DNA from: Polynucleobacter paludilacus
Lineage (GTDB): Bacteria; Pseudomonadota; Gammaproteobacteria; Burkholderiales; Burkholderiaceae
DNA length: 64,000 bases
Assembly (NCBI RefSeq): GCF_018687595.1
Contig: NZ_CP061298.1
Coordinates: 434,001 to 498,000, forward strand
Direction: 5' to 3'
A model generated the notes under the pieces. That model searched no databases. It had not been told where the DNA came from and was given only the letters and a program-made list of their open reading frames with translations. Of this stretch, positions 1-64,000 are shown piece by piece. Positions within the stretch are counted from its first letter, which is position 1, and every line of letters starts with the position of its first letter. The position numbers were made by a program, and so were the translations under genes.

Positions 1-1223
<1,223 letters not shown>

Positions 1224-1231
<8 letters not shown>

Positions 1232-1412
1232 TCGAATATACGTAAGCGCGCTGTTTCAATTTCGCTGCTTTGGCGCGGCGCATATCTTCCACGCTCTGGG
1301 GTTCTTGATCCCATAGTAGGGCGCGACCCTCTTGCTGGTCTGCTTCAAGATTGGGTTTCTCAGTTTTCATTTCATTTAAAAACTTGGTGAAATCAGACTC
1401 GTATCGGGCCAT
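1224..1412 (-). CDS. DUF3460 family small protein
   Basis: This 62-residue soluble protein of unknown function resembles the DUF3460 family found next to scpA and panC in Burkholderiales. The sequence is charged, begins MARYESDFTKFLNEMK and contains LLWDQEPQSVEDMRRAKAAK. I chose the ATG at 1412 rather than the longer reading from 1436 because AGGAATTACT gives a Shine-Dalgarno site about 7 bases ahead and MARYESDFTKF matches remembered family N termini. The 3' end overlaps scpA by 8 bases, suggesting translational coupling. No catalytic motif or membrane segment is visible. Confidence 0.8.
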
Positions 1413-1529
1413 AGTAATTCCTAAATTCTCAATCAAATCAATAACTTAAACTTTTATTGGCCAAAGATTTTTGACCACACAAACACCATTATTAACGATT
1501 TTTAGTCGTTCTCGACCAATTTCCGACTT

Positions 1530-3200
1530 CTAGAGATTTGCTGCCAAGAGGCTATCAATTTGAGTGGGCTCGACCCGAGTCATGAGGTGTTGATAAGCTT
1601 GGATTGGGTGTTGACTACTCAAAGGGGTATTGATGTCCTCCCAATGCATTGGCTTGAGAGATAAAAAAGTTTCCACGCCTTCCGCGACCTTAGGCAAGAC
1701 CGGTTTGAGATATAAACTCAGCGCCCGAAATGCTTCTAAAGTCACGCTACAGACGCGTTGCAGATCTGCTTCGCGTTCTGGATTTTTGGCAATTTCCCAA
1801 GGCTTGTTCTCATCGACAAAGGCATTCACTTTATCCGCTAGCTCCATGACACTTCGTAAAGCTTTAGCAAATTCACGACCTTCATAAAGAGCAGCAATTT
1901 TTTCGCTCGCTCCTCTAATCTCCTTGAGCAGAGGGTCATTCATCGCCTCATCGGACACCACTCCAGCAAATCGTTTCACCAAGAAGCCTGCGCTACGACT
2001 TGCAATATTGATGTACTTACCCAGCAAGTCGCTATTCACTCTAGCAATAAAGTCTTGCAAGTTCAGATCCAAATCTTCCATGCTGTCATTGAGCTTAGTC
2101 GCAAAGTAATAACGGAACCATTCGGGATTGAAGCCGGATTCAATGACGCTGTGCGCAGAAATCAGAGTGCCACGGGATTTACTCATCTTTTCACCATCGA
2201 CAGTTAAGAAGCCATGGGCAAAAACATTCGTAGGCGTGCGGTAGCCAGCAAAGTGCAATGTGGCTGGCCAAAAGAGAGTATGAAAATACAGAATATCTTT
2301 TCCGATGAAATGGTACTGCTCAGTAGTTGTGTCGGGCTTAACCCATTCCTCGAAATTTAGGCCCTTTTGTTCACAGTAATTGAGGAAGCTGGCGTAATAG
2401 CCAATTGGGGCATCAAGCCAGACATAGAAATACTTACCAGGGGCATCCGGAATCTCAAAACCAAAGTAAGGCGCATCGCGTGAGATATCCCAGTCACCCA
2501 GTTTGCTATCGCCCGCTTCGCCAACCCACTCTTTCATTTTGTTGCGCGCTTCGCTTTGTAGCGGGGTCTTGACTTGAGTCCAATCGCGCAAGAAATTCTC
2601 ACAACGAGGGTCAGACAGTTTGAAGAAGTAGTGATCAGAAATCTTTTTAATTGGTGTAGCACCGCTCACAACGGAGTAAGGGTTTTCTAAATCAACAGGG
2701 GAATAGGTTGCGCCACACTTTTCGCAAGAATCACCATACTGATCTTTAGCGCCACACTTGGGACATTCGCCCTTGATGAAGCGATCAGGCAGAAACATTT
2801 CTTTGACGGGATCATAAGCTTGCTCGATCGCACGTTTCTCAATCAGACCGGCATCACGCAGTTTGAGATAAATACTTTGCGAGAGTTTTTCGTTCTCAGG
2901 ACTATCGGTGGTGTAGTAGTTATCAAACGAGATTAAGAAATCATCGAAGTCTCGCTTATGCTCTTTCCAAACATTGGCAATCAATTCTTTGGGGGTGAGC
3001 CCTTCTTTTTCAGCGCGCAGCATGATGGGAGTGCCATGGGTATCATCAGCCCCTACGTAATGGACTTCATGCCCCCGCATTCTCTGGAAGCGGACCCAGA
3101 TATCGGTTTGAACGTATTCCACCAAATGGCCAATATGAATCTGACCATTGGCATATGGCAGGGCTGAGGTAACAAGAAGGCGACGCGGAAGGCTACTCAT
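1530..3200 (-). CDS. metG: Methionine--tRNA ligase
   Basis: MetG charges initiator and elongator tRNA-Met with methionine in the cytosol. It is a class I synthetase: the HIGH signature is at about residues 22-25 ([10 protein letters not shown]) and KMSKS near residue 337. Between them is the four-cysteine knuckle [19 protein letters not shown] of the zinc-binding MetG type. At 556 residues it stops where longer MetG proteins (677 residues in E. coli) enter the linker to a C-terminal EMAPII-like tRNA-binding and dimerisation domain, so that domain is absent and the enzyme is probably monomeric. It is divergent from fdhD across 126 bases. Confidence 0.96.
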
Positions 3201-3326
3201 GCAAAACAGGCTTGATCAAATAAGAATGAATATACGATTATGCTGGCTTAGGCTGATGGTTCTGCAGTAATTTTAGTCTGCGGTTAAAGTTAAGCCCGAT
3301 TGTTTACCCAATAGAGAAGGTGTTTT

Positions 3327-4166
3327 ATGGCTGAATCAAGCCCTATTCAGATGTCCAATGCTTGCGTGCCGCTGGTGCACGAGGTCCAGATTGTGGATGA
3401 AGCAGGGCGCCTAAAAACCACCTTTATCCCTGGCGAGCGGCCCTTGACTATCTATCTTGATAAGCGCGAGATCGTGACCCTGATGACCTTAGGAAGCGCG
3501 CCTGAAGCCCTGGTTTTGGGCTATCTACGCAATCAACGCTTGGTGGAGTCGATCGCTGATATTGAGAGTATTCAGGTGGACTGGGAGACTGATTCAGCAG
3601 CCGTCAAAACCCGCCGGTGCTCTGTTGATATTGATGCTCTGACGAGTAAACGGGTGGTCACCACTGGCTGCGGACAAGGGACGATGTTTGGGGGGCTAGT
3701 AGAGGAGGTTGAAGCAACCCGACTACCCGATGGCCCTAGCTTGAGCCAAGAGGCAATTGTGGCCCTCATCGACACAATTCGGAACCACGATACGATCTAC
3801 AAGCAATCCGGCTCAGTCCACGCCTGTGCAGTCTTTGAGCGCGCTGGCCCCAATCAGGTTCGCTTACTCCATTTCATTGAGGATGTGGGGCGCCATAACG
3901 CCGTTGACTCTATTTCTGGACTGCTATGGCTTGAGGACAAGCCTGGCAAAGATCTGATCTTTTTCACAACCGGACGCCTCACCTCGGAGATGGTGATCAA
4001 AGGTGCGCAGATGGGCATTCCTTTTCTGATGACCCGTTCAGGCATGACCTTAATGGGGCTAGAGGTGGCTCGCAAAACCAATCTAACCCTCCTGGGCCGC
4101 TGTTCTGGCAAGCACTTTGAGATCTATAACGCCCCGGAGCGGGTGGTATTGAGCAAAGTCGCCTAA
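3327..4166 (+). CDS. fdhD: Formate dehydrogenase accessory sulfurtransferase
   Basis: FdhD passes sulfur from IscS to the molybdenum cofactor of formate dehydrogenases and is needed for their activity. The 279-residue protein has the family motifs [12 protein letters not shown] (about residues 111-122), [13 protein letters not shown] and [14 protein letters not shown]. coli FdhD carries a CxxC pair in the sulfur-transfer loop. Here only the first cysteine (TGCGQGT) is present, as I recall for some other betaproteobacterial homologues. The start at 3327 has AGAAGGTG about 6 bases upstream. No formate dehydrogenase gene is in the window, so its client lies elsewhere. Confidence 0.9.
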
Positions 4167-4228
4167 GACAGGGACAAAAGCCGCCCAAAAGGGTGGGAAA
4201 TGACTTACGAAGGTTTTACAATCCCGCC

Positions 4229-4795
4229 ATGACTATTAAATCAGACCACTGGATCCGCCGCATGGGCGCACAAGGCATGATCAGCCCATTTGAACCCGGA
4301 CAAGTTCGCCAAGATGCTGCCGGCCAAAAAATCGTGAGTTATGGCACTTCAAGCTATGGCTACGACATTCGTTGCGCGAATGAGTTCAAGATTTTTACCA
4401 ACATCAACAGCACGATCGTTGACCCTAAGAACTTTGATGAACAATCCTTTGTCGATTTCAAGGGTGATGTTTGTATCATTCCTCCGAACTCCTTTGCTTT
4501 AGCAAGAACAGTAGAGTTTTTCAAGATTCCTCGCAATGTCCTAACCATTTGCGTTGGTAAAAGTACTTACGCTCGCTGCGGAATTATTGTGAACGTAACG
4601 CCATTCGAGCCTGAGTGGGAAGGTTATGTGACGCTGGAGTTTTCTAACACCACCCCATTGCCAGCCAAAATTTATGCTGGTGAGGGTTGCGCTCAAGTTT
4701 TATTCTTTGAAAGTGATGAAGTCTGCGGTACCTCTTACAAAGACCGCGGCGGTAAATATCAAGGTCAAAGCGGCGTTACGCTGCCCAAGACCTAA
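4229..4795 (+). CDS. dcd: dCTP deaminase
   Basis: Dcd deaminates dCTP to dUTP, feeding dTMP synthesis. The 188-residue protein has the trimeric dUTPase-like fold signatures: [12 protein letters not shown] near the N terminus, [20 protein letters not shown], and the nucleotide-closing C terminus [15 protein letters not shown]. Length matches the usual 188-193 residues. I chose ATG 4229 ([13 protein letters not shown]), which matches family N termini, over an in-frame ATG at 4193 that would add 12 unrelated residues. The gene follows fdhD by about 60 bases and precedes the amino acid decarboxylase by 43 bases on the same strand. Confidence 0.95.
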
Positions 4796-4838
4796 TCCAT
4801 CCTCATTCTCTAATCGCTTGCGAACCTAAAGGGTCCTC

Positions 4839-7088
4839 ATGAAATTCCGTTTTCCTATCATCATCATCGATGAAGACTTTCGTGCTGAGAATATCTCTGG
4901 CTCGGGTATCCGCGATTTGGCTGAAGCGATTGAAACTGAGGGGATGGAAGTCATTGGTTTAACCAGTTATGGCGACTTAACTTCTTTTGCTCAACAGGCT
5001 TCGCGTGCATCGACTTTCATCGTATCAATTGATGATGAAGAGTTTGTATCGGATTCTGAAGACAATGATTTACCCGCGCTGAATAATCTGCGCGCCTTTA
5101 TTGCCGAAGTACGTAAGCGCAATGAAGATATTCCCATCTTCCTCTATGGTGAGACCAGTACTTCTCGCCATATGCCTAACGATATTCTGCGTGAGCTGCA
5201 TGGCTTCATTCATATGAATGAAGACACCCCTGAGTTTGTCGCGCGCCATATCATTCGGGAAGCGAAGGTCTACTTGGATTCCTTGTCGCCCCCATTCTTT
5301 AAGGCCCTCACGCATTACGCCTCAGAAGGCTCGTATTCCTGGCATTGCCCAGGGCACTCAGGTGGCGTTGCCTTTTTAAAGAGTCCTGTTGGCAGAATGT
5401 TCCATCAGTTCTTTGGTGAGAATATGCTCCGCGCTGACGTTTGCAATGCGGTTGAAGAGCTAGGTCAGTTGCTTGATCACACTGGGCCAGTCTTAGCGAG
5501 TGAGCGTAATGCAGCACGTATCTTCAATGCCGACCATTTATTCTTTGTGACTAACGGTACTTCGACTTCAAACAAGATTGTTTGGCACTCCACCGTTGCG
5601 CCGGGCGATGTGGTCCTAGTAGACCGCAACTGCCATAAGTCCGTGATTCATTCGATCACGATGATGGGCGCGATTCCGGTCTTCTTGATGCCAACCCGCA
5701 ATCATCTCGGTATTATTGGGCCAATCCCTAAAGAAGAGTTCGAGTGGGCCAATATTCAGAAGAAGATTGATGCCAATCCCTTTATTAAGGATAAGAAAGT
5801 CATTCCTCGTGTGATGACCTTAACGCAGAGTACATACGACGGCATTATTTATAACGTCGAAATGATTAAAGAGATGCTCGATGGCAAAGTGGATTCTTTG
5901 CATTTCGATGAAGCTTGGTTGCCCCATGCAGCATTCCATCCTTTCTACAAAGACATGCATGCGATTAGCTCAGAGCAAAAGCGGACTAAAAAGAGTTTGA
6001 TGTTTGCTACCCAATCGACTCACAAATTATTAGCAGGCTTATCACAAGCTTCACAAGTATTAGTGCAAGACGCTGAAGAGCGTAAATTGGATCGCGACTG
6101 CTTTAATGAGTCTTATTTAATGCATACCTCGACTAGCCCACAGTACTCGATCATTGCTTCTTGCGATGTATCAGCAGCCATGATGGAATCCCCAGGCGGA
6201 ACTACTTTGGTGGAAGAGTCGATTGCAGAGGCAATGGACTTCCGTCGTGCCATGCGTGAAGTCGATGATCAGTTTGGCGCCGATTGGTGGTTCCAGGTTT
6301 GGGGTCCTGATCATATTGCTGAAGAAGGTATCGGCGAGCGTTCGGATTGGGTGCTAGAGCCGAATGCACCGTGGCATGACTTTGGTAAATTAGCTCAAGA
6401 TTTCAACATGCTTGATCCGATCAAGGCCACGATTGTGACGCCCGGCTTGGATATTGATGGCAAGTTTGGTGAGATGGGTATCCCAGCGAGCATCGTTACC
6501 AAGTACTTGGCTGAGCACGGCGTGATTGTAGAGAAGTGCGGTTTATATTCCTTCTTCATCATGTTCACCATTGGCATCACCAAGGGTCGCTGGAATACGC
6601 TCGTGACCGAGTTACAGCAATTCAAAGATCATTTTGATAAGAACATGCCGCTCTGGAAGGTGCTTCCTGAATTTGTAGCCAAGCATCCTCGCTATGAGCG
6701 GGTTGGTTTAAAAGATATCTGTCAGCAGATTCATGAGTTCTATAAGAGTCGTGATGTAGCGCGCATGACTACCGAGATGTATACCTCAGACATGGTGCCT
6801 GCGATGTTGCCAGCGGAAGCTTGGGCCAAAATGGCGCACCGTGAAGTAGATCGTGTACCTGTCGACAAGCTCGAGGGCAGAATTACTGCCATGCTAGTGA
6901 CGCCTTATCCACCAGGCATTCCTTTGCTGATTCCGGGCGAGCGTTTTAATAAACGCATTGTTGACTATCTCTACTTTGCACGTGATTTCAACGAGAAGTT
7001 CCCTGGCTTTGAGACTGATATCCATGGCTTAGTCAAAACCGAAGCGAACGGACGCACTGAGTACTACGTTGATTGCGTCAGAGCGTAA
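4839..7088 (+). CDS. Orn/Lys/Arg decarboxylase (arginine decarboxylase-like)
   Basis: This 749-residue PLP enzyme of the fold-I prokaryotic Orn/Lys/Arg decarboxylase family has three visible parts: a receiver-like N-terminal wing domain (residues 1-130, beginning FPIIIIDEDF), a PLP domain with SWHCPGHSGGVAF, HFDEAW and STHKLLAG, in which Lys396 should form the Schiff base, and a C-terminal domain with TPYPPGIPLLIPGER. The reaction is probably arginine to agmatine or lysine to cadaverine. Length favours the arginine form, but sequence alone does not settle the substrate. It converges on argH with an 8-base gap, giving an arginine-themed pair. It is separated from dcd by 43 bases. Confidence 0.88.
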   Translation: MKFRFPIIIIDEDFRAENISGSGIRDLAEAIETEGMEVIGLTSYGDLTSFAQQASRASTFIVSIDDEEFVSDSEDNDLPALNNLRAFIAEVRKRNEDIPIFLYGETSTSRHMPNDILRELHGFIHMNEDTPEFVARHIIREAKVYLDSLSPPFFKALTHYASEGSYSWHCPGHSGGVAFLKSPVGRMFHQFFGENMLRADVCNAVEELGQLLDHTGPVLASERNAARIFNADHLFFVTNGTSTSNKIVWHSTVAPGDVVLVDRNCHKSVIHSITMMGAIPVFLMPTRNHLGIIGPIPKEEFEWANIQKKIDANPFIKDKKVIPRVMTLTQSTYDGIIYNVEMIKEMLDGKVDSLHFDEAWLPHAAFHPFYKDMHAISSEQKRTKKSLMFATQSTHKLLAGLSQASQVLVQDAEERKLDRDCFNESYLMHTSTSPQYSIIASCDVSAAMMESPGGTTLVEESIAEAMDFRRAMREVDDQFGADWWFQVWGPDHIAEEGIGERSDWVLEPNAPWHDFGKLAQDFNMLDPIKATIVTPGLDIDGKFGEMGIPASIVTKYLAEHGVIVEKCGLYSFFIMFTIGITKGRWNTLVTELQQFKDHFDKNMPLWKVLPEFVAKHPRYERVGLKDICQQIHEFYKSRDVARMTTEMYTSDMVPAMLPAEAWAKMAHREVDRVPVDKLEGRITAMLVTPYPPGIPLLIPGERFNKRIVDYLYFARDFNEKFPGFETDIHGLVKTEANGRTEYYVDCVRA

Positions 7089-7096
7089 AGAGCAAA

Positions 7097-8518
7097 CTAC
7101 TTTAGATTACTACGCGCCTGCTTGATTGCGCGCAGTACTTGCTCAGGAGCGGTGCCACCAGCGTGTTGACGGGATTGCACAGAACCTTCAACTGTTAGTA
7201 GCGCAAAGACATCGTCACCCAAAAGCTCTGGACGACTATCTAGGCCACAGGCAAAGCGCAACTCAGCCAGACTGAGGTCAGTCAACATGCAATTTCTGCC
7301 AACGCAGGCTTTGACTGCATGCGCTACAGCTTCGTGCGCATCACGGAAAGCCAAACCTTTTTTGACTAAGTAATCAGCCAAGTCGGTGGCAGTCGCAAAG
7401 CCTTCTTCAGCAGCCGCTTTCATGACCTCTGCCTTCACTTCAATATGGGGAACCATGTCAGCAAAGATGCGCAGAGTATCTTGCACGGTATCCACCGCAT
7501 CAAATAATGGCTCTTTATCCTCTTGGTTATCTTTGTTGTAAGCCAAGGGCTGGCTCTTCATCAAAGTGAGTAGGGAGATGAGATCGCCGTACACTCGACC
7601 AGTCTTGCCGCGCGCTAATTCAGGGACATCAGGATTTTTCTTTTGCGGCATGATCGAGCTACCCGTGCAAAAGCGGTCGGGCAAATCAATGAAGCCAAAG
7701 CGTGGACTCAGCCAGAGCACAAGCTCTTCAGATAAGCGAGAGATATGCATCATGAAAATGGATGCAAAGGCACAAAACTCAATTGCGAAGTCTCTGTCTG
7801 AAACAGCATCCAGCGAGTTATTGCAAATACCATCAAAGCCTAGAGCGTGCGCTACCTGCTCGCGATCGATTGGATAAGTAGTCCCGGCTAATGCTGCTGC
7901 ACCTAGGGGTAGGCGGTTCAAACGCGCCCGTAAATCCGCTAGGCGGCCAGCATCACGCGTAAACATCTCGTAATAGGCCATCAAGTGATGACCAAATGTA
8001 ATGGGTTGTGCTACTTGCAGATGAGTGTGCCCAGGCATGATGGTGCCCGCATGCTGCTCCGCTAAGTTCAAAAACGCAGAACGGAAGAGGGTTAATGAAG
8101 CATTAATTTCATCTACGCTGGCCCGCAGCCAGAGACGCAAGTCGGTAGCAACTTGGTCATTGCGTGAGCGACCAGTATGTAAACGTTTGCCAGCATCACC
8201 AATCAATTCAGTGAGGCGAGCTTCAATATTGAGATGGACATCTTCTAAAGCAAGCTGCCAATTGAATTGGCCGGCCTCAATCTCTGCTTTGATCTGAGCC
8301 ATACCCTTTTGGATATCAGCCAGATCTTGGGTGCTAATAATCTTTTGCTTTGCCAACATTTCAGCATGGGCGAGGGAGCCCGCAATATCGACCAAAGCGA
8401 AGCGCTGGTCAAAGCCAATCGAGGCGGTATACCGCTGCACCAGTTCGGAGACGGGTTCATTAAAACGGGCCGACCAAGCTTGGGCTTTGTTGGCGAGAGA
8501 ATTTTTAGTTGAGCTCAT
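7097..8518 (-). CDS. argH: Argininosuccinate lyase
   Basis: ArgH cleaves argininosuccinate to arginine and fumarate, the last step of arginine synthesis. The 473-residue protein carries the fumarase/aspartase superfamily signature [12 protein letters not shown] (around residue 285), plus [18 protein letters not shown] and [16 protein letters not shown] prefer ATG 8518 ([13 protein letters not shown]) over an in-frame GTG two codons upstream at 8524. It is divergent from hemC with only 43 bases between the start codons, so the two promoters must overlap or interleave. Confidence 0.96.
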
Positions 8519-8561
8519 AAACACAGTATATTGCTGTAGGTCTTTAATTATTTTAAATGTG

Positions 8562-9512
8562 ATGTCCCAAACCCCTCATTCTTCTTCTCAGCCCAGCCGT
8601 TTGGTCATAGCCTCTCGTGAAAGTCGCCTGGCCATGTGGCAGGCAGAATACGTCCGAGATTACCTCAAAAAGCGCTACCCCGACTGTGAAATCACCATTT
8701 TGGGCATGACCACCAAGGGCGACCAGATTTTGGACAAGGCGCTCTCCAAGGTTGGCGGTAAAGGTCTTTTTGTCAAAGAGCTGGAAGCCGCTTTAGAAGA
8801 TGGCCGAGCAGACTTGGCGGTGCACTCCTTAAAAGATATGCCCATGGTGATGCCGCAAGGTTTCGAGCTTGCTTGTGTGATGGCTCGTGAGGATGCGAGA
8901 GATGCTTTCGTATCCAATGATTTTGAAGGTTTAGAAGACTTGCCCGAGGGTGCGGTGGTAGGGACGTCCAGTCTGCGCCGTGAATCCATTTTGCGCGCCC
9001 GCTTTCCCCATCTGGTGATCGAACCCTTGCGAGGCAATTTAGATACTCGCTTAGGTAAGTTAGATCGAGGCGAGTACCAAGCCATTATTTTGGCGGCGGC
9101 CGGTTTAAAACGTCTTGGCCTAGAGCATCGGATTCGGATATATCTACCAGCTGATATCTACACCCCGGCAGCAGGCCAGGGTGCCTTAGGAATTGAGACC
9201 CTTGCGAGTCACCCTCAGATCAAGCAATGGTTGGCACCCTTAAGTGATTTACCCACTTTGCTGGCAGTTTCTAGCGAACGGATGGTATCTCGTCAATTGG
9301 GCGGGTCTTGTGAGGTGCCCCTTGCAGCACATGCTGTCTTTGAGAATCAGCAAATGCAAATTCGTTCATTTGTAGCGAGCGTTGATGGCAAAACTGTCTG
9401 TAGAGCGGTTGTGAATGCACCAGTGCAAACTGTGGCCGAGGCCGAGGCATTGGGCTTAGTAGTAGCTCAAGATCTCATATCTCAAGGTGCGGCCGCTTTA
9501 TTACCCAAGTAA
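8562..9512 (+). CDS. hemC: Hydroxymethylbilane synthase (porphobilinogen deaminase)
   Basis: HemC polymerises four porphobilinogen units into hydroxymethylbilane for tetrapyrrole synthesis. The 316-residue protein starts [27 protein letters not shown], with the RxSxLA substrate-binding motif, and has [11 protein letters not shown] and GTSSLRR. Cys250 in [11 protein letters not shown] is the expected thioether anchor of the dipyrromethane cofactor. ATG 8562 fits the family N terminus; the frame is open further upstream but that part lies inside argH. The stop is followed closely by hemD, the next enzyme of the pathway. Confidence 0.96.
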
Positions 9513-9528
9513 AACCCTGACAATCAAA

Positions 9529-10347
9529 GTGAATACAAAAACCATTGTCATCACGAGGCCAGTTGGTCAAGCGCGTCACTTAATAGAGTTGCTGGGGGCA
9601 GCCTTATCGAAGCATGTCACTCCTCAGTCACCGCAAATTCTGTCACTGCCTTTATTGACGATTATCCCTAAGACGGATGATCAGCTGAGTAATCAAGTAT
9701 TCAGTGCCATGCAAGATGCCGACCTTGCGATCTTTGTAAGTCCGAATGCAATTGAATGCACCTTACGATTAATTGAGTGCGCATGGCAAGATTTAGCACA
9801 GCAGATTGTTCCTATCGGTGTCATGGGTGGCAGTAGTGCCTTAGCTTTGCGACATCATGGAATTGGCTCAGAGGAGACCCCTACACCGATTCTGATACCT
9901 GAGCAAAATGCGCAATGGGATTCAGAGGGGCTATGGCAGGAGTTGCAATCACTTGCTTGGGATTGGTCCAGCAAAAAAGTGGTGATTTTCAAAGGCGAGG
10001 GCGGTCGGGATTGGCTAGCTGAAACCCTTGAGGCTGCAGGCGCAACAGTAGAAGCGATATCGGTCTATAGCCGCATACCGCTTGCCATTGATAACCCTGC
10101 ATGGCTACCGATTCATGAGATGAAATTTGATGAATCACTATGGATCTTCACTTCTTCAGAAGCAGTTCGGTATTTAGGTAATGTGATTGAAGATCAATTT
10201 CGGCAAAGCTTGAGCGATGCCAATGCACTTTGCCCTCATGACAATATTGCCGATGCCGCTAGAGCTGCAGGCTTCTCCAAGGTCATGATGTCTGAGCCTG
10301 GCGATGAAGCTTTGATTCGAGCGAGTATTGCTTGGCTCGCTAGTTAG
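9529..10347 (+). CDS. hemD: Uroporphyrinogen-III synthase
   Basis: HemD cyclises hydroxymethylbilane and inverts ring D to give uroporphyrinogen III. The sequence is divergent, as usual for HemD, but has the family layout: IVITRPVGQA at the N terminus, the segment LAIFVSPNAIE, VVIFKGEGGRDWLAETLEAAGATVEAISVYSR in the hinge region, and WIFTSSEAVRYL. The start is uncertain. GTG 9529 gives 272 residues, while GTG 9487 would overlap hemC and add 14 residues; neither has a strong Shine-Dalgarno site. HemX is not fused or adjacent, unlike in some Burkholderia. The stop overlaps the convergent ubiC by 4 bases. Confidence 0.87.
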   Translation: MNTKTIVITRPVGQARHLIELLGAALSKHVTPQSPQILSLPLLTIIPKTDDQLSNQVFSAMQDADLAIFVSPNAIECTLRLIECAWQDLAQQIVPIGVMGGSSALALRHHGIGSEETPTPILIPEQNAQWDSEGLWQELQSLAWDWSSKKVVIFKGEGGRDWLAETLEAAGATVEAISVYSRIPLAIDNPAWLPIHEMKFDESLWIFTSSEAVRYLGNVIEDQFRQSLSDANALCPHDNIADAARAAGFSKVMMSEPGDEALIRASIAWLAS

Positions 10348-10910
10348 CGATCACCTAACAGCGCAGGTAGAAAGACTTCGCAAACTAAGATTGGTTTGCC
10401 TTTCAATTGATAGATCGTTCGTCTTGCCCATAATTTTGATGGTAGCGAGGGGTACAGCTTCTGAAAATGTCGCCATAAAGGATCGCTTTTAGATAAATAG
10501 GTGATCTCTCGCAAGAATTTGCGTTTGGATGCATTCGGCATCTTGGCAAAGAGAACAGCACCAAGCGGTTTGTTACCTAGGCGTAATATGCTCTGATTGC
10601 TACCTTGAGCGCTACTAGTAGGTATGATGCTCCGGGCTATGACTAAAGGGGTCTCCCCCTGGCATAGTAAGACTTCCCGGATACGACAACGTCTTGGACG
10701 CAAATGAAAATAGCGACTTTCGTCGCTATTTAAGATTTGACGGCTATCACGCAGAACCCGAACTTCGAGTCTCTGAGCAATATGCTCTTCGATTTTATGA
10801 GTTAGTGAGCCAGTGTTACTAAGCCATGCTTGCCATCTGCGAGGCGCAAGATGAACTTCACCAGAATCGACTCGATTCCATTCAGAAAGGAGGCGACGCT
10901 GGCGAAGCAT
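10344..10910 (-). CDS. ubiC: Chorismate--pyruvate lyase
   Basis: UbiC removes pyruvate from chorismate to give 4-hydroxybenzoate, the first committed step of ubiquinone synthesis. The 188-residue protein has the family features: W-rich N terminus, EVRVLRDSRQIL, a basic stretch ending CRIREVLLCQGETPLVIARSIIP that lines the product pocket, and the C-terminal WARRTIYQLKGKPILVCEVFLP. It starts 2 bases after the stop of the upstream DEAD-box helicase gene, so it is probably translated from the same mRNA. It is convergent and slightly overlapping with hemD. Confidence 0.86.
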   Translation of the reverse strand: MLRQRRLLSEWNRVDSGEVHLAPRRWQAWLSNTGSLTHKIEEHIAQRLEVRVLRDSRQILNSDESRYFHLRPRRCRIREVLLCQGETPLVIARSIIPTSSAQGSNQSILRLGNKPLGAVLFAKMPNASKRKFLREITYLSKSDPLWRHFQKLYPSLPSKLWARRTIYQLKGKPILVCEVFLPALLGDR

Positions 10911-10912
10911 TT

Positions 10913-12412
10913 TTAGCTACCGCTAAAATTCTTACGTTGACCGCCAGACTTTGCTTTGGCAAAGCGGGGACCAGCTGGACGTGAATCGCCAGAGCGTGCA
11001 GGACGTGAGTCAGCAAATCGGTTGCCGTTACTTGGACGTGAGTCTGCAGAACGAGAATCCGATTGGCCGCTTGAGCGCGCCTCAGAGCGTGCACCAGAAC
11101 CATAACGGCCACCACCGCCTGAGCGACCACCGCCGCCACCACCAGGGCGTCCGCGGCCACCACCGCCTCCACCAGGTCGACCGCCGCCGCCACCAAAGCT
11201 AGGTTTGGCTTGTGGCTCAAGACCTAAGATGACTGAGGCTGCAATATCTTGCTGTGTAAAACGCTCAATATTACGGATCTTGGCACGATCGCGATGCTCA
11301 ACCAGGGTAATTGCAACACCGCTACGACCAGCGCGACCAGTACGACCGATACGGTGTGTATAGTCTTCTGGTTTCATTGGCAAGCCAAAGTTAATCACAT
11401 GGGTGATACGGGGTACATCAATACCGCGAGCTGCTACATCGGTTGCTACCAAAATCTTGGTATGACCTTTGCGCAAAGACTCTAAGCGACGCATCCGCAC
11501 AGCCTGAGGCATCGCGCCGTGGAGAGCGCTTGCTTCATAGCCATTAGCACGTAAAGTGTCAGCAATTTTTTCACTTTCAATTTGAGTGCTTGCAAACACA
11601 ACTGCTTGATCTAATGTGGCATCAGCCAAAATATGCTCAAGTAATTTATGTTTATGTGACATGCTGTCAGCCCAATGCAACTTCTGTTCGATATTGGCGT
11701 GCTTTTCACCTGCATGAGCAAGTTCAATACGCTGAGCATTTGTGGTCAACTCGTTGGCCAAAGACATAATCTTTGGTGCAAAAGTTGCAGAGAACATCAA
11801 AGTTTGGTTGCGACCGGCACAACGTTTATCAATCGCTTCAAGATCATCGGCAAATCCCATATCAAGCATACGATCTGCTTCATCAATGACGAGTTGTTTT
11901 ACATCATCGAGGCGAATGGCTTTGCTGTCGCACAAGTCGAGCAAACGACCTGGGGTAGCAACAACTAGCAATGCACCTTTTAGGGCCTGAATTTGTTTTC
12001 CATAAGGCATACCACCCATTACGGTGGCAATGCGGATTCCTTTGAAGCCGCGCACGAGGTTTACGGCATCAGCAGTAACCTGTTGCGCTAATTCCCGAGT
12101 AGGGCAGAGCACCAACACTTTAGGTTGTGCGCGACCTGGTACTGGTGAGCTATTCGGATTACTCTCGATGAGTTGGTTAATCAAAGGCAGTAAAAATGCT
12201 GCCGTCTTGCCGCTACCGGTTTGGCTGCTTACTAACAAATCAACGCCGGTCAATGCTGCAGGAATAACCTGAGCTTGAACTGGGGTTGCGTGAGTAAAGC
12301 CTAATTCAGCAACGTTCTTGAGAAGTGGTGCCGCGAGGGCAAAAGACTGAAAAGCACTTTCAGCGTGTTTTGAGTCCGTGGACTCGAGTTTCGTTTCTTT
12401 AGAAAAAGTCAT
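10913..12412 (-). CDS. DEAD-box ATP-dependent RNA helicase (RhlE-like)
   Basis: This superfamily 2 RNA helicase probably unwinds structured RNA during ribosome assembly or mRNA decay. Visible motifs in order are the Q motif region ATPVQAQVIPAAL, Walker A SQTGSGKTAAF, PTRELAQQV, TPGRLLD, DEAD (VIDEADRMLDMG), SATF, and RGIDVPRITHVINF with HRIGRTGRAG. The last 90 residues are a Gly/Arg/Ser-rich disordered tail, common in RhlE-like proteins for RNA binding. I prefer ATG 12412 (MTFSKETKLESTDSK, 499 residues); ATG 12424 is also in frame. Its leader contains three hairpins (see 12421-12498). ubiC follows after 2 bases. Confidence 0.92.
   Translation of the reverse strand: MTFSKETKLESTDSKHAESAFQSFALAAPLLKNVAELGFTHATPVQAQVIPAALTGVDLLVSSQTGSGKTAAFLLPLINQLIESNPNSSPVPGRAQPKVLVLCPTRELAQQVTADAVNLVRGFKGIRIATVMGGMPYGKQIQALKGALLVVATPGRLLDLCDSKAIRLDDVKQLVIDEADRMLDMGFADDLEAIDKRCAGRNQTLMFSATFAPKIMSLANELTTNAQRIELAHAGEKHANIEQKLHWADSMSHKHKLLEHILADATLDQAVVFASTQIESEKIADTLRANGYEASALHGAMPQAVRMRRLESLRKGHTKILVATDVAARGIDVPRITHVINFGLPMKPEDYTHRIGRTGRAGRSGVAITLVEHRDRAKIRNIERFTQQDIAASVILGLEPQAKPSFGGGGGRPGGGGGGRGRPGGGGGGRSGGGGRYGSGARSEARSSGQSDSRSADSRPSNGNRFADSRPARSGDSRPAGPRFAKAKSGGQRKNFSGS
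11104..11196 (-). repeat. Gly/Arg-rich (RGG-like) coding repeat in helicase tail
   Basis: This is a low-complexity run encoding alternating poly-glycine and arginine units (GGGGGRPGGGGGGRGRP and related) in the C-terminal tail of the DEAD-box helicase. On the other strands it creates spurious Ala/Val-rich and His/Arg-rich open frames. Confidence 0.85.
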
Positions 12413-12420
12413 GCTATTAC

Positions 12421-12498
12421 ACATCCCCTTTAAGGGATGTCTCCGTTTGTGCACCCAATGTTTTTTAGGGGGTGCGATGGTCAAGGGCATCGACCATC
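12421..12498 (-). promoter_or_regulatory. Three consecutive hairpins in the 5' leader of the DEAD-box helicase
   Basis: Immediately upstream of the helicase start lie three perfect inverted repeats in 78 bases: ACATCCC/GGGATGT (12421-12427 with 12434-12440), GCACCC/GGGTGC (12451-12456 with 12470-12475) and GATGGTC/GACCATC (12476-12482 with 12492-12498). The first spans the only Shine-Dalgarno-like run, AAGGGG on the minus strand. Cold-shock helicases in other bacteria have structured leaders. A regulatory role here is inference. Confidence 0.5.
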
Positions 12499-12582
12499 AG
12501 ACAAGCGGCAGCGTTGGTATGTTTATGACTTCTAAACGAATCGCTGAAATATAGCTGGGGGGCGATGAATCAAATTGCTTTA

Positions 12583-12612
12583 AAAAGCCTCCCATTATGG
12601 CAGTTTGGGGGC
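12583..12612 (-). terminator. Probable intrinsic terminator of the aldehyde dehydrogenase gene
   Basis: On the minus strand GCCCCC (12612-12607) pairs with GGGAGGC (one bulged A) and is followed by TTTTT. It lies just downstream of the aldehyde dehydrogenase stop and upstream of the helicase leader, so it would separate the two transcripts. Confidence 0.45.
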
Positions 12613-12635
12613 GTTAATACAAGGGTTTCCCCGAC

Positions 12636-14027
12636 TTATTTTATGAAGCGCAGTAAAAGCTCGGTTTTCTTGCCATAGGGAGGGTGCGCCATATTCGTGC
12701 CTTTGAACATCTTGATCCCTAAAACACTGTGAACTTCTAAAACCGATTTTTGATGACTCAATGCATCAAAGCCGGTTTTACCTCGATAGGCACCCATGCC
12801 ACTTGCACCGATACCACCGAAAGGTAGCGTCTCGACTGCAGCGTGTAAGAGTGTGTCGTTGATGGTCACCCCACCAGAGCGCGTTTCATTGATCCAGCGC
12901 GTTTGATTTTGACGATCGCGTCCAAACCAATACAGCGCTAAAGGATTGGGTTTGTGGTTGACATAAGCAATTGCACTATTGATATCGTCAATCACGACGA
13001 GCGGCAGAATAGGCCCAAAGATTTCTTCCTGCATGACTTGCGCATCTTTGCTGACATTCAGTAATGCGACTGGCATGAAGTTTTCATTTACCACCTCTGT
13101 CAATAGTGGGATTGCTTGTGCGCCCCGAGTTACTGCATCCTCTACTAGGAATTTCCAACGTGCTAACTGATTCTCATCGATAGGACCGGTCAGCTGTGTA
13201 TCTGCGGAGTATTGCTTTTGAGCAGCTTGCTTGAGCTCTGCAACAAATGGATCCAATTGATCTTGTTGCAGCAATACGTAGTCAGGGGCAATACAAGTTT
13301 GACCGGCATTCATCAACTTGCCGTAAACAATGCTGGCAGCAGCATCCGCAAGTTTGGCTGATGGATCAATTATTGCTGGGGATTTGCCACCAAGCTCCAG
13401 CGTTACTGGCGTGAGGTTCTCTGAAGCAGCGCGCATGACTTTTTTGGCAACCACTTCAGAGCCAGTAAAGAATAAGTGATCAAAAGGGAGTGAAGCAAAG
13501 ATCTCAGCGACATCGGGGCCGCCGGTGGTGGCACAAAATTCGGTGGGATGAAAATATTCTTGAATGAGCCCTGCCAAGAAGCCCGAAGTGCGTGAGCTGC
13601 GTTCTGAAGTTTTAAGCCAAACCCGATTGCCTGCAGCGATAGCCGCGATGGCAGGCAGGAGGGCTAATTGAATCGGGTAATTCCATGGACTCAGAATGCC
13701 AACCACACCAATAGACTGACTTTCAATCCAGGCTTGTGATGAACCTAAAAATCCCGGTGTTTCAACTTGGCTTGGTTTCATCCACTCTTTGAGATGCTTG
13801 CGGGTATATTTGCAAGCTTGATAGATCATGCCAAATTCAGCTAAACGGGTTTCCATCGGATGCCTGAAGCCAAAGTCCGCTTCAAGGACTTTGCAGATCT
13901 TGTCCTCATTAACCGCAATCATCTCTTCAATTTTGCGAATTCGCTCTAAACGAATCTCCAAAGTGGGATTGGGTTCTGCAGCGTAGGCTGTTTTGATTTC
14001 TTCGAGCTGGAGGGTAAAGCGATTCAT
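12636..14027 (-). CDS. Aldehyde dehydrogenase (coniferyl-aldehyde dehydrogenase-like)
   Basis: This 463-residue NAD(P)-dependent aldehyde dehydrogenase belongs to the short class-3/CalB-like group, which oxidises aromatic or fatty aldehydes. It has the cofactor-site motif GVVGILSPWNYPIQLALLP, HLFFTGSEVV, the general-base glutamate in TLELGGKSP (about residue 211) and the catalytic Cys245 in NAGQTCIAPD. The C-terminal region HPPYGKKTELLLRFIK resembles class-3 enzymes. The exact substrate cannot be read from sequence. It is divergent from msrA and followed by a probable terminator before the helicase gene. Confidence 0.87.
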   Translation of the reverse strand: MNRFTLQLEEIKTAYAAEPNPTLEIRLERIRKIEEMIAVNEDKICKVLEADFGFRHPMETRLAEFGMIYQACKYTRKHLKEWMKPSQVETPGFLGSSQAWIESQSIGVVGILSPWNYPIQLALLPAIAAIAAGNRVWLKTSERSSRTSGFLAGLIQEYFHPTEFCATTGGPDVAEIFASLPFDHLFFTGSEVVAKKVMRAASENLTPVTLELGGKSPAIIDPSAKLADAAASIVYGKLMNAGQTCIAPDYVLLQQDQLDPFVAELKQAAQKQYSADTQLTGPIDENQLARWKFLVEDAVTRGAQAIPLLTEVVNENFMPVALLNVSKDAQVMQEEIFGPILPLVVIDDINSAIAYVNHKPNPLALYWFGRDRQNQTRWINETRSGGVTINDTLLHAAVETLPFGGIGASGMGAYRGKTGFDALSHQKSVLEVHSVLGIKMFKGTNMAHPPYGKKTELLLRFIK

Positions 14028-14075
14028 TGGCTATTGAACTCTGCAAGTAATGGAATAAAGCAGTAGGATAAAGCT

Positions 14076-14648
14076 ATGAACAATATTCTGAATCAAAACA
14101 GGGTAAAACTAGAGCGGGCAACCTTAGGGGGTGGCTGTTTCTGGTGCCTGGAGGCGGTGTATCAGCAAGTACGAGGTGTAGACCATGTCGTTTCGGGTTA
14201 CGCGGGAGGGCCTAATCCTAACCCCACCTATGAGGCAGTTTGTTCAGGCACGACCGGTCATGCTGAAATCGTCGATGTCTACTTCGACCCCCAGCAGGTT
14301 TCTTTTCGAGATCTCCTGGAAGTCTTCTTTGTGATTCATGACCCAACGACGCTGAACTATCAGGGCAATGATCACGGTACCCAATATCGCTCAGTCATCT
14401 TTACCCATGGAGCTGAACAAAATCGTATTGCTGTAGAGATTGTTGCGGAGCTAGAAGAGGCTGCGATCTACTCGGGCCCGGTAGTGACGGAAATCCTTCC
14501 TGCCCCAGTGATTTATCCAGCAGAGGACTACCACCAGGACTATTTCAATCAACATCCAGGCCAAGGCTATTGCATGGCAGTAGTCGCGCCTAAATTGGCT
14601 AAATTCAGGGCAAAGTTCAAAGCGCTCATAGCGCCCCAATTCTCCTAA
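14076..14648 (+). CDS. msrA: Peptide methionine sulfoxide reductase A
   Basis: MsrA reduces methionine-S-sulfoxide in proteins and peptides, using thioredoxin for recycling. The 190-residue protein has the catalytic signature GGGCFWCLEAVYQQVRGV near residues 18-35, GYAGGPNPNPTYEAVCSGTTGHAE, and the FFVIHDPTTLNYQGNDHGTQYRS block. The start ATG 14076 gives a short N-terminal extension of about 10 residues. Its stop overlaps the convergent pdxH by 4 bases. It is divergent from the aldehyde dehydrogenase gene with 48 bases between starts. Confidence 0.95.
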   Translation: MNNILNQNRVKLERATLGGGCFWCLEAVYQQVRGVDHVVSGYAGGPNPNPTYEAVCSGTTGHAEIVDVYFDPQQVSFRDLLEVFFVIHDPTTLNYQGNDHGTQYRSVIFTHGAEQNRIAVEIVAELEEAAIYSGPVVTEILPAPVIYPAEDYHQDYFNQHPGQGYCMAVVAPKLAKFRAKFKALIAPQFS

Positions 14649-15280
14649 GGCGCAAGTCGGCTAATACGCCAAGTCTGCTCTTGTCGTTGATAGCGGATGC
14701 GATCATGCAGACGCGAGGACCGACCTTGCCAAAATTCAATTTCAGTGGGACTCAGACGATATCCACCCCAATGATCAGGGCGCGGTGGATTGTCACCATG
14801 CTCACTCAAGAATTGCTTTTCAGCCTCTTCTAGAAATTCTCGACTAGGGATTTCGGCGCTTTGTGGCGAGGCCCATGCCCCAATCCGAGACGCAGGAGGC
14901 CGAGAGTGAAAGTACTGATCGCTCTCAATAGGAGCGACTTTGCTAACGCTGCCTTTAATTCGAACTTGACGCTCTAATTCATGCCAATGAAACAATAGGG
15001 CAGCTTCAGGGCGTCCAGCCAACTCTTTGCCCTTCTGACTATCGTAGTTAGTAAAGAAGGTAAAGCCATCATCGCTCGCTCCCTTTAATAGGACAATACG
15101 AACTGAAGGATTTCCAAATTGATCTGCGGTTGCTAGTGCCATGGAATTGGGTTCGGGACAATTGGCTTTGACTGCTTGGTCGAACCACAGTTGAAACAGT
15201 TCTAGCGGATTGACGGGAACTTGAGTCTCAGAGAGTTGGCCCAAGGTATGGTTTTTGCGCAGTTCAGCAATGGAGTTCAT
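14645..15280 (-). CDS. pdxH: Pyridoxamine/pyridoxine 5'-phosphate oxidase
   Basis: PdxH oxidises PNP and PMP to pyridoxal 5'-phosphate with FMN, the last step of vitamin B6 synthesis and salvage. The 211-residue protein shows SVRIVLLKGASDDGFTFFTN and YDSQKGKEL (FMN phosphate site), QVRIKG, and the C-terminal signature WQGRSSRLHDRIRYQR with substrate-contacting Arg and His. It is divergent from tcdA with 22 bases between starts and converges with msrA. Confidence 0.96.
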   Translation of the reverse strand: MNSIAELRKNHTLGQLSETQVPVNPLELFQLWFDQAVKANCPEPNSMALATADQFGNPSVRIVLLKGASDDGFTFFTNYDSQKGKELAGRPEAALLFHWHELERQVRIKGSVSKVAPIESDQYFHSRPPASRIGAWASPQSAEIPSREFLEEAEKQFLSEHGDNPPRPDHWGGYRLSPTEIEFWQGRSSRLHDRIRYQRQEQTWRISRLAP

Positions 15281-15302
15281 TTATTCAGTATAAAGAGAAG
15301 CT

Positions 15303-16046
15303 ATGGCAGAAGACAACTTAGATGATCGTCGTTTTGGTGGGGTAGCCCGGCTGTATGGGGAAGAGCTGCGCGAACGCTTTCTGAAGGCAACCGTCGTTGT
15401 CGCTGGTCTAGGAGGGGTGGGGTCTTGGGCGGCAGAAGCATTAGCTAGAACCGGGATCGGACATTTGGTTCTGGTGGATTTTGATCATATTTCAGAAAGC
15501 AATACCAATCGCCAAATTCATGCTTTAGAAGCGAACTATGGCAAGTCCAAAGCGCTCGCGATGTCAGAGCGTATTCTACAAATCAATCCTGAGATTCGGT
15601 TAACAATATGCGATGAATTCTTAGAGTCGGATAACTTAGAGCGCTTGATTCCTGCTGATGCTTTTATATTGGATGCAACAGATTCAGTTCCAACCAAAAT
15701 TGCGTTAGCAGTATGGTCAGTAAAAAATACGCGTGACTTGGTCATGTGTGGTGCTGCTGGTGGCAAGGTAGACCCCACATCAGTACGTTGCAGCGATCTT
15801 TCTAAAACCGAGCAAGATGCTTTGTTGGCAAAAGTCAGATTTGGACTCAGAACAGATCACGGATTCTCAAGAGATCTTAAGAAGAAGATGCATATCCGTG
15901 CGGTGTATTCTCACGAACCTCGTACCGGTAGTGCCTCGGGAGGTCTAGCATGCTCAGGCTATGGCTCTACTGTAATGGTTACTGCCGCTGTAGGTCTAAC
16001 GGCAGCTGCAGAAATTCTGAACCTGATTGCTGCTAAAAAAACTTAA
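15303..16046 (+). CDS. tcdA: tRNA threonylcarbamoyladenosine dehydratase
   Basis: TcdA (CsdL) is an E1-like enzyme that cyclises t6A37 of tRNAs reading ANN codons to ct6A, using ATP. The 247-residue protein has the ThiF/MoeB-like nucleotide motif VVVAGLGGVGSWAAEALARTGIG, the DFDHISESNTNRQ substrate arginine segment, and the ending ASGGLACSGYGSTVMVTAAVG. It lacks the C-terminal rhodanese or ubiquitin-like elements that would suggest MoeB or ThiF. ATG 15303 lies 22 bases from the divergent pdxH start. The 243-base gap that follows holds a leader region for the permease gene. Confidence 0.88.
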   Translation: MAEDNLDDRRFGGVARLYGEELRERFLKATVVVAGLGGVGSWAAEALARTGIGHLVLVDFDHISESNTNRQIHALEANYGKSKALAMSERILQINPEIRLTICDEFLESDNLERLIPADAFILDATDSVPTKIALAVWSVKNTRDLVMCGAAGGKVDPTSVRCSDLSKTEQDALLAKVRFGLRTDHGFSRDLKKKMHIRAVYSHEPRTGSASGGLACSGYGSTVMVTAAVGLTAAAEILNLIAAKKT

Positions 16047-16250
16047 AGAGACCGTTTTATCTCAGAAAGCACTAGGGCTTTCCCTGTCAGAAATTACGGA
16101 TTCTGTTGTCATCCCTAATTAATTTCATGCAAGTTCAGTTTATCCTGATGGGTAATTCATCAATTAAGTGATTCACTCTTAATACTTCTCGTACTTTAGT
16201 TATTTTTTACCTCTAGTACTTTCGCAGTCTCCTCCCTAGACTTTGCTCCG

Positions 16251-16284
16251 TTGGCAAATCGCCAATGACAAATCGAAAGGAGGT
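16251..16284 (+). promoter_or_regulatory. Hairpin and perfect Shine-Dalgarno site ahead of a TTG start
   Basis: AAAGGAGGT (16276-16284) sits 5 bases before a TTG start codon (16290). It is preceded by the inverted repeat TTGGC-AAATC-GCCAA (16251-16265). Further upstream, CCTCC at 16231-16235 is complementary to the GGAGG core and could enclose the small hairpin in a longer pairing that hides the ribosome site. The surrounding gap 16047-16289 also holds two GTACTTT copies, near 16192 and 16215, of unknown meaning. Confidence 0.45.
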
Positions 16285-16289
16285 CTCTT

Positions 16290-17672
16290 TTGCAGACTGA
16301 ACACACTGGCTTAAAGCGCCATCTCAAAGTTCGACACATTCGCTTGATGGCTTTAGGCTCAACGATTGGTGTAGGTTTATTTCTAGGATCAGCCAGCGCA
16401 ATTCAATTGGCTGGCCCATCTATCCTCTTAGGCTATCTTTTAGCAGGCATTGTTGCGTTTATTGTCCTGCGTACTTTAGGTGAAATGGCGGTTCATCAGC
16501 CTGTCGCTGGCTCCTTTGCTGCATATGCCAATACCTATGTTGGTCCAGTTGCAGGCTACATGGTCGGCTGGGGGTATTGGACCTACTGGATTGTGGTGGG
16601 CATAGCAGAAGTCACTGCAGTCGGTATTTACATGGGTATCTGGTTTCCCGAAACGCCTCAGTGGATTTGGGCTTTATCTGCCATCTTGATGATGGGTTTG
16701 ATCAATTTAATTGCCGTCAAAGTATTCGGGGAATTTGAGTTCTGGTTTGCTTTGATCAAAGTTGTTGCGATTGTTGCCATGATTGGCTTGGGTGGCGCCG
16801 TGATCTTTTTTGGCTTTACAAATGGCTGGCAACCGATTGGTTTAAGTAATTTGTGGAAGCATGGTGGATTTTTCCCCAATGGCATTTCTGGAATGCTCCT
16901 CTCATTACAAATGGTCTTATTTGCCTATGTCGGAATTGAGATGATTGGCCTGTCTGCAGGTGAGGCTGAGAATCCTCAGAAGACTATACCAATGGCAATT
17001 GATTCTCTAGCCTGGCGTATCTTGATTTTTTACATGGGTGCGATTCTGGTCATCCTCGCCATCTTTCCCTGGAATCAGATTGGACAGCAAGGCAGTCCCT
17101 TCGTGGTGATGTTTGAGCGGATTGGTTTACGTGAGGCAGCTGGCTTAATTAATTTTGTCGTCATTACAGCCGCACTCTCATCTTGCAATGCTGGTCTTTT
17201 TAGTGGTGGACGACTTTTATATTCTTTATCGATTAACGGCTATGCCCCCGTATCCTTTTCCCGCTTATCAAAGTATGGGGTTCCTGCAAGAGCCGTTGCT
17301 GCGACAGTAGCAGTGTGTCTAACCGGGGTGGTGCTGAATTATTTTGTGCCCGATAAGGCGTTTCACTACATCATGGCTGCGGTGACTTTTGTGGGGCTGA
17401 TGGTTTGGATTGCGATTTTACTGACGCAAATTCAATTCCGCCGCTCGTTGACTAAAGCTCAGGTTGCCGAACTGTCATATCGCGCTCCGTGGTGGCCGTA
17501 TTCCTCGTGGTTTGCCTTGGCATTCATTGTCTTGGTTGTGGTGCTCATGGGCTTTCATGAGGATGCCAGGGTTGCTTTAATTTTAGGACCCTGTCTATTA
17601 GCGGTCTATCTGGCGATGTTTTATGTCGCTGGCTTACATCGTAAAACGAAGTCGAATTCCATATCTAAATAA
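16290..17672 (+). CDS. Amino acid permease, APC superfamily
   Basis: This is a 460-residue inner-membrane transporter with about 12 hydrophobic helices and the APC-family N-terminal signature RHIRLMALGSTIGVGLFLGSA. GEMAVHQPVAGSFAAYA follows, as in GABA, proline and D-alanine/glycine/serine permeases. The start is TTG 16290, supported by a perfect AAAGGAGGT site 5 bases upstream. The gene is followed after 11 bases by alanine dehydrogenase, so alanine or a related small amino acid is the likely substrate. That is inference from context. Transcription probably begins in the 243-base leader. Confidence 0.88.
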   Translation: MQTEHTGLKRHLKVRHIRLMALGSTIGVGLFLGSASAIQLAGPSILLGYLLAGIVAFIVLRTLGEMAVHQPVAGSFAAYANTYVGPVAGYMVGWGYWTYWIVVGIAEVTAVGIYMGIWFPETPQWIWALSAILMMGLINLIAVKVFGEFEFWFALIKVVAIVAMIGLGGAVIFFGFTNGWQPIGLSNLWKHGGFFPNGISGMLLSLQMVLFAYVGIEMIGLSAGEAENPQKTIPMAIDSLAWRILIFYMGAILVILAIFPWNQIGQQGSPFVVMFERIGLREAAGLINFVVITAALSSCNAGLFSGGRLLYSLSINGYAPVSFSRLSKYGVPARAVAATVAVCLTGVVLNYFVPDKAFHYIMAAVTFVGLMVWIAILLTQIQFRRSLTKAQVAELSYRAPWWPYSSWFALAFIVLVVVLMGFHEDARVALILGPCLLAVYLAMFYVAGLHRKTKSNSISK

Positions 17673-17683
17673 AGGAGATTGAT

Positions 17684-18802
17684 GTGATTATTGGCGTACC
17701 TCAGGAAGTAAAAAATAATGAGTTTCGGGTTGGCCTAACCCCGGGTAATGTGAGCGGACTCTGTAAGCAAGGTCATTCGGTTTTATTGCAACGGGGAGCT
17801 GGAGCGCAAATTGGTTTAACCGATGAGTCTTATCGAATCGCGGGTGCCACCCTAGTCAATAGTGCGGCTGAGGTTTATGGAAAATCAGAAATGATTGTCA
17901 AAGTAAAAGAGCCGCAGGCGCAAGAGTGTGCAATGTTGCGAGAAGATCAAATTCTGTTTACGTATTTGCACTTAGCGCCAGATCCCAAGCAAACCCAGGC
18001 CTTAATTGATTCTGGCGCCACTTGCATTGCTTATGAGACGGTGACATCGCGTTGTGGCGCATTGCCACTGCTGGCTCCCATGAGTGAAGTTGCAGGGCGG
18101 ATGTCCATTCAGGCAGCGGCCTCTCATCTCGAGAAAACGAACGGTGGTCTGGGAGTCTTGATGGCAGGTGTTCCGGGCGTATCAGCTGCAAAGGTCGTGA
18201 TCTTGGGTGCTGGCGTTGTCGGCCGCAATGCTTTGCAGATGGCAGTCGGCCTGGGTGCTAATGTGAGTATTTTTGATCGAGATCTTGAGCGCCTAAGGCA
18301 AATCGATGCACTCTTTGGTAACAGAGTCAAAACACTGTACTCAGACTCACTATTGGTAGCTCAAGAAGTGCATGAGGCAGATGCGGTGATTGGCGCAGTC
18401 TTACTTCCGGGCGCTGCCGCTCCTAAACTCGTTAACCGTGACATGATTCGGAAAATGAAGGCAGGTGCAGTTGTAGTCGATGTGGCGATTGATCAGGGAG
18501 GCTGCTTTGAAACTTCCAAACCAACGACGCACGCTGACCCTACTTATGAGATTGATGGCGTTATTCATTACTGTGTGGCCAATATGCCAGGTGCAGTCGC
18601 AAGAACCTCTACCTTTGCACTCACCAACGCCACCTATCCTTTTGTTGAAGCTCTTGCCAAACGGGGAGTGATTGAAGCTCTGAGGAAAGATCAGTATCTA
18701 CGCAATGGTTTAAGTGTGCATCGCGGAGTGCTGACTTCAGAGCCAGTGGCTGCAGCTCAAAAGCTCGACTTTGTGCCAGCTGAGGAGTTAATAGCAGCCT
18801 AA
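17684..18802 (+). CDS. ald: Alanine dehydrogenase
   Basis: Ald catalyses the reversible NAD-dependent deamination of L-alanine to pyruvate and ammonium. The 372-residue protein shows MIIGVPQEVKNNEFRVGLTP at the N terminus, the catalytic region with KVKEPQ and YLHLAPDP, and the Rossmann motif VVILGAGVVGRNALQMA near residue 170. GTG 17684 is the start: an ATG at 17682 runs straight into TGA, and AAAGGAG lies 7 bases upstream of the GTG. It probably forms an operon with the preceding permease for uptake and use of alanine as carbon and nitrogen source. Confidence 0.95.
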   Translation: MIIGVPQEVKNNEFRVGLTPGNVSGLCKQGHSVLLQRGAGAQIGLTDESYRIAGATLVNSAAEVYGKSEMIVKVKEPQAQECAMLREDQILFTYLHLAPDPKQTQALIDSGATCIAYETVTSRCGALPLLAPMSEVAGRMSIQAAASHLEKTNGGLGVLMAGVPGVSAAKVVILGAGVVGRNALQMAVGLGANVSIFDRDLERLRQIDALFGNRVKTLYSDSLLVAQEVHEADAVIGAVLLPGAAAPKLVNRDMIRKMKAGAVVVDVAIDQGGCFETSKPTTHADPTYEIDGVIHYCVANMPGAVARTSTFALTNATYPFVEALAKRGVIEALRKDQYLRNGLSVHRGVLTSEPVAAAQKLDFVPAEELIAA

Positions 18803-18816
18803 GCCTTGCTTTGCAC

Positions 18817-18854
18817 ACAGTGGGTGTGGTGCTGATCAGGTCGCCACCCACTGT
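18817..18854. repeat. Long symmetric inverted repeat between ald and the UPF0016 gene
   Basis: ACAGTGGGTG (18817-18826) is perfectly complementary to CACCCACTGT (18845-18854). Within the loop CTGATCAG (18832-18839) is itself a palindrome, flanked by 5 unpaired bases on each side. No T-run follows, so it is not a classic intrinsic terminator. It could end ald transcription in a factor-assisted way, be an operator, or form a leader structure for the downstream exporter. Confidence 0.6.
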
Positions 18855-18915
18855 CATTAAAGCGTTTGATGACTTCCTATATGATGGGCGCTTATCTCAA
18901 AAGGCGTTCAATCGG

Positions 18916-19491
18916 ATGGATTTTTCTGTACTCTCGCTTTCTGCTGGTGTTGTTGCTTTAGCGGAAATGGGTGATAAAACGCAACTGCTATCACTCATGT
19001 TGGCGGTTCGTTATCCCAAACAGGCCTGGTCTATCATTGGCGGCATCTTGCTAGCCACTCTGGTGAATCATGCTGGAGCCGCTTTTTTAGGCCAGATCTT
19101 GGCAGGCTTTGTAAGTCCTGAGATCTTACGGTGGATTTTGGGTGTCAGTTTTATTGTGATTGGCGCTTGGCTATTGGTGCCTGATAAGCTGGGGGATGAG
19201 GGTCAATCTAAAAAGGTGCATGGCGCTGTAGCCGTCTTCTTGCTGACAATGACGCTTTTCTTCTTGGCTGAGATGGGAGATAAGACCCAAATTGCCACGA
19301 TCGCACTCGGTGCTCGCTATAACGACGTGCTTTCAGTCACCGCAGGAACCACCTTGGGCATGATGTTGGCTAATGCTCCGGCAGTGTGGATTGGGCAGAA
19401 ATTTACCCAACGCGTCCCCTTAAAGTGGGTTCATGCGATTGCCGCAGTTGTTTTTATCGCCATAGGCCTCATTACCTTGATTTGGTCATAA
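18916..19491 (+). CDS. UPF0016 (GDT1/TMEM165-like) cation exporter
   Basis: This 191-residue inner-membrane protein has two homologous halves, each with the family motif EMGDKTQ (LAEMGDKTQLLSL at about residues 16-28 and LAEMGDKTQIATI at about 120-132) inside membrane helices. The family exports Mn2+ or Ca2+; bacterial members such as MneA act in manganese homeostasis, which is my best guess here. I chose ATG 18916 (MDFSVLSLSAG) because the frame upstream of it runs through the inverted repeat. I looked for a yybP-ykoY manganese riboswitch upstream and saw no match. Confidence 0.9.
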   Translation: MDFSVLSLSAGVVALAEMGDKTQLLSLMLAVRYPKQAWSIIGGILLATLVNHAGAAFLGQILAGFVSPEILRWILGVSFIVIGAWLLVPDKLGDEGQSKKVHGAVAVFLLTMTLFFLAEMGDKTQIATIALGARYNDVLSVTAGTTLGMMLANAPAVWIGQKFTQRVPLKWVHAIAAVVFIAIGLITLIWS

Positions 19492-19534
19492 GCTAGCGCC
19501 CTGCAGATTCTTGCCGGACGACTAAAATGGTCGA

Positions 19535-22144
19535 ATGAAAACGGATCTACCCCAAAGCTTTCGCCGGCTGGAATACCAGCCCCCAAATTACACCTTTCGT
19601 CATGTTGAACTGGACATTGCTTTAGATCCGGCGCGAACCATCGTCAAAAGCCGTATCGAGGTTTTGCCTGGCGCCTCTCATGAAGATGGAATGCCTTTAG
19701 TACTTCAGGGTCAGGAGCTAGAATTTGTGAGTTTGCGGATTGATGGTGAGGCCCATAAACATTTTGAGCTAACCCCTGCAACGCTGACAATTCATTCTTT
19801 ACCAAAGGGCGGTAAACAGGCTTTCATCATTGAGATTATTTGTGTTTGCTGCCCAGAAACAAATACTACCTTAATGGGCTTGTACGTATCGAATGGGAAT
19901 TTCTTTACCCAGTGTGAGGCAGAGGGTTTCCGAAAGATTACCTATTTCTTAGACCGTCCCGATGTGATGGCGCGCTATAGGGTGGTGTTGAGAGCGCGAG
20001 AAACTGAGTGTCCAGTCCTATTGGCAAACGGCAATCTCATTGCTCAAGAAAAACTCCCAAATGGTTGGCATAGCGCAACTTGGGAAGACCCTTTCCCAAA
20101 ACCATCCTATTTATTTGCGCTTGTTGCAGGTAAGTTGCAATGCATTGAAGAAACGATTACCACCAGTAGTGGTGCAAAGAAGTTATTGCAGATCTGGGTA
20201 GAGCCACATGACCTTAAAAAAACTCGACATGCGATGGACTCTCTCATTGCAGCCATTCATTGGGATGAAAAACGTTTTGGTTTGGAGTTAGATCTCGAAC
20301 GCTTCATGATTGTGGCGGTGAGTGATTTCAATATGGGCGCAATGGAGAATAAAGGCCTCAATATTTTCAACACCAAATTTGTTCTTGCTCAGCCTGAGAC
20401 GGCTACAGATGTTGACTTTGCCAACATCGAGAGCGTAGTTGCACATGAGTATTTCCATAATTGGACAGGAAATCGCGTTACTTGTCGTGATTGGTTCCAG
20501 CTTTCTCTTAAAGAGGGATTGACGGTCTTCCGCGATCAAGAATTTTCTGCTGATCAAATGGGTAGCGAATCTGGAAGGGCGGTTAAGCGGATTGAAGATG
20601 TGCGTTTATTACGTCAAGTGCAGTTTCCGGAAGATGCCGGCCCAATGGCTCACCCAATTCGTCCTGATGAGTATCAGGAGATCAATAACTTCTACACCGT
20701 AACGGTTTACGAGAAGGGTGCCGAAGTAGTTAGGATGTATCAGACCTTGCTTGGTAAAGAGGGCTTTCGGAAGGGGATGGATCTCTATTTCCAGCGCCAT
20801 GATGGCCAAGCAGTTACTTGCGATGATTTCCTGGCTGCAATGGCGGATGCCAATCAGCGTGATCTGAGTCAGTTTAAGAATTGGTATAGCCAATCCGGTA
20901 CGCCGCATGTCAGGGTTCAAGAGCGATACGATGCCGAGAAAAAGCAATACCACTTACACCTTTCTCAAAGTTGCGCGCCAACCCCTAGCCAGCCCGAGAA
21001 AAAGCCTTTCTTGATCCCTCTGAAGATGCGCCTGATTACGGAATTGGGTGATCCAGCAGAGATCTTGCTAGAGTTAACGCAGGCTGAACAATCTTGGACC
21101 TTCGATCATATTGATCAACGTCCAGTCCTTTCGATTAATCGCAATTTCTCAGCCCCAATTCAGCTGGATTTTGATCAGAGTCAGACAGATTTATTAATTT
21201 TGTTCTCGCATGACGATGATGCGTTCAATCGCTGGGAGGCTGGACAAAAATTAGCGATGCAGATGATTCTAGAAAAGCGTTTGCCCGATCAGAATCTCAT
21301 TGAGGCTTATCGTAGCCTTCTACTGGATCCACAGTTAGACCCCGCTTTTAAAGAGCTTGCATTAACTCTGCCAGCAGAGAGCTATCTCTATGAGCAAGGT
21401 CAAGATGTCGATCCTCAAAAGATCTATCAAGCCCGCACCGCATTTCGTCATGCTATGGCAAGCGAGCTCAGAATGGAGTTCGCAGCGATTTATCAGCAAA
21501 TGCAAACCCCTGGACCATTCAAGTCGGATGGCGTCACAGCTGGTAAGAGGGGCCTGAAAAACTTTGCACTCAATATGCTGCTTGAAGCTGATGTCAATGT
21601 CTGGGCTCCAATGGCTGTTAATCAATATCAGATTGCAGACAATATGAGTGACCGTTATGCAGCCCTAGCTTGTCTAGTCAACCATGATGCTAAAGCTGCC
21701 AAAACTTGTTTAGCGGATTTCTATGAACGTTTTAAAGATGACCCATTGGTCATTGATAAATGGTTTGCATTGCAAGCAATGCGCCCACCTTTGGAAAATG
21801 CGGGATCTACCTTGAATGAGGTGCGGTATCTGCAACAGCATGAAGCATTTAAGCTCAATAACCCAAACCGAGTTCGCAGCTTATTCCATGCTTTTTGTAT
21901 GAGCAACCCAGCCAGCTTCCATCAGATCGACGGAAATGCATATTCCTTCTGGGCCGAGAGTGTTTTGGCTTTGGATCCCGTAAACCCTCAAGTGGCAGCC
22001 CGTCTTGCGCGAGCCCTAGACCGTTGGCGTTTATTTGCTGAACCCTATCGCAGCAAAATGCATGCTGCTTTAGAGCGAGTGGCCCAATGCAACACCCTCT
22101 CATCGGATGTGAGGGAAGTGATTGCTAAGGCATTGGGAGTTTAG
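19535..22144 (+). CDS. pepN: Aminopeptidase N
   Basis: PepN is a zinc metallopeptidase of the M1 family that removes N-terminal residues from peptides in the cytosol. The 869-residue protein has the substrate-binding GAMENKGLNIFNTKF motif and the zinc site HEYFH (residues 304-308) followed by NWTGNRVTCRDWFQLSLKEGLTVFRDQEF, which contains the third ligand Glu. The C-terminal half is the helical domain of E. coli-type PepN. It follows the UPF0016 gene by 43 bases and precedes fbp by 66 bases, all on the plus strand. Confidence 0.96.
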   Translation: MKTDLPQSFRRLEYQPPNYTFRHVELDIALDPARTIVKSRIEVLPGASHEDGMPLVLQGQELEFVSLRIDGEAHKHFELTPATLTIHSLPKGGKQAFIIEIICVCCPETNTTLMGLYVSNGNFFTQCEAEGFRKITYFLDRPDVMARYRVVLRARETECPVLLANGNLIAQEKLPNGWHSATWEDPFPKPSYLFALVAGKLQCIEETITTSSGAKKLLQIWVEPHDLKKTRHAMDSLIAAIHWDEKRFGLELDLERFMIVAVSDFNMGAMENKGLNIFNTKFVLAQPETATDVDFANIESVVAHEYFHNWTGNRVTCRDWFQLSLKEGLTVFRDQEFSADQMGSESGRAVKRIEDVRLLRQVQFPEDAGPMAHPIRPDEYQEINNFYTVTVYEKGAEVVRMYQTLLGKEGFRKGMDLYFQRHDGQAVTCDDFLAAMADANQRDLSQFKNWYSQSGTPHVRVQERYDAEKKQYHLHLSQSCAPTPSQPEKKPFLIPLKMRLITELGDPAEILLELTQAEQSWTFDHIDQRPVLSINRNFSAPIQLDFDQSQTDLLILFSHDDDAFNRWEAGQKLAMQMILEKRLPDQNLIEAYRSLLLDPQLDPAFKELALTLPAESYLYEQGQDVDPQKIYQARTAFRHAMASELRMEFAAIYQQMQTPGPFKSDGVTAGKRGLKNFALNMLLEADVNVWAPMAVNQYQIADNMSDRYAALACLVNHDAKAAKTCLADFYERFKDDPLVIDKWFALQAMRPPLENAGSTLNEVRYLQQHEAFKLNNPNRVRSLFHAFCMSNPASFHQIDGNAYSFWAESVLALDPVNPQVAARLARALDRWRLFAEPYRSKMHAALERVAQCNTLSSDVREVIAKALGV

Positions 22145-22210
22145 GCCATCTGTGAAACAAGGCAAAATAGATGTCTATAGCTAAATTAACGCCATTTCGG
22201 AGAATTTCTT

Positions 22211-23203
22211 TTGAGCACCAAAATCCATTTTGACCAGTACCTCAAGACTGCTAATCCTAAAGGGAGATCTATTCCAGCTGGTTTGCAAGAACTCTTGATT
22301 GCTGTTGCCAATACCTGCACTACACTCAGTGATGAGGTTGCACAAGGCGCTTTAATTGGTTTGCTGGGCTCAGCGGGTACCGGTAATGTGCAAGGTGAGG
22401 TTCAACAAAAGCTAGACGTGATCGCCAATGATTTATTGATTGAGGGTGTGCAAGAGTGCAAGGCTCTTGCTGGTCTTGCTTCTGAAGAAATGGAATTACC
22501 GATGCCTGTTCAAGGAATGGGCGATTACTTGTTGCTCTTTGATCCTTTGGATGGTTCGTCCAATATTGATGTCAATGTATCGATCGGCACTATTTTCTCA
22601 ATTTTGCAGAAGCAAAATCCCACTGCACCATTGCAAAACAGTGATTTTTTATTGTCTGGTCGTCATCAGGCAGCCGCAGGTTATGTCGTGTATGGTCCGC
22701 AAACCACCATGGCGTTGACTTTAGGTGATGGGGTAGTGATGTTTACCTTGGATAAGACTATCGGTCAGTTTGTCTTAATTAAGGACAGTGTCGAGATTGC
22801 CTACTCCACCAAAGAATTTGCTATCAATATGTCCAATATGCGTCATTGGGCTCAGCCAGTTCAGCGTTACGTTCAGGAATGCCTTGATGGCGTGACGGGT
22901 GCGCGTCAGAAAGACTTCAATATGCGCTGGATTGCCTCAATGGTGGCTGATGTCCATCGTGTCTTATCGCGCGGCGGTATCTTTATGTATCCGTGGGATC
23001 AGCGTGAGCCCAATAAGCCCGGTAAGTTGCGTTTGATGTATGAAGCCAATCCGATGAGCTTTTTAGTTGAGCAGGCGGGTGGAGCATCAATAAATGGAAC
23101 GCAAGTGATTATGGATATCCAGCCTCAAGACTTGCATGAGCGGGTATCTGTGATGCTGGGTTCTAAAGAAGAAATCGAAAAACTACAGAGCTATCACGCC
23201 TGA
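22211..23203 (+). CDS. fbp: Fructose-1,6-bisphosphatase class I
   Basis: Fbp hydrolyses fructose 1,6-bisphosphate to fructose 6-phosphate in gluconeogenesis. The 330-residue protein has the metal-binding signature [46 protein letters not shown] and the C-terminal [16 protein letters not shown], all diagnostic for class I enzymes. The start is TTG 22211 with GGAG 8 bases upstream; the N terminus [10 protein letters not shown] fits the family. The 3' end overlaps the convergent cphA gene by 10 bases. Confidence 0.95.
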
Positions 23204-25764
23204 ACTTTTTCTTTAAGATAGGCCAGGGATTCTTCAACTTGGTCAATGAGGATCAAGCAAATATCACCCGCCTCTAAATCATTCAGTGCAGTATCGATGG
23301 CCAAGAACTCACCATAGATCTCTTTGATTTGTTTGGCTTTCTTGGCACCTGACAAGCCATCTTGCAATAATTTCATCACTTCACCATCAGCACGTCCGCG
23401 CTGACATTGATCTTCGTAGAGGATCACATTATCAAAATGATTTCCTAAAATACGGGTGAGGTCGCGAATATCATCATCGCGTCGATCGCCTGCGCCGCTA
23501 ATGACCACATGGCTCTTTTTGGGCTTCATGGCCTCGATGGCACTGGCTAAAGCACGCATGGCATCAGGATTGTGACCATAATCAGCAATCACGGTAGCAC
23601 CGCGATGCTGGAATTGATTAAAGCGACCAGGCACGGCGTTAGCTGAACTCTCAAAGCTATTAAGGCCTCGAGCAATCTTCTCGGCATCCAAACCAAGCAC
23701 CCAAGCGGCACCAATAGCAGCCATGGCATTTTCAATCTGAAAACCCAGAACGCCATTTTGAGTCAGCGGAATTTCACTAACAGGGAAACGGTAAACTACT
23801 TTTGATCCTTTGCTAGCCACGATATAGGTGCCATCAAAGAAAATGACTTTTTTGTTCTTGGCGCGATGAGCGGCGATAACGGGATGATGTTGATTCTGAG
23901 CAAAGAACACTACGCGTCCCTTACAGAGATCACCCATTTTGGCCACGATGGGATCAGCAGCATTGAGGACTGCTGCTCCAGTGGCGGCTACATTTTGAAC
24001 AACGACACGCTTCAAAATGGCCAAGTCTTCTACGCTCGAAATAAAGTTCAAACCAAGGTGGTCGCCTTCGCCAATATTCGTAACGACTGCGACTTCACAG
24101 TAGTCAAAGCCCAAGCCTTCACGCAACATGCCGCCACGTGCAGTTTCTAAAACGGCAGCATCAACGTCAGGATGCATGAGGACATTGCGGGCACTCTTGG
24201 GTCCGCTACAGTCTCCGGAATCAATTAAGCGATGATTGACATAGACACCATCAGTCGTGGTCATGCCCACGCGCAGACCGGTTTCACTGAGGAGGTGGGC
24301 AATTAGGCGAACAGTTGTCGTTTTACCGTTGGTGCCTGTCACAGCAACTACTGGAATGCGGCCGTCTTCACCTTGGGGGAACATCGTATCAACAATATAT
24401 TCACCAACGGGGCGACTTTTTCCATAAGAGGGCTTGAGGTGCATTCGTAGTCCTGGTGCAGCATTCACTTCAACAATGCCACCGCCCTGAGCCTCTAAGG
24501 GCTTATAAATTTCTTCACACAGGATATCTACACCAGCAATATCGAGACCAATCATTTGCGCAGCAGCAATAGCACTGGCGGCAACATCAGGGTGAACATC
24601 ATCTGTAACGTCGGTTGCCGTTCCACCAGTGCTCAGATTGGCGTTGTTACGTAAGAGTACCCGTTCCCCCTTTTTGGGGATGTAGCCCGGCGTGAGATTA
24701 GAGCTGGCTAAATGCGCTAAAGCAATATCATCAAACCGAATTTTGGTAAGGGCAGTGGCATGCCCATCACCACGAAGAGGATTTTGATTTTCGATTTCAA
24801 CCAATTGGGCAACAGTATGACTTCCATCACCAACCACTTGAGCGGGCTCGCGTCTTGCTGCGGCAGCCAGTCGGTTGCCAACTACCAAGAGGCGATAGTC
24901 TTGTCCTGGTAGGTAGCGCTCCACGATTGTTTCATCACCAAAGGCTTGGGTGACAATAAAGCCAGCACGAATTTCTGCTTCAGTTTGAATGTTGGCTACT
25001 ACGCCTTTACCTTGGTTGCCATCTTTAGGCTTCAGTACGACTGGGCCGCCAATTTTTTCCGCCACACGCCAAGCATCATCTGCAGTTGTAACAACGTCAC
25101 CAATCGGAACAGAAACGCCAGCAGCTGCTAATAAATTTTTCGTGAGCTCTTTGTCTTGTGCAATGGCTTCAGCAATGGCGCTGGTATCGCTGGTCTCGGC
25201 TGCTTGAATACGCTTCTGTTTACTACCCCAGCCAAACTGCACCATGCTGCCTTCCGTCATGCGGCGGAAGGGGATATTGCGTTGGATTGCAGCATCGACG
25301 ATTGAGCCTGTGCTCGGACCGAGACGCACATCTTCATAGAGCGCTTCTAGTTCAGCCAGGGCTGCAGTTAGATCAAAAGGCCCATCATTGAGTGTCGCTT
25401 GCACTAAAGCAAAGGCAAAGTCGAAGGCCATGCGGGCAACCAACTCTTCGGTGTACTCTACAACCACTTGATAAACATCTGCTTCGATCGTTTGGACTGT
25501 TCTGCTAAAAGTGACGGGACAACCCGCTTGGGATTGAAGCCCTAATGCAGCGTACTCTAAGACATGAGCCAATGAGAGCACTTCACTTTTACCACCCCGG
25601 CGCATATTGCCTAATTGGGGAAAGCGGGAGCGAATCTTGGATTCAAATTGAGGAATGAGATCAATTGAGCGCTCTCCAGGTTCGCAAGAAACAACTGCCT
25701 CTAGTACGGTATGACGTGACCATAAATTGGGGCCACGCAGAATACGGATGCGAGTAATTTCCAA
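23194..25764 (-). CDS. cphA: Cyanophycin synthetase
   Basis: CphA polymerises aspartate and arginine with ATP into the storage polymer cyanophycin. The 856-residue protein has three parts: an N-terminal domain starting [18 protein letters not shown], an ATP-grasp domain (about 215-470, with [18 protein letters not shown] and [15 protein letters not shown]), and a Mur-ligase-like domain with P-loop GTNGKTT near residue 480 and a complete C-terminal part ([18 protein letters not shown]). This is the CphA1 architecture. The start is TTG 25764, directly abutting the TAA of the upstream cphA-like gene, so translation is probably coupled. It is convergent with fbp. Confidence 0.94.
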
Positions 25765-27957
25765 TTAAGCCTCGACTGGGTGGAGCACATCGGGCACAAA
25801 AGTTTCTGTACCGGCTTCGATGACGTTAAAAGGGATACCCAGACCCCAGGCAGCTGCAATGGCGGCTCCTAAGTTCAATGGATGCCACTTGGAATCGATA
25901 ACAACAGGAGAGGGTAGTGGCACAGGAATATTCTTTTGATCCTTAAGCCCCCATTTTAGAGCGATCTGTTGTTGGCCAACAATGACTGCACGCCCACCAT
26001 TCTGTAAGTGAGTGTTGACCAATACGGAGTCGTGATCTTGGGTAAAGAAAATCACTTCACCATCGGATAGCTCTGCCATCTTCGCAACCCACTCATCATC
26101 TGCGTTCAGGACCGTAACCCCGTTAGGAAGTACGACGTCCACTTGAGTGCGTGTAATGCTATAGACTTGGTCTTCATCATAGATCGCATATTGTGGAAAG
26201 TTAGCCTTGGGGTTCAGGTTCAGAACCACGCCAACCTGACAGCGGTCATAGGCTAATCCCTCTATCAACATCGAGAGCGCATTATTTTCTATCACAGCAG
26301 CTTCGACCGCACGATTCAGTAATGTTCTTCTCGCATCTCCCCAATTGGCCGAATCCGTTCTTTGTACAGCGCGATTACCAAAATACAAACCTTTACTACA
26401 AGCTAAGCCAACATTGACATTGGTTAGGCGTAAAAAATAGGCAATCATTTCTGCTACAGAGGTTTTGCCTTTTTCACCCGTGACACCAACCAATGGAATG
26501 CGGAAGTTGGCGCCCGGGGGGAAGAGGTGGTCTGCAATCGCCTTACCTACAGGTTGAGGGCTTCCGCTGGCGGGTTTGAGATGCATTAACAGGCCTGGAC
26601 CTGCATTGACCTCGACAATGGCAGCGCCTTGCTCTGCCAGAGGTTTGCTGATGTCCTGAGTAACCAAGTCGACCCCTGCAATTTCTAGACCAACCACGCG
26701 AGCAGCTAAAGCGACTTGGCTAGCTACATCTGGATGGACTTGATCGGTGACATCAAATGCGACATTGCCATTGCTTTGAATCAGCACCTTTTGATCAAGG
26801 TGGGGGATGCTGCTGCCTGTGAGCTGTTGACGAGCTAACTCGAGCTCAACGGCAGAGTCTATTCGAACAGGATTCAGAGGACATTCTTCTGCGGTCCCGC
26901 GACGTGGATCTGAATTAATCTGAAGCTCAATTAATTCTTTAATCGTGTGTTTGTTATCACCAGTAATCCAGACCGTTTCACCTTTGGCGGCGGCAACCAC
27001 TTGATTGCCGACCACGAGTAAGCGATGCTCATCGCCGATGATGTGTTTCTCAACTAGTACTTCGCTACCTTCGTTAATGGCGACTGCATAGGCAGCTTCA
27101 ATCTCAGCTTGGGTGTAGAGGTTAATAAACACACCGCGACCATGATTGCCATCAATCGGTTTGACGACCACAGGCAGTCCAATATCTTCGGCAGCTTCCC
27201 AAGCGTCATCTGGACTGGTCACGGTTCTGCCTTCAGGGGTAGGAACGCCAGCACTGGCAAGTAGACTCTTGGTTAAATCTTTATCACGAGAAATCGTTTC
27301 TGCAATGGCACTGGTTTGATCGGTCTCAGCAGTCCAGATGCGACGTTGCATTGCACCATAACCAAGTTGCACTAAATTTCCAGAAGACAAACGAATCGAT
27401 GGAATGCCGCGCTCTTCTGCTGCGTTGACGATGCATGCTGTGCTGGGACCCAACAATAGATCATCACCGAGCTCACGAAGATTTTTAATAATGGTTTTGA
27501 CTTCGGCAACAGGATCTTTAGTATCTTGCGCCAAAGCCAAGTACAAATCACGGGCATATTTCAGGGCGGTAAGCGTCACTTCTTCATCGATTGCGCTGAC
27601 GATCACTTTGTAGACGCTGCGACGATCACCGTCCCGTGCTTTGCCAAAGCCCCCCGGAATGCCTGCAAGGTTTTGCAGTTCTAGGGTGAGGTGTTCCAAA
27701 ATATGGCCTGGCCAAGTGCCTTCTTCTACTCTTTTGAGAAAGCCCCCAGGTTCGCCATAGCTACAGCGATGTTCTTGCAGGCTAGGCAGAGCTTTAACGA
27801 GTCGATCATAAAAGCCAGGAATGAGATTTGAGGGATAGTCCTCTAAATCTCCAATATCGATCCAAACCTCAATAACGGGGTGGTAGGTCCACATATTAGG
27901 ACCTTTGAGATGCTTAACGCTCAGAATCTCAATAGATTTATCAAGTAATTGGGGCAT
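25765..27957 (-). CDS. Second cyanophycin synthetase-like protein (CphA' type)
   Basis: This is a 730-residue paralogue of CphA upstream of cphA on the same strand. It has the N-terminal domain (HLKGPNMWTYHPVIEVW), the ATP-grasp domain (GLPVVVKPIDGNHGRGVF, VEVNAGPGLLMHLKP) and a Mur-ligase-like central domain whose P-loop reads GEKGKTS instead of GTNGKTT. It ends shortly after AAWGLGIPFNVIEAG, so the Mur-ligase C-terminal domain of CphA is missing. Paired cphA/cphA' genes are known in Cupriavidus and relatives. The shorter protein may do only one of the two ligations or act as a partner. The start ATG has no clear ribosome site. Confidence 0.88.
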   Translation of the reverse strand: MPQLLDKSIEILSVKHLKGPNMWTYHPVIEVWIDIGDLEDYPSNLIPGFYDRLVKALPSLQEHRCSYGEPGGFLKRVEEGTWPGHILEHLTLELQNLAGIPGGFGKARDGDRRSVYKVIVSAIDEEVTLTALKYARDLYLALAQDTKDPVAEVKTIIKNLRELGDDLLLGPSTACIVNAAEERGIPSIRLSSGNLVQLGYGAMQRRIWTAETDQTSAIAETISRDKDLTKSLLASAGVPTPEGRTVTSPDDAWEAAEDIGLPVVVKPIDGNHGRGVFINLYTQAEIEAAYAVAINEGSEVLVEKHIIGDEHRLLVVGNQVVAAAKGETVWITGDNKHTIKELIELQINSDPRRGTAEECPLNPVRIDSAVELELARQQLTGSSIPHLDQKVLIQSNGNVAFDVTDQVHPDVASQVALAARVVGLEIAGVDLVTQDISKPLAEQGAAIVEVNAGPGLLMHLKPASGSPQPVGKAIADHLFPPGANFRIPLVGVTGEKGKTSVAEMIAYFLRLTNVNVGLACSKGLYFGNRAVQRTDSANWGDARRTLLNRAVEAAVIENNALSMLIEGLAYDRCQVGVVLNLNPKANFPQYAIYDEDQVYSITRTQVDVVLPNGVTVLNADDEWVAKMAELSDGEVIFFTQDHDSVLVNTHLQNGGRAVIVGQQQIALKWGLKDQKNIPVPLPSPVVIDSKWHPLNLGAAIAAAWGLGIPFNVIEAGTETFVPDVLHPVEA

Positions 27958-28152
27958 CTTGGGGCATGGAGCTGGGCTTGAGAGGCTTAGCCAAGTCCGA
28001 CTGTCTTCCTATTTCTAGTTTTAATTAAATCCACAAAATTAGCAAAAATATGCAAAACGGCTTAGTTGCATAATTTAACGGCTTTGGGCTCCCTAAAGTT
28101 GACAATCGCCGTAAATAGAAAAAACCTATGCTCCACTATACTTTTAGGGCTA

Positions 28153-30501
28153 ATGAAACCTGAAAATTCCCCTCAAATCCTGAATCTTCCCAATGATTGG
28201 GAGAGGGCGCTGGGCGAACTCCCATTTTCCATTGCGGATTTTGGCCAATTACTTGCCTGGGCTGAGCTCGATCTAGACCAAGATCTGCGCTTTGAAAAGA
28301 GTCTTTTACTGCTGATGGAAAAAAGCCTGGTTTGGACTAATGGCAAGGAAGTTCTCCAATGGCCTATTACTTCTGATTGCACATTAGTTCATGGCGACCA
28401 TGCTGGGGTAGGGCATCTCAAATTAGAAACCCCCCATCACCTTGAAAAGATTTGGTATTTCACCTTAGCCGTCAATCCGCATATTCTGCGTTTGCAAGCC
28501 AGTTTCAAAAAGATGAATGCAGCGCATCATGTGCATGAAGAGCATATTGCCAATGAGTACGACAAACAAATATGCCCCGTTTGTTTAAGTCCAAAACCAG
28601 CCAACTCCGATTCATGTCCAACTTGTGATCCTGAAGATGACGCACCACCGTCTACTTGGACTTTGTTTAAGTTATGGCGCTTTGCCAAGCCCTACCAAAA
28701 CAAACTCCTCTTAGGATTTGTGCTGACGCTATTGTCAACTGGTGCAACCCTAGTTCCACCCTATCTCACGATGCCTTTGATGGATCACATTTTGATCCCT
28801 TATGAAAAAGGTCAACCCATAGATTTTCATTTAGCTAGTCTATATTTATTGGCGCTCTTTGGGGCAGCCCTCTTGGCTTGGGGCTTAGGTTGGTGGAAAA
28901 CCTATTTGCTGGCCTTAGTCAGCGAGCGGATTGGTGCCGATCTGCGCAATACCACTTTCGAGCATTTACTCAAATTGTCCTTAGAGTATTTTGGTGGCAA
29001 ACGGACTGGTGACTTAATTGCACGGATTGGTGCTGAGACTGATCGTATCTGTGTTTTCTTGTCGCTGTATGCGCTCGATTTTGCAACCGATGTCTTGATG
29101 ATCACGATGACTGCTGCCATCTTGGTTTCGATTGACCCATTGCTGGCTTTGGTTACTTTAGCGCCCTTGCCTTTCATCGTTTGGATGATTCATGTGGTGC
29201 GCGATAGATTGCGCTTTGGCTTTGAGAAGATCGACCGTATTTGGTCTGAAGTGACGAATATTTTGGCCGACACCATTCCGGGTATTCGGGTTGTGAAAGC
29301 ATTTGCGCAAGAGGATCGTGAACTCAAACGCTTTGTTGACTCCAATAAACACAATCTTCAAATCAATGATCGTGTGAATCGGGTTTGGGGATTATTTTCA
29401 CCAACAGTCACCTTGCTCACTGAGACAGGTCTTTTGGTAGTCTGGGGTTTTGGTATCTGGCAAGTTGCCCATCGACGTATCAGTGTCGGTGTCTTAATTG
29501 CTTTCTTGGCCTACATCGGCCGCTTTTATATTCGCCTAGATTCAATGAGCCGTATTGTTTCGCATACCCAGAAAGCAGCAGCTGGGGCTAAGCGTATCTT
29601 TGACATCTTGGATCACGTCTCGAGTGTTCCAGAGCCGATTAACCCAGCACCGCTTGCAAAGGTTGAGGGCCGCATCAGCCTGAAAGAAGTCGGTTTCCGT
29701 TATGGTAATCGCGCAGTGACCAAGGGGATCAACTTAGAAATAGCTCCCGGTGAAATGGTGGGTCTGGTTGGGCATAGTGGCTCAGGCAAAAGCACCCTCG
29801 TCAATTTGATTTGCCGTTTCTATGACGTGAGTGCTGGATCGATTGCGCTGGACGGACGCGATATTCGTAGCATCGGGATTGCAGACTATCGCAAGTGTAT
29901 TGGCCTGGTATTGCAAGAACCTTTTTTATTTTTCGGCACGATTGCCGAAAATATTGCCTATGGCAAACCTGATGCGACTCGTGAAGAAATTATTGAAGCT
30001 GCTAGAGCAGCCCATGCCCATGAATTTATTCTCCGCCTACCTTTGGGTTATGACTCCTTGGTAGGTGAACGTGGCCAGTCTTTATCGGGTGGCGAGCGTC
30101 AACGAATCTCGATTGCACGAGCGCTACTCATTAATCCAGCCATTCTGATTTTGGATGAGGCTACCTCTTCGGTTGACACCACCACCGAAAAAGAAATTCA
30201 GAAGGCGCTCGATAACTTAGTCAAAGGTCGCACAACGATTGCGATTGCCCATCGCCTCTCTACCTTGCGCAAGGCAGATCGCTTAGTAGTCTTGGATAAA
30301 GGCGAGATTGTAGAGATTGGTACCCATGATTCATTGATGGAAGCGCAGGGCGCTTACTACCAGTTATACCAAGCGCAAATTCGGCAGGCTGCTGAGTTAG
30401 TTGAGGGTGGTGCCATCGGTGATACCGTTGAAGAAAATACAGAAGTACACCAAGAAGAGTCTTTGCAAGTAATCGCCAAAAATTTGGGAGGAGGAGTGTG
30501 A
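28153..30501 (+). CDS. ABC transporter with N-terminal zinc-ribbon extension, cyanophycin-associated
   Basis: This 782-residue MsbA-like half transporter fuses a membrane domain (about 6 helices, residues 180-480) to an ATPase domain with Walker A GHSGSGKS (about 541-548), signature LSGGERQRISIARALL and ILILDEATSSVD. Ahead of the membrane domain is a 170-residue cytosolic extension ending in a zinc-ribbon-like pair CPVC-x11-CPTC (about 140-158). From memory, this architecture together with DUF1854 is annotated as cyanophycin metabolism-associated. It is divergent from the cphA genes. I chose ATG 28153 (MKPENSPQIL); an in-frame start at 28066 is less convincing. The substrate is unknown. Confidence 0.86.
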   Translation: MKPENSPQILNLPNDWERALGELPFSIADFGQLLAWAELDLDQDLRFEKSLLLLMEKSLVWTNGKEVLQWPITSDCTLVHGDHAGVGHLKLETPHHLEKIWYFTLAVNPHILRLQASFKKMNAAHHVHEEHIANEYDKQICPVCLSPKPANSDSCPTCDPEDDAPPSTWTLFKLWRFAKPYQNKLLLGFVLTLLSTGATLVPPYLTMPLMDHILIPYEKGQPIDFHLASLYLLALFGAALLAWGLGWWKTYLLALVSERIGADLRNTTFEHLLKLSLEYFGGKRTGDLIARIGAETDRICVFLSLYALDFATDVLMITMTAAILVSIDPLLALVTLAPLPFIVWMIHVVRDRLRFGFEKIDRIWSEVTNILADTIPGIRVVKAFAQEDRELKRFVDSNKHNLQINDRVNRVWGLFSPTVTLLTETGLLVVWGFGIWQVAHRRISVGVLIAFLAYIGRFYIRLDSMSRIVSHTQKAAAGAKRIFDILDHVSSVPEPINPAPLAKVEGRISLKEVGFRYGNRAVTKGINLEIAPGEMVGLVGHSGSGKSTLVNLICRFYDVSAGSIALDGRDIRSIGIADYRKCIGLVLQEPFLFFGTIAENIAYGKPDATREEIIEAARAAHAHEFILRLPLGYDSLVGERGQSLSGGERQRISIARALLINPAILILDEATSSVDTTTEKEIQKALDNLVKGRTTIAIAHRLSTLRKADRLVVLDKGEIVEIGTHDSLMEAQGAYYQLYQAQIRQAAELVEGGAIGDTVEENTEVHQEESLQVIAKNLGGGV

Positions 30502-30971
30502 TGACAAATCAATCCCATCGCTTAGAACGAGATGATCTTGGGAGCTTGGTATTGATCGATCATGCTGGTACTCGTCATGTAGGCGTTTATCCCGTTCGCG
30601 CTTTTCCCATTACGGCCATTGAGGCTGGTATCGGCCTGATGGATTCCTCGGGTAAAGAGTTGTGCTGGTTTCCCGATACAGCATCGATTCCTCAAAACGA
30701 ACTTGAGCTTATTCAAGCAGAGCTAGCTACCCGAGAATTTATGCCCGTGATCGAAAGAATTGTGAAGGTCTCTACCTTCGCTACTCCCAGCATCTGGGAT
30801 ATTGAGACTGACCGTGGTCCAACCCGCATCCGACTGAAGGGCGAGGAAGATATTCGCCGTATTGCTGGCAACATTCTCTTGATCTCTGATGCCAATGGCT
30901 TGCAATTCCTTATCAAGGACTCAACCACCTTGGATAAAGGCAGTAAAAAGCTTTTAGACCGCTTCCGTTAA
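30501..30971 (+). CDS. DUF1854 family protein, cyanophycin-associated
   Basis: This 156-residue soluble protein belongs to DUF1854, a family of unknown function found beside cyanophycin synthetases and the zinc-ribbon ABC transporter. Visible features are the segment HVGVYPVRAFPITA, a central WFPDTASIPQ, and RIVKVSTFATPSIWDIETDRGPT followed by IRRIAGNILLISDANGLQFLIKD, a compact alpha/beta domain without catalytic signature. ATG 30501 overlaps the TGA of the ABC gene (TGATG), with a strong GGGAGGAGG site just upstream, so the two proteins are probably made together in fixed ratio. Confidence 0.85.
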   Translation: MTNQSHRLERDDLGSLVLIDHAGTRHVGVYPVRAFPITAIEAGIGLMDSSGKELCWFPDTASIPQNELELIQAELATREFMPVIERIVKVSTFATPSIWDIETDRGPTRIRLKGEEDIRRIAGNILLISDANGLQFLIKDSTTLDKGSKKLLDRFR

Positions 30972-30988
30972 AATCACCAGCTCAAGTC

Positions 30989-31064
30989 GCCGCTTTAGCT
31001 CAGTTGGTAGAGCAGTTCATTCGTAATGAAAAGGTCGCCAGTTCGATTCCGGCAAGCGGCACCA
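30989..31064 (+). tRNA. tRNA-Thr (CGU anticodon)
   Basis: This is a 76-base cloverleaf with acceptor stem GCCGCTT/AAGCGGC, discriminator A and an encoded CCA end. The D arm is GCTCAGTTGGTAGAGC, the anticodon loop TTCGTAA places CGT at 34-36, and the T arm has loop TTCGATT. Two non-Watson-Crick pairs appear (G27-A43 at the anticodon stem top and A52-C62 in the T stem). It reads ACG codons and stands 17 bases after the DUF1854 gene. Confidence 0.95.
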
Positions 31065-31141
31065 CCTAAAATAAGATAAATTTCAATTAAATCAAATACT
31101 TAAATGTTTGTATGCACTCTCTTTTGGGTGCTTTCCAAGGA

Positions 31142-31171
31142 TGGACAAGGGAATTTCATTAGGGTTATAAT
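31142..31171 (+). promoter_or_regulatory. Strong sigma-70 promoter of the 34-residue gene
   Basis: TGGACA (31142-31147), an 18-base spacer and a perfect TATAAT (31166-31171) form one of the best consensus promoters in the window. The predicted transcript starts near 31178, reads the small gene at 31200 and ends at the terminator at 31325, giving an RNA of about 175 bases. Confidence 0.7.
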
Positions 31172-31199
31172 CTAGGTATTAACCCTTAGGAGATTCCAA

Positions 31200-31304
31200 A
31201 TGACCCAACTAATCAACATGATTAATCAACTTTTCACAGAAAAAACAGCCGCTGAAAAGCAAGCTCGTCATTACGATTTTGATGGCGCTTATCGCGGCAT
31301 GTAA
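31200..31304 (+). CDS. Unrecognised 34-residue small protein
   Basis: This short frame encodes 34 residues, from MTQLINMINQLFTEKT to HYDFDGAYRGM. The N-terminal half can form an amphipathic helix (LINMINQLF) and the C-terminal half is charged and aromatic. I do not recognise the family. Support for translation is AGGAG 7 bases before the ATG. Support for independent transcription is the near-consensus promoter at 31142-31171 and the intrinsic terminator at 31325. There is no signal peptide and no cysteine. It could instead be a dual-function small RNA. It sits between tRNA-Thr and the MFS transporter gene. Confidence 0.65.
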   Translation: MTQLINMINQLFTEKTAAEKQARHYDFDGAYRGM

Positions 31305-31324
31305 TTGCTAGTTAAACTAGATTA

Positions 31325-31352
31325 ATTAAAAGCCACCTTCGGGTGGCTTTTT
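31325..31352 (+). terminator. Intrinsic terminator after the 34-residue gene
   Basis: AAAAGCCACC, the tetraloop TTCG, GGTGGCTTTT and further Ts form a textbook Rho-independent terminator 20 bases after the small gene's stop. Confidence 0.92.
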
Positions 31353-31441
31353 TGTTGCCACTTTTTTCTGTGGATCGATCAAGGGTAATCACTAATCCTG
31401 AATTTGGTAATTCTTGATTACTGTCAATACTATCTAGGTTG

Positions 31442-31494
31442 GATTGATTGAGAATCAATCGAATCTTTTTGATGACAACTTCAATTTGTGAAGT
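31442..31494. promoter_or_regulatory. Palindromic operator-like sites upstream of the MFS transporter
   Basis: A perfect palindrome GATTGATT-gag-AATCAATC occupies 31442-31460. A second inverted repeat ACTTCA/TGAAGT lies at 31478-31494. A TATAAA (31498-31503) follows and could be the -10 of the MFS gene. Such spacing fits repressor or activator sites, but no adjacent regulator gene identifies the factor. Confidence 0.45.
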
Positions 31495-31543
31495 CATTAT
31501 AAAAATTACAAAATAGTAAAAACATTTATGGAGGAGACAGTAA

Positions 31544-32797
31544 GTGACTAAACCTTGGCATAACCGCTGGGCACAGCTTTTTTTCGGCATCATCTGCATG
31601 GGCCTTGTCGCTAATTTGCAATACGCTTGGACTTTATTCGTTAACCCCATTCATGTGAAAACAGATTGGGCACTTTCTGCAATTCAACTTTCATTCTCCA
31701 TTTTTATTGTGGTTGAGACATGGCTAGTCCCAGTTGAGGGATGGATGGTAGATAAGTTTGGCCCCAAAATTGTGATCATGATTGGTGCAGTTTTTGCAGG
31801 CGCTGGTTGGGTCATGGATAGTATGGCAACTTCTTTAGAGATGCTCTATGCCGCCGCAGTGGTAGCTGGTATTGGTGCTGGTTGCGTTTATGGCACCTGC
31901 GTTGGCAATGCGCTCAAATGGTTTCCAGATAAGCGCGGCTTAGCTGCTGGTCTTACTGCTGCTGGTTTCGGCGCTGGTGCTGCGATCACGGTTATTCCAA
32001 TTGGGAATATGATCATTGCTCAGGGATATGAGCAAGCTTTCTTCTTCTTTGGTATCGCTCAAGGCGTATTGATTTTCATCTTGGCTTTATTGATGACCAA
32101 GCCTACTCCACCAAAAGGAATTCAGGCTGCACCACGTGTTGTTACTACTAAAGTGGATTACACCGCTGGCCAGATGATTAAAAAGCCACTGTTCTGGTTA
32201 ATCTATGTGATCTTTGTTGTCGTTGCAGCTGGCGGATTGATGGCAACAGCCCAAATCGGCCCAATTGCAAAAGACTATGGCTTGGCTACTTTACCAATGA
32301 TGCTCTTTGGTACAACCTTGCCTTTGCTCACCATGACCTTGTCGATCGATAATCTCTGTAATGGCTTCACACGTCCTCTGTGTGGATTTATCTCTGACAA
32401 GATTGGGCGCGAGAACACCATGTTCATCGTGTTCACTGGCGAAGGCTTAGCCATGCTCGGTTTGATGAATTATGGTCATGACCCAGTCTTATTTATGACC
32501 TTTGCAGCCTTGATCTTTTTGTTCTGGGGTGAGATTTTCTCAATCTTCCCAGCAATCTGTGCAGATACTTTTGGCGTTAAGAATGCGGCTGGTAATGCCG
32601 GCACCCTTTATACCGCTAAGGGAACAGCTTCTTTAATCGTGCCTTTTGCTTCAGTGCTTTCTGCTGGCGGCAACTGGAACACCGTATTTATAGCTGGAGC
32701 AGTAGTCACCATTACTGCAGCTTTCACAGCCAAGTTCATTTTGGCGCCAGCCCGCAAGCGCTTTATTGATGCCGCTAATGCACGTGGTACGCCTTAA
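31544..32797 (+). CDS. MFS transporter, oxalate/formate antiporter (OxlT)-like
   Basis: This 417-residue inner-membrane carrier of the major facilitator superfamily has about 12 helices. It resembles the OxlT group: WAQLFFGIICMGLVANLQYAWTLF in helix 1, VDKFGPKIVIMIGA in the 2-3 loop, CVGNALKWFPDKRGLAAGLTAAGFG, and GFISDKIGRENTMF in the second half. Family members exchange oxalate/formate or move other small carboxylates; the actual substrate is not certain. The start is GTG 31544 with GGAGGAG 7 bases upstream. It stands alone behind a palindrome-containing control region and ends at a strong hairpin terminator. Confidence 0.85.
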   Translation: MTKPWHNRWAQLFFGIICMGLVANLQYAWTLFVNPIHVKTDWALSAIQLSFSIFIVVETWLVPVEGWMVDKFGPKIVIMIGAVFAGAGWVMDSMATSLEMLYAAAVVAGIGAGCVYGTCVGNALKWFPDKRGLAAGLTAAGFGAGAAITVIPIGNMIIAQGYEQAFFFFGIAQGVLIFILALLMTKPTPPKGIQAAPRVVTTKVDYTAGQMIKKPLFWLIYVIFVVVAAGGLMATAQIGPIAKDYGLATLPMMLFGTTLPLLTMTLSIDNLCNGFTRPLCGFISDKIGRENTMFIVFTGEGLAMLGLMNYGHDPVLFMTFAALIFLFWGEIFSIFPAICADTFGVKNAAGNAGTLYTAKGTASLIVPFASVLSAGGNWNTVFIAGAVVTITAAFTAKFILAPARKRFIDAANARGTP

Positions 32798-32826
32798 TTG
32801 CTTGATTGAGGGGTAAGTAAGCAGCA

Positions 32827-32857
32827 ATCAGGGGCCTACGGGCCCCTGATGCATTTT
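32827..32857 (+). terminator. Intrinsic terminator after the MFS transporter
   Basis: ATCAGGGGCC-TACG-GGCCCCTGAT forms a perfect 10-bp stem (32827-32850) followed by GCATTTT, 30 bases after the MFS stop. Confidence 0.75.
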
Positions 32858-32876
32858 CGGATAAAATCCCTTCACA

Positions 32877-33242
32877 ATGACATTCCGCAATCGCAAACTC
32901 GTCCACTGGATCGCTGCAGCATCGATTCTGATGAGTGCGCTTGCCCCTGCGATTGCTCAGGCAGTAGTCAAAAATGGCAACGGCTTTGCAATGGAAGTGT
33001 GCTCCACTTCCGGCAGCAAGATGATACAAATGCAGTCGGATGATTCTGGTAAAGCGGATGTCAAAATGCAGGCCTGTCCTTATTGCCTTGCTCATGCCAG
33101 TATTACGCCCTCATTTGAGAGTCACATCTCGGTTGACGCGCCTCAAAGTTACGCTTTATTTCCAGCGCTTTTCTATCAATCACCCAAGCCACTCGCGAAT
33201 TGGGTAAGCCCTCCCTCAGCAGCTCCTCCAGCACAAGCCTAA
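32877..33242 (+). CDS. DUF2946-like small exported protein
   Basis: This 121-residue protein has an N-terminal signal-like helix (KLVHWIAAASILMSALAPAIAQA) and a mature part containing a CxxC (ACPYCLAHASI) and a Met-containing stretch (MIQMQS). DUF2946 members are small periplasmic or membrane proteins often found next to copper-related genes; function is not established. It comes before the Cys-motif outer-membrane barrel on the same strand, with a hairpin GCATAGC-GTTT-GCTATGC (33256-33273) in the gap, so the two may share an mRNA with partial termination. Confidence 0.7.
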   Translation: MTFRNRKLVHWIAAASILMSALAPAIAQAVVKNGNGFAMEVCSTSGSKMIQMQSDDSGKADVKMQACPYCLAHASITPSFESHISVDAPQSYALFPALFYQSPKPLANWVSPPSAAPPAQA

Positions 33243-33255
33243 TTTAGTCATTAGG

Positions 33256-33273
33256 GCATAGCGTTTGCTATGC
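33256..33273 (+). repeat. Intercistronic hairpin
   Basis: GCATAGC (33256-33262) and GCTATGC (33267-33273) with loop GTTT form a perfect 7-bp stem between the DUF2946 gene and the barrel gene. No T-run follows, so attenuation or mRNA stability is more likely than full termination. Confidence 0.55.
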
Positions 33274-33300
33274 ATTGGGTAATTCTTGTTGGAGCAGTAA

Positions 33301-34341
33301 ATGAAATTAAAAAAATTAATATTGGCAATGGCATTTCTGATGCCAGCGGTAGAGGTCATGGCTTGTGCTAGTTGTGGATGTAGCTTAAATACCGATATTG
33401 GCACTCAGGGGATGGGCATGTCTGGTGGTTGGACTCTAGATGTGCGTTACGACGTACTGAATCAAAATAAACTGATGTCTGGGACTAAAAGCATTTCTCA
33501 GCAAGCTGTAAACGCTGCCAATCCTAGTGCTGAGGTTGAGAACTTTACACAGAATAACTATCTAACGGCCTCTCTTGATTACAACGATGGAGAGGCTTGG
33601 GGAGTCACTACATCCTTGCCTTACATCATGAGAACCCATAGTACTTTTGGTTCTGGTGATGGCTCACCTGATGGCGCGGCAAATGCAAGCAATCCATCCG
33701 GAAATGGCTACCTATCTCAAGCTTCGGGTTTCGGGGATATGAAAATCATTGGGCGCTACTTTGGATTTTCTGAAGAAAAGGATTGGGGTTTTCAGTTTGG
33801 CGCGAAGCTGCCGACGGGAAGCAATTCTCAAGTGACAACAAATAATGCGGGTCAGACGCAAGCGGTTGATCCGGGGCTGCAGCTAGGTACCGGTTCAACC
33901 GATTTGATCGGAGGAATTTATAAATTTGGTTTTATCCCCAAGACTGAAAACTGGGGTTATTTTGCAAACCTACAGTATCAAGCAACCGTTAAGCCTACTA
34001 ATGTTCCTAGTAGCTTCGCTACGCTTGGTAACCCAAGTTCTGGATCTTATCGGCCAGGTAATGCATTCAATGTAAACATCGGTGCTAATTACCAAGGCTT
34101 TGAGAAATGGGTGCCCACGGTTCAAATCAACTTCTTAAATAAGAAAGTGGATAGCGGTACTGCAGCAGATACTTTATCAACGGGCGGCACATTGGCATAC
34201 CTTACGCCCGGCGCTTTGTACAACCTAAGCGATAAAACTCAGGTCTATGCAAATGTGCAGCTACCGATTTATCAAAACGTGAATGGCTATCAGTTAGTGC
34301 CCACCTTTATTGCCTCAATGGGTGTGCGAGTGCGTTTCTAA
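33301..34341 (+). CDS. Outer-membrane beta-barrel protein with N-terminal CxxCxC motif
   Basis: This 346-residue exported protein has a signal peptide (MKLKKLILAMAFLMPAVEVMA) followed at once by CASCGCSLNTDIGTQGMGM, a cysteine/methionine cluster suited to binding copper. The rest alternates polar and aromatic residues in amphipathic strands and ends in GVRVRF with a terminal Phe, the mark of an outer-membrane barrel recognised by BAM. I cannot assign a specific transport role. The neighbours (DUF2946, TlpA-like, PCu(A)C) point to copper or cytochrome oxidase metal handling. Its stop directly abuts the stop of the convergent TlpA-like gene. Confidence 0.75.
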   Translation: MKLKKLILAMAFLMPAVEVMACASCGCSLNTDIGTQGMGMSGGWTLDVRYDVLNQNKLMSGTKSISQQAVNAANPSAEVENFTQNNYLTASLDYNDGEAWGVTTSLPYIMRTHSTFGSGDGSPDGAANASNPSGNGYLSQASGFGDMKIIGRYFGFSEEKDWGFQFGAKLPTGSNSQVTTNNAGQTQAVDPGLQLGTGSTDLIGGIYKFGFIPKTENWGYFANLQYQATVKPTNVPSSFATLGNPSSGSYRPGNAFNVNIGANYQGFEKWVPTVQINFLNKKVDSGTAADTLSTGGTLAYLTPGALYNLSDKTQVYANVQLPIYQNVNGYQLVPTFIASMGVRVRF

Positions 34342-34845
34342 CTATTGAGCGTTTAGCAGTGGGGTAACGAGTTCTTCAAGAAGTTTGGTGTCGACAGTAG
34401 CATCACCTTTCATACCATTCTTCCTGAGGATGCCATGTTTATCGATGATGAAGGTGCTTGGGATACGCCAAATGCGCCCGTAATCTGAGTAATCCATTTG
34501 TTTCTTCTCGGCAAATAGAAAGGGGTAGTTCTGCATGATCTGTTTTACTTGTTGCATATCAGCCGGTTTATCTACAGTGATAGCTAGGACTTCCAATCCT
34601 TTAGATTTATTCTTTTTCAGAAAGGCTTCGATGGCTGGCATTTCTTCGCGGCAGGGTTCGCACCAACTTGCCCAAAAATTGACTAAGACCACTTTGCCTT
34701 TATTGGCTTGCAGAGAGAAGGGCTTGCCATCAATCAAGGTTCCTTCTATATTGGGTGCGGGCTGGCCGACTTCAATTCCGGCAAGAGCAATATTGGCTAG
34801 AGCAGAAGTGAGTAACACAAAAAGAATTTGATAGACGCGTGTCAT
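34342..34845 (-). CDS. TlpA-like thiol-disulfide oxidoreductase
   Basis: This 167-residue thioredoxin-fold protein is directed to the periplasm by an N-terminal hydrophobic segment (YQILFVLLTSALANIALAG). It has the active site WCEPC in VLVNFWASWCEPCREEMP and the cis-Pro region GRIWRIPSTFIIDKHG. TlpA/ResA proteins reduce disulfides in apocytochrome c or in copper-site proteins of cytochrome oxidase. I chose ATG 34845 (MTRVYQILF) over 34872 because it gives a normal signal sequence. It is divergent from the PCu(A)C gene with 41 bases between starts, so both are probably co-regulated. Confidence 0.87.
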   Translation of the reverse strand: MTRVYQILFVLLTSALANIALAGIEVGQPAPNIEGTLIDGKPFSLQANKGKVVLVNFWASWCEPCREEMPAIEAFLKKNKSKGLEVLAITVDKPADMQQVKQIMQNYPFLFAEKKQMDYSDYGRIWRIPSTFIIDKHGILRKNGMKGDATVDTKLLEELVTPLLNAQ

Positions 34846-34886
34846 TTGTATGAGTATTTCATGAAATTCCATTTAAGGAGAAGGTA

Positions 34887-35351
34887 ATGATAAAGAATCA
34901 AACAGGCTGGCTATTCAGCATTGCGCTAATGGCTTTGACTGGGGGCATCCAGGCACAGGAAGCCAAAGTAGGCTCTATCAAGATTGAGAATGCCTACGTT
35001 CGTGCGACCGCGCCAGGACAGCCCGCTGCTGGCGCTTTTATGAAGATTGAAAATAGTGGCGCTGCAGATCAATTGGTTTCAGCCAGCTCTCCTGCAGCTG
35101 GCGAGGTTCAACTTCACCAAATGTCGATGGAGGGTAATGTGATGAAGATGGGGCAGGTTAAAGATATCGCTGTGCCTGCTAGCGGATCAGTTGATCTCAA
35201 GCCCGGCGGCTATCACATCATGCTGATGAATATCAAAGCACCATTGAAGGCGGGTGAAACTGTGCCAGTCAAACTGAAGTTTGCCAAGGCGGGTGAGGTG
35301 GAGGTGAAGTTGCCGGTTAATGCGGTTGGCAGTAGTATGAATATGCACTAA
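34887..35351 (+). CDS. Periplasmic copper chaperone, PCu(A)C family
   Basis: PCu(A)C proteins bind Cu(I) in the periplasm and deliver it to the CuA site of cytochrome c oxidase. The 154-residue protein has a signal peptide ending near IQAQ and the metal motif: LHQMSMEGNVMKM, then GGYHIMLMNIKAP, which supply the His and Met ligands of the H(M)x10Mx21HxM pattern. An AAGGAGAAGG ribosome site precedes the ATG. It is divergent from the TlpA-like gene, whose product could keep the copper ligands reduced. A strong terminator follows. Confidence 0.92.
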   Translation: MIKNQTGWLFSIALMALTGGIQAQEAKVGSIKIENAYVRATAPGQPAAGAFMKIENSGAADQLVSASSPAAGEVQLHQMSMEGNVMKMGQVKDIAVPASGSVDLKPGGYHIMLMNIKAPLKAGETVPVKLKFAKAGEVEVKLPVNAVGSSMNMH

Positions 35352-35373
35352 GTCATTCAAACCTAGTGATGAA

Positions 35374-35399
35374 AAAAGCCCCTATTGCTAGGGGCTTTT
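35374..35399. terminator. Bidirectional intrinsic terminator
   Basis: AAAAAGCCCCTA-TTGC-TAGGGGCTTTT has A and T runs on both sides, so it can end the PCu(A)C transcript on the plus strand and the ilvD transcript on the minus strand. Confidence 0.88.
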
Positions 35400-35435
35400 C
35401 TATTCCTCACTCAGTTCACGAAGTGAGAGATTGGC

Positions 35436-37127
35436 TTAGAGATCTAAATCTAGGTCAGTTACTGCACCTTTACTAGCAGTGCTGGCTAAGCTAGCGTATT
35501 TTGCTAAGAGGCCACGGGTGTAGCGTGGCTTTGGTTTTTTCCAAGCAGCGCGACGTCTGACAATTTCTTCTTCACTGACATTGAGTTGAATCAGCAGCTG
35601 GTGTGCGTCAATCGTAACTGAATCACCTTCCTCAATCAGGGCGATCGTGCCACCTACGTAAGCCTCAGGAGCAACGTGACCTACAACCATACCCCAGGTG
35701 CCACCTGAGAAACGACCGTCGGTAATGAGGCCCACGGTTTCGCCCAGACCTTGCCCGACAAGAGCGGAAGTAGGAGCAAGCATCTCGCGCATGCCAGGAC
35801 CACCCTTAGGACCCTCGTAGCGGATGACAACAACATCTCCATCCTTAATTTTCTGCGCCATGATAGCCTTCATCGCATCATCTTCGGAATCAAACACGCG
35901 TGCAGGACCAGTAATGGAGGGGTTCTTCAAGCCAGTGATCTTCGCTACGCAACCTTCAGGAGAAATATTTCCCTTTAGGATTGCTAAGTGACCTTGCTTA
36001 TACATGGGGTTATCTAAAGTGCGAATCACTTTTTGATCAGCGCGGGGTACCGAGGGAACGTCTTTCAATACTTCTGCAATGGTCTTGCCGGTAATCGTCA
36101 TGCAATCACCATGCAAGAGTCCACCATCGAGCAAAATCTTCATCACTTGGGGAATGCCGCCCGCTTCATGCAAATCGGTAGCCAAATAAGTACCAGACGG
36201 TTTCATATCCACAATCACTGGTACGCGCTTACGAATTCTTTCAAAGTCATCAATCGTCCAATCAATCTCAGCTGCACTGGTGATCGCCAGGTAATGCAGA
36301 ACAGCATTGGTTGAGCCGCCAACTGCCATGATCAAGCTAACCGCATTCTCAATCGATTTTTTGGTGATGATGTCACGTGGACGTAGATTGTTTTTAATGG
36401 CCTCTACCAATACACGAGCAGACTCTGCGGCGCTGACCACCTTCTCTTCATCGACGTTAGACATCGTGGAAGAGTAGGGCAGACTCATGCCTAATGCTTC
36501 AAAGGAGGAGCTCATGGTGTTAGCGGTATACATACCGCCGCAAGAGCCACTACCTGGGCAAGCATGCTGCTCTACGCCTTTGAGATCTTCTTCGCTTAAG
36601 CGGCCCGATGTGAATTCACCAACGGCCTCGAAAGCAGAAACAATATTGAGTTCCTTGCCTTTGAAATGACCAGGCTTAATCGTTCCGCCATAAACATAAA
36701 TCGCTGGCACATTGGTGCGCGCGATTGCCATCATGCCGCCAGGCATATTTTTATCGCAGCCACCAATGACAACCACACCATCTTGCCAAAGACCATTTAC
36801 ACAAGTCTCGATGCTATCGGCAATCACTTCGCGCGAAATGAGGGAGTATTTCATGCCCTCAGTGCCCATACCAATTCCGTCAGAGACGGTTGGGGTGCCA
36901 AATACCTGGGCTTTTGCGCCAGCCTCTTCGAGCGCAATGATGGCAGCGTCTGCCAGCTTTTGCAGGCCGCTATTGCATGGGGTAATCGTGGAGTGGCCGT
37001 TCGCTACGCCCACCATGGGTTTAGAAAAGTCTTTTTCCTGATAACCCATCGCGTAATACATGGAACGGTTAGGAGCACGCGCTACTCCCTCGGTTACGTG
37101 GCTTGAGCGTTCGTTAAGGCGTTTCAT
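35436..37127 (-). CDS. ilvD: Dihydroxy-acid dehydratase
   Basis: IlvD dehydrates 2,3-dihydroxy-3-methyl acids in isoleucine and valine synthesis with an iron-sulfur cluster. The 563-residue protein has three conserved cysteine sites ([42 protein letters not shown]) and the C-terminal [20 protein letters not shown] motif. The Cys pattern and length suit the [2Fe-2S] type, an inference. It is a single gene with its own 237-base upstream region (37128-37364) shared with the divergent HTH genes. It terminates at the shared hairpin at 35374-35399. Confidence 0.97.
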
Positions 37128-37364
37128 CTGCTTAGTACTCCAAAAGTAATATTTGCTGAATCTCTAAAGGCTCTATTGTGCCGTGATGTCTGTCGAGTCT
37201 ATTATGTTGCACTGCAATATAAATGGTAGGTCGCATCCCCTCTTGGGCTACTTTGAAATGAAACACTTATCGCTTATATTTCAGATAGTTATCTTTTAAT
37301 TGCAATTCGGGTTGAGGAATCTCGAATGTCCATGAGTAGCAAAGTCCTAGATTGATCTGATTTG

Positions 37365-37757
37365 ATGAATATATCCACAGAATTTTTAGAGCTTGATCAG
37401 GCCGCCTTCATTAAGGCGCGGGAAGCGCTTGGCTTAAGTATTCAGGAGTTGGCAGCCAAGGCATGTCTATCTGTGCGGCAAGTTGAGCAAATTGAAAATG
37501 GTGGACAAAGTTCTTTCTACAGTTTGAAGATTAAAAATACTGCTGCTAAAAAAATAGCCAATCTCTTAAAGTTGAATGAGGCATTGATTTTTAAAAGCGC
37601 CGATATTGCAGGTGTTCAAGATTCTCAAATGGAACAGTCAGCTGTTAAGCCTGCACCACAAGACACTGTTGAAACCATCGACACAAGAGAAGCAACTCGT
37701 CCTGCACGACACCACAGCTCTCTTCTGCGGCGTGATAAATATACGGCTAGGCTTTAA
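37365..37757 (+). CDS. Small HTH protein, RodZ-like N-terminal domain only
   Basis: This 130-residue protein has a helix-turn-helix domain of the RodZ/Xre type at residues 10-75 (FIKAREALGLSIQELAAKAC then LSVRQVEQIENGG) and a short polar tail ending in basic residues. It has no membrane segment. It is a clear paralogue of the next gene, 4 bases downstream, with which it shares near-identical HTH words (LSVRQxEQIExGGQxSFYS). I chose ATG 37365; the TTG one codon earlier is also possible. It may be a soluble DNA-binding partner of the membrane-bound paralogue. Confidence 0.75.
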   Translation: MNISTEFLELDQAAFIKAREALGLSIQELAAKACLSVRQVEQIENGGQSSFYSLKIKNTAAKKIANLLKLNEALIFKSADIAGVQDSQMEQSAVKPAPQDTVETIDTREATRPARHHSSLLRRDKYTARL

Positions 37758-37761
37758 CTAA

Positions 37762-38718
37762 ATGAAAAACCTAGCTTCGCCACCGTTGATTCACAAGGAA
37801 GCTTTTATTGCTGCAAGGGAGCAGCTTGGTTTGAGTATCAAGGAGTTATCCCAAAAAACTTGCTTATCCGTACGCCAGATTGAGCAAATTGAAGATGGGG
37901 GACAAAACTCTTTTTATAGCGCCAATATCAAATTTACTGCCGCCAAGAAAGTAGCAAAGCTCTTAAAGTTGAGCCCCGAACAAGCGTTTGACTTTGGTGA
38001 TTTGGTTTCACAGATGCCAGCAGTAGAAAAGCCTAGTGAACCCATCAGTGATGGGGTTAAGGCAACCTTCGCCCCTGTAGTTGCGGTAGAGGCGACTAAG
38101 AAGTTAAAGCCAGCAAAGACTTTCCATTCACCTTCAGTCAAAAAGAAAAAATGGCTACCAATCTTGGGATTACTTGCTGTTACTGGATTTGCGCTTGTAA
38201 GTCTGCAGCCAAGCTTTTTTAGTGCTGTTACTGAGACAGCGGTTACTCCTGTCGAAGAACTAAAAGCAGAATCTGCCACCGCATCTACACCTCCTGAGAC
38301 TCCAGCCGAAGCTAGCCTTCAAACGAACCCATCGCCAATAGTTGCGGCTGCGCCGATTGCTACAGTTGCCTCAAGTCCTGCTGTGGAATGTCCAGTTGCG
38401 GATGCTAGTGTTGCTAGCTTTAGGGCTGACGCACCCAAGAAGTCTGCTGACATGGTGTATCTCGTTGCCAAGACTCCGCAGGTGGTCTGCGTTCTGGATG
38501 CTACTGGTAAAAGCCAGTCCAAGCAATTGGAGTCCGGAATTGGGGCTAGTGTTTATGGCAAAGCACCTCTAAAGGTTTTGACTGCGGGATTAACTCAAGT
38601 CGATCTGTACTTTCAGGGGGTGAAAGTTCGCCCCAGCAATCCGATTGCTAATACCATCATGCTAGAGCCTGCACCACTCAATACAATCAAGGGTGAGGCT
38701 GATTCAGAGCTGCGTTGA
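37762..38718 (+). CDS. RodZ-like membrane-anchored HTH protein
   Basis: This 318-residue protein has the RodZ architecture: N-terminal HTH (about 10-75, FIAAREQLGLSIKELSQKTC), a basic stretch (KKKKW), one membrane helix (about 132-150, LPILGLLAVTGFALVSL), an Ala/Pro/Thr-rich linker, and a periplasmic beta domain like DUF4115 (about 225-310, containing VYGKAPLKVLTAGLTQVDLYFQG). RodZ links MreB to the cell wall machinery. In Burkholderiales I expect the main rodZ beside ispG, so this may be a second, specialised copy. It is co-transcribed with the preceding soluble paralogue. Confidence 0.78.
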   Translation: MKNLASPPLIHKEAFIAAREQLGLSIKELSQKTCLSVRQIEQIEDGGQNSFYSANIKFTAAKKVAKLLKLSPEQAFDFGDLVSQMPAVEKPSEPISDGVKATFAPVVAVEATKKLKPAKTFHSPSVKKKKWLPILGLLAVTGFALVSLQPSFFSAVTETAVTPVEELKAESATASTPPETPAEASLQTNPSPIVAAAPIATVASSPAVECPVADASVASFRADAPKKSADMVYLVAKTPQVVCVLDATGKSQSKQLESGIGASVYGKAPLKVLTAGLTQVDLYFQGVKVRPSNPIANTIMLEPAPLNTIKGEADSELR

Positions 38719-38733
38719 GTAATGAAGCAGTTT

Positions 38734-39090
<357 letters not shown>

Positions 39091-39151
39091 TCATCATACT
39101 CATAAGAGCTGAGATTGCCTATCGTGTTTGACAGTAATAAGTCAGTGCTAT

Positions 39152-40771
39152 TTAGGCCCTAAATTGCGAAGTAATAGGGTAGCGCCAGTCTCGCCCGAAA
39201 GCACGGGTGGTCACTCGAACCCCTGGGGGTGCTTGGCGACGCTTGTACTCATTGAGCTTGATGAGGCGAGTTACTTTTTCGACACTTTCAGGATCAAAGC
39301 CTGCGGCGATGATTTGGGCAATGGATTGGTTTTGTTCCATGTAACGCTCTAAGATCCCATCCAATACTTCATAAGATGGCAGGCTATCTTGATCAGTTTG
39401 ATTAGGGCGTAGTTCTGCAGAGGGGGCACGAGTCAAAATGCGTTCTGGAATGACTGCCTGAATATGATTGCGATAAGCGCATAGACGATAGACCAGAGTC
39501 TTGGCAATGTCTTTGATCACGGCAAAGCCACCAGCCATATCACCGTACAAAGTACAGTAGCCCACAGCCATTTCACTCTTGTTGCCGGTAGTGAGAACAA
39601 GACTGCCCGTTTTATTAGAAAGCGCCATCAAGAGAGTGCCGCGGACTCGTGCCTGAATATTTTCTTCAGTAGCATCGGCTTTCATCCCTTTAAATTGCTG
39701 TGCGAGTGCATGCTCGAGGGCATCAACGGATTCGCTAATCGGAATTTCATCGTATCGCACGCCCAAGTTCTGAGCAAGCTCACGAGCGTCGATCCAGGAG
39801 ATCTCTGCGGTATAGCGCGAGGGCATCATCACGGCACGGACTTGATCCGCACCCAAGGCGTCTACCGCAATGGCAAGGACGAGGGCTGAGTCCACACCCC
39901 CTGACAAACCAATGATGACGCCGGGAAAATGATTTTTGAGAACATAATCCCGTACACCCAATACTAGGGCTTGATAGGCTTGCGCTTCGATACTCAGTGA
40001 AGAAGTGGTCTGACCCAGCTCTAAATCATGAGCTGCATTCATTTTGACGAAACCTAAACCCGTTTCAAACTGGGGCATGGACATCACGAGCTCACCCTGA
40101 GAGTTGAGTGCAAATGAGCCACCGTCAAAGACCAGTTCATCCTGGCCACCTACTGAGTTCAAATAAATGAGGGGCATGTGGGTCAGCGCAATATGCTGAC
40201 GCAATACCTTAATCCGCAAAGTCTCTTTATCGAGGTGATAAGGAGAGGCGTTAGCCACCAATAGGATTTGCGCTCCTGCAGCATGAGCCTGTTGTGCTGG
40301 CCCAGCATGCCATGCGTCTTCACACAGAATCAGTCCAAAGCGAACGCCGTCTACTTCAAATACACAAGGCTGATTACCTGGCGTGAAATAACGCACTTCA
40401 TCAAAGACTTCATGATTGGGTAATTCTTGTTTGGCATAAGTTGCCATGACTTTGCCATTACGCAGAACCGATGCCGAGTTTTGTAAGCCCTGTGTAGTTT
40501 TTTGTGGATGTCCCACAACGACGGTGAGATCAGCAAATTGCGCCAACGATTTTGTTAGCTCTTGCAGAGCCTGATCACATGCCTCAATGAACGCAGGGCG
40601 TAGCAATAAATCTTCAGGGGGGTAACCAGTAAGCGAGAGCTCTGGAGTTAGCAATACTTTTGCGCCTTGTGCAAAGGCGTCTTCAGCAGCTTGAAGAATG
40701 AGCTCAGTGTTCCCCTTCAAATCACCCAAGAGAGGGTTGATTTGGGCGAGGGCGATTTGTCCTGAGCTCAC
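39152..40771 (-). CDS. nadE: Glutamine-hydrolysing NAD+ synthase
   Basis: NadE amidates deamido-NAD to NAD using ammonia released from glutamine. The 539-residue protein fuses a nitrilase-type glutaminase domain (about 1-250; LLTPELSLTGYPPEDLLL, GLILCEDAWH with the nucleophile Cys) to an ATP-pyrophosphatase synthase domain (GVIIGLSGGVDSALVLAIA near residue 290, VLTTGNKSEMAVGYCTLYGDMAGG). It begins 18 bases after the ppa stop and precedes glnB, so ppa-nadE-glnB may be one transcription unit. NadE releases pyrophosphate, which Ppa removes. Confidence 0.96.
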   Translation of the reverse strand: MSSGQIALAQINPLLGDLKGNTELILQAAEDAFAQGAKVLLTPELSLTGYPPEDLLLRPAFIEACDQALQELTKSLAQFADLTVVVGHPQKTTQGLQNSASVLRNGKVMATYAKQELPNHEVFDEVRYFTPGNQPCVFEVDGVRFGLILCEDAWHAGPAQQAHAAGAQILLVANASPYHLDKETLRIKVLRQHIALTHMPLIYLNSVGGQDELVFDGGSFALNSQGELVMSMPQFETGLGFVKMNAAHDLELGQTTSSLSIEAQAYQALVLGVRDYVLKNHFPGVIIGLSGGVDSALVLAIAVDALGADQVRAVMMPSRYTAEISWIDARELAQNLGVRYDEIPISESVDALEHALAQQFKGMKADATEENIQARVRGTLLMALSNKTGSLVLTTGNKSEMAVGYCTLYGDMAGGFAVIKDIAKTLVYRLCAYRNHIQAVIPERILTRAPSAELRPNQTDQDSLPSYEVLDGILERYMEQNQSIAQIIAAGFDPESVEKVTRLIKLNEYKRRQAPPGVRVTTRAFGRDWRYPITSQFRA

Positions 40772-40789
40772 TCCAATGGCAAGTTAGCC

Positions 40790-41332
40790 TTAGGCTGACT
40801 TGTTTTCCTTGTTATAGCGCTCAATACCTTCAAGAATTTCTTGATGAGCATCAGCAACGCCGCCCCAGCCTTGTACCTTGACCCATTTCCCTTTTTCTAG
40901 ATCTTTGTAGTGCTCAAAGAAGTGTTGGATTTGGTTTAAGCGAAGTGGATTGATATCCTCAGGTTTTTGCCAATGGGTATAGATTGGCAAAATCTTATCT
41001 TCTGGAACAGCTAACAATTTGGCATCTTGACCAGCTTCATCTTCCATTTTCAGAAGACCAATGGCACGGCAGCTCACGACTACACCGGGAATCAGTGGGA
41101 AGGGAGTAATGACGAGAACGTCAACCGGATCTCCGTCACCTGCAATGGTTTTATTGATGTAACCATAGTTGCAGGGATAGTGCATTGCAGTACCCATGAA
41201 ACGGTCTACGAAAATCGCGCCACTCTCTTTATCGACCTCATATTTAATTGGATCGGCATTCATCGGAATTTCAATAATGACGTTGAAGCTCTCAGGGATT
41301 TTCTTGCCAGGTTTGACCTTGTCTAAACTCAT
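40790..41332 (-). CDS. ppa: Soluble inorganic pyrophosphatase
   Basis: Ppa hydrolyses pyrophosphate to phosphate with Mg2+ in the cytosol. The 180-residue family I enzyme shows [15 protein letters not shown], the signature [15 protein letters not shown] with the three metal-binding Asp, and KVQGWGG near the C terminus. It is the first gene of a likely ppa-nadE-glnB unit. It is divergent from the membrane pyrophosphatase hppA across 164 bases, so two enzymes that consume the same substrate share a control region. Confidence 0.97.
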
Positions 41333-41496
41333 AAATACTCCAATTAAAGATTAGTAAATACCCTGATCTTATCAAACTAGCAAAGTCATAATTCTGTTAG
41401 ATACTGATGCAGCTTATTGACTCTGATCAAAAGCCTTAAAAATCAGGTTCCGATAGGCGCAAGTAACAAAACAGATCAACTTTAGGGAGTTCAAGC

Positions 41497-43554
41497 ATGA
41501 GTAATGTCACTTTAGGCTTGTATTTTGCCTTAGCGTGCGGTGTGATAGCCGTGATTTACGGTTTTGTGATGCGCGGCTGGATTTTGCGCCAAAGCACTGG
41601 TAATGCCAAGATGGTGGAGATTGCTGAAGCCATTCAACTTGGTGCAGCAGCCTATCTGGCGCGTCAATATAAAACCATTGCAATCGTCGGCATTATTCTC
41701 ACGGCGCTGATTGTCTTTTTCCTTGATATTGCGACTGCCATCGGTTTTGTTGTTGGCGCAGTACTCTCAGGAGCCTGCGGATTTATTGGTATGAATGTTT
41801 CAGTCAAGGCCAATGTTCGTACTGCACAAGCAGCTACTATCGGTATGAATGAAGCGCTCAATGTTGCCTTCAAGGGCGGTGCTATTACCGGTATGTTGGT
41901 AGTGGGGCTCGGTTTACTTGGTGTCGGCCTCTTCTTTATGTTCCTCGTTTCCATCGGAGCAGGTAGAGATCTGAACGCCGTATTACATCCCCTCATTGGC
42001 CTAGCTTTTGGTTCTTCTTTAATTTCTATCTTCGCCCGTCTGGGTGGCGGTATCTTTACTAAAGGTGCAGACGTAGGTGCTGACTTGGTTGGTAAGGTTG
42101 AAGCGGGTATTCCGGAAGATGATCCACGCAATCCAGCGGTGATCGCTGATAACGTAGGCGATAACGTTGGTGACTGCGCTGGCATGGCGGCTGACTTATT
42201 TGAGACCTATGCAGTGACACTCATTGCAACCATGGTACTAGGCGCCTTGATGGTGACTGGTGCGCCAATTGCAGCGATTATTTATCCGCTGGTCTTAGGT
42301 GGAATCTCCATTTTGGCCTCAATCATCGGCTGCTCTTTTGTGAAAGCATCGCCTGGTATGAAGAATGTCATGCCTGCTTTGTACAAAGGTTTGATTATTG
42401 CTGGTGGTCTTTCTTTGATTGCTTTCTACTTTGCAACCAACTACATCATGCCGGATGACTCTTTGGGCATTCCTGGTAGCCAGTGGCGTTTGTTTGGCAG
42501 CACAGCAGTCGGCTTAGTCTTAACTGCAGCCTTGGTCTGGATTACTGAGTACTACACCGGCACCCAATACAAGCCCGTTCAGCATATTGCCGAAGCCTCT
42601 ACTAAAGGTCATGGCACTAACATCATTGCTGGTCTCGGTATTTCCATGAAATCCACGGCCTACCCAGTGCTCTTTGTCTGTGCCGCAATTTTTGCTGCCT
42701 ACTACCTGGCAGGTATTTACGGCATTGCTGTAGCAGCGACAGCGATGTTGTCAATGGCAGGTATCGTCGTTGCGCTTGATGCTTATGGCCCGATTACCGA
42801 TAACGCCGGTGGTATTGCGGAGATGGCAGGCTTGCCACAATCGGTACGTGACATCACCGATCCATTGGATGCGGTTGGTAATACCACAAAAGCCGTGACC
42901 AAAGGCTATGCGATTGGATCTGCTGGCTTAGCTGCCTTAGTACTTTTTGCCGATTACACCCATGCCTTAGAAGCCATCGGTCAACAGGTCTCATTTGATC
43001 TCTCCAATCACATGGTGATTATTGGCCTCTTCATTGGCGGCATGATTCCGTACTTGTTCGGCGCCATGGCGATGGAAGCAGTAGGGCGTTGTGCTGGTGC
43101 GGTGGTTGAGGAGGTGCGTCGTCAGTTCCGAGATATTCCTGGAATCATGGAGGGCACATCCAAGCCTGAGTACGGCAAAGCGGTTGACATGCTGACCTCC
43201 GCCGCAATTAAAGAAATGATCGTGCCATCACTACTCCCAGTAGTTGCACCGATTTTGGTTGGTTTGATTCTCGGACCTGCTGCATTAGGCGGGCTCTTGA
43301 TGGGTACGATTGTGACTGGCCTATTCGTCGCCATCTCAATGTGTACTGGGGGTGGTGCTTGGGATAACGCTAAGAAATATATCGAAGAGGGTCACTTTGG
43401 TGGCAAAGGTTCCGAGGCTCACAAAGCTGCAGTGACTGGCGACACAGTTGGTGATCCTTACAAAGACACTGCTGGTCCTGCGGTCAATCCATTAATCAAG
43501 ATCATCAACATCGTGGCACTGCTCATCGTGCCTTTGTTGCCAATGGTGCGTTAA
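41497..43554 (+). CDS. hppA: Membrane-bound proton-pumping pyrophosphatase (K+-independent type)
   Basis: HppA couples pyrophosphate hydrolysis to proton export across the inner membrane. The 685-residue protein has about 16 helices and the catalytic signatures [20 protein letters not shown] and [19 protein letters not shown]. Potassium dependence in this family depends on an Ala/Lys position: the sequence [16 protein letters not shown] places Lys465 there (with Thr468), as in K+-independent enzymes, so H+ pumping without K+ is expected. An AGGGAGT ribosome site precedes the ATG. It is divergent from ppa and ends at a terminator shared with trxB. Confidence 0.95.
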
Positions 43555-43594
43555 TCTAATTTGCCTTGCTCACCACCGTGTGAGTAGCAAAAGA

Positions 43595-43619
43595 AAACGC
43601 CTAGCATTGCTAGGCGTTT
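43595..43619. terminator. Bidirectional intrinsic terminator between hppA and trxB
   Basis: AAACGCCTAGC-ATT-GCTAGGCGTTT is a perfect 11-bp stem with A and T runs at its ends. It lies between the convergent hppA and trxB genes and can serve both. Confidence 0.9.
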
Positions 43620-43640
43620 CTCTTTATAGAAGCTGAGTGA

Positions 43641-46940
<3,300 letters not shown>

Positions 46941-46949
46941 AGAGATCCC

Positions 46950-47618
46950 TTGTTTAAATTACTCACTGCATTACTTCTTGCTACCGTTTTATCTTCCGCC
47001 AATGTCTATGCTGACAGCTCTGCTGCTGATCAATTGCGGCAATTTGTGCGCAACTCTAAAACCGCAGAAGGGGATTTTGTACAACAGCAGCTCCGCACTC
47101 CTCGTGGTGATGAACCCAAAGATAAAGGGTTAAAAGTAGTGCGCCAAACCCAAGGCCATTTTGTATTTCAGCGACCCGGGCGTTTTATTTGGGATACACA
47201 AAAACCGTATGAGCAAAAACTCATTGCTGATGGCAAGCAACTCATTTTGTGGGATAAAGATTTAAACCAAGTCACTTTTAGACCAAGCGGTCAGGCACTA
47301 GCAACGACTCCAGCAGCTATTCTGTTTGGCGAAACTTCCCTCGATCAACACTTTGATTTAATCGAAGGGCAAGAACGCCTCGGCATGAAATGGGTCGACC
47401 TGCAAGCCAAGAAGGATCCAAATGCTAAAGGTGATTTACCGTACACCAAGATCTCCATCGGAATGGTTGATGGCCTTCCAAAAGCCTTAGAGCTGACCGA
47501 TGGCTTGGGTAGCGTGGTTTTGGTGACTCTAAGCCAGATTCAGCTCAACATCAATCTTGCCCCCAGTCGCTTTGTGTTTAAGCCACCCCAAGGCGCTGAG
47601 GTCTTACGCTTAAACTAG
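46950..47618 (+). CDS. lolA: Outer-membrane lipoprotein carrier protein LolA
   Basis: LolA ferries lipoproteins from LolCDE through the periplasm to LolB. The 222-residue protein has a signal peptide (FKLLTALLLATVLSSANVYA, cleaved before DSS), then FVRNSKTAEGDFVQQ, FVFQRPGRFIWDTQKPYEQKL and WVDLQAKKDPN, all typical of LolA. The start is TTG 46950, 9 bases after the ftsK stop. ftsK-lolA-(rarA)-serS is a common gamma- and betaproteobacterial order; here rarA is not present and serS follows after 59 bases. Confidence 0.92.
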   Translation: MFKLLTALLLATVLSSANVYADSSAADQLRQFVRNSKTAEGDFVQQQLRTPRGDEPKDKGLKVVRQTQGHFVFQRPGRFIWDTQKPYEQKLIADGKQLILWDKDLNQVTFRPSGQALATTPAAILFGETSLDQHFDLIEGQERLGMKWVDLQAKKDPNAKGDLPYTKISIGMVDGLPKALELTDGLGSVVLVTLSQIQLNINLAPSRFVFKPPQGAEVLRLN

Positions 47619-47674
47619 AGCCTGATAAGGCTATCAAGACCAATTAAGATAAATTCAGTATTTAAAGATTGTAA

Positions 47675-49000
<1,326 letters not shown>

Positions 49001-49031
49001 ACAACACCTCGCTATAATTGCCATTCGGTTC

Positions 49032-49122
<91 letters not shown>

Positions 49123-49325
49123 ACCCTTTCTGCCTCTAAATACTTCTATCTTTTAATAGCAGATATCCCCAAATCCGACTAAAATTGGCAAAAGAGCAGT
49201 ATTTGCTTATTTATTCCATTTGGCTGTCATTCTCCAACAACAGCATTTGCTAGCGCTTTGTATAAAAGACGTACTGCACTAGACACATTTAGTTAGCTTA
49301 TAAAAGTTTGTATTCAGAATTTATC

Positions 49326-52300
49326 GTGCTTAAGAAAGCTGCACGGCAATCGTGCCTCTTCATTATTTCCGTACTTGCCTTAGATGTCGCAATGGCAGGT
49401 GGGTCAAACATTGCCCCGAATACTCTGCCAACCGGTGGACAAGTTGCCGCAGGAAGCGCCACGATTTCTAGTACAAGTACTCCACAATCTGCCGTCATGA
49501 ATGTCAACCAAACTTCACAACGCGCAGTGATTAATTGGAATTCTTTTAACGTGGGTTCTAATGCCACCGTTAACTTTAATCAACCCAATGCACAAGCAGT
49601 TATTCTCAATCGGGTGACCAGTGGTTCGGCCTCAGTGATTAATGGCGCCATCAATGCCAATGGCCAAGTCATCTTAGTGAACAGTAGTGGTGTGACATTT
49701 GGTAGAGGGGCGGAAGTCAATGCACCTGGCGTTGTTGCATCTACGCTCAATATGGCCGATAAAGAATTTATGGCCGGTAGCAATACCTTCATCGGCGATG
49801 GCACTGGCAAGATTATTAATAAAGGCACGATCACTTCCACTGCGGAGGGCGGTTATATTGCACTCTTAGCTCCTGAGGTGCGTAACCAGGGTTTCCTGAT
49901 TGCCCAAAAAGATTCCACTATCGCTATTGGCGCCGGCAAGCAAATTACCCTGAACTTTCAGGGTCAAGCATTAATTTCACTGAAGGTCGATCAAGGCTTG
50001 TATAACGCCATGATTCAGAATAAGCATGCGATTGAGGCGCCCAGTGGTTTAGTCATTATGGCTGCGGGGGATGCCAATCAACTGATGGCTAGTGTAATTA
50101 ATAACACTGGCACGATTTCTGCATCGAGTATTGTCAAAAATGGTGGTGTGATAGAAATCGTTGCCGCTGCGCTTAATCAAGCGGGCAGCATCTCCAGCAA
50201 TGGCACGGGTGCTAATAGCACTGGTGGTCAAATCAATTTGGTTGGTAGCAACATCACTTTGGCAAGCGCTTCTACGACTAGCGCCACTGGGGTGAGTGGC
50301 GGCGGCCAAGTTAATATTGGTCTCGGTAATACTGCTGTGACAGGCGGCAGCCAAGTGAACGTTGCTAACCCTAGCGCTTTAAGTAATGCACAAGCCCAAG
50401 CGCTCTCAGCAAACAATGCCGCGCTAGCAAGTCAAAACAATACGATGGCTCAGACAGTCACCATTCAGAGTGGTGCGGTAGTGAATACCTCTGCAACGCA
50501 AGCGGGTAATGGCGGCATCATTTCTATTTGGTCGCAAGTCAAGACCTCCGTTGCAGGTATCTTGCAAGCCATGGGCGGCGCTTTATCTGGTAATGGTGGA
50601 TTTATTGAAACCAGTTCAAGAGGCGCGGTAGATTTTTCAAGCACAGCGCAAATGAATACCACTGCACCCAATGGTAAGACTGGAACTTGGCTCCTAGATC
50701 CAACTGATATTTATATCAATACCTTAGGTGCAGGAACAATCAGCTCTGCTTTAGCAAACAACAATGTCGTTGTCGATGTCTCTAGCGCTACTGTCTGCGG
50801 ACAAGGTTATGGTGCTTGCTCAGGAACCACCGGTAATCTCACTGTTGGCGCTGACATTATCAAAATGGGTCAAAACTTGACTACCTTGACGCTTACATCA
50901 ACAGGAACCTTTAACCTCAATGCCAACATTACTGGCCAGAATTTAAACGTAGTTATTAATAGCTCGATTGCCTATCTCAATGCTGGCTATACTATTTCTG
51001 CAACGCAAGTTACCGTTCAAGCCCTGAGTTCGATTTACTCATCGGGTTCGATTCTGACCACTAGTCAATCGGGTTCATCACTCTTGAGTCTGATCTCTCT
51101 GATGGCTCAAGCAATTTATATTAACGGCACCTTATCAGCGACCAGCGTTAACTCATCTGGCGGCTCAATTACTTTAAGCGGTGACCAAATTACGATTAAT
51201 ACTGGTGGGGTGGTTTCTGCAGACGGTACTGCAACAGGTGGCGCAGTTGGAGCAATTTATATCACTAGTACTGGCTCGTTTATTGATCAGGGAGTTATCG
51301 AAACTAATGGTGTCAATACTGGGGGCGCAATTAATATCACGTCTGCGAGCGACAGTAGCTTTACAAATGCTTCTTTAAAGGCTAATGGTTCTAATGGTAT
51401 GGGGGGCTCAATATCCGTTACATCCAGTAACGGTAGTATCACTATTCAAAATACGAGTTTACTGGCCATTGGCGCTAATGGATCAGGGGGTTCTGTCTTG
51501 CTAGATGCTTATGGCAATATCACCTCAAATACAGGCACAATCATGACTGATGGAGTAACTGTAGGCGGAAGTACTACCTTACATGCGCACACTGGAAATA
51601 TTGGACTAACTAGCTCAGTATTTCAGTCCCAAAGTGCGAACAGCACTTCAGGAAGTATCGGTGGTCACATCAATTTGGTCACGAATAGCGGCTCCATTCT
51701 ATTTTCCGGATCAGATCTTTTGGCGCATGGATACCTAACCCCTGGAACCATCGAAATCAATACCCTTTCATCAACTGGCGTATTAACAAATGCGGATTAC
51801 TTTGGTATTGATGCTGCATCGATAGTTGATGCCACTCAATTTGTTGCTGGAAGGGCAAGTCAAGTGACTACAGTTTCATCTACGCTGAATACTGCTTATG
51901 CTCCCCCTCCGCCACCTCCACCTCTCATGGCCCTACCGAATCCGATGACCTTGAGCTTGAACTCATTAATGCCAATGGGGCCTCAGAGTCCACAGGGTCC
52001 CCAAGGGCCACAAGGGCAACAAGGGCCCCAGGGTTCTCAATCTGATCCAGCTGCCGGATCTTCAAATGGCTTGATGAATATGGCATTCGGACCGCCCGCT
52101 GGGACGAATGGGCCTAATGGCGCTCCTGGGCCGCTCGGTCCTAATCTGGGTTTTGCTCCACCCCCAGGAGCGCCAGGTGGCGATCCTAATGCGCTTGCTG
52201 GTGGTCCTTCTGGAACGAATGGTCCCAATGGAGTCAACAACCCCAGCGGTCCAAATTCTGGTTTAGCCCCGCTCCCAGGTTCAGCAGCGGTTGCTGCAAA

Positions 52301-52838
52301 TGGTCAAGCTTTGAATGGACAGCCTGTTAATGGCCGCCCACCAGCACCAAACTCACAAGCCAACAACAGCTCATCAAGTGGTAATGCGCCTCCACCTCCG
52401 CCGCCTAGCGCAAGCAATGGCCAAAGCTCTAATAATCAGCAGGCCGCTCCAGCCAAGCCTCCTTATGCTGGTAAGTATGCTAACGGCCTTCCCAGTAGCA
52501 CTCAGGCAAGCTCGACCAAGCCACCCCCTAGTCAGGCAAACTCTTATCAAGGTAAATACGCTGCCCGAGTCCAGACTGCAAGTAAAAACCCAACATTCCC
52601 AGTGAATGCCGCCAATGATCCCATTTATGGCGGGATGGGATCTAAGGGGCCTGCTTTAGCTGTAGTTGGCCTGCCTACCTCGGCCTCGGATGGCTTATCC
52701 GCGTCCTATGACAGCGTGCCATCTACAACAAATGCAGGGATCAATCATGTGGGTCAATCTCATCTTTCTAATGCCTACAAAGAAAGTCTAGAATCCACGA
52801 ATCTGACAGCAACCATGAATATATTGATCGGACTCTAA
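49326..52838 (+). CDS. Two-partner-secretion exoprotein (TpsA, filamentous-hemagglutinin-like) with collagen-like tail
   Basis: This exported protein of about 1170 residues has a signal peptide ending AMA-GGSN and a TPS domain (about 25-165) with INANGQVILVNSSGVTFGRGA and APGVVASTLNM, the hallmark of filamentous hemagglutinin/HMW-type exoproteins. A long beta-helix of degenerate repeats (GGxIxI with N/S/T-rich turns) runs to about residue 860. The tail has poly-Pro, Gly-Pro-Gln collagen-like triplets, GTNGPNG units and two YxGKYA motifs. GTG 49326 gives the cleanest signal peptide; TTG 49308 is possible. A TpsB-type pore gene at 56555 is its likely transporter. The function may be adhesion or surface structure. 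Confidence 0.85.
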   Translation: MLKKAARQSCLFIISVLALDVAMAGGSNIAPNTLPTGGQVAAGSATISSTSTPQSAVMNVNQTSQRAVINWNSFNVGSNATVNFNQPNAQAVILNRVTSGSASVINGAINANGQVILVNSSGVTFGRGAEVNAPGVVASTLNMADKEFMAGSNTFIGDGTGKIINKGTITSTAEGGYIALLAPEVRNQGFLIAQKDSTIAIGAGKQITLNFQGQALISLKVDQGLYNAMIQNKHAIEAPSGLVIMAAGDANQLMASVINNTGTISASSIVKNGGVIEIVAAALNQAGSISSNGTGANSTGGQINLVGSNITLASASTTSATGVSGGGQVNIGLGNTAVTGGSQVNVANPSALSNAQAQALSANNAALASQNNTMAQTVTIQSGAVVNTSATQAGNGGIISIWSQVKTSVAGILQAMGGALSGNGGFIETSSRGAVDFSSTAQMNTTAPNGKTGTWLLDPTDIYINTLGAGTISSALANNNVVVDVSSATVCGQGYGACSGTTGNLTVGADIIKMGQNLTTLTLTSTGTFNLNANITGQNLNVVINSSIAYLNAGYTISATQVTVQALSSIYSSGSILTTSQSGSSLLSLISLMAQAIYINGTLSATSVNSSGGSITLSGDQITINTGGVVSADGTATGGAVGAIYITSTGSFIDQGVIETNGVNTGGAINITSASDSSFTNASLKANGSNGMGGSISVTSSNGSITIQNTSLLAIGANGSGGSVLLDAYGNITSNTGTIMTDGVTVGGSTTLHAHTGNIGLTSSVFQSQSANSTSGSIGGHINLVTNSGSILFSGSDLLAHGYLTPGTIEINTLSSTGVLTNADYFGIDAASIVDATQFVAGRASQVTTVSSTLNTAYAPPPPPPPLMALPNPMTLSLNSLMPMGPQSPQGPQGPQGQQGPQGSQSDPAAGSSNGLMNMAFGPPAGTNGPNGAPGPLGPNLGFAPPPGAPGGDPNALAGGPSGTNGPNGVNNPSGPNSGLAPLPGSAAVAANGQALNGQPVNGRPPAPNSQANNSSSSGNAPPPPPPSASNGQSSNNQQAAPAKPPYAGKYANGLPSSTQASSTKPPPSQANSYQGKYAARVQTASKNPTFPVNAANDPIYGGMGSKGPALAVVGLPTSASDGLSASYDSVPSTTNAGINHVGQSHLSNAYKESLESTNLTATMNILIGL
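51978..52040 (+). repeat. Collagen-like Gly-Pro-Gln triplet repeat in the exoprotein
   Basis: About seven consecutive Gly-X-Y triplets (GPQ SPQ GPQ GPQ GQQ GPQ GSQ, with one Ser replacing Gly) are encoded directly after a poly-proline run at 51902-51929. Two further GTNGPNG units (near 52099 and 52210) extend the Gly/Pro/Asn-rich tail. Codons vary, so the repeat is maintained at protein rather than DNA level. Confidence 0.8.
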
Positions 52839-52887
52839 GATACTGCTCTAATAGGACAAATTCCACATTAATGGTTCTTAAGAGAGC

Positions 52888-53661
52888 ATGATTCAATTTC
52901 TGCATTCCGCCTCCAATATTGTTGATGGCTTACTCCTTATCTTGGTTGGCTTATTGTTCTCAACGGGCATTCCTTGGTACATCCGTTGGAAATATCAACT
53001 CAATCCCAGTGAGCATTTTGCAAAGGGTGCAGAGGAGGGCTTTAAGCTCTTCACCTCGATTACTTTGCTGTTAATTGCTTTCTCGTTGGTACGAGTTCAA
53101 GGCGATCACCGCAACGTGGAAGATTTAGTCTCTAGAGAATCCGCTGTGATTGTGAAGCTCAATCGTGCACTCGTGAGTTATGGTGGCAGAGATGCTGCAG
53201 AGCTCCGCAATGATCTAAAGGATTATGCGAATTCTTTGGTTGTGGATGAGTGGCCTAAAATGTCTCAGCGCGAGAGAAGTGAAGACTCTTCTAATAAACT
53301 AATTGACCTGACTCAGGGCATACGGTTATTAGATCCTAAAACTTCGGTGCAGCAACTGGCCCGCTCAGAAATCTTAAGCTCCTTAACGCAACTGTCAGAT
53401 GTGCGAGAAGCACGTTTATCCGCTAGTCATTTAGAGTTACCTCATTATTTATCTCAAGCTTTAATTGTTTCGATCACGATGCTCATCGTGTTTGGCTGGT
53501 TTCAGAATCCCTTGCAAAAAATGGTCGCCCATGTTGCTGGAGTGAGTATTGGCGTCTCGCTATTGCTGACATTATTAATTGCACTAGAGGGAATTTTCTT
53601 GGGCGAAAGCCAGGTAACTTCTGAGCCGATTGCACGTATTTTGCCTCTGCTAGGAGCTTAG
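52888..53661 (+). CDS. DUF4239-like inner-membrane protein
   Basis: This 257-residue protein has four predicted membrane helices in two pairs (about 10-31 and 52-70, then 190-207 and 212-236) with a soluble 120-residue segment between them containing RNDLKDYANSLVVDEWPKM. This layout and the YANSLVVDEWPKM segment resemble DUF4239 (bestrophin-like) proteins, whose role is unknown. It begins 49 bases after the exoprotein gene, with AAGAGAGC as ribosome site, and ends 5 bases before the first binding-protein gene, so it belongs to the same operon. It could form a channel or a membrane scaffold. Confidence 0.65.
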   Translation: MIQFLHSASNIVDGLLLILVGLLFSTGIPWYIRWKYQLNPSEHFAKGAEEGFKLFTSITLLLIAFSLVRVQGDHRNVEDLVSRESAVIVKLNRALVSYGGRDAAELRNDLKDYANSLVVDEWPKMSQRERSEDSSNKLIDLTQGIRLLDPKTSVQQLARSEILSSLTQLSDVREARLSASHLELPHYLSQALIVSITMLIVFGWFQNPLQKMVAHVAGVSIGVSLLLTLLIALEGIFLGESQVTSEPIARILPLLGA

Positions 53662-53666
53662 TCATT

Positions 53667-54452
53667 ATGAAGGCAAGCGAAGCGAATTCCATTAAGCAAT
53701 ACATTCAATTGCGTGGTTCAACGACCTTGCTCAGCTCAATACAAGCGATTGGTTCCCAATACATGGATGAATATCCGAGTATTGGCTTGCCTTTGTTGGG
53801 TGGTGGAACTAGCGCTGGTTATAAGTCTGTCCTAGATGGCACAGCAGATATTGGTATGGCCTCGGGCGCCATGCCTGAAGATATGGAAATCTGGGCAACC
53901 GCTCATAAACGTGCAGTACGCTCGATCAATATTGCTTATGACGGCATTGCCGTGATTGTGAATGCATCTAATTCCATTACCAATTTGAGCTTGGTTCAGC
54001 TCAGGGATATCTTCACAGGCAGAGTTGGTAACTGGAACGAAGTCAGCAAGTTATCAGGCAAGATTAATGTATACAGCCACCATCCTCAACGCGGCACCTA
54101 TGAGCCTTGGAAAAGATTAGTAGTGGGCAAAGAGCACATTACCCTGGGTGCGCAAATTGTGAACGACCATAAAGAGTTATTTGCCGATTTACTGAAAGAC
54201 CCCTTAGGTATTAGCTATGTCAGTACAACATTCTTAGGTAAGGCGAATCTCAAAGTGCTATCTGTAAATGACTTTCTGCCAACCTACGAGAACCTGCGTG
54301 CTAATCAGTATCCGATTCGTAATAATCTGTTGTTGATTGCCCCTGAGCAAACCTCGGATCAAGTTAAGCAATTTATTGATTACTGCTTGAATCCTAGCAA
54401 GGGGCAGGCCTTAATTAAAAAAAATGGCCTAGTGCCTATTGTTACTGGATAA
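53667..54452 (+). CDS. PstS-like binding-fold protein without signal peptide
   Basis: This 261-residue protein has the PBP-like fold of PstS-type phosphate-binding proteins: RGSTTLLSSIQAIGSQYMDEYP at the N terminus, GGGTSAGYKSVLDGTADIGMASG, LRDIFTGRVGNWNEV and a C-terminal FIDYCLNPSKGQALIKKNG. The ligand-loop residues GSTT and GTSAG are present, so anion binding is plausible. It starts directly at the domain with no signal sequence or membrane segment, unlike secreted relatives. An upstream start is excluded by stops, and TAGGAG lies before the ATG. It is therefore probably cytosolic unless it is carried by a partner. Confidence 0.75.
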   Translation: MKASEANSIKQYIQLRGSTTLLSSIQAIGSQYMDEYPSIGLPLLGGGTSAGYKSVLDGTADIGMASGAMPEDMEIWATAHKRAVRSINIAYDGIAVIVNASNSITNLSLVQLRDIFTGRVGNWNEVSKLSGKINVYSHHPQRGTYEPWKRLVVGKEHITLGAQIVNDHKELFADLLKDPLGISYVSTTFLGKANLKVLSVNDFLPTYENLRANQYPIRNNLLLIAPEQTSDQVKQFIDYCLNPSKGQALIKKNGLVPIVTG

Positions 54453-54464
54453 GACTTTAATTCA

Positions 54465-55295
54465 ATGGAACGTAGAGAGCTTCTGAAGCGTGTTGGACTG
54501 GGGTCCCTGATTGCAGTTGCTGGTGTGGGTGGCTTATATTCCTATCCCTTAATCTTTTCAAAGGCACATAAAAGTCTCATGATTGCTGGATCTTCAGCAG
54601 TCAGTCGATTCGTATCCTTCCTAGTCGAGCCTTTCTTGAAGCAAGACCCCAATGTGGATATAGCGCTAGAAGGTGGCGATTCTTTAACGGGCTTAGTCAG
54701 TCTAGTGAATGGCGGTATTGACATTGCCATGATGTCGAGAGGACTCTCGTTTGACGAGTACAACCCAGACTTGGTGGTTAATCTCTTGGGTTTCGAGGGG
54801 GTGGCATTGATTGTGAACCCCAATAATCCTGTGCAAGGATTAAGTATTGAACAAGTCAACGGCATCTTGCGTGGTCAAATTAAGAATTGGTCTGAGCTAG
54901 GTGGGCTTACTGGGGAAATCCAGGTATACGGTAGAAACGAAAGCTCTACCACGCGAGGCTTAATCCAATACTTTGTGATGAAGGGTGCCGCCTTTTCTAG
55001 TAAGACCAAAAATTTAGAGAGCGCTAAACAAGTAGTTGACGCAGTTGCTGGTGATCGTAATGCGTTTGCTTATGTCACTGCAAAATATTTAGAAAATCGG
55101 ATACGCGGACTTGCCATTGGTGGGGTTGAGGTAAGTAATAAGTCATTGTTGCTTGGTACATACCCCTTGCGTAGAGAAATCTTTCTCGTAACTAAAACAC
55201 CGAGTACGGCGGTAACGAAGCAATTTATTGCCTTTGGTCTTGGGAATGCCGGACAAGATATTCTAGAAGACCGTGGCTTAACGAGAATCAATTAA
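54465..55295 (+). CDS. PstS-like binding protein with twin-arginine-type N terminus
   Basis: This 276-residue PBP-like protein starts MERRELLKRVGLGSLIAVAGVGGLYSYP, an RRxLLK twin-arginine-type signal or uncleaved anchor, so export through Tat or retention at the membrane is likely. The domain follows: AGSSAVSRFVSFLVEPFLK, ALEGGDSLTGLVSLVNGGIDIAMMSR, VNGILRGQIKNWSELGG and YGRNESSTTRGLIQYFV, then a C-terminal helix. It is homologous in layout to the preceding gene, from which it is separated by 12 bases, but diverged in sequence. No permease or ATPase genes accompany it. The ligand is unknown; phosphate-like anions are possible. Confidence 0.77.
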   Translation: MERRELLKRVGLGSLIAVAGVGGLYSYPLIFSKAHKSLMIAGSSAVSRFVSFLVEPFLKQDPNVDIALEGGDSLTGLVSLVNGGIDIAMMSRGLSFDEYNPDLVVNLLGFEGVALIVNPNNPVQGLSIEQVNGILRGQIKNWSELGGLTGEIQVYGRNESSTTRGLIQYFVMKGAAFSSKTKNLESAKQVVDAVAGDRNAFAYVTAKYLENRIRGLAIGGVEVSNKSLLLGTYPLRREIFLVTKTPSTAVTKQFIAFGLGNAGQDILEDRGLTRIN

Positions 55296-55301
55296 ATATC
55301 T

Positions 55302-56555
55302 ATGGCTAAGGAAATCATCGAGAAAGACTTTGAAGACTACGTACATGATGGTCTTGAATGGCTTAGAAGCAAACATCATATTCGTAAGGGCTTGGCCTTA
55401 ATCGCGATTGCGTGTTTGGTAGGGGTTGCTGGCAAGTTTGCTTATGAGCTCTATCCTCGTCACTATAAGATGACAGTCAGCGGCGGCGGTATGTTAACTA
55501 AGAGTCACTTCCTTGCCAAAATCTTGGAAGAAGAGGCTTCCCAGCAACGCTTATCTCTGAAAGTAGCACCTACTCCCGGATCTTATGAGGCTCTGCAGGC
55601 GCTTGACAATGGCAGCTTAGATTTGGCTTTTGTGCAATCTGGTATTGATGTATCGAATTACCCCAACGTGCGCTATGTGGCCTCTATCGAGCCCGAACTG
55701 GTGCAGTTCTTGGTTAAACCCAACATCAAACAAATTGCTGACCTCAAGGGTAAGACTATCAACCTTGGTAAAAAGCATGAGGGTGTGAGTGTTATCTCTA
55801 ATCAGATTTTGCATTTCTCAGGATTTGTCCCCGATGTGGATTTCACCGAGACTGACTTCAGTGATGAAGAGCTCTTAAGCATGAAGCCTGATTTACTGCC
55901 TGACGTGATTGTTCAGGTGGCATACGCTCCATCACCAGTCGTCGATTTCTTGGTGCAAAAGCGGGACTATCGCTTATTGGAAATGCCATTTCCCCCATCT
56001 TTAGCCACACGCTTGGGCTGGGTGGCGGACAGCAAAATTTTGGCTTACATGTATCGGATTGTTCCGCCTGTACCCTCAACTGATATTCAAGTGGTTGGGG
56101 TCAACTTAAATATCCTCGCGGGAAAAAATGTCGACCCCAGAGCCATCGTGAAATTCTTAAAAGTCCTTTACAGCCCCTTTACGGCAGCGCGGTTTGGAAT
56201 TCCGATTCCTGAGGATCGTTTCTTGACCTCGTCGGGATTTCAGCTCTCATCTGGAACCGAAGCCTACATAGAAGAAAAGCAGCCGTTTATTACCAATGCT
56301 TTGCTTGATCGCATTAAAGCCACGATTGGTTTGATCATGAGCTTAGGATCTATTCTCTTGGTGGTGTTCAAATGGTTTAGAAGGCCAGAGGATGATCAAG
56401 AGGAGTCCGAAGAAGTTCCAGCGTCTCACGGCGATCTACCTGTGACAGCCTCCGTGCATGACGTTGTAGTAACAACAGGCCCCTCTACTGCAACGACATC
56501 GGTAACAGATCGTTTGGGTACGGCTATCTCTAGCGTGGAATCTCTCGATAAGTAA
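55302..56555 (+). CDS. TAXI-family binding protein anchored by two membrane helices
   Basis: This 417-residue protein has an N-terminal cytosolic stretch (about 1-27), a first helix (about 30-48, LALIAIACLVGVAGKFAYEL), a periplasmic TAXI/TRAP-type solute-binding domain (about 55-330, with GSYEALQALDNGSLDLAFVQSG and IADLKGKTINLGKKHEGVSV), a second helix (about 338-357, LIMSLGSILLVVFKWF), and a 60-residue acidic, Thr/Ser-rich cytosolic tail. TAXI proteins normally bind solutes for TRAP carriers, but no TRAP membrane subunit is here. The double anchor and tail suggest a receptor. Its TAA overlaps the TpsB ATG (TAATG). Confidence 0.75.
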   Translation: MAKEIIEKDFEDYVHDGLEWLRSKHHIRKGLALIAIACLVGVAGKFAYELYPRHYKMTVSGGGMLTKSHFLAKILEEEASQQRLSLKVAPTPGSYEALQALDNGSLDLAFVQSGIDVSNYPNVRYVASIEPELVQFLVKPNIKQIADLKGKTINLGKKHEGVSVISNQILHFSGFVPDVDFTETDFSDEELLSMKPDLLPDVIVQVAYAPSPVVDFLVQKRDYRLLEMPFPPSLATRLGWVADSKILAYMYRIVPPVPSTDIQVVGVNLNILAGKNVDPRAIVKFLKVLYSPFTAARFGIPIPEDRFLTSSGFQLSSGTEAYIEEKQPFITNALLDRIKATIGLIMSLGSILLVVFKWFRRPEDDQEESEEVPASHGDLPVTASVHDVVVTTGPSTATTSVTDRLGTAISSVESLDK

Positions 56556-58342
56556 TGAGTATTTTTCAGGTTCGTATGATGTGCTCGTTGAAGAGCTTGC
56601 TTCAAAGTGTAGTCTTAACAGCCTATTTGATAACGGTGACACAGCATGTTTTGGCTCAAGTCGATGCAGGCGCCCTACAGCAAGGGCTTGAGAGGCAGTT
56701 ACCGTCCACCAGCCCGCTAGCATTGCCCCAGATTGAAACAAGCAAGCCAGCGCAGCCAAGCGCCCCTACTGGGAGTGAGGTTCGCTTTACACCGACCCGT
56801 TTTGTTTTAGAGGGAATTCATTCTCTACCAGAAGCAGAAGTGCAGGCTGTGCTTCAACCATGGCTCAACATTCCAGTCAGCTTTGAAGACTTAAGACGAG
56901 CATGCGATGCGATTCAAAATCTCTATCGCAGTAAAGGTTTGACCGTTCAAGCAGTAGTTCCACCGCAAAAAGTGCAAGACGGCGTTGTGAAGATTTTGAT
57001 CACCGAGGCAAAGTTAGGGAAGGTGACCGTAGAAACTCCCAAAGGAGAAACCCGCTTTAGCAAAGAGCGTGCGGCAAGCTATATCACTTATGCCAATCCC
57101 ATCAATGAGCCGCTAAATATGGAGTCACTCCAAAGAGCGATCATTATTTTGAATGAGACCCCTGGCGTTGCTGCTAATGTGCAGTTACAAAGAGGGGTAA
57201 ATAAAGGGGATGTTGATGTCAACGTCCAACTCACTCAGCCTGAGCTCTTGCAAGGGCGAGTTGAGGTGAATAATTATGGCAGCCGTACTACTGGAGCAAA
57301 TCAGGCAGTTGTTTCATTGAATCTCAATGGACCACTGGGTATTGGCGACTTCGCTTCACTTAATACGATTTCTTCACAGGGCTCGCAATATCTGCAGGGA
57401 TTAATCTCTCTGCCGGTAGATGAAAATGGCTTACGTTTTGGTATATCCGGGACTTACTTGCAATACATCGATGTGAGCAACTATACCGATAACGGAGGGA
57501 AGGGTACTGCATGGACAACGGGCTTAAGTGCTGCCTATCCCGTTCTGCGTAGCGCAGGCGCCAATCTCAACGCCAGCCTCAATTACGATATTAAAAGTTA
57601 TAACAACATTAACTTTTTGACGGATACGGTTACTAGCGCTTACAACATCAATAACCTTTCGGCTGGATTATCTGGCAACTTGGCTGATAACTTTTTTGGA
57701 TCGCCAGCAGTAAGCGCTGGCACTGTGACATTGATTTTGGGGCACTTACAAATGCTAGCCACTAGCCCAGTAAGTTATGGCGCCTACGATGTTCCGAATT
57801 CTTCTCCGACTGCTTATGCGCCGATTACACCATCTAATTTTGCTAAAGCAACATTCTCTGCTTTACGTAATCAACAGCTCTTTGGTGATGACATCACATC
57901 ACTATACACATCGCTCTCGGGTCAACTTGCTTCCGTAAACCTCAACTCTGCTGAGCAGATCTATCTCGGCGGGCCTTATGGCGTGCGTGCCTATCCTCTA
58001 TCTCAATCGGGAGGTGCTCAAGGCGGGTTATTTTCATTAGAACTTAGACAAAAGCTAGAAACAAAATTGATGGTGTATGGTTTTTTTGATGCTGGTGTTG
58101 TTCAGCAATACAAGGCCCTCTATCCGAGCTGGCAAGGCGAAACCAATGCCAATAATACTTACTCGCTCATGGGGGCAGGGTTTGGGGTGAAATGGGATTA
58201 TGTTGGCTGGAACCTGGGCGCCATGGTGGCCTGGAAGGTAGGCATCAATCCCTTGTATAGCTCTACTGGACAAGCGGTGAATACCGACGGTACGACAACT
58301 CAGCCACGTGGCTGGGTCACTGCAGCCTACGCTTTCCAATAA
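56555..58342 (+). CDS. Two-partner-secretion outer-membrane transporter (TpsB, ShlB/FhaC family)
   Basis: This 595-residue outer-membrane pore secretes TpsA exoproteins. It has a signal peptide ending VLAQ, a Pro-rich plug linker, two POTRA domains (about 75-230; VRFTPTRFVLEGIHSLPEAE and RRACDAIQNLYRSKGLTVQAVVPPQ), and a 16-strand barrel with the conserved L6 loop GGPYGVRAYP (about 470-480, the VRGY motif of FhaC, here VRAY). Its ATG overlaps the stop of the TAXI-like gene. The exoprotein partner is five genes upstream rather than adjacent, an unusual order, and the four genes between may take part in the same process. Confidence 0.88.
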   Translation: MSIFQVRMMCSLKSLLQSVVLTAYLITVTQHVLAQVDAGALQQGLERQLPSTSPLALPQIETSKPAQPSAPTGSEVRFTPTRFVLEGIHSLPEAEVQAVLQPWLNIPVSFEDLRRACDAIQNLYRSKGLTVQAVVPPQKVQDGVVKILITEAKLGKVTVETPKGETRFSKERAASYITYANPINEPLNMESLQRAIIILNETPGVAANVQLQRGVNKGDVDVNVQLTQPELLQGRVEVNNYGSRTTGANQAVVSLNLNGPLGIGDFASLNTISSQGSQYLQGLISLPVDENGLRFGISGTYLQYIDVSNYTDNGGKGTAWTTGLSAAYPVLRSAGANLNASLNYDIKSYNNINFLTDTVTSAYNINNLSAGLSGNLADNFFGSPAVSAGTVTLILGHLQMLATSPVSYGAYDVPNSSPTAYAPITPSNFAKATFSALRNQQLFGDDITSLYTSLSGQLASVNLNSAEQIYLGGPYGVRAYPLSQSGGAQGGLFSLELRQKLETKLMVYGFFDAGVVQQYKALYPSWQGETNANNTYSLMGAGFGVKWDYVGWNLGAMVAWKVGINPLYSSTGQAVNTDGTTTQPRGWVTAAYAFQ

Positions 58343-58419
58343 AACCCCCATCAAAATCGTCTAAACTCAGTGTCTAGGTGAGATTCTGGATCTACCCAAG
58401 TGATTTCTGAGGAATAGTT

Positions 58420-58779
58420 ATGAAGCGCATTATGTTGTTGTCCAAAATTCATCGTGCTGTTGTTACCGAAGCTGATCTTCATTACGAAGGTTCTTGTGGT
58501 ATTGATGAATCTTTGCTGAAGGCAGCGGATATGCACGAGTTTGAAAAAATTGAACTCTACAACATCAATAATGGCGAGCGTTTCTCTACCTACATTATCA
58601 AAGCGGCTGCAGGATCTGGAATCATTTCATTGAATGGGGCTGCTGCACGTAGAGCGCATGTTGGTGATCATCTGATTATTTGTACTTATGGCGCCATTGA
58701 TGACTCTGAAGTTGCGCAACATGTGCCTAAGATTGTTCTGGTTGGCGACAAAAATGAGATCACCAAAATCAAGAGTTAA
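58420..58779 (+). CDS. panD: Aspartate 1-decarboxylase
   Basis: PanD decarboxylates aspartate to beta-alanine for pantothenate synthesis. The 119-residue pro-enzyme has the self-cleavage site Gly24-Ser25 (HYEGSCGID), which makes the pyruvoyl cofactor, plus KIELYNINNGERFSTYIIK and GSGIISLNGAAARRAHVGDHLIICTYG. Beta-alanine is used by PanC, encoded at the left end. It stands alone behind the secretion island, with 77 bases between the TpsB stop and its ATG, and converges on a small hypothetical gene. Confidence 0.95.
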   Translation: MKRIMLLSKIHRAVVTEADLHYEGSCGIDESLLKAADMHEFEKIELYNINNGERFSTYIIKAAAGSGIISLNGAAARRAHVGDHLIICTYGAIDDSEVAQHVPKIVLVGDKNEITKIKS

Positions 58780-58790
58780 TTGCTTATGAT

Positions 58791-59009
58791 TTAGTTCTCG
58801 AGCACCACAATTTCCCCTAAGGAAGTCTTTTCTCGAAACTGCGAGAAAGAAAAAAGCGCTTTGATGCTTGAAGTTTTAATAATCTCAATCATTCCCTCAG
58901 GAGTAAGCACCGCAGGGTATTCGCCTGGGGGAAAGATCGTATCTAAAGCCTCAGTAGTCGGCTTTCCCTGAATGCGTAGGATTAAGTTCTTGGTGATTTC
59001 AATGCGCAT
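58791..59009 (-). CDS. Unrecognised 72-residue protein
   Basis: This 72-residue soluble protein of unknown function begins MRIEITKNLILRIQGKPTTE and has the central segment FPPGEYPAVLTPEGMIEIIK, suggesting a small beta-rich fold. It has no cysteine, signal peptide or membrane helix. It converges on panD with 11 bases between the stops. A perfect palindrome (59022-59038) lies 13 bases upstream of the ATG, so it may be controlled, or autoregulated, from that site. There is no strong Shine-Dalgarno site. Coding is supported mainly by the sensible protein composition and position. Confidence 0.55.
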   Translation of the reverse strand: MRIEITKNLILRIQGKPTTEALDTIFPPGEYPAVLTPEGMIEIIKTSSIKALFSFSQFREKTSLGEIVVLEN

Positions 59010-59021
59010 GACTTATATTAA

Positions 59022-59038
59022 GTTCTAATAATTAGAAC
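59022..59038. promoter_or_regulatory. 17-base perfect palindrome, operator-like
   Basis: GTTCTAAT-a-ATTAGAAC is a perfect inverted repeat centred on one base, 13 bases upstream of the 72-residue gene and about 180 bases upstream of the second P-II gene. The short symmetric form suits a homodimeric regulator such as an Xre- or TetR-type protein. No regulator is adjacent. Confidence 0.5.
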
Positions 59039-59157
59039 AATAGAGTACTGTGCACAATTTTAGTTAAGTCATGCACCAAGATGGGTTCTTAATGAATCTA
59101 TTATTTTCAAATCTATCCGAGTACATTCTGATGCACAAAATCAGGGCAATTATTTGA

Positions 59158-59186
59158 TTGACACAAAATCGTCACAATGATTGAAT
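59158..59186 (+). promoter_or_regulatory. Possible promoter of the second P-II gene
   Basis: A perfect -35 TTGACA (59158-59163) and a weaker -10 TTGAAT (59181-59186) are spaced by 17 bases. The predicted leader would be about 25 bases. I found no clear sigma-54 GG-GC pair in 59010-59218, so nitrogen control through sigma-54 is not supported here. Confidence 0.35.
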
Positions 59187-59218
59187 GGTGTTTACTCCAC
59201 CATTCATCTTCCTATGTC

Positions 59219-59557
59219 ATGAAACTCATTACTGCAATTATTAAACCCTTCAAGTTAGATGAGGTTCAGGAAGGCCTTGCTCATATTGGGGTTGAAGGCA
59301 TGACAACTTATGATGTGCGTGGCTTTGGTCGTCAAAAGGGGCACACCGAACTCTATCGTGGCGCAGAGTATGTGATTGACTTTATTTTGAAACTCAAAAT
59401 CGAGGTTGCTGTCGTGGATTCGAAATTAGAAGAAGCGCTTAATCTCATTTCTCGTGCGGCATATACCGGCAAGATTGGAGACGGTAAGGTTTTTGTTACG
59501 CCACTCAATGAGGTGGTTCGCATCCGTACGGGAGAGAGCGGACAGGCCGCTCTCTGA
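59219..59557 (+). CDS. Nitrogen regulatory protein P-II (second copy)
   Basis: This is a 112-residue P-II protein with [21 protein letters not shown]-loop [18 protein letters not shown] including Tyr51, and GKIGDGKVFVTPLNEVVRIRTGESG. It differs from the copy at 38734 mainly in the region after residue 15 and around the B-loop. Paralogues of the GlnK type usually sit beside amtB, but there is no ammonium transporter here. I chose ATG 59219, the standard start, over the in-frame ATG 59177. The 3' end carries a strong hairpin (59533-59555) reaching the stop codon. Confidence 0.94.
   Translation: MKLITAIIKPFKLDEVQEGLAHIGVEGMTTYDVRGFGRQKGHTELYRGAEYVIDFILKLKIEVAVVDSKLEEALNLISRAAYTGKIGDGKVFVTPLNEVVRIRTGESGQAAL
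59533..59555 (+). repeat. 9-bp hairpin overlapping the P-II stop codon
   Basis: AGAGAGCGG (59533-59541) pairs perfectly with CCGCTCTCT (59547-59555) around the loop ACAGG. No T-run follows, so it may protect the 3' end or aid termination between the convergent P-II and lipoprotein genes, whose stops are 4 bases apart. Confidence 0.6.
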
Positions 59558-59561
59558 TGGG

Positions 59562-60116
59562 CTACTGAGTACCTTGCTGAAACTGATGATCGGCTGCATC
59601 CATAAAGCCAATGATGTAAGGTGAGGGCACAAAGAGTACGCTCTCGCCGCCACGCTGCGCATGAATATTGACTTGGAAACCGGTCTTCGCATGCTGAATT
59701 AAGAAGTCTTCTGTAAGGCTGATAGCCATCATTTCTCGCATGAGACAGCGACCATTGAAACAGGCTCCCGCTTCTCTGGAAACAACATTAAATGTCACCT
59801 TGTCTTGATTCACTAAACTAGCCGAGTCGTATAAGCGCCAGTTATTGGGGTAGATCAATAGCACCATGAGTTGATAGTTCTTAGTGCCTTGAGCAGTCTT
59901 TTGAGCCTGCAGACCAAAAGTTTGGTCAGTATTATTAGCATCCATCGTATTAATGGTGGGGCCAACATAGCTTTGAGTATTGGAGTTGCCATTGTTGACT
60001 AAGTTAGTGGCAAGATAAACGGCTTGCGCTTCATCCGCTTTAATCTGAGGATCATTATTATGAGAGCAGGCACAAAGTCCTCCAATGAGTACCAAGCAGA
60101 GGGCAAATCGTTTCAT
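59562..60116 (-). CDS. Putative lipoprotein of unknown function
   Basis: This 184-residue protein has a lipoprotein signal peptide (MKRFALCLVLIGGLCACSH) with cleavage expected before the Cys of the L-x-A-C lipobox. The mature part begins with an Asn/Asp-rich stretch and contains YQLMVLLIYPNNWRLYDSASL and EAGACFNGRCLMREMMAISL, with a conserved-looking Cys pair. I do not recognise the family. ATG 60116 has AAGGAA 8 bases upstream and is preferred over 60164. It is divergent from another small lipoprotein gene and converges on the second P-II gene. Confidence 0.7.
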   Translation of the reverse strand: MKRFALCLVLIGGLCACSHNNDPQIKADEAQAVYLATNLVNNGNSNTQSYVGPTINTMDANNTDQTFGLQAQKTAQGTKNYQLMVLLIYPNNWRLYDSASLVNQDKVTFNVVSREAGACFNGRCLMREMMAISLTEDFLIQHAKTGFQVNIHAQRGGESVLFVPSPYIIGFMDAADHQFQQGTQ

Positions 60117-60217
60117 ATTTAAATTCCTTGTAATTGCCGGCAGTATGCGGCGGGGCTCTATCAATCCAATGCTCTAGAGTATATTAGACGTCAGTGAACG
60201 CGCTAATAAAGAGCTCT

Positions 60218-60490
60218 ATGAATAACTGCCGAATCATTCGTCTTACCCTGTTGAGTAGCCTTTTATTTGCTTTGGGGGCCTGTGGCACCCCAGCAAGCGA
60301 ATTTGGGGTCTATCGACAATCAGACGGTACGATTGGGGTTCATGCTCCCAAAGATGCCAAAGAATCCGAGGCACAGGCAGCTGCCCTAGAGGAATGTAAA
60401 AAGGATGGAAAACGATTCGTCTCCATCCTTGAACAGCGTAAAACCGTAAACAGTAATTACCCAACAACCTATCTTTACAGCTGTCGATAG
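60218..60490 (+). CDS. Small putative lipoprotein
   Basis: This 90-residue exported protein has a lipoprotein signal (CRIIRLTLLSSLLFALGACGT, lipobox LGAC) and a short mature domain with FGVYRQSDGTIGVHAPKDAKE, an acidic/Ala-rich helix, and two cysteines (LEECKKDGKRF and the penultimate YSCR) that could form a disulfide. The family is not recognised. I chose ATG 60218; GTG 60194 is in frame. It ends 21 bases before the stop of the H1-like gene, with a palindrome TTGCTTAGCTAAGCAA (60508-60523) at the junction. Confidence 0.65.
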   Translation: MNNCRIIRLTLLSSLLFALGACGTPASEFGVYRQSDGTIGVHAPKDAKESEAQAAALEECKKDGKRFVSILEQRKTVNSNYPTTYLYSCR

Positions 60491-60507
60491 GCCGCTGGTT
60501 GCGCTAC

Positions 60508-60523
60508 TTGCTTAGCTAAGCAA
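60508..60523. repeat. 16-base perfect palindrome at convergent gene ends
   Basis: TTGCTTAG is followed directly by CTAAGCAA, overlapping the last codons of the H1-like gene between two convergent genes. It may act as a weak bidirectional terminator stem. Confidence 0.45.
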
Positions 60524-61357
60524 CCACTTCTTTACTGATTTATCGACGCACATCGCGTCAAGGGCAAGACCAAAGAAGGCTGAGCCATTGGTGACCATAT
60601 TTTCGATAGCCTCAACCTTGCCAGACTTGATGCCACGTAAATACGTAGCAGCACGGTATCTCAAGAAGTGCTCGTTTTCATCATTTTCATTCAGTGTAGA
60701 GCAGATTTCGATACTGCCGTAACGGGTCTCTGGATTAATGTTGAGCAGAGCAATTCCTACTGCATTAATGAGATTATCTGGTACTGGAATTGGTACATAG
60801 GAGTAGAGCGATACCAGCATCTCTTCTTCATCAACTTCAATAATGTGGTCGATATCCAAAGCGTCTTGTTCAGTAAGCTCAGTCTCTCCTGAGTCACCAC
60901 CACCAAAAGTCGATTCAAACTGCAACATCGCAGTATTGCTATCGCTGGAGATTTCGATCATGTCAGGGTAGCCTAACAAACCCTTCCACCAGTACATCAG
61001 AGAGAAAGTGCAAGGCTTGACTTCAACTAAACCCTCATCGGTTGACTTTGCAAAATACAGACCGTAAAACTCATCGTCTTGCTCTAGACCGTATTGATCA
61101 ACTTTAGGGGCTTTGACAGAGGATTTCTTGGGGGCAGATTTCTTCGCCACTTTCTTTTTGGCTGCGGGCTTTTTAGCAGGAGCTTTGCTGACTTTTTTAG
61201 CCACTACTTTTTTCTTGGCTGCTGGTTTTTTAACTGGCTGCTTCACTACCTTTTTAGCCACCAGCTTTTTCTTGGCAACAGCCTTTTTTGGAGCAGCGGA
61301 TTTTTTAACCACTTTCTTAGCTACCGGTTTTTTCTTGAGAGCTTTCTTTGTAGCCAT
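60512..61357 (-). CDS. Histone-H1-like tail fused to a YbjN-like domain
   Basis: This 281-residue protein has two contrasting halves. Residues 2-85 are almost entirely Lys, Ala, Pro and Val in AKKP-type repeats, like the DNA-compacting C-terminal tails of histone H1 and bacterial H1-like proteins. Residues 90-281 form an acidic globular domain with WWKGLLGYPDMIEISSD, DEEEMLVSLYSYVPIPVPD and HFLRYRAATYLRGIKSGKVEAIENM, resembling YbjN/type III chaperone-like sensory domains; that match is from memory and tentative. The net-positive tail could bind DNA or RNA while the acidic domain binds a partner. It is divergent from the AsmA-family gene. Confidence 0.72.
   Translation of the reverse strand: MATKKALKKKPVAKKVVKKSAAPKKAVAKKKLVAKKVVKQPVKKPAAKKKVVAKKVSKAPAKKPAAKKKVAKKSAPKKSSVKAPKVDQYGLEQDDEFYGLYFAKSTDEGLVEVKPCTFSLMYWWKGLLGYPDMIEISSDSNTAMLQFESTFGGGDSGETELTEQDALDIDHIIEVDEEEMLVSLYSYVPIPVPDNLINAVGIALLNINPETRYGSIEICSTLNENDENEHFLRYRAATYLRGIKSGKVEAIENMVTNGSAFFGLALDAMCVDKSVKKWLLS
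61103..61354 (-). repeat. Lys/Ala/Pro-rich coding repeats (H1-like tail)
   Basis: These are imperfect repeats of the type KKPAAKKKVVAKKV encoding about 84 residues with more than 40% lysine. On the opposite strand they create long spurious Phe/Leu-rich frames. Repeat number in such tails commonly varies between strains. Confidence 0.8.
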
Positions 61358-61478
61358 GATGAATTACCCTTATTTTGGTGGTTAATGTGTTTCTTACAGC
61401 ATTTGATATTACTGCAATTTAAAGTTCAACTGGATCTCAGTTGCTGTGGCATTGCCAATAGCATTTGAGCAAGAATAT

Positions 61479-61505
61479 TTGACAGTTTTATGGCTTTGAT
61501 ACACT
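61479..61505 (+). promoter_or_regulatory. Possible promoter of the AsmA-family gene
   Basis: TTGACA (61479-61484) is followed at 15 bases by TACACT (61500-61505). Transcription would start within a few bases of the ATG at 61513, implying a nearly leaderless mRNA; no Shine-Dalgarno site is visible, which is consistent. Confidence 0.3.
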
Positions 61506-61512
61506 GATTCTG

Positions 61513-63315
61513 ATGATGAAAAAAATCCAATTTGGGCTGATTGCCTTAGGCCTACTGATTAGCCTGGCAGGTGCTGGCGCTTATTATCTGGCCCACTCAA
61601 TTAATCCCGCTCAACTGACTAGTCTGGTGGCTTCGGCCGTTAAGGATGAGACGGGCAGAAATCTTCGTATTGCAGGGCCCATTGAACTCCATTTTTTCCC
61701 CAATATCGGTGTAGTGGCTCAGGACGTCTCATTCAGTAATGCGCCATGGGCTAGCGAAGCAGACATGCTCAAGGTTCAAAAAATCGAACTGAACGTCAAA
61801 CTCCTGCCACTTTTGAGAAGGCAGCTTGAGATTAATCGGGTTCATCTCAGCGGTGTCGAGCTATTTTTGCAGTCAGACTCTCGGGGTCGTGAGAATTGGG
61901 ATTTGTCTGTGCCCGCAGAAAAAGGACAAACTCCTTCTGCCTCGAATGCTTCTGATTCAGCGGCAGCGGGTGCTGGGGTTTTCACCACGATCGCCCATTT
62001 CAGTTTGATCGATGGGATCATCCATTATCAAAACAGTAGAGGATCGAAAAGTCAGTATTCGATTAAAGATTTTTCTGCCGATAAAGATGGTGGTAAAACG
62101 GCTATCAAGTTAGAGGCAAGCGATGGCGCATTGCAATTCGGCTTGCAAGGAAAAGTGACCTCACTCAGGGAGATTACTAGTCAGTGGAATATCGCGCCAC
62201 TCAAGATTGAAACCGATTTTGAAATTACCTTAGACGGTAAGTCTCTCGATTTGGCAGGCAATATCGAGAAGCAACCGGGTCATGAAGCGCAGTGGGATCT
62301 GAATCTGAAATCCAAAGTCTTTGATTTAGCACCGCTGGCTGGTGGTGCTGCTTTAGCGGCTAAAGGGGCGGCTCCAGCCGGGCAAGTGAGTTCAAATCCA
62401 AAAACAAAGTCTACCTATTTCTTCAGCGATACCCCTTTACCTTTTAGTCAGCTGCCTTCAGCTCAAGGCAGCATTCAGATTGATATTGCTAAACTGGGGC
62501 TTCCTAGTCTTGCCAGTTTGCAGAATGTAAAGGGTAAAGTCGTTTTAAAGGGTGAGCAAATCGATTTATCTGATTTGCATTTTGATTGGGGGGGTGGCCA
62601 TGCCAAAACTGCGATTCATCTTGCTCAAATCCATTCAAATAATCCACAGCTTCGTATTCAGGGAGAGGGAAGTGGTTTTACCCTGGAGCAATTGATTTCG
62701 GCGGGCAATCCTAACTCTAAGGTCAGTGGTGGTGATACCCGCTTTGCTATCAATATTCTGAGTTCTGGAAACAGTTTGCATCAGATTGCCGGTCGTGCAA
62801 CTGGGCGCGCACAAATCACGATTGGACCAGCCCATATTGCGAAGAATTTCCTGAATGCAGGCGGGGATTTTTTTGTTAGCCTGCTAGATGCAGTCAATCC
62901 CATGCGTAAGCAGTTTGACCAGAGCGTTTTGGAATGCGCAGTAGCCTATCTGCCGGTGCAGAATGGGCTAGTGAATATTGCGGACTCGATTGGCTTTAGG
63001 ACTGATCGCTTGGATATCATCCTCGCTGGTACATTAAATCTCAACAATGAAGTGATTAATCTCGACATTCATCCTAAGGAAAAATCAGGCTTGACTACCG
63101 GCGTGAACTTGGGAGGAATGGTCAAAATTCAAGGAACGCTAGAGCACCCAGGTTTAGGGGTGAACAAGACAGGCGTCTTGAATAGTGCTGCATTAGTGGG
63201 CCTAGGCTTCTTAACGGGCGGGGTCTCGATCTTGGCGGAGAATGCTAAATCAATCACCAACAAGACCGATCCTTGCAAAACCGCTTTTCATCCTTGGGAC
63301 GAAATGACTCAATAG
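61513..63315 (+). CDS. AsmA family protein
   Basis: This 600-residue envelope protein is anchored by one N-terminal helix (about 5-27, FGLIALGLLISLAGAGAYYL). The AsmA domain follows (NPAQLTSLVASAVKDETGRN, PNIGVVAQDVSFSNAPWAS, LLPLLRRQLEINRVHLSGVEL), and the C-terminal region has DSIGFRTDRLDIILAGTLNLN and VKIQGTLEHPGLGVN. AsmA-like proteins have a bridge-like fold and are implicated in phospholipid movement to the outer membrane. The start may be either of two adjacent ATG codons. A hairpin AGCGGG-AAG-CCCGCT (63323-63337) lies between it and the convergent membrane protein gene. Confidence 0.88.
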   Translation: MMKKIQFGLIALGLLISLAGAGAYYLAHSINPAQLTSLVASAVKDETGRNLRIAGPIELHFFPNIGVVAQDVSFSNAPWASEADMLKVQKIELNVKLLPLLRRQLEINRVHLSGVELFLQSDSRGRENWDLSVPAEKGQTPSASNASDSAAAGAGVFTTIAHFSLIDGIIHYQNSRGSKSQYSIKDFSADKDGGKTAIKLEASDGALQFGLQGKVTSLREITSQWNIAPLKIETDFEITLDGKSLDLAGNIEKQPGHEAQWDLNLKSKVFDLAPLAGGAALAAKGAAPAGQVSSNPKTKSTYFFSDTPLPFSQLPSAQGSIQIDIAKLGLPSLASLQNVKGKVVLKGEQIDLSDLHFDWGGGHAKTAIHLAQIHSNNPQLRIQGEGSGFTLEQLISAGNPNSKVSGGDTRFAINILSSGNSLHQIAGRATGRAQITIGPAHIAKNFLNAGGDFFVSLLDAVNPMRKQFDQSVLECAVAYLPVQNGLVNIADSIGFRTDRLDIILAGTLNLNNEVINLDIHPKEKSGLTTGVNLGGMVKIQGTLEHPGLGVNKTGVLNSAALVGLGFLTGGVSILAENAKSITNKTDPCKTAFHPWDEMTQ

Positions 63316-63336
63316 CAAGCTTAGCGGGAAGCCCGC

Positions 63337-63681
63337 TTAGAGAATCATTCCGCTAACAAACAAGCTAAAGAGCGAAATAAAGATACTGGCGAAGAAAGCT
63401 GTCCAGAAGCTGGAGATGGTGAACCCACTAACAATAGAGGACACCAACATCAATACTAGGGCATTGATCACAAGCAAAAAGAGACCCATCGTTAACACCG
63501 TGAGTGGCAGCGTAAAGAGGATCAATAGGGGTTTCACAATCGCATTCGCAAAACCCAATAAGAGCGCAGCAATCAGCAGGGACCCACCATCAGCAAAACG
63601 AAGTCCAGAAAAAATATAACTAGCAACCCATAGTGAAAGAGAGGTTAAGCCCCACTGGATTAAAAATGGCATTAGATTCAT
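63337..63681 (-). CDS. Small membrane protein, YvlD/phage-holin-like family
   Basis: This 114-residue, strongly hydrophobic protein has four predicted membrane helices (about 5-22, 30-50, 55-80, 88-112) and the family segment LLGFANAIVKPLLILFTLPLTVLTMGLFLLVINA, typical of YvlD-type proteins annotated as phage holin family although not phage-linked. Function is unknown; a role in envelope maintenance is possible. There are no phage genes nearby. It is downstream of slyX on the same strand with 44 bases between and converges on the AsmA-family gene. Confidence 0.82.
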   Translation of the reverse strand: MNLMPFLIQWGLTSLSLWVASYIFSGLRFADGGSLLIAALLLGFANAIVKPLLILFTLPLTVLTMGLFLLVINALVLMLVSSIVSGFTISSFWTAFFASIFISLFSLFVSGMIL

Positions 63682-63725
63682 GATGACCCCCTGTGATTAA
63701 TATTGATAACTATAGTACTAGTTGA

Positions 63726-63926
63726 TTAGTAGTGGGGCGGGATTTCATCGCGAAGATTGCTGCCGGGGGGGTTATTTGAGCTACCCTGTTCTTTGAGTGA
63801 TTTCAGTTCACGGTATAAAAACTCAATTTGTTGCTGTTGCTCATAAACCCGATGATTGAGTTTCTCAATGAGATCCTCGGCAAAACTCAGCTTGATTTCA
63901 AGATTAGTAATCCGCTCTTCGCTCAT
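63726..63926 (-). CDS. slyX: SlyX family coiled-coil protein
   Basis: This 66-residue protein starts MSEERITNLEIKLSFAEDLIEKLN and continues as a heptad coiled coil through YRELKSLKEQ, ending in the SlyX-type Pro-rich tail (NPPGSN, DEIPPHY). SlyX proteins are small and of unknown function, originally noted beside slyD in E. coli. Its ATG overlaps the TGA of the upstream gene (ATGA), so the two are probably translationally coupled. Confidence 0.9.
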   Translation of the reverse strand: MSEERITNLEIKLSFAEDLIEKLNHRVYEQQQQIEFLYRELKSLKEQGSSNNPPGSNLRDEIPPHY

Positions 63927-64000
63927 TTCATTTCCTTCTCAGAAATCACGACAAACCGTCCATCTTCCATTTCTGCTTGAGGTCGAATCCAAAAGCTCTG
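63923..64000 (-). CDS. C-terminal end of an unidentified gene (cut by window edge)
   Basis: The last 25 codons of a gene running off the right edge read QSFWIRPQAEMEDGRFVVIS and end EKEMK before TGA. The stop overlaps the slyX start. Too little is visible to name the family. Confidence 0.6.
   Translation of the reverse strand, partial: QSFWIRPQAEMEDGRFVVISEKEMK

Follow-up and report, generated by a model that had tools for sequence, protein, structure and literature searches.

The closest described counterparts of the locus reported here are small bacterial proteins made from short RNAs. In the SgrS/SgrT system of enterobacteria, a short and separately transcribed RNA gives rise to a small protein of 43 residues that is tied to a transporter. 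The AzuCR and VcdRP RNAs likewise encode small proteins, AzuC (28 residues) and VcdP, that tune carbon metabolism. As described in the pertinent parts of PMC8672173, SgrT inhibits the PtsG transporter, AzuC raises the activity of GlpD and VcdP (29 residues) raises that of GltA. Genes this short are usually missed in annotation, and few small proteins have a partner that can be tested. Comparative genomics names such a partner in the present case, the oxalate/formate antiporter of a widespread freshwater genus.

The gene lies on the forward strand of a 64,000-nucleotide stretch of Polynucleobacter paludilacus DNA (contig NZ_CP061298.1, positions 434,001 to 498,000), called the window here; positions are those of the window, and all features are on its plus strand. 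The host genome is 1.67 Mb long and forms a single contig. An earlier note, made from the letters of the window, had proposed that an unrecognised protein of 34 residues is encoded here by a gene with its own transcript, and all of the elements that it named are present between 31142 and 31353. This proposal holds up: the frame is intact in 35 of 35 relatives and under constraint, the promoter core and terminator are conserved, and the protein matches no family. The main new fact, absent from that reading, is the linkage of the gene with an antiporter gene downstream.

A conserved gene of 34 codons

Direct reading of the sequence places the ATG at 31200 and the end of the TAA stop codon at 31304, enclosing 34 codons (MTQLINMINQLFTEKTAAEKQARHYDFDGAYRGM). 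Intact relatives of the 34-residue query occur in 13 of 61 genomes, its own genome counted. A profile built from ten of them gives 35 strong matches (E < 3e-18) in 35 of the 151 Polynucleobacter genomes searched, and the next best match has E = 0.002. Every strong match has an open frame of 34 to 35 codons, and all of the encoded proteins end in GAYRGM followed by TAA.

The C-terminal 12 residues (RHYDFDGAYRGM) are nearly invariant among the 35 sequences. Of their 12 codons, 10 differ among genomes in the third base but only one in either of the first two bases, that for residue F28 of the alignment, which is also C or Y. The middle of the protein is variable, and differences in length are whole codons. 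The median pairwise dN/dS among 34 distinct coding sequences is 0.17, a descriptive value because the pairs are not independent (519 of 561 pairs were usable and 42 were left out). On the strength of the third-position variation, the whole-codon length changes and this ratio, the 34-codon frame is a conserved gene under protein-level selection. The search of related genomes and the dN/dS check that the earlier note had suggested both speak for its proposal.

Searches of Pfam, NCBIfam, PHROGs and PDB give no significant profile match for the small protein, the best being at chance level (0.15 in NCBIfam, 0.27 in PDB). Among 399 genomes of the order, strong profile matches are confined to five genomes of the same genus, and the other 21 matched genomes hold weak partial matches only (E 0.008-0.1). 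A wider contig scan returns at least 19 loci; among the matches listed, 12 are from Polynucleobacter and seven from MAGs with broader labels. Nothing on the 34-residue protein was found in the literature searched. By these comparisons the protein is previously unrecognised, and within the searches made its gene is restricted to Polynucleobacter.

Promoter, leader and terminator

The window carries a -35-like hexamer TGGACA (31142-31147), an 18-base spacer, a -10 hexamer TATAAT (31166-31171) and a Shine-Dalgarno sequence AGGAG (31188-31192) with a 7-base gap to the ATG. These elements are conserved to different degrees. The -10 hexamer of relatives is TATAAT, TATACT, TACAAT or TAAACT, and most of them have AAGGAG. 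The -35 hexamer is not conserved. At spacings of 16 to 18 bases, at least four of six matches to TTGACA are found in only 11 of 35 loci; TTGCAN is the most frequent sequence at this place, and 19 of 35 loci have a TTGC-N2-4-GCAA dyad.

The earlier note had also counted the promoter among the strongest seen and taken it to imply an abundant RNA. This part of its reading is not supported, as the -35 is not conserved. Chance alone would give about one promoter match of this quality in a window. The window has a single site with at least 11 of 12 promoter matches, and 12 simulated windows (first-order Markov) have zero to two each, with a mean of about one. Sites with at least 9 of 12 matches number 10 between 25000 and 38000, which is fewer than in shuffles (mean 17.3). 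Promoter strength was rejected as evidence for a gene on these grounds. Since the promoter elements alone prove little, the case rests on comparison among relatives, and what goes beyond chance in that comparison is the conservation of the frame, the -10 and leader, the Shine-Dalgarno sequence and the terminator.

The 42 bases 5' of the start codon are nearly fixed over the 35 loci (ATTAGGGTTATAATCTAGGTACTAACCCTTAAGGAGATTCAA); the window deviates at a few positions. Within this stretch lie the -10 hexamer, the Shine-Dalgarno sequence and an imperfect operator-like dyad, TTAGGGTTA-N12-TAACCCTTA (31159-31188), whose arms at 31159-31167 and 31180-31188 cover the -10 and the predicted transcription start. 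The core that bears the dyad is present as a single copy in each of six of 12 genomes searched, exactly the six that have the gene.

An intrinsic terminator with a UUCG loop follows at 31328-31353. Its stem, AAAAGCCACC-TTCG-GGTGGCTTTT, spans 31328-31351 and begins ahead of the transporter gene, 16 to 23 bases past the stop codon in the set of relatives. A perfect stem of at least seven pairs is found in 32 of 35 loci. The exceptions are one locus with a mismatch (L013), one interrupted by inserted DNA (L018) and one with no terminator (L005).

In an RNA alignment covering 24 of the 35 loci, three pairs of the terminator stem are changed on both sides, and no other predicted pair of the transcript is. 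The RNA folds better than shuffled sequences (z -4.0), largely through the terminator, and the stretch from the stop codon to the terminator is not conserved. Because changes on both sides are confined to the terminator, there is no sign of conserved RNA structure beyond it, and a non-coding RNA with conserved structure was rejected as a candidate. The earlier note had reasoned that a frame broken in relatives with its RNA structure kept would argue for a non-coding RNA. The opposite is found: the frame is kept, and compensatory change is seen in the terminator stem only.

A search of the whole window with Rfam 15 gives no match at gathering score except two tRNAs. Only sub-threshold matches fall at 31149-31436, among them Phe_leader with 27.5 bits where 55 are required. 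A table in PMC2864571 lists a Polynucleobacter-1 RNA (RF01718), for which the window has no Rfam match, and the locus is not mentioned in the relevant portions of PMC8632094, where structured RNAs are treated and Polynucleobacter is among the organisms covered.

The leader sequence CTANGTANTAACCCTNA occurs exactly twice in the genome, before the 34-residue gene and before a frame for an unrecognised protein of 53 residues (1290329-1290487 of the host contig, with relatives at three further loci). The longer frame is present in 21 of 151 Polynucleobacter genomes, sometimes in two copies, and is followed by a frame of 31 to 33 residues. It has no match in Pfam, NCBIfam or PHROGs. The two proteins resemble each other over their first 12 to 18 residues (profile E 0.006 and weaker) and have similar ends, SRGL and YRGM; the 53-residue protein is longer and differs in the remainder of its C-terminal part and in its genomic context. 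Because of the shared leader and the weak N-terminal similarity, they may be paralogues of one small-protein family.

A two-gene cassette

The gene downstream (31544-32797) encodes an MFS protein of 417 residues that scores 600 bits against TIGR04259, the oxalate/formate antiporter family, for which the cut-off is 335. Its family and the presence of oxc and frc genes lead us to infer that its product exchanges oxalate for formate. The small gene and the MFS gene directly adjoin in this order and on the same strand in all 20 of the loci that were inspected over about 11 kb (20 of the 35). In the smaller loci, the gap between the two is 238 to 353 bases in 34 of 35 cases; in G172, the exception, an insertion widens it to about 1.7 kb.

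An antiporter with at least 50% identity occurs in 39 of 151 Polynucleobacter genomes, including all 35 that have the small gene, and none of the 112 genomes without such an antiporter has it. Fisher's test of this co-occurrence gives 3e-30, a figure that overstates the case because the genomes share ancestry. Four genomes have the antiporter and no small gene. In one of them (G165) the antiporter locus is cut by a contig end. In G136, genes like TctC, TctB and TctA stand directly 5' of the antiporter, and in G097 and G130 the antiporter sits in another context. The antiporter therefore has no strict need of the small gene, as G097, G130 and G136 do without it.

Antiporters of two types occupy the site. 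Compared with that of the window, they are 86-100% identical in 11 of 35 loci and 50-59% identical in 24, and examples of both types pass the TIGR04259 cut-off, with 600 and 643 bits. Identical small proteins adjoin one type and the other (L007, L008). In a tree of the neighbouring ABC protein, presence and absence of the pair are scattered: the 31 rows require 10 changes, and well-supported branches force at least three of these; two of 33 rows (G011, G147) are not in this tree because their loci do not hold the ABC gene. With 10 changes, some of them forced, the pairing has therefore persisted while the genes were repeatedly gained, lost or exchanged as a cassette. Judged by its constant co-occurrence, the pair of small gene and antiporter gene is a two-gene cassette.

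Two other candidates for linkage were tried and rejected. A tRNA-Thr(CGT) gene lies upstream in only eight of 20 loci with the small gene, and it is also found in genomes without it. The oxc gene was discarded as the determinant of the small gene because it is much more widespread, exceeding its cut-off in 118 of the 151 genomes.

The site itself is a slot after a cyanophycin-linked DUF1854 gene, in which the small gene and antiporter alternate with a TctC-type system (L158-L169). DUF1854 is found in 12 of 14 genomes searched. Where the cassette is missing from the slot, a TctC-type uptake gene fills it in nine of 12 checked genomes, one example being confirmed by Pfam. The DUF1854 side is kept in 10 of 12 checked genomes, which are OFA-less or have the antiporter elsewhere and share the same ABC neighbour. 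The alternation looks as if alternative organic-acid importers were being exchanged.

Several further observations concern the surroundings of the antiporter. In G023 (L173, L005), the antiporter gene has two stops, a search for oxc gave no match and the small gene has lost its terminator, with the small frame intact; the use of oxalate is apparently decaying in this one lineage. In G097 (L104/L174), a further antiporter copy is preceded by a frame of 33 residues, MKRIMNFLNIIFQTYSEAYMVARSKKYFRFESY, and by a regulator that looks winged-helix-like by eye. Although this small frame too is close to an antiporter, its sequence has no evident relation to the 34-residue protein. In the window, the antiporter gene is followed at 32877-35351 by genes for a DUF2946 protein, a 346-residue protein without family match and two more proteins that we take to be TlpA-like and PCuAC-like, possibly a copper-handling group.

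Control of the antiporter gene

The region 5' of the antiporter gene has conserved elements of its own. A box GGGTAATCACTA lies at 31383-31394 and a CRP/FNR-type box TTGATTACTGTCAA at 31414-31427. Among the 34 loci that reach the antiporter start, all have the first box 31 to 32 bases ahead of the second, and all have TTGAY-N4-RTCAA in the second. At class II promoters, the CRP/FNR-type box lies about 41.5 bases ahead of the transcription start and the -10 begins 29.5 bases from its centre. The -10-like GAGAAT of the window (31450-31455) begins 29.5 bases from the box centre. A GGGT..ACTA box like GGGTAATCACTA recurs, by eye, 5' of the TctC genes found in the slot elsewhere in the genus, and boxes of this type may be read by a second regulator.

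The genes for oxalate breakdown lie elsewhere. One oxc and two frc genes, over the TIGR03254 and TIGR03253 cut-offs, are found about 33-37 kb upstream (7386-12578 of L175 on the same contig, which is 1.4-6.6 kb before the window). Directly 5' of them is a gene with a cNMP-binding domain (CRP/FNR-like), with a box TTGACCCAAGTCAA between this gene and oxc. A CRP/FNR-type box stands ahead of oxc in six of six genomes. Because the antiporter gene has a conserved promoter-like region, the small gene is probably more than a leader to it. Judging by the boxes at the antiporter and at oxc, a CRP/FNR-type oxalate regulon probably includes the antiporter, and the small gene would answer another signal.

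Possible functions of the small protein

Chances are about even that the product of the small gene assists or regulates oxalate transport. Such a protein could attach to the inner membrane or to the antiporter through an N-terminal amphipathic helix (residues about 2-13). The hydrophobic moment of this segment, TQLINMINQLFT in the window, is reached by 0.8% of shuffles, and by 0.9% and 2.8% for two other orthologues. The invariant C-terminal RHYDFDGAYRGM might serve as a contact or effector segment that tunes the activity or stability of the transporter; alternatively, it might couple the transporter to oxalyl-CoA metabolism. An AlphaFold2 model consists of a single helix, residues 2-32, and is too poor to support any interface (pLDDT 71, pTM 0.29). 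The small protein would be made on the signal of its own promoter, differing from the CRP/FNR-type signal of the antiporter, and the separate promoter suggests that it adjusts the transporter under a condition other than the one that induces it. The co-inheritance could also reflect both genes moving as one cassette. A bolder proposal, possible and rather doubtful, is that the protein is small, soluble and dedicated to the regulation of an OxlT-type antiporter. It would be the first example of its kind, genus-specific, binding the antiporter or adjacent membrane via the amphipathic helix and gating the entry of oxalate, perhaps as a protection from stress by acid or oxalate.

These proposals have to be weighed against readings that leave the antiporter out or assign the frame another role. 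The small protein may be real but serve a purpose other than oxalate transport, such as a role in the membrane or in stress like that of its 53-residue relative, and merely travel with the antiporter gene in an exchangeable genomic slot. The slot is indeed exchanged, with either the cassette or a TctC-type gene (nine of 12 without the cassette) after DUF1854; the 53-residue relative with the same leader motif lives in other gene contexts; identical small proteins stand beside both antiporter types; and G023 keeps the frame despite a broken antiporter. However, not one of the 112 antiporter-less genomes keeps the small gene, though the DUF1854 side remains in 10 of 12 checked, and this reading is on balance unlikely. 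That the whole is a chance frame without a gene is scarcely credible: the chance-level promoter match in the window would fit, but frame, third-position pattern, leader and terminator are conserved in 35 genomes.

Two other readings give the transcript a regulatory part. Translation of the small frame might sense a metabolite and control terminator read-through into the antiporter gene, so that the frame would encode a leader or arrest peptide. The segment up to the stop is the most conserved, the stop is TAA in all 35 genomes, and the terminator comes 16 to 23 bases on, before the transporter gene. Yet a conserved promoter-like region precedes the antiporter gene itself, and its box keeps a near-exact spacing in 34 of 34 loci; no conserved structure competes with the terminator, the frame has no single-codon run, and the Rfam leader match is weak (Phe_leader, 27.5 against 55 bits), which makes such attenuation quite improbable. 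A dual-function RNA of the SgrS/SgrT type, in which the transcript of about 175 bases would pair with target mRNAs and encode a peptide as well, could draw on the short transcript with its own promoter and a terminator with U tail, on the almost invariant 5' leader and on a fold better than shuffles (z -4.0, mostly terminator). Outside the terminator, however, no pair is changed on both sides, and the unconserved stretch from stop to terminator leaves little room for pairing besides the leader; we consider this reading very unlikely.

Comparison with known systems

In one Polynucleobacter population, according to the sections concerned of PMC3308952, low-molecular-weight photoproducts of humic matter are reported as the main substrates; the strain described there did not assimilate oxalate. 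If the small protein does act on the antiporter, transporter control by a tiny protein would be added to oxalate metabolism. The genus would then offer a natural experiment, in which the cassette is present in some genomes and replaced by another transporter in others.

The genetic partner of the small gene is a TIGR04259 (OxlT-type) antiporter, with oxc and frc in the same genome, and no small protein is described as part of this antiporter family in the literature searched. As compared by description, the locus differs from SgrS/SgrT in both protein and partner, and its conserved part is the coding region, not a pairing segment. AzuCR and VcdRP, compared in the same way, have enzymes as partners, and their RNAs also base-pair with mRNAs. 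Seen beside these systems, the 34-residue protein is a new one of a general type already known, with a function that we infer and a specific partner that can be tested.

Follow-up and report, generated by a model that had tools for sequence, protein, structure and literature searches.

Six open reading frames, all on the + strand and separated by successive gaps of 49, 5, 12, 6 and -1 nt, lie at positions 49326-58342 of a 64,000-nucleotide stretch (the window) of the Polynucleobacter paludilacus genome, exactly as an earlier note on this DNA had claimed. The genes, with the features beside and within them, are the following.

49032..49121, + strand: tRNA-Ser(CGA) (ARAGORN, Rfam), left boundary of the block in the window lineage, a neighbour and not a component
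49122..49325, + strand: region upstream of TpsA, possible promoter region
49326..52838, + strand: TpsA exoprotein, 1170 aa, with signal peptide, TPS domain and presumed beta-helical body
51900..52691, + strand: low-complexity linker of TpsA, 264 aa, rich in Pro, Gly, Ala, Ser and Asn
52692..52838, + strand: conserved C-terminal tail of TpsA, GLSASYDSVPST...YKESLESTNLTATMNILIGL (alignments)
52888..53661, + strand: bestrophin-like (formerly DUF4239) inner-membrane protein, 257 aa (PF14023, E=2.8e-28)
53667..54452, + strand: PBP1, PstS-like domain without signal peptide (PF12849, E=8.4e-29)
54465..55295, + strand: PBP2, PstS-like domain with a twin-arginine-type N-terminal anchor (PF12849, E=6.9e-30)
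55302..56555, + strand: TAXI-like protein, anchored at both ends (NMT1_3, E=2e-13)
56555..58342, + strand: TpsB outer-membrane pore, POTRA_2 plus ShlB/FhaC barrel, the last gene only in the window lineage

Profile searches bore out the families assigned earlier (TpsA, DUF4239-like, two PstS-like, TAXI-like and TpsB), with one correction: PBP1 lacks a signal peptide and is thus probably not a periplasmic binding protein. TpsA has the signal peptide (hydrophobic segment at residues 9-27) and the TPS domain of a type Vb exoprotein (PF05860, E=3.6e-35, 122.5 bits against a cut-off of 33.5; TIGR01901, E=1.6e-23), its start being ambiguous between GTG 49326 and TTG 49308, and TpsB combines the POTRA domain and barrel of a type Vb pore (PF08479, E=5e-16; PF03865, E=1.1e-21). 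Upstream of TpsA, a 46-base run, TTTGGCTGTC...GCGCTTTGT, is identical in genome G016, and its flanks differ. The same region (49122..49325) contains a single Pho-box half-site (CTGTCAT). Shuffled sequences reach the full pattern in 5/300 and 10/300 cases, and it was not found ahead of the other clusters; Pho-box regulation was set aside as weak and confined to the window and G016.

The first five genes recur in 14 of 186 Polynucleobacter genomes in the same order (TpsA, bestrophin-like, PBP1, PBP2, TAXI-like), with no middle gene missing. In 12 species they stand between a tRNA-Leu gene and a resident gene, in two others behind a tRNA-Ser gene; G033 also carries tRNA-Ser(CGA) after serS, with no cluster behind that tRNA. 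Because the empty site is seen in cluster-free relatives, the five genes constitute a discrete block, and their passage as one inherited or mobile unit is well supported. Furthermore, all six window genes are under purifying selection (dN/dS 0.008-0.12 against G016, with TpsA at 0.12), which together with the conserved five-gene order in 14 species indicates an arrangement beyond chance. The earlier note had regarded the six genes as a single system, an idea that random loss of the middle genes or separate terminators between the genes would undermine. The four middle genes are complete in 14/14 genomes and no forward terminator-like site was found within the gaps (a weak test), so that this interpretation is partly supported, the unit being five genes with TpsB outside it.

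Neighbouring genes were also considered as components. The gene small155, which follows TAXI at the 12-species site, was rejected as a sixth member, since G018 and G036 carry it at the cluster-free site, and exbD/exbB/tonB, beside the same site, were rejected as partners as they are resident and also found at empty sites. Both sites begin next to a tRNA gene, and the PBP1-PBP2-TAXI triad is separable (see below), which would suit a history in which the TPS and the bestrophin/PBP/TAXI genes share a tRNA-side block by co-mobility, with no joint function. This is improbable in view of the very small gaps, the constant order without decay in 14 species, and a pairing of TpsA tail and bestrophin-like gene that persists in other lineages. 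Neither an integrase gene nor a tRNA-end repeat was seen, and integration at tRNA ends was discarded for want of a repeat of the tRNA 3' end.

TpsB adjoins the block in just two of the 14 carriers, both of the window lineage; the remaining 12 have it elsewhere. The separation of TpsA from TpsB by four genes, which had first drawn attention to the locus, is thus real and lineage-specific. The window TpsB is an ortholog of the unlinked TpsB in other species; four species have a single TpsA and a single TpsB, again an ortholog, ~26-102 kb apart. TpsA occurs together with TpsB, and TpsB is the predicted cognate pore of TpsA, for which linkage is not needed. G000, G016, G033, G026, G120 and G113, each with one TpsA and one TpsB, lend indirect support to export of TpsA through this pore.

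As in the type Vb systems of the FhaB/FhaC and HMW1 class, there is a TpsA with a TPS domain, whose C-terminus may stay internal, and a TpsB with POTRA domain and barrel; unlike them, the locus has four extra genes and TpsB is unlinked in most carriers. Nor is a layout with accessory genes between TpsA and TpsB unprecedented, since Burkholderia bcpAIOB already has TpsA first, accessory genes between and TpsB last (PMC5422565). That order is what a contact-dependent inhibition toxin system of the BcpA/CdiA type with accessory genes would display. However, the TpsA C-terminus is conserved across the 14 species rather than polymorphic, no toxin domain was found, and the gene that follows encodes a conserved membrane protein where an immunity gene would be expected, the remaining middle genes encoding PBP-fold proteins. 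This explanation is very improbable, and the conserved C-terminus and missing immunity gene were taken to rule it out. In Pseudomonas aeruginosa, the pdtA/phdA/pdtB (PUMA3) system, tied to phosphate starvation, likewise has a further gene, phdA, transcribed between TpsA and TpsB (PMC4971064), but it contains no PstS-like, TAXI or bestrophin-like gene, and the Pho half-site reported here is weak and lineage-limited. The present gene composition was not described in the open-access literature searched, a weak negative that agrees with the earlier note's view.

Outside its training set, a profile of the TpsA tail matched only TpsAs that are followed by a bestrophin-like gene, and nothing else among 2,308 ORF C-termini. 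Tail and bestrophin-like gene occur together in two other lineages of the order, with different neighbours; Comamonadaceae MAGs give a modest tail match (E about 1e-5), and in G498 the order is TpsA-bestrophin-like-TpsB. P. rarus and G188 also have TpsA and the bestrophin-like gene, but their tails have diverged and are missed by the profile. New here, then, is a conserved TpsA tail that, judging from profile matches, tracks the bestrophin-like gene into two further lineages of the order. In the FhaB/FhaC and HMW1 class, by contrast, the place of this bestrophin-linked tail is taken by a disulfide loop within the pore or by an FHA prodomain.

The bestrophin-like protein (PF14023, 99.5 bits against a cut-off of 32) is predicted to cross the membrane four times and to carry a soluble, helical domain at about residues 77-180. 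Its sequence is identical in the window and G016 despite a dS of 0.41, with a dN/dS of 0.008. It falls in a bestrophin-like family, and its low-confidence model (mean pLDDT 65.9) weakly resembles the bestrophin channels (KpBest, BEST1, VCCN1). Unlike theirs, its channel activity is putative, and the Foldseek match to KpBest is weak (probability about 0.9, but E above 0.1). A class-level search of 369 genomes at E 1e-25 gave no further match to the subfamily, plasmid searches gave none to the bestrophin-like protein and only weak, distant ones to TAXI, and a bestrophin coupled to a secreted fibre was not found in the literature searched.

The three binding-protein folds present a mixed picture. 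PBP1 and PBP2 both resemble PstS (TIGR02136) yet score below its cut-off. PBP1 has no N-terminal hydrophobic segment in 14/14 orthologs; the anion-binding Arg is replaced by His and the loop Asp/Ser are lost, so that the PstS anion-binding loop is gone in all 14. Neither the export signal nor the intact phosphate loop of PstS is therefore found in PBP1, which is probably cytoplasmic. The AlphaFold model of PBP1 is poor (pLDDT 52.8). This apparent loss of both signal and loop in 14/14 is, by sequence comparison, a new feature; a wider signal-less family was not recovered, a search of the order outside the genus giving only ordinary PstS of pstSCAB-type operons. PBP2, when aligned to PstS structures, retains the R-x-E-x-S-x-T loop, with R, S and T kept and Asp replaced by Glu, and R3, R4, R157, E159, S161 and T163 are invariant in 14. 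The TAXI-like protein, correctly described earlier as doubly anchored, consists of a transmembrane segment at residues 30-48, a binding domain, a second segment at 338-356 and an acidic C-terminal tail (nt 56370-56555), which ends in a conserved motif missing from one species, G033. Its score against TIGR02122 is 56.7 bits, under the cut-off of 84.35.

As the earlier note had stated, these proteins have no permease or ATPase of the Pst or TRAP type in or adjoining the cluster; PstC, PstA and PstB are absent from the 14 blocks and the flanks read, and a fused TRAP permease gene from the window cluster and the 14 blocks. Thus, in spite of the family resemblance to PstSCAB and TAXI-TRAP components, Pst or TRAP uptake was rejected. 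The further step, that this argues against nutrient uptake, holds less well, because a membrane protein of a bestrophin-like, putatively channel-forming family leaves transport possible. At the surface, TpsA might catch a source of ligand, from which PBP2 and TAXI would gather the small molecule for passage through the bestrophin-like protein as inner-membrane channel, in the manner of HxuA with a channel in place of the TonB receptor. Haemophilus HxuCBA, an operon that joins a TPS exoprotein to envelope components, offers a precedent (PMC5422565), thylakoid bestrophin-like proteins have been implicated in bicarbonate uptake (PMC6708349), and the PBP2 loop is conserved. Against this, the block has no TonB-dependent receptor, the exbD/exbB/tonB genes are resident, PBP1 is signal-less, and a passive channel has no need of three receptors; solute acquisition is consequently unlikely.

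A related PBP1-PBP2-TAXI triad was found in G388, where no TPS domain or TpsA was detected, itself a new observation, which means that the triad is not obligatorily tied to TpsA. In G388, PBP1 has a signal peptide and the TAXI cytoplasmic tail is absent, whereas the tail is present with the signal-less PBP1, a single comparison. The gene adjoining the G388 triad brought up an HMW1C-like GT41 glycosyltransferase as a partner; it is uninformative because GT41 occurs in 28/30 genomes tested, TPS or not, with many copies in G388. The triad also bears on whether the bestrophin-like and the three PBP-fold proteins act in the membrane and periplasm as holdases or escorts of the large TpsA, for assembly and quality control, with solute sensing lost. 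The tight TpsA linkage in 14/14, the lost PBP1 loop and the Burkholderia bcpO gene, which lies between A and B and is needed for BcpA function (PMC5422565), speak for such a role. It is nevertheless fairly unlikely, as PBP2 keeps invariant anion-binding residues, the G388 triad manages without detectable TpsA, no such module is found at the loci of other TpsAs in the genus, whose frames run to thousands of residues, and PBP1 lacks a route into the periplasm.

The preferred reading, to which we give a probability of roughly 0.35, is type Vb secretion with a dedicated inner-membrane partner module that senses and tethers a fibre held by its tail and imports nothing. We infer the following mechanism. 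The TpsA body would reach the cell surface through TpsB, while the conserved tail, on its long Pro/Gly-rich linker, would remain inside, as for HMW1, and for HxuA, whose C-terminus is expected in the periplasm (PMC5422565). The tail may dock on an inner-membrane complex that has the bestrophin-like protein at its core. A small anion or carboxylate could be the ligand of PBP2 and of the TAXI domain, both facing the periplasm; its binding state could be relayed across the inner membrane by the TAXI cytoplasmic tail together with the signal-less PBP1, and might gate the channel or decide whether the fibre is retained or released. Were this so, the block would be a sensing and tethering module and no importer.

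This reading is supported by the five-gene order in 14/14 carriers and the empty form of the site, the co-occurrence of TpsA and TpsB, the tail profile and its bestrophin-like linkage, the G498 order, the unchanged bestrophin-like protein at dS 0.41, the retained PBP2 loop, the double loss in PBP1, the TAXI-tail/PBP1 contrast and the internal anchors of HMW1 and HxuA. The diverged tails of P. rarus and G188, the G388 triad and the modest Comamonadaceae match weigh against it, as do the single comparison behind the TAXI-tail contrast, the G033 exception and the weak bestrophin fold match. Solute sensing or assembly coupled to secretion, as first proposed, is a plausible candidate function, and the block suggests a possibly undescribed way to tether or control a secreted fibre. 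A complete trans-envelope signalling and anchoring machine, in which the channel holds the tail and PBP2, the TAXI receptor and a PBP1 that reads the TAXI tail control display, is more doubtful.

Accounts of type Vb secretion usually call for no more than an exoprotein and an outer-membrane pore. If the preferred reading is true, conserved inner-membrane partners and a tail that tracks the bestrophin-like gene would add a layer of control or anchoring, and would give a function to this bestrophin-like (DUF4239) subfamily and to transporter-less binding proteins, both usually misannotated as uptake parts. The species with a sole TpsA and a sole TpsB, having the small genomes of free-living freshwater Polynucleobacter, provide direct test material.

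The six open reading frames read from the sequence in the earlier note were recovered at the same positions, all on the plus strand and with gaps of 49, 5, 12, 6 and -1 nt, and their family assignments were borne out by Pfam and NCBIfam:

49032-49121, tRNA-Ser(CGA), directly upstream of the cluster
49326-58342, plus strand, the cluster, with genes in the following order:
TpsA (exoprotein), TPS domain and NPXG domain
membrane protein, Bestrophin-like (PF14023, former DUF4239)
PBP1 and PBP2, both PBP_like_2, of the PstS kind
fifth protein (TAXI-like), NMT1_3, with a TAXI match below the cut-off
TpsB (outer-membrane pore), POTRA_2 and ShlB

Downstream of TpsB lies panD. No forward terminator-like site was found in the gaps between the six frames, all such sites falling within the frames, and their count is that given by shuffling. 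A stretch of 46 bases 5' of TpsA (49212-49257) is identical in the genome G016, where its flanks differ, and carries one CTGTCAT Pho half-site.

At its centre the cluster is a conventional type Vb secretion system. An operon with TpsB last and an intervening gene is already known from Burkholderia CDI (PMC5422565), and in P. aeruginosa pdtA/phdA/pdtB, tied to phosphate starvation, a gene likewise stands between the partners (PMC4971064). The earlier note knew of no described system of this composition, and the open-access literature searched yielded none.

A close ortholog of the bestrophin-like gene (66-100% identity) is present in 14 of 186 Polynucleobacter genomes and a 40% relative in two more (P. 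rarus and G188); all 16 loci were retrieved. The middle genes, which the earlier note had assigned to a single system, are never randomly missing: TpsA, bestrophin-like, PBP1, PBP2 and TAXI are complete and in the same order in 14/14, with all gaps within the block at most 51 nt in the ten loci tabulated. P. rarus and G188 have only TpsA and the bestrophin-like gene of the block, followed by other genes; in G188 (L145:1-8931) the row runs from the end of TpsA through bestrophin-like, coiled-coil, GAF/PAS/adenylate-guanylate-cyclase-domain and formylglycine-generating-type enzyme genes. The distribution is narrow, and samples of 399 genomes from the order and 369 from the class added few further carriers; the named close relatives of the bestrophin-like gene are from Polynucleobacter isolates and freshwater MAGs. 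The block is real, conserved and testable; the function given to it is a proposal.

In 12 species the block adjoins exbD and a small155 gene, and tRNA-Leu(TAA) lies directly upstream of TpsA in 8 of these, namely all whose contig stretch reached there (L033, L035, L069-L074). The same site in the block-free genomes G018 and G036 reads acylase, tRNA-Leu, small155, exbD; small155 therefore belongs to the site itself, and what was inserted or lost there is precisely the five-gene unit. The window and G016 carry this unit after tRNA-Ser(CGA) instead, with TpsB as a sixth gene; G033 has this tRNA with no cluster behind it. TpsA starts directly after a tRNA gene at both chromosomal sites. Mere co-mobility is a rival explanation of the block; a repeat of the tRNA end was searched at the block sites for both tRNAs and not found, and an integrase-type element is therefore not claimed.

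The split of TpsA and TpsB by four genes holds in the window lineage, whereas in the other 12 of the 14 carriers TpsB is unlinked. TpsB (PF03865) and TpsA (PF05860) co-occur in the 32 genomes searched, with one technical exception (G136, whose contig ends within TpsA). In G033, G026, G120 and G113 the sole TpsA is that of the block, and the sole TpsB, with 64-68% identity to that of the window, is found roughly 26 to 102 kb from it. The distant gene lies between nadA/nadC/nadB and pgm/pgi genes in G033, G120 and G113; G026 shares the pgm/pgi flank but has a different large protein on the opposite one. A tree of TpsB proteins places those of the window and G016 with the unlinked ones, at moderate support (85/91). 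The four-gene split is thus peculiar to one lineage, in which a pore that is normally unlinked became joined to the block; this joining argues that pore and block work together. In other species the pgm region holds TpsB and/or a giant TpsA. TpsA-type open frames reach 15,362 aa in G118 (C1, around 1233588-1234328, minus strand) and 6,000-9,650 aa in several other Polynucleobacter genomes; the genomes with such very large frames, about 2 Mb in size, include G143, G018, G036, G114 and G065.

The C-terminal part of the window TpsA consists of a 264-residue Pro/Gly-rich linker and a conserved tail of ~48 residues. A tail profile, built from the 14 cluster TpsAs only, was searched against 2,308 ORF C-termini of the loci retrieved. 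Besides the training set it matched the TpsA of G498, a genome of another family, at E=7e-10 and, at E about 1e-5, two Comamonadaceae MAGs, with no other match below E 0.3. The bestrophin-like gene directly follows the matching TpsA in G498 and MAG L143, and a 46% relative stands beside the match in L142. No match occurred in TpsAs lacking an adjoining bestrophin-like gene, among those with ends inspected; as exceptions, P. rarus and G188 have the gene and a tail too diverged for the profile. After the bestrophin-like gene comes TpsB in G498, while the Comamonadaceae MAGs have genes there for a TPR-secretin, a pentapeptide-repeat protein and an orphan SBP_bac_3 protein; since the neighbours differ, the TpsA/bestrophin-like pair is older than they are, and a binding protein without transporter recurs beside it. 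The rows of bestrophin-like, TPR-secretin, pentapeptide-repeat and orphan SBP_bac_3 genes in L142, L143, L146 and L147 (Comamonadaceae and Burkholderiales MAGs) are a second undescribed operon type; the end of TpsA precedes the row in L143, and L142 and L147 contain two additional unknown proteins.

Among ten genes for which the window was compared with G016, the bestrophin-like one is under the strongest constraint: its protein is identical at a dS of 0.41. By fold the protein matches bestrophins weakly (E above 0.1 at a probability of about 0.9, from a model with pLDDT 66), so that a channel function is a family-based expectation. Uptake through such a channel is another rival explanation of the block. 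Two further paralogs in the window's genome (G000:C1:364198-364926 and 377008-377763, L158), outside the window and 22-26% identical, are not adjacent to TPS genes.

PBP1 has no signal peptide in 14/14 species, and in the window the preceding gene stops 5 nt short of PBP1, too close to accommodate one. Its loop reads S-H-D-P-Q-L-G-T, against S-R-x-D-x-S-G-T in the anion-binding loop of PstS structures; Arg is replaced by His, and Asp and Ser are lost. PBP2 retains R-x-E-x-S-x-T, and its N-terminus carries an invariant twin arginine. The TAXI-like protein is doubly anchored, as first read, with a TM at both ends, and its domain should be periplasmic, given the positive residues on the cytoplasmic sides; its acidic, predicted cytoplasmic tail has a conserved end in 13/14.

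The block, the linkage of tail and gene, and these protein features are established. The most likely mechanism, at roughly one chance in three, is tethering plus sensing, for which we infer every interaction, ligand and direction of control: TpsB would export TpsA, whose tail would remain inside and dock on the bestrophin-like protein, while periplasmic PBP2 and TAXI would bind small solutes and the TAXI tail and PBP1 would report to the cytoplasm. The C-terminus of HMW1 stays inside, and that of HxuA is expected to (PMC5422565). Help with assembly is a further rival to this mechanism.

In G388, of another family, a distant PBP1-PBP2-TAXI triad (L194:10492-15961; 28, 29 and 35% identity) stands alone, and no TPS domain was found in the complete genome, which makes the triad a separable module. 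Its PBP1 carries a signal peptide, and its TAXI-like protein lacks the tail; that a signal-less PBP1 may go with the tail is a lead from this one contrast with the 14-species block. A TPR/GT41 glycosyltransferase gene comes after the triad, and MFS transporter genes are close.
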